This document shows positions 1 through 10,383 of a DNA stretch of 10,383 bases, in pieces. Under the pieces are notes generated by a model. The model saw only the letters and a program-made list of their open reading frames with translations, was not told the origin of the DNA and did no database searches. The stretch is from Candidatus Komeilibacteria bacterium RIFCSPLOWO2_01_FULL_45_10. Its GTDB lineage: Bacteria > Patescibacteriota > Patescibacteriia > UBA1558 > UBA10009. The stretch is from positions 3,037 to 13,419 of the forward strand of contig MHKL01000030.1 of the NCBI GenBank assembly GCA_001818835.1, given 5' to 3'. The position numbers and the translations under genes were made by a program. Numbering within the stretch: the first letter of the stretch is position 1; each line of letters starts with the position of its first letter.

Positions 1-537
1 CGCCTTGGCCACGGCCACCATATTTTCATTGGGTGAAACTTTGATAAAAACCGGCACTTTAGCCACAGCTTTAATGGCTTTGGTGATTTTTTCCGCCATT
101 TCCGGCGCATGCTGGCCGCCCATGGTGCCGTAGCCCGGCGTGTGCGGGCAGGAAAGGGGAATTTCAATGGCCGAGAATCCGCAGCCCTCAAGTTTTTCCC
201 AGACCTTTTTAAAATCATCTATGGTTTGCCCGATAATGCTGGCAATCACCGGTTCTTTAATAACCCCGCCTAGGCCGTTAAATTCTTCCTGGGCGCTTTC
301 TGCCCCCTGGTTGGCATAGCCCACGGCATTAAGCATGCCGGCTTCGTAAGTGACGATAATCGGCGAGGCATGACCCTTGCGGGGCAGGTAAGAAATTGAT
401 TTGGTCACTGTGCCCCCGGCCCCGTTATTAATGATGTTTTTAAGCGAGGCCTTGGTTACGCCTAAAATGCCCGAAGCCAGAATGGTCGGATTTTTTAGTT
501 CTATGCCAGCGATAATTGTTTTGAGATTAGTTGACAT
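1..537 (-). CDS. pyrD: Dihydroorotate dehydrogenase family protein (PyrD-like), C-terminal part outside window
   Basis: An FMN TIM-barrel enzyme of the class 1 DHODH family, which oxidises dihydroorotate to orotate in de novo pyrimidine synthesis (family knowledge). The first 179 codons are present and the frame is open to the window edge. Visible family marks are the N-terminal LKNPTILASGILG segment, GGTVTKSI, NAVGYANQG, the catalytic loop LSCPHTPGYG with the Cys base at residue 130, and VFIKVSPN. A Cys rather than Ser base makes it class 1. Odd points: the loop reads IPLSCPH where Lactococcus DHODA has NLSCPN, so two orotate-contacting Asn positions appear to be Pro and His. The substrate may therefore differ, or this may be a divergent lineage. 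It lies downstream of argH on the same strand. ATG is chosen as the first Met before the conserved strand; no Shine-Dalgarno sequence is seen. Family confidence is high, exact substrate moderate. Confidence 0.85.
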   Translation of the reverse strand, partial: MSTNLKTIIAGIELKNPTILASGILGVTKASLKNIINNGAGGTVTKSISYLPRKGHASPIIVTYEAGMLNAVGYANQGAESAQEEFNGLGGVIKEPVIASIIGQTIDDFKKVWEKLEGCGFSAIEIPLSCPHTPGYGTMGGQHAPEMAEKITKAIKAVAKVPVFIKVSPNENMVAVAKA

Positions 538-547
538 TTATGATAGG

Positions 548-678
548 GGAAAGCGTTTTGACCTCACTATGTCATTCTGAGCGTTAGCGAAGAATCCTAT
601 TGTTCTTTAGACGTCTAAACATCAAGGGGATCCTTCACTGTCGTTCAGGATGACAGTACAGGGGTCAAAACGCTTTCC
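548..678. repeat. 131-bp palindromic intergenic element
   Basis: Nearly the whole argH-pyrD spacer is one large inverted repeat centred near 613. The outer arms are a perfect 16-bp pair, GGAAAGCGTTTTGACC (548-563) and its complement (663-678). Inside are TGTCATTCTGA (570-580) against TCAGGATGACA (645-655), GAAGAATCC (589-597) against GGATCCTTC (628-636), and a perfect 14-bp palindrome TTTAGACGTCTAAA at the centre (606-619). Nested symmetric arms about one centre suggest a MITE- or REP-like element, not a simple terminator. The GTCATTCTGAGCG...GAAGAATC wording resembles a dispersed repeat I recall from many bacterial genomes (recollection, not checked). RNA read through it would form a long hairpin between argH and pyrD. 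Confidence 0.8.
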
Positions 679-683
679 TTATT

Positions 684-1970
684 TTATAGTGGTTTATCTA
701 TTTTATAGCCCTTAAGATTAAGATTGCCCGGACCGCCCAAAGAAACCACCTCTTTAATGGCTTTAACCGGATTAGGCACTTTTAATTTATGAAGATTTTC
801 CTTGATTTGCTGGTAAGCGTCCCTAAACGGCACGCCTTTCATCACTAATTTGTTGGCTTCGTGGTTGGCGAACATTTCCGGCGTCAAGGATTTTAGCAGC
901 GTTTTTTTGTTGGGTTTGATGCCGTTCATCACCAAAGCGGCGATTTCCAAACTGCGTCTCGTAATGCCTAAGCCCTTAATCAGCGGCTCTTTGGTCAGCT
1001 GGGTATCGCGGTTGTATCCGGAAATCAGGTTTTTGGTAATGTCTTTAACCTGGGTTTGCAAAGCCACAATCACGTTAACGTTGCTTCTGATTATTTCAAA
1101 AACATCCGGATTCCTTTTTTGCGGCATAATGGAACTGCCGGTGGTGAATTCCCAGGGCAGATGGAAAAAGTTAAACTCCGGCGTGGTAAACCAGATCATT
1201 TCGTTGGCCAATCTTCCCAAGGTCATCATAATCTGGGTGCAGACGGCCAAAATGTAACTTTCGGTTTTGCCGCGGGAATTGACGGCGTAAATGGAATTCA
1301 CCTGCGTCCGTTTGAATTTAAGCAGTTTGGTGGTTAACTTGCGGTCCAGATTAAAATTAACGCCAAAGCCGGCGGCCGCGCCCAAGGGATTCTGGTCGTT
1401 TAAGCGGTAGGCCGATTCCAAGAGCGCGTGATCGTCTATTAATTCTTCCAAATAAGCGGCGGCCCAGTGGCCAACCGAGGAAGGCATGGCCCGCCGAGTA
1501 TGGGTATAGCCGGGCATGGGTATAAATTGGTATTTTTTTGCCATCTTCAAAAAAACCTTTTCCATTTTAATCAACTCATCACTCACCTGTTTTAGTTTTT
1601 TGCGGGCATAGAGGCGGGTGGCCACCAAAACCTGGTCGTTTCTAGAACGCCCGGTGTGGATTTTTTTGCCCAAAGGCCCGAGTTTGTTAATCAAGTAATT
1701 TTCAATGGCCGTGTGGCAGTCCTCATCCTCCAGTTTGATGGTAAATTTCCCCTGCCCATGGAGCTTTAAGATTTCTTTCAGCCCGGCCGTTAATTTTTTA
1801 AATTCGCTTGGCGTTACCACTTTTAACTTTAAAAGCGCGCGGGCATGGGCGAGCGAGGCCTCAATATCATAAGGCAAAAGCCGCATGTCCAGGATGTAGT
1901 CGTTGCCGACCGTGTATTTTTCCACCAAGGGATGGATTTTAGTTGATTTGGTCTGCCAGATTTTAGTCAT
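684..1970 (-). CDS. argH: Argininosuccinate lyase
   Basis: Splits argininosuccinate into arginine and fumarate, the last step of arginine synthesis; a cytosolic homotetramer of the fumarase/aspartase superfamily. The 428 residues are slightly short for ArgH (about 450-470). In order: HTGRSRNDQV (residues 105-114), MPGYTHTRRAMPSSVGHW (152-169, with the catalytic His at 157), NPLGAAAGFG (194-203), and the superfamily signature GSSIMPQKRN (278-287) holding the catalytic Ser. All key motifs are intact, so it should be active. The start ATG is the first in frame and gives the usual N-terminus. A TATAAT box (2003-2008) lies upstream but has no good -35, and there is no Shine-Dalgarno sequence. No other arginine gene is in the window, so it may act on imported intermediates or its partners may lie elsewhere. 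It is flanked on both sides by palindromic repeats. Confidence 0.95.
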   Translation of the reverse strand: MTKIWQTKSTKIHPLVEKYTVGNDYILDMRLLPYDIEASLAHARALLKLKVVTPSEFKKLTAGLKEILKLHGQGKFTIKLEDEDCHTAIENYLINKLGPLGKKIHTGRSRNDQVLVATRLYARKKLKQVSDELIKMEKVFLKMAKKYQFIPMPGYTHTRRAMPSSVGHWAAAYLEELIDDHALLESAYRLNDQNPLGAAAGFGVNFNLDRKLTTKLLKFKRTQVNSIYAVNSRGKTESYILAVCTQIMMTLGRLANEMIWFTTPEFNFFHLPWEFTTGSSIMPQKRNPDVFEIIRSNVNVIVALQTQVKDITKNLISGYNRDTQLTKEPLIKGLGITRRSLEIAALVMNGIKPNKKTLLKSLTPEMFANHEANKLVMKGVPFRDAYQQIKENLHKLKVPNPVKAIKEVVSLGGPGNLNLKGYKIDKPL

Positions 1971-2014
1971 AAATTTGTAAGATGGTAAATTGATAATAAT
2001 TGATTATAGGCGCC

Positions 2015-2081
2015 AATAGTTCGCGAATAGCTCGCTAATATTTGCGTGTCATCCGCGGGCCATTCGCGAACTATTAGCGAG
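2015..2081. repeat. Intergenic inverted repeat with two competing stems
   Basis: Between the amidohydrolase and argH, AATAGTTCGCGAAT (2015-2028) is perfectly complementary to ATTCGCGAACTATT (2062-2075). A second perfect 10-bp pair, CTCGCTAATA (2031-2040) with TATTAGCGAG (2072-2081), overlaps the first right arm, so the two stems exclude each other. It is rich in CGCGAA/TTAGCGA words. It may be a dispersed repeat; other copies cannot be tested in this window. Confidence 0.7.
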
Positions 2082-2090
2082 GCATTGACG

Positions 2091-3062
2091 TTAACTTTCC
2101 AAAATTTTTCTCCCATTAACCGTGGCGATTTCCACCAACTTTTCAAAATCGTAAAAACGGCAGGCCTCCTGCAGCATTCGCAGTTCCGTCCACATGTCCG
2201 CGTCCACGAACGGCTGGTAAAAATCATAAACATTATCAACCCCTAAGCCGACGGTTATGCCCCGCTCAAGCATTTCCGGCACGTTGGCGATGGAGTTGTG
2301 GACCGGCGCCTGGTATTCATCAAGCTGCCTCATGCCCAAAGCGGCCGAAGGGCAGACCACCACACCCATACCGATATCCGCCATTTCCTTGTAAATCCGC
2401 TCGCGGTATTCTTTTACTTGAGCCGAAACTGAAATGGCGTGGACGGCCGTAACCCGGCCTTGATACCCGTATTTTTTGGTAAAATCAATCAGCATTTCAG
2501 TGTCGCGTTCTCGGGGATTGTTTTCCTGGTCAATGTGGACGTGGATTTTTTTATTTAAATTTTTGGCAATGGCGAACAAGTTGTCAAGATTTTTTTTGTC
2601 ATTAGGGCGGTCTTTGGAAGGCAAACCGCCGGCAATGTCGGCTTTAGCCGTAATTTCCTCATAAAGCTGCTTGGCTTTTTCATCAACTAATCCGCCCAAG
2701 GGCTGGGTAATGGTCAAAAGTTTTATTTTATCCTTATATTCTTCCTTAACCTTATTGGCCGCGTCAATGGCTTTGTGGCCGACGGCTTCGTAAGCGTCAA
2801 CAAAAGTGGCGGTCAGTTTGCATCCCTGCTCAATCAAAATATCCAGCGCCGTTTTAATCCTTTCTTCAATCTGTTCCTGGGTGGAACTTCTTTTGATGTC
2901 GTCCGACATCAGCCACTTCTGCTCCATATCCACCAGGGATTTATCAAGCCCGTTGCGGGTAATGTAAAAGGCCTTGTCAAAATGAGCGTGACAGTTGACA
3001 AAGCCGCCCGCTTGCTTGACGGCGTCAAGCAGCTGTTGTTTTAAGTTCCATTTTTGGTTCAT
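2091..3062 (-). CDS. Cytosine-deaminase-like metal-dependent amidohydrolase (barrel only)
   Basis: A metal-dependent TIM-barrel hydrolase of the CodA-like group, which removes ammonia from or hydrolyses cyclic amidines and amides; substrate unknown here. Metal-site residues by alignment with E. coli CodA are His25 and His27 (CHAHFDK), His176 (HVHID), His208 (TAVHAIS) and Asp276 (VGLGVDN). At CodA's catalytic Glu217 this protein has Gln179, followed by Glu180, so the proton shuttle may differ. It has 323 residues against about 420 for CodA: it starts directly at the first barrel strand and ends just after the last helix, lacking the flanking beta-sandwich. The ATG is the only sensible Met upstream of HxH, yet it immediately follows a terminator-like U-run. 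The next gene downstream is argH on the same strand. The amidohydrolase family is sure; cytosine deamination is only a guess. Confidence 0.85.
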   Translation of the reverse strand: MNQKWNLKQQLLDAVKQAGGFVNCHAHFDKAFYITRNGLDKSLVDMEQKWLMSDDIKRSSTQEQIEERIKTALDILIEQGCKLTATFVDAYEAVGHKAIDAANKVKEEYKDKIKLLTITQPLGGLVDEKAKQLYEEITAKADIAGGLPSKDRPNDKKNLDNLFAIAKNLNKKIHVHIDQENNPRERDTEMLIDFTKKYGYQGRVTAVHAISVSAQVKEYRERIYKEMADIGMGVVVCPSAALGMRQLDEYQAPVHNSIANVPEMLERGITVGLGVDNVYDFYQPFVDADMWTELRMLQEACRFYDFEKLVEIATVNGRKILES

Positions 3063-3087
3063 AAAAAAATACCGCCGGTTTGGCGGT
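3063..3087 (-). terminator. Intrinsic terminator or attenuator abutting the amidohydrolase start
   Basis: Read on the minus strand, ACCGCC-AAACC-GGCGGT forms a 6-bp stem followed by A and seven T residues, and then directly by the ATG. It can end the rpmF-nusB-rnc transcript. If the promoter at 3176-3204 is used, it would sit in the leader of the amidohydrolase mRNA and act as an attenuator. Confidence 0.7.
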
Positions 3088-3175
3088 TTAAAAATTTAAA
3101 ATATCTGTCCTTTCTGTCCAACGGCAGATTTTAAGAACGCGTGCTTGTTTACTAAGCATTCTAGGCATTTTCCTT

Positions 3176-3204
3176 AGCATATCTTATTTTTAAAATCGTG
3201 GCAA
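3176..3204 (-). promoter_or_regulatory. Putative sigma70-type promoter for the amidohydrolase
   Basis: Minus-strand TTGCCA (3199-3204), a 17-nt spacer and TATGCT (3176-3181), next to the 3' end of rnc. Transcription would start near 3169 and give a leader of about 107 nt that contains a duplicated GGACAGA and the terminator-like hairpin. Called from the sequence only. Confidence 0.5.
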
Positions 3205-3207
3205 GTT

Positions 3208-3897
3208 CTACCACCTCTTTTCCTTAAGAGCGTTTTCCGCGGCTTTCACCTGGGCTTCCTGCTTGCTGGTGCCTTCGCCCTCGGCCACTTTTTCTTCATT
3301 CAAGTACACGCCGACTCTAAAGAATCTTTTATGGTCAGGCCCGGATTCTTCTTCTACTTTGTAAATAGGGGTGATGCCGTAAAACTCCTGGGCTTTTTCC
3401 TGAAAGCGGCTTTTGGGGTCAAGATAAAGCTGGTTGGCCAAAACATAAGGCAGTTTAGCCAGAACCTGATCGGTAATGAATTTTTTGGCGGCTTTGATGC
3501 CTTTATCCATGTAAACGGCGCCGATAATCGCTTCCAGGGCGTTAGCCAGAATGTAGTTTCTGGCTTTGGGATTTTGATCTTGGGTTTCGCCTCGGCTTAA
3601 ATGCAGGTATTTTTCGATTTTTAGTGAAGTGGCGATTTCGGCCAGCATTTTGGAATTAACCAGAGAAGCGCGCCAGTTGGTCAGCTCGCCCTCGGGGTTG
3701 GGATAGGCGCGGAAAAGATGCTCGGTCACCACCAGTTCCAGAACGGCGTCCCCCAAAAATTCCAGCCGTTCATTGTGGTCCAGGGGGAAACTTTTATGCT
3801 CATTTAAATAAGAGCGGTGCACGACCGCGCTTTTCAGCAAATCCTGGTTTTTGAATTTTAAACCAAGATTTTTTTCCAGGGTTTTGAAATCATCCAT
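3208..3897 (-). CDS. rnc: Ribonuclease III
   Basis: An endonuclease for double-stranded RNA that matures rRNA precursors and regulates some mRNAs. Numbering is from the ATG (229 residues, normal length). The catalytic domain covers about 1-150 with the signature NERLEFLGDAVLE (42-54), where Glu46 and Asp50 bind metal; the second metal cluster is in LANALEAIIGAVYMD with Glu122. The C-terminal dsRNA-binding domain is about 160-228 (DPKSRFQE...GEGTSKQEAQVKAAENAL). Odd: where E. coli has Asp114 this protein has Asn119. A GTG 15 nt further upstream is also open, but it lies inside the GTGATAC repeat; the ATG gives the normal family N-terminus. It follows nusB on the same strand after a repeat-filled spacer. 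Confidence 0.95.
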   Translation of the reverse strand: MDDFKTLEKNLGLKFKNQDLLKSAVVHRSYLNEHKSFPLDHNERLEFLGDAVLELVVTEHLFRAYPNPEGELTNWRASLVNSKMLAEIATSLKIEKYLHLSRGETQDQNPKARNYILANALEAIIGAVYMDKGIKAAKKFITDQVLAKLPYVLANQLYLDPKSRFQEKAQEFYGITPIYKVEEESGPDHKRFFRVGVYLNEEKVAEGEGTSKQEAQVKAAENALKEKRW

Positions 3898-3902
3898 AGG
3901 TT

Positions 3903-3972
3903 CACGTATCACGTATCACATAGCACGTATCATCTGATTCTCAAATACGTGGTACATGATATGTGATAGATG
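3903..3972. repeat. Heptad tandem repeat forming a 28-nt imperfect inverted repeat
   Basis: ACGTATC units (3904-3910, 3911-3917, a variant 3918-3924, 3925-3931) form the left arm 3903-3930. The right arm 3945-3972 matches its complement at 22 of 28 positions, with a 14-nt loop. It fills most of the nusB-rnc spacer and ends a few bases before the rnc start codon, so a folded transcript would place a hairpin just 5' of the start. Confidence 0.75.
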
Positions 3973-4006
3973 TTAATGATAGATTAAGGTTATTTAATTT
4001 TTAATT

Positions 4007-4867
4007 TTAACTAATACCCAATTTCTTTAAGGCGGCGTTAAAAATTTCTTTGGCGTTTTCGTAGCCGATGATTTTTAAGGCCTCTTCGTCGGTCACCCAT
4101 TTGGCTTCTTTTATTTCCGGTTCCGTCACGGCCAAATCCTTTTCCGTTGTCTCTATTAAATAGTAGTAGACGGTTTTTGGCACCGGCCGCTTGTTAGGCG
4201 CGTTAATCTTAATGTCAATGTTGCCCAAAAAGCCGTGATTAGTCAGATGTTTGACGCCGATCTCCTCGGTAATTTCCCTTTTGGCCGCTTCTTCCTGGTT
4301 TTCGTTCTGTTCAATGTGGCCTTTGGGGAAAGTCCATTTGCCGTAAGCGTCCAGGACCAGGGCGAACCAGTATTGCTGATTTTCTTTTCTAAAAACCACG
4401 CCGCCGGCCGAAAATTCCCTTGCCATTTCGTTTTCAAATTCCTTTTTTTCGCCCGCCGCTTGCATATCCTTGAAAACGCTGCCCAAAACGCCGTTGATGA
4501 ACTTGCCCGAAGATTCGCCGCCGTATTTTTTTGCCAGCTCAATCGCTTCGTTAATGGCCACCTTAGGCGGGATGTCCGAAGCGTACTTCAGTTCATAGAT
4601 GCCGATTCTTAAAACATTCCGGTCAGTGGTGGTAATTTGCTCCAAAGGCCATTCCGGCGCGTAGCGGGTAATGAAGCCGTCAAGCTCTTTGATTTTTTGG
4701 GTGACGCCGGTTGCTAGATTTTTGGAAAATCCCTGGTCGTCAAAATCAGGGGCAAATTCCTTTTGGTTATGCTCCAAAACCTGATAAATGTTTTCCTGTT
4801 GGCCGTTAAAGTCCCACTGAAAAAGCGCCTGCAAAACCAAGGTTCTGGCCAGATGGCGGTTAGACAT
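4007..4867 (-). CDS. nusB: NusB - NUDIX hydrolase fusion protein
   Basis: One continuous frame holds two domains (numbering from the ATG, 286 residues). Residues 1 to about 135 are NusB, the antitermination factor that binds boxA RNA with S10 during rRNA transcription: MSNRHLARTLVLQALFQWDF at the start, TTTDRNVLRIGIYELKY, and AINEAIELAKKYGGESSGKFINGVLGSV. After a charged linker, residues about 150-282 are a NUDIX hydrolase with a perfect Nudix box, G183 to V205 (GX5EX7REUXEEXGU, DNA 4253-4321), preceded by WTFPKGHIE as in Ap4A/MutT-type enzymes. NusB alone is normally about 140 residues. A TTG 15 nt upstream is open, but the ATG matches the usual NusB N-terminus. It lies 18 nt after rpmF, hence probably cotranscribed. 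An internal ATG (4424-4426) could give the NUDIX part alone, but no convincing ribosome site precedes it. The NUDIX substrate is unknown. Confidence 0.93.
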   Translation of the reverse strand: MSNRHLARTLVLQALFQWDFNGQQENIYQVLEHNQKEFAPDFDDQGFSKNLATGVTQKIKELDGFITRYAPEWPLEQITTTDRNVLRIGIYELKYASDIPPKVAINEAIELAKKYGGESSGKFINGVLGSVFKDMQAAGEKKEFENEMAREFSAGGVVFRKENQQYWFALVLDAYGKWTFPKGHIEQNENQEEAAKREITEEIGVKHLTNHGFLGNIDIKINAPNKRPVPKTVYYYLIETTEKDLAVTEPEIKEAKWVTDEEALKIIGYENAKEIFNAALKKLGIS

Positions 4868-4885
4868 ATAAGAAAATTTCAAATT

Positions 4886-5086
4886 TTACTTTTTCTTTTT
4901 CTCCGTTTTTGATTTTATTTTAACCACTTCCCGTCCCTTGTAGTAGCCGCAAGAAGAACAGGCATGGTGGGGGCGGATGGGGTCCTGGCATTTGGGACAG
5001 CGGTTAACCGGCCCGGTTTTTAAGGCAAAATGAGCCGCCCTTCTTCTTTTTGATGAGCTGGTGTTTCGATGTGATGGTAAACCCAT
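4886..5086 (-). CDS. rpmF: 50S ribosomal protein L32
   Basis: A small zinc-ribbon protein of the large ribosomal subunit. At 66 residues it has the usual size. The N-terminus GLPSHRNTSSSKRRRAAHFAL is the basic L32 tail, and Cys30/Cys33 (RCPKC) with Cys43/Cys46 (CSSCGYYKGREVV) form an intact four-Cys zinc site, so this is the Zn-bound form. It ends in a lysine-rich tail. It is the first gene of the rpmF-nusB/NUDIX-rnc group, has its own strong promoter, and has a leader of about 55 nt containing TAGTTAT repeats but no Shine-Dalgarno sequence. Confidence 0.96.
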   Translation of the reverse strand: MGLPSHRNTSSSKRRRAAHFALKTGPVNRCPKCQDPIRPHHACSSCGYYKGREVVKIKSKTEKKKK

Positions 5087-5148
5087 ATTTGGTTATTCGT
5101 AATTAGTTATTAGTTATTTGTGAATTAGGCGTTGTTAAATTTGGTAAT

Positions 5149-5177
5149 AGTATAGAGAAATAGGGGATTTTTGTCAA
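5149..5177 (-). promoter_or_regulatory. Strong sigma70-type promoter of the rpmF operon
   Basis: Minus-strand TTGACA (5172-5177), a 17-nt spacer and TATACT (5149-5154). Predicted start near 5142, about 55 nt before the rpmF ATG. It faces away from the RNA promoter at 5201-5229, with 23 nt between the two -35 boxes. Confidence 0.8.
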
Positions 5178-5200
5178 GAATTTGGTCATTTTTACGGGCC

Positions 5201-5229
5201 TTGACAAGGGTCTTGGGTTATGTTAAGAT
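5201..5229 (+). promoter_or_regulatory. Strong extended -10 promoter of a non-coding RNA
   Basis: Perfect TTGACA (5201-5206), a 17-nt spacer and TAAGAT (5224-5229), with the TGn extension (5221-5223). No protein gene follows on this strand before the terminator at 5401, so it should drive a short stand-alone RNA starting near 5236. Confidence 0.82.
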
Positions 5230-5235
5230 GATCTG

Positions 5236-5424
5236 TTTTAGTTCTAGGTCTAGCATCCTAGAATTGATGCTGTTTTGAGTTCTGCGTCCACGACAAGCAT
5301 GGGGATTATTGTCAGCGCCCTTAATCTGGCTTCCCTTCGGGGCTTGCTCGATTGGTGCTATCAATAATTTTCTTGGACGCAGTATTGAGGACAGCAGCCC
5401 ACCCCGTATTTTGCGGGGTTTTTG
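5236..5424 (+). ncRNA. Structured small RNA, rod-shaped, possibly 6S-like
   Basis: It is bounded by a strong promoter and an intrinsic terminator, about 190 nt. Helices traced by hand: a 5' hairpin TTCTAGG (5242-5248)/CCTAGAA (5257-5263); closing stem 5268-5276/5388-5396; a perfect 9-bp CTGCGTCCA (5282-5290)/TGGACGCAG (5374-5382); an asymmetric internal bubble (12 nt against 3 nt); ATTATTG (5305-5311)/CAATAAT (5362-5368); AGCGCC (5314-5319)/GGTGCT (5354-5359); AATC/GATT; and a CCC-UUCG-GGG apical hairpin (5333-5342). Together they make one long interrupted rod of about 130 nt, the shape of 6S RNA, which binds RNA polymerase through a central bubble. No primary-sequence signature of 6S, SRP RNA, RNase P or tmRNA was recognised, so the identity is inference. 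That it is an RNA gene is well supported; that it is 6S is a low-confidence hypothesis. Confidence 0.72.
5401..5424 (+). terminator. Intrinsic terminator of the small RNA
   Basis: CCCCG (5402-5406) and CGGGG (5414-5418) form a GC-only stem extended by an A-T pair, with a 7-nt loop and a T-run 5419-5423, then GTTTT. Confidence 0.88.
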
Positions 5425-5431
5425 TTTTATC

Positions 5432-5493
5432 TAACAAGATACAAATTCCCCGCCTGCCACGCTTGCGCTAGCTGGCGGGCAGGTAACTTGTTA
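5432..5493. repeat. Dispersed palindromic repeat, copy 1 (intergenic)
   Basis: The outer arms TAACAAG (5432-5438) and CTTGTTA (5487-5493) enclose CCCGCCTGCCA (5449-5459) against TGGCGGGCAGG (5473-5483), which pair at 9 of 11 positions plus one G-T wobble. ACAAATTCCCCGCCTGCCA (5441-5459) and TGGCGGGCAGG recur exactly inside tsaD, at 8404-8422 and 8443-8453. It lies just past the vanW stop; without a T-run on the minus strand it is not a typical terminator. Confidence 0.8.
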
Positions 5494-5510
5494 TTTGTTT
5501 TTGGAAATTA

Positions 5511-7373
5511 TTATTGGACAATTTCTTCTGTAGAAGTCGGCGTGGCATTTTGTTCAGTCGGTTGTTTCCCCACCAAGCATTTTTCCGGCCAGGGAATGTA
5601 ATGGCTGGAAAATCTTTGTTTTTTAACGGCGCCGTCGGGATAAGTCACGGTGTAGTCAAAATAGGCGTCAGCGCCGGCATGGGGCTTTTCAATACATTTT
5701 TCTTCGCCGGGCTTAAGCTCGTCGGTTTCCAGGTAAATCGTTTCGCCAGCCGGCTTGATGTTGGAAACAACGGAATCGGTCTGCTCGCTCAAGCGGCCGT
5801 CGGCCGTGCCCCAGAAATCAAAATACAAATCATCGCCCTCAATTCTCGTTTGGATCAAAATCTGCCGGCCGGTATCGTTGGTGAATTTAAAATCGGGGCT
5901 GGGGCTGTAAATGGTGGCGTCTTTGCCGGCTGGTTCGTAATAAACCACGCGATAGGAATGGTTGCGCCTTTCCACAATCGGCAGACCCGCGGCCAAAGCC
6001 GCCCGAAAAACCGTGGTGCCGATTTGGCACAGGCCGCCGCCGTATTCGGGAATGGTTTTGTCGCCTTTAATTACCAGTTCCGGCAAGTACCCCGCTGCCT
6101 GGTCAACTTCGCCCAGGGCGTCAAGCAAGGAAAAAGTTTCGCCGGGCTTGATCAGGATGCCGTTTAAGGCGCTAGCGCCAACCGCGATATTGTGGCGCCG
6201 GTTTTTGGGGCTGCCTTTGAAGTTGGAATGGCCGGTGCCGATAATTTCATTAATGCCCAAGTCGTTGAGGCTGGCGGTGGTGATTTTGGCTTTGGTTTCC
6301 TTAACCACCAGCGGGATTTCCGTTTGGTTGTTTTTCAAAAATTCCGCGGCGATTTTTTCAAAACTTTTTTCCAAATCAAGGTCGCGGCCGTCCTGGCTGC
6401 TCTGAAATTCGGTGACGCGGCCGTTTTTGATTTCAAATCTGGCCTCCAAAGTCGGCTTAAAAATATCAGGCGCGATGTTTTTTTCAAGATAAGCAAGGGT
6501 CGTGGAAGCATCTAACCCCAAAGTCAGATTTTTTCCTTCCTTAACAAAAATCAGCCAGTCCTTAAAATCCTGGTTAGACACTGTCCATTTTTGATTTTGA
6601 TAGGTGAGCGTCAATGAATCTTGATTGACTTTGTCTTTCAGCTGATTAATGAGAAAATCGGGGATTTGGTCTTTTTTGATTTGCGGCTCGCTGGTGACTA
6701 ATTCCAGGGCAATCGGCTCACGGGAAAGATTTTGAATGCGCCTCAGCGATTCCCGGATGATTTTTTGATAGTCAAAAGCCGTGCCGGTCGCTTCCGCCTG
6801 GATCGTGACGGTTAGATCCTGGCTGATTTGGGGCCAGGCCTCTTTTTTAGGGACAGTGAATTTATCGAGGTTTTGCTTTAAAGCAAGGAGAAATTGCTCA
6901 TTTTTAAAATTAAATTTGAGAGGAATGTTTTTCCCCAGGAAACGGGCGGAGAGTTGCTCCAGGAAATTCTGGCGGTAGCCCTTTTTACGGCCGACCAGAT
7001 ACGCCTCATCAGCCGTTTCCGGGACGTTAAAGCTCACCAGTTCGTAGGCAATATCCGGCTCCGCAGCCAGTAAAGTGGTGGCAATCGCGATCTCCTGATT
7101 TTTAAACTGATACTTCAATCCCGTTTTAATGAAATCATCAACTTTATTCTGCCAGTCTTCCACCGCTTGCGCATGGCTTAAATTGCCCAGCGGTTCATTG
7201 TTGATTTTAACGCCCGGAAAAAAGCGGTATTGGTAGGCATGAGCGTAACTTAAGGCGGCCAAGGCCAGCGCCGTGGCCATAATCAAAAAAATGGTTACCC
7301 CTAGCAGTAACCATTTCATCAGCCGCGGCCGCGGATAAGAAATTTTATTGTTGTTGGGTATTGAGAATGTCAT
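5511..7373 (-). CDS. VanW family membrane-anchored protein
   Basis: A 620-residue envelope protein. A short cytoplasmic tail precedes one transmembrane helix (about 20-43), then a long extracellular part. Residues about 50-370 look like the repeated alpha/beta modules often found before VanW (PG_binding_4-like), with FPGVKINNEPLGNLSHAQA as the first unit. The VanW domain is about 372-522: GTGHSNFKGSPKNRRHNIAVGA, KPGETFSLLDALG, the hallmark EYGGGLCQIGTTVFRAAL (443-460) and NHSYRV. Residues about 523-597 end in a G5-like strand-rich stretch (YTVTYPDGAVKKQRF), then a polar tail. VanW occurs in some vancomycin-resistance clusters, but its function is unknown; there are no vanH/A/X genes here, so resistance should not be inferred. 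It follows hsp20 closely and is likely cotranscribed. The ATG is the only start in this frame after an upstream stop. Confidence 0.9.
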   Translation of the reverse strand: MTFSIPNNNKISYPRPRLMKWLLLGVTIFLIMATALALAALSYAHAYQYRFFPGVKINNEPLGNLSHAQAVEDWQNKVDDFIKTGLKYQFKNQEIAIATTLLAAEPDIAYELVSFNVPETADEAYLVGRKKGYRQNFLEQLSARFLGKNIPLKFNFKNEQFLLALKQNLDKFTVPKKEAWPQISQDLTVTIQAEATGTAFDYQKIIRESLRRIQNLSREPIALELVTSEPQIKKDQIPDFLINQLKDKVNQDSLTLTYQNQKWTVSNQDFKDWLIFVKEGKNLTLGLDASTTLAYLEKNIAPDIFKPTLEARFEIKNGRVTEFQSSQDGRDLDLEKSFEKIAAEFLKNNQTEIPLVVKETKAKITTASLNDLGINEIIGTGHSNFKGSPKNRRHNIAVGASALNGILIKPGETFSLLDALGEVDQAAGYLPELVIKGDKTIPEYGGGLCQIGTTVFRAALAAGLPIVERRNHSYRVVYYEPAGKDATIYSPSPDFKFTNDTGRQILIQTRIEGDDLYFDFWGTADGRLSEQTDSVVSNIKPAGETIYLETDELKPGEEKCIEKPHAGADAYFDYTVTYPDGAVKKQRFSSHYIPWPEKCLVGKQPTEQNATPTSTEEIVQ

Positions 7374-7434
7374 TGAGCAGTTCTTTGGTTGATTCTTCGG
7401 TTTGGTCGGCCGTTGCCTCTTCTTGATTAATCAT
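7345..7434 (-). CDS. Possible 29-residue acidic small ORF between hsp20 and vanW
   Basis: The ATG overlaps the hsp20 stop by 8 nt (ATGATTAA), and the frame then runs 29 codons to a TAA that lies 29 nt inside vanW in another frame. The peptide is rich in Glu, Thr, Gln and Asp (begins MINQEEATADQ, ends NTQQQ). It could couple translation of the two genes or be chance. It could also be the real N-terminal tail of the VanW protein joined by a frameshift near the AACAACAATAAAA stretch. No homologue is recognised. Confidence 0.25.
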   Translation of the reverse strand: MINQEEATADQTEESTKELLNDILNTQQQ

Positions 7435-7918
7435 TTTCTTCCTTGACTTTAATGGAAATGGATTGGGATTTTTTGGCTTTGGGTAGGGTAATGGTCAAAA
7501 CGCCGTTTTTTAAAGAGGCCTCCACTTTTTCCGGCATGATTTCCACGGGCAGGATAATGGAGCGCGAGAAGCCGCCCCAGTAGCATTCCTGGTAGAAAAA
7601 ATCGTCTTCGGAAATAGTTTCGTCAACCTCCCTTTTCCCGCGGATGGTCACCATGTCGTTGTTGATGGAAATATCAATGTCTTCCGGGCTGACGCCGGCA
7701 ATGGTTGATTTGATGACAATGGCGTCCTTGGTCTGGAAAACGTCAACCGAAAGCTGGCCCTCCTCATAGTCCTCGTCCAGCCATTTTTCTTCCTTTGATT
7801 CTTTGGTTTCCTTGGTGGCCACTTTTTGTTCTGCCGGCGATTCGTCAGCCAAAAAAAAGTCGTCTTCTTCCGCTGGCGCCGGTTTTTTGATGCCGATATT
7901 TTTCCCGAAAAGTTTCAT
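7427..7918 (-). CDS. Small heat shock protein (Hsp20 / alpha-crystallin family)
   Basis: An ATP-independent holdase chaperone forming oligomers in the cytoplasm. Numbering is from the ATG (163 residues, normal). An acidic, flexible N-terminal arm (about 17-55) is followed by the alpha-crystallin domain (about 56-147), with AGVSPEDIDISINNDMVTIRGKRE and the conserved GVLTITLPK (139-147); a C-terminal I-x-I element (ISI, 154-156) docks neighbouring subunits. A TTG 33 nt upstream is open, but it falls inside the promoter -10 region, which rules it out. The leader is only about 18 nt, with no heat-shock (CIRCE) operator or Shine-Dalgarno sequence visible. vanW follows on the same strand. Confidence 0.94.
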   Translation of the reverse strand: MKLFGKNIGIKKPAPAEEDDFFLADESPAEQKVATKETKESKEEKWLDEDYEEGQLSVDVFQTKDAIVIKSTIAGVSPEDIDISINNDMVTIRGKREVDETISEDDFFYQECYWGGFSRSIILPVEIMPEKVEASLKNGVLTITLPKAKKSQSISIKVKEEND

Positions 7919-7942
7919 AAGTTTATGCTTTAAAGCGACTAT

Positions 7943-7971
7943 ATTATACAATAATTTTATGCACAGGGCAA
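7943..7971 (-). promoter_or_regulatory. Sigma70-type promoter of hsp20
   Basis: Minus-strand TTGCCC (7966-7971), a 17-nt spacer and a perfect TATAAT (7943-7948). The start near 7936 gives a very short leader and fixes the translation start at the ATG at 7916-7918. Confidence 0.78.
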
Positions 7972-7998
7972 GTTTTAATAATTGACTAATAGATTAAT

Positions 7999-8057
7999 AT
8001 CAGCCACAGCCAGAGGCCGATAAGCCTATGGCTTAAAAGGCTGATCCGCCTATGGCG
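7999..8057. repeat. Intergenic hairpin cluster (GCCTATGGC type)
   Basis: ATCAGCC (7999-8005) pairs with GGCTGAT (8039-8045). Inside is TAAGCC-TAT-GGCTTA (8021-8035), and just beyond is CGCC-TAT-GGCG (8047-8057). The two small hairpins share the TAT loop and a GCC/GGC stem. With the tRNA and its signals this accounts for the hsp20-tsaD gap; no further gene was seen there. Confidence 0.6.
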
Positions 8058-8080
8058 TAGAATAATAGTTTTATAAAAAT

Positions 8081-8101
8081 AAAAACCGCTGCTGATGGCG
8101 G
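8081..8101 (-). terminator. Weak intrinsic terminator after tRNA-Glu
   Basis: On the minus strand CCGC (8098-8101) and GCGG (8086-8089) form a 4-bp stem with an 8-nt loop, followed by TTTTT-A-TTTTT. The stem is short, but position and T-run fit the end of the tRNA transcript. Confidence 0.5.
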
Positions 8102-8125
8102 AATCATTTTTTTAAAGTCAGATTT

Positions 8126-8200
8126 TGGTACCGAGTACGGGAATCGAACCCGTGTTACCAGGATGAAAACCTGGCGTCCTAGCCACTAGACGAACCCGGC
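8126..8200 (-). tRNA. tRNA-Glu (anticodon UUC), CCA encoded
   Basis: A complete cloverleaf of 75 nt including the 3' CCA. The acceptor GCCGGGT pairs with ACTCGGT (7 bp with two G-U pairs). The D-arm contains CTAGTGGCTAGG. The anticodon arm is CCAGG-TTTTCAT-CCTGG, with the anticodon TTC at 8165-8167. The T-arm is ACGGG-TTCGATT-CCCGT, and the discriminator is A. It decodes GAA and GAG. It has its own promoter and is divergent from tsaD. Confidence 0.97.
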
Positions 8201-8218
8201 TTAAAAAAGCTAAAAGCA

Positions 8219-8247
8219 ATAATATAATAAATTGAAGCAAAAGTCAA
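8219..8247 (-). promoter_or_regulatory. Promoter of tRNA-Glu
   Basis: Minus-strand TTGACT (8242-8247), a 17-nt spacer and TATTAT (8219-8224). Predicted start near 8212, about 12 nt before the mature tRNA 5' end. Confidence 0.78.
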
Positions 8248-8260
8248 GGTGTGGTAGTAT
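8232..8260 (+). promoter_or_regulatory. Putative tsaD promoter overlapping the tRNA-Glu promoter
   Basis: Plus-strand TTGAAG (8232-8237), a 17-nt spacer and TAGTAT (8255-8260). Its upstream half overlaps the -35 and spacer of the divergent tRNA promoter, so both could not be occupied at once. The leader would be about 70 nt, ending in TAACTAAT-type repeats with no Shine-Dalgarno sequence. Confidence 0.45.
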
Positions 8261-8336
8261 TTTTAAGTATAGGTGATTAGTAGAAAACTAAAACCTATCA
8301 ACTTAAACTAATTACCTAATCAACTGATTAACTAAT

Positions 8337-9512
8337 ATGAAAATCCTAGGCATTGAAACATCGTGCGATGAAACGGCGGCCGCGCTGCTGGAAATTACGA
8401 GTAACAAATTCCCCGCCTGCCATCGGCTTCGCCTCTGGCGAATGGCGGGCAGGCAAGTAACAAAAAAATCTCAAATTCCAAAATTCAATGTCCAAACATT
8501 GAGTAACGTTGTTTTGTCGCAAACGGAAATCCATAAAAAATACGGCGGGGTGGTGCCGGAAGTGGCGGCGCGCCAGCACGTTCAAGCGATTATTCCCGTT
8601 ATCAGCGAAGCTTTAAATGGGCAGAAGCCTGATTTAATTGCCGTCACTCAAGGGCCGGGACTGATTACCTCACTGCAGGTTGGCGTGCAGACGGCCAAGA
8701 CCTTATCTTATGTTTGGAGTGTGCCCCTGGCAGGCGTTAATCATCTGGAAGGGCATTTGTGGAGCTTTTTGTTGAAGCAAGAAAGCAAAGAAGCAAGAAA
8801 GCAAGAAAGCAAATATTCAAATAATCAAATACTCAAATTACCCGCCGTTGCCCTTATTGTATCGGGAGGTCATACTGAACTTATTTTAGTTAAGGGCATT
8901 GGTCATTATAAATTGATCGGGCAAACCAGGGATGATGCGGCGGGCGAGGCGTTTGACAAAGTGGCCAAGCTTTTAGATTTAGGTTTTCCGGGAGGGCCGG
9001 TGATTGCCCATTTTGCCAAAGAAGGCGATGCCACTAAAATCAAATTTCCCCGGCCAATGCTTGATTCCGGCGATTTTGATTTTTCTTTTTCCGGCCTTAA
9101 AACGTCCGTCAAGTATTATTTAAATCAGATTGTACCGTCAGGCAATTTAAGCCAGAAAATGACCAATGATATCTGCGCCGGTTTTCAAAAAGCGCTGATT
9201 GATGTTTTAGTCAGCAAGACCGCCAGGGCGGCGCGAGAATTTAATGCCCAGTCAGTAATTTTAGGCGGGGGAGTGAGTGCGAATGAATTATTAATCGCAA
9301 CTCTCAAATCGCGAATCGCGAATTTTGGAATAAATTTTTATTATCCTGAAAAGCAATTTACCCCGCACCACTTTTTGCGCGCAAAAAGTGGTGCGGGGTT
9401 TACCGGCGACAATGCGGCCATGATTGCGCTGGCGGGATATTTCAATATCAAAAAATCCAGCCAAGCCAGCTGGAAAAAGTTAAACGCCGAGGCGAATTTA
9501 AGGTTAGTTTAA
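8337..9512 (+). CDS. tsaD: tRNA N6-threonylcarbamoyladenosine synthesis protein TsaD, with in-frame insertions
   Basis: Transfers the threonylcarbamoyl group onto A37 of ANN-decoding tRNAs (t6A), together with TsaB/TsaE/TsaC, none of which is in the window. Core motifs: GIETSCDETAAA (5-16), YGGVVPEVAARQH (69-81), GPGLITSLQVG (107-117), the metal site NHLEGH (His136, His140) and Asp358 in GDNAAMIALAG, SGGHTEL (176-182), GQTRDDAAGEAFDKVAKLLDLG, FSFSGLKTS, and GGGVSAN (310-316). All are intact, so function is likely kept. It has 391 residues, while the family is about 330-345. The extra length falls in three places that coincide with repeat DNA: residues about 22-54, about 147-166, and a 14-residue block (about 343-356) just before Asp358. 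The start gives the canonical N-terminus. Confidence 0.96.
   Translation: MKILGIETSCDETAAALLEITSNKFPACHRLRLWRMAGRQVTKKSQIPKFNVQTLSNVVLSQTEIHKKYGGVVPEVAARQHVQAIIPVISEALNGQKPDLIAVTQGPGLITSLQVGVQTAKTLSYVWSVPLAGVNHLEGHLWSFLLKQESKEARKQESKYSNNQILKLPAVALIVSGGHTELILVKGIGHYKLIGQTRDDAAGEAFDKVAKLLDLGFPGGPVIAHFAKEGDATKIKFPRPMLDSGDFDFSFSGLKTSVKYYLNQIVPSGNLSQKMTNDICAGFQKALIDVLVSKTARAAREFNAQSVILGGGVSANELLIATLKSRIANFGINFYYPEKQFTPHHFLRAKSGAGFTGDNAAMIALAGYFNIKKSSQASWKKLNAEANLRLV
8401..8464. repeat. Dispersed palindromic repeat, copy 2, inside the tsaD frame
   Basis: ACAAATTCCCCGCCTGCCA (8404-8422) and TGGCGGGCAGG (8443-8453) are identical to the intergenic copy at 5441-5483; the loop here carries an extra perfect TCGCC-TCT-GGCGA hairpin (8429-8441). 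The 8-bp direct repeat GTAACAAA flanks it (8401-8408 and 8457-8464, 56 nt apart). It encodes residues about 22-42 of TsaD, a stretch absent from ordinary TsaD proteins. Since 56 is not a multiple of three, either the unit boundaries differ from the direct repeat or a second indel restored the frame. Confidence 0.85.
8775..8838. repeat. Two adjoining 8-bp tandem arrays inside tsaD
   Basis: Nearly five copies of AAGCAAGA (8775-8813, one unit AAGCAAAG) are followed by three copies of an 8-bp unit NNTCAAAT (8815-8838). They encode the hydrophilic loop KQESKEARKQESKYSNNQIL, between the metal-site helix and the SGGHTE strand, where TsaD normally has a short variable loop. Slippage in an 8-bp array would shift the frame unless three units change together. 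Confidence 0.85.
9357..9404. repeat. Perfect 40-bp palindrome with flanking 6-bp direct repeat inside tsaD
   Basis: ACCCCGCACCACTTTTTGCG (9360-9379) is followed immediately by its exact reverse complement (9380-9399). TTTACC stands at 9357-9362 and again at 9399-9404, 42 nt apart. Deleting one 42-nt period restores QFTGDNAAMIA, the ordinary TsaD sequence. This is strong evidence for a frame-preserving insertion of a palindromic element with target duplication. Confidence 0.9.
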
Positions 9513-9520
9513 ATATTTCA

Positions 9521-9559
9521 GCAACCGGCTATCATCTTAATAGTTCAGGTTGCTTTTTT
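9521..9559 (+). terminator. Intrinsic terminator of tsaD
   Basis: GCAACC (9521-9526) and GGTTGC (9548-9553) enclose an inner CTAT/ATAG pair, and six T residues follow (9554-9559). It overlaps the end of the convergent membrane-protein gene; read on the minus strand it has no T-run. Confidence 0.78.
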
Positions 9560-9910
9560 GTTGCGCCAATTGATCAGAAACAAAATTCCTATAAAAAATG
9601 CGATTCCGGAAATTTGTATCGCCCAGGATAACATATACCATTCAAACGGATTCTTTAGCAGCAGTATAATATATAACAATCCGCCCAGAATAAAAGCAAC
9701 GCCCCCGACTATTTCATATTTCCATGAGATTATTAAAACTACCAGTAAAACCAAGGCTGGCAGATTATGCATCAACAGCCCCAAAACGGTTTGCCAAAAA
9801 TTTAGTTTCATATCAAAAATATCCAAGGACATCAACATTAAGAAGGCAACGAAGATTATGGATAATATTCGCGGTGCCCAATAGACGAATTTGCCGGTCT
9901 TTTTTGGCAT
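9545..9910 (-). CDS. Small four-helix integral membrane protein, function unknown
   Basis: 121 residues from the ATG. Hydrophobic segments at about 12-31, 38-62, 66-85 and 92-115 predict four membrane helices; the tail is NWRNKKAT. Recurrent features such as MSLDIF, FWQTVLGLLMHNLPAL and SWKYEIVGGVAFILGGLLYI resemble a widespread uncharacterised family of about 120 residues in bacteria and archaea (perhaps DUF7670, from memory). The frame is open further upstream only from a TTG inside the toxin gene; the ATG lies one base after the toxin stop (TAATATG), which points to translational coupling. The gene ends in TGA within the tsaD terminator. No enzymatic motif is visible. Confidence 0.8.
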   Translation of the reverse strand: MPKKTGKFVYWAPRILSIIFVAFLMLMSLDIFDMKLNFWQTVLGLLMHNLPALVLLVVLIISWKYEIVGGVAFILGGLLYIILLLKNPFEWYMLSWAIQISGIAFFIGILFLINWRNKKAT

Positions 9911-9911
9911 A

Positions 9912-10193
9912 TTATTTTTGTTGATAAATATCATGTTTACCGACTGAATAGAATCTGACAGTATTTTCATCAACAAATTCAAAGATAATTCTGTATTCAA
10001 AATTTATATAAAAAGACCAGAAACCTTTCAGTAAACCGTGTAATTTATGGGTTTTTAGCCTTGGGTCAAAGGGATTTTGCCGGAAGATTATTTCTTTTTT
10101 CTCTGCCAGTTTTTGGATCTCTTTAGGTAATCTTTGATACAAGCGGACAAATTTTGGTAAGTATAAGATTGTTAGAGAAAGATCGCTTTTCAT
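9912..10193 (-). CDS. Type II toxin of the RelE/YafQ/ParE superfamily
   Basis: At 93 residues it is typical for this fold. Pattern: a basic amphipathic helical hairpin (PKFVRLYQRLPKEIQKLAEKK), the NPFDPRL turn, KTHKLHGLLKGFWSFYI, EYRIIFEF, and the C-terminal strand FYSVGKHDIYQ. Candidate catalytic residues, by analogy with YafQ and RelE, are His49, His52, Arg68 and His87, which would make it a ribosome-dependent mRNA nuclease. It starts 9 nt after the stop of a gene resembling an RHH antitoxin, the usual antitoxin-toxin order. Which subfamily (YafQ, RelE or ParE) it belongs to cannot be settled by eye. Confidence 0.88.
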   Translation of the reverse strand: MKSDLSLTILYLPKFVRLYQRLPKEIQKLAEKKEIIFRQNPFDPRLKTHKLHGLLKGFWSFYINFEYRIIFEFVDENTVRFYSVGKHDIYQQK

Positions 10194-10202
10194 AAAACAA
10201 AT

Positions 10203-10383
10203 TTATCTTAAATCTTTAAGGGATTTTAAAACCTTGCCCTTTCCGGCCATAAATTGTTTGCGGTCTTTTTTCAATTCCTCGGCCAGTTTATAAGTATTCC
10301 AAAGACGCAAAAGATGACGAAAAAATTCGCTGGTAGAAGCATAGTCGCCGGTTTTAACAGCGGTTTTTACGGTTTTAGCCATA
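10203..10383 (-). CDS. Ribbon-helix-helix antitoxin, N-terminus probably outside window
   Basis: The last 59 residues are visible, beginning MAKTVKTAVKTGDYASTSEF. The block TGDYASTSEFFRHLLRLW matches helices A and B of ParD/CopG-type ribbon-helix-helix antitoxins, and the following Lys/Glu-rich tail would wrap the toxin. The ATG at the edge falls where RHH proteins have already finished the DNA-binding beta strand, so it is probably internal and the true start lies beyond the window. RHH antitoxins bind the toxin and repress their own promoter, which here would also be outside the window. Confidence 0.75.
   Translation of the reverse strand, partial: MAKTVKTAVKTGDYASTSEFFRHLLRLWNTYKLAEELKKDRKQFMAGKGKVLKSLKDLR

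Follow-up and report, generated by a model that had tools for sequence, protein, structure and literature searches.

A perfect palindrome in frame in the tsaD gene of a Patescibacteria genome, probably the shortest form of a miniature inverted-repeat transposable element

How does a perfect palindrome come to lie in frame inside tsaD, a few bases before the codon of an invariant residue? The window analysed here is a stretch of 10,383 nucleotides (G000:C30:3037-13419) from a 594-kb Patescibacteria draft genome (45 contigs, 72.75% complete). Our answer, to which we give a probability of about 0.86, is that the palindrome belongs to the shortest size class of a family of miniature inverted-repeat transposable elements (MITEs) of Patescibacteria, and that it was inserted in frame in tsaD. 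The features are named below according to that reading, in window coordinates.

The palindrome and its place in tsaD

8337..9512, plus strand: tsaD (tRNA N6-adenosine threonylcarbamoyltransferase), 391 codons, with the element in frame (from the ORF, family score, PDB alignments and fold model)
9357..9360, plus strand: target duplication, left copy, TTTA, 4 bp (from the sequence; the 4-bp length from 35 genome copies)
9361..9398, plus strand: closed element of 38 bp, made up of two directly adjoining 19-bp terminal inverted repeats CCCCGCACCACTTTTTGCG
9399..9402, plus strand: target duplication, right copy, TTTA, 4 bp
9360..9399, no strand: perfect 40-bp palindrome, the element plus one target base per side
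9408..9410, plus strand: codon of the invariant Asp358, starting 6 bases past the end of the right duplication

The 391-codon frame is uninterrupted, and its product is identified as TsaD by its fold and by a TIGR03723 score of 354.1 bits against a curated cut-off of 296.1. The arms of the palindrome (9360-9379 and 9380-9399) are 100% complementary with no spacer between them, and its half-length of 20 compares with a mean of 7.04 and a maximum of 11 in 200 dinucleotide shuffles of the window, which bears out the preliminary description of a perfect 40-bp palindrome in frame in tsaD. TTTACC likewise stands on both sides as described, at 9357-9362 and 9399-9404 with a spacing of 42 nt; the left CC belongs to the end of the element, the right one to the native tsaD sequence.

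Element and duplication (38 + 4 bp) add 42 nt, or 14 codons, read as TPHHFLRAKSGAGF. The tsaD copy is open in five of the six reading frames, and its hairpin has a stability of about -31.5 kcal/mol. In a structure model built on 54 sequences for the protein alone, without ligand or partner, the insert forms a loop of low confidence while the TsaD fold stays intact; thus the protein would have gained 14 residues and kept its fold because the added length is 42 nt, the sense frame holds no stop and the insert falls in a loop. Asp358 is invariant in an alignment of 54 TsaD sequences, so the earlier placing of the insert just before it stands; the residue itself is one that we take to be a metal ligand of TsaD.

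Comparison with relatives agrees with the claim that the 14 residues are foreign to TsaD. The insert is missing from all four other genomes of the same family and from every one of the 111 other scorable homologs among the 120 matches listed (8 of the 120 were not scorable), and two Thermotoga-type PDB sequences among the alignments listed have a gap at its position. Only one of the four relatives (G002) has TTTA at the site, the others reading CTGA, ATAC or ATAC-like codons. That an essential enzyme tolerated the insert, as first proposed, is consistent with the open frame, the modelled loop and the relatives that have no insert; TsaD is presumably made with the 14 residues and would still be working.

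Two further inserts lie in the same gene. A second, unrelated dispersed repeat is in frame at window positions 8400-8496, where a hairpin CCCGCCTGCC...GGCGGGCAGG is followed by a aaatctcaaattcc tail; it has 10 matches in the genome, the tsaD one included, and one match at 92% identity is in frame within leucyl-tRNA synthetase (L209). A third insert (8773-8838) consists of short repeats of the aagcaagaa type, with residues 158-162 below a pLDDT of 50 in the model.

A dispersed family and its insertion signature

A search of the source genome with the palindrome found its inverted repeat YCCCGCACCACTTTT at 36 places in the stretches read, which fall short of a full census and may leave weaker relatives uncounted; 35 of these copies are two-ended and one more (L176) lies between prepilin genes. 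Across the 70 ends of the 35 copies the terminal inverted repeat has the consensus TCCCGCACCACTTTT, with positions 2-15 conserved at 84-100%, a figure to be read knowing that copies were chosen with at most 3 mismatches per end and their ends thereby selected for likeness to the consensus. The copies are short (35-117 bp), many (36) and without a transposase gene, as MITEs are. Their lengths fall into three classes, of 35-39 bp (10 copies), 65-73 bp (7) and 101-117 bp (19), with nothing in the gaps between; in the shortest, to which the tsaD copy belongs, the ends abut. From one class to the next the step is about 31-36 bp, perhaps a sign of helical phasing between the two ends. Nine of the long copies contain a nested, REP-like GTAG...CTAC palindrome, of the GTAGGGACAGG type in L016, L028, L030, L032, L050, L069 and L074 and of the GTAGAGACGCA type in L019 and L077.

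What surrounds the copies is as telling as what they contain. The flanking 4-mers are identical left and right in 23 of the 35 copies, where 10,000 random pairings gave a mean of 9.2 and a maximum of 17; with at most one difference allowed the count is 28, and of the 12 that do not agree exactly, 7 differ at two or more positions. The flanks vary from copy to copy and change in step (TTGA/TTGA, TCAA/TCAA, TAAG/TAAG, TGTA/TGTA), and because they differ between copies they are target duplications lying outside the element. Agreement ends at four bases, since flanking 5-mers agree in only 2 of 35 copies. The flank repeat noted at first is therefore a real duplication, of TTTA and 4 bp, and TTTACC as a 6-bp duplication is rejected. 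Counting sites with at most one mismatch and orienting them by the duplication alone, the target is TTTA at 44 of 64; a pyrimidine follows it at 25 of 28 source-genome sites and at 19 of 21 other non-prepilin sites (with L176, from the source genome, among the 21). The tsaD site reads TTTA CC, and TTTAYY occurs at about 3.8 per kb in the window.

How might such an element move? A transposase acting in trans would recognise the roughly 15-bp terminal inverted repeat and make 4-bp staggered cuts at TTTA targets, mostly followed by a pyrimidine, and insertion would leave the 4-bp duplication. In tsaD the element would have landed in TTT ACC, the codons for Phe-Thr that directly precede Gly-Asp(358)-Asn. 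We infer both active transposition and the identity of the transposase, and a transposable unit of only 38 bp would be very short, a point against the MITE account. An IS1380-type enzyme (PF13701) was tried as the mover because of the CCC ends and the 4-bp duplication, with no match among 35 genomes of the order. Among 18 chosen genomes, six had PF01609 and one had PF13546, and no convincing pair of element ends was seen at 11 loci of these matches; one pair beside a Falkowbacteria transposase lies, by eye, outside the transposase frame in a tRNA-gene-like stretch and was set aside. Ends 0.5-4.5 kb apart with similar flanks enclosed no long transposon, being separate neighbouring elements or weak matches, and a viral scan with three loci inspected gave nothing useful. 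Thus three Pfam families, and a source genome that is 72.75% complete, yielded neither an autonomous element nor a transposase with such ends.

In 15 of the 26 longer copies none of the six frames is open, so insertion of such a copy would in many cases have disrupted tsaD. An open frame of at least 90 codons that extends 60 nt or more beyond each end runs through only two of the 35 copies, those of tsaD and L032, and in L032 a likely start codon is downstream of the element.

Copies in other genomes and the prepilin cleavage site

The family extends to other Patescibacteria, where the palindrome was recovered in class and phylum samples and in named contigs. An exact 14-base half occurs 50 times in the source genome against 6 times in total across 35 other genomes of the order; a half with its flank is present in 11 of 380 genomes of a class sample, and closed palindromes in 6 of 379 of a phylum-wide sample, the source genome being included in both. 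A scan of named contigs, with the source genome left out, gave 23 stretches, of which 15 are in Patescibacteria (Taylor-, Falkow-, Doudna-, Kerfeld-, Kaiser- and Magasanikbacteria, isolate SURF_31 and GWF2_45_11). Among the other eight, five are single ends without a partner in open coding frames (L134, L138, L139, L144, L150), which we take as chance, and three are pairs on contigs labelled Nanoarchaeota, bacterium and Deltaproteobacteria, which could be misbinned contigs or real spread. The pair on the Nanoarchaeota-labelled contig (L145 2909-3004) has TTTA on both sides. Counted as pairs with a core of 28-125 bp and at most 3 mismatches per end, 42 copies elsewhere have lengths that are less tidy: 33-45 bp (13), 53-57 (3), 68-71 (2), 80-89 (3) and 96-109 (21).

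Many of these copies sit at one kind of site. In 15 of the 42 outside the source genome the translation right after the element is F-[TS]-x-x-E, the start of a mature type IV pilin, and in a context-blind set, which omits three copies that came via a prepilin search (L173, L183, L192), 14 of 39 lie exactly at the Gly|Phe prepilin cleavage site. These 14 come from seven genomes: SURF_31 (G061; five), Taylorbacteria 46_13 (three), G055 (two), and G018, G155, G515 and Magasanikbacteria SI048_bin34 (one each); a prepilin copy in G221 has a longer span, outside the size limit, and was not counted. Of ten proteins scanned, TsaB and the G221 pilin among them, seven matched N_methyl at E <= 0.001, five of the seven over the curated cut-off, and two were without a family. 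If prepilins made up 10% of tolerated sites, which is an assumption, at least 14 of 40 copies at prepilin sites would have a binomial p of 2e-5, and gene duplication in G061 and Taylorbacteria reduces the number of independent events behind that figure. The element's right end plus TTTACN translates as K-S-G-A-G|F-T, so the glycine before the cut is restored. The site can be hit again, since four of the 120 prepilin homologs listed (P0122, P0123, P0157, P0209) show, in protein letters only, at least two apparent serial inserts and G061 has a tandem double copy.

In the source genome itself, none of the 35 copies is at a prepilin site; of its three prepilin matches, two carry a plain GFT site and a copy lies a short way ahead of the third. 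A variant copy, CCCGCACCGCTTTG, lies between two prepilin genes (L176 1952-1986, G000:C35), at the stop codon of the first and immediately ahead of the leader of the second.

Proteins other than pilins are entered as well. In a Falkowbacteria genome the partner protein of TsaD, TsaB, carries a 38-bp copy in frame (77.6 bits against an NCBIfam TsaB cut-off of 69.3), so that in-frame insertion in unrelated protein genes, the behaviour of Rickettsia palindromic elements, is seen in TsaD, TsaB and the prepilins of seven genomes. Among copies shorter than 60 bp the period is divisible by 3 in 7 of 8 inside genes, as assigned by inspection, against 5 of 18 others (p = 0.007).

These observations suggest, tentatively and at slightly less than even odds, a mobile palindrome with an escape at the protein level: prepilin peptidase would cut the insert off with the leader, making the prepilin start a reusable safe harbour, and TsaD and TsaB would be off-target landings that survived as in frame and in loops. 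The prepilin copies, and these only, could instead be a beneficial domesticated leader, with start codon and leader peptide both provided by the element, a view compatible with the MITE account. The pilin gene cluster of G061 (L120 3460-8554, G061:C16) contains copies of about 105 bp, three of which carry an ATG and a prepilin leader to the cleavage site, and one of which is a tandem double. It is from this series that the domesticated leader draws its case: in three of the five G061 prepilin copies the leader MDFHPKKFP... ends in KSGAG directly before FT, and a fourth (L137) has its ATG in a neighbouring copy. Yet the fifth (L120 4800) has no ATG in the frame examined, short copies in G018, G515, Taylorbacteria and Magasanikbacteria lengthen an existing leader, and gene duplication could explain the G061 series, so we hold domestication to be unlikely, if worth keeping in view.

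Other explanations, known systems and meaning

For the palindrome in tsaD, a REP-like element mobilised by a REP-associated tyrosine transposase or by an enzyme of the IS200/IS605 type would also be a small perfect hairpin, and the recurrent TTTA-like tetranucleotides would then be fixed recognition sites; the GTAG...CTAC palindromes nested in nine long copies fit that picture. We consider it improbable, because the flanking 4-mers vary between copies, left and right in step, where a fixed recognition site would stay the same, and because the consensus ends over 35 copies are YCCC/GGGR. REP repeats are described as GTAG- or CGTC-tagged palindromes of 20-40 bp in many copies (PMC3733652). The present family shares the size range of its palindromes and their many copies with them, but its ends have neither tag and its flanks are varying duplications.

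More improbable still is that the insert is missing from the final protein, the ribosome bypassing the hairpin between the two TTT ACC pairs or the RNA hairpin being removed. Identical codon pairs flanking a hairpin are the layout of known bypass elements, and the tsaD hairpin, at about -31.5 kcal/mol, is flanked in this way; the frame is nevertheless open, plain reading gives an intact protein with no stop to force a bypass, and with only 2 of 35 copies in a long open frame, transposon ends explain the hairpin better. An assembly artefact, or local origin by templated strand switching, could be suspected in a draft genome of this completeness and is hardly credible, given the same sequence at 36 places and in other genomes, flank repeats that vary in step, and a 391-aa TsaD representing a 90%-identity cluster of 7 member sequences on 2 contigs (the cluster's longest contig has 6,800 bases, the source contig 14,967), which, as judged from cluster membership, speaks against an artefact of one assembly.

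The MITE reading thus places the palindrome among elements with which it shares terminal inverted repeats, a target duplication, the lack of a transposase gene and many copies; unlike other MITEs, the closed 38-bp form is almost only two end repeats, and in tsaD it is open in five of six frames. The preliminary description drew a parallel with Rickettsia palindromic elements (RPEs), which are described as about 150 bp long and nearly half in ORFs (PMC10969869). These and the protein-coding palindromic repeats of Wolbachia and Methanocaldococcus are characterised as short palindromic selfish DNA in frame in unrelated protein genes, typically in non-structured segments (PMC10969869, PMC2996958). 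The parallel survives as a likeness of behaviour, short palindromic DNA in frame in unrelated protein genes; the recurrent site is the prepilin cleavage site elsewhere, not tsaD. Unlike RPEs, the elements here are 35-117 bp, lie mostly outside recognisable genes in the source genome, belong to Patescibacteria, and combine a clear 4-bp target duplication with recurrent insertion at the prepilin cleavage site in relatives. A search of one literature library returned nothing on in-frame palindromic elements in Patescibacteria, miniature inverted-repeats in the Candidate Phyla Radiation or palindromic elements at prepilins.

Selfish palindromes that write themselves into proteins have been described from Rickettsia, Wolbachia and one archaeon (PMC2996958). 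The present family, from Patescibacteria, is a further one that does so, with a readable transposition signature of varying 4-bp duplications, and the origin and spread of such inserts thereby become testable. The repeated landing at prepilin sites suggests how mobile DNA could, in general, stay hidden in genes: a host protease removes the insert. The case is also a caution against reading every unusual insertion in a Patescibacteria protein as adaptation, since it can be mobile DNA instead.
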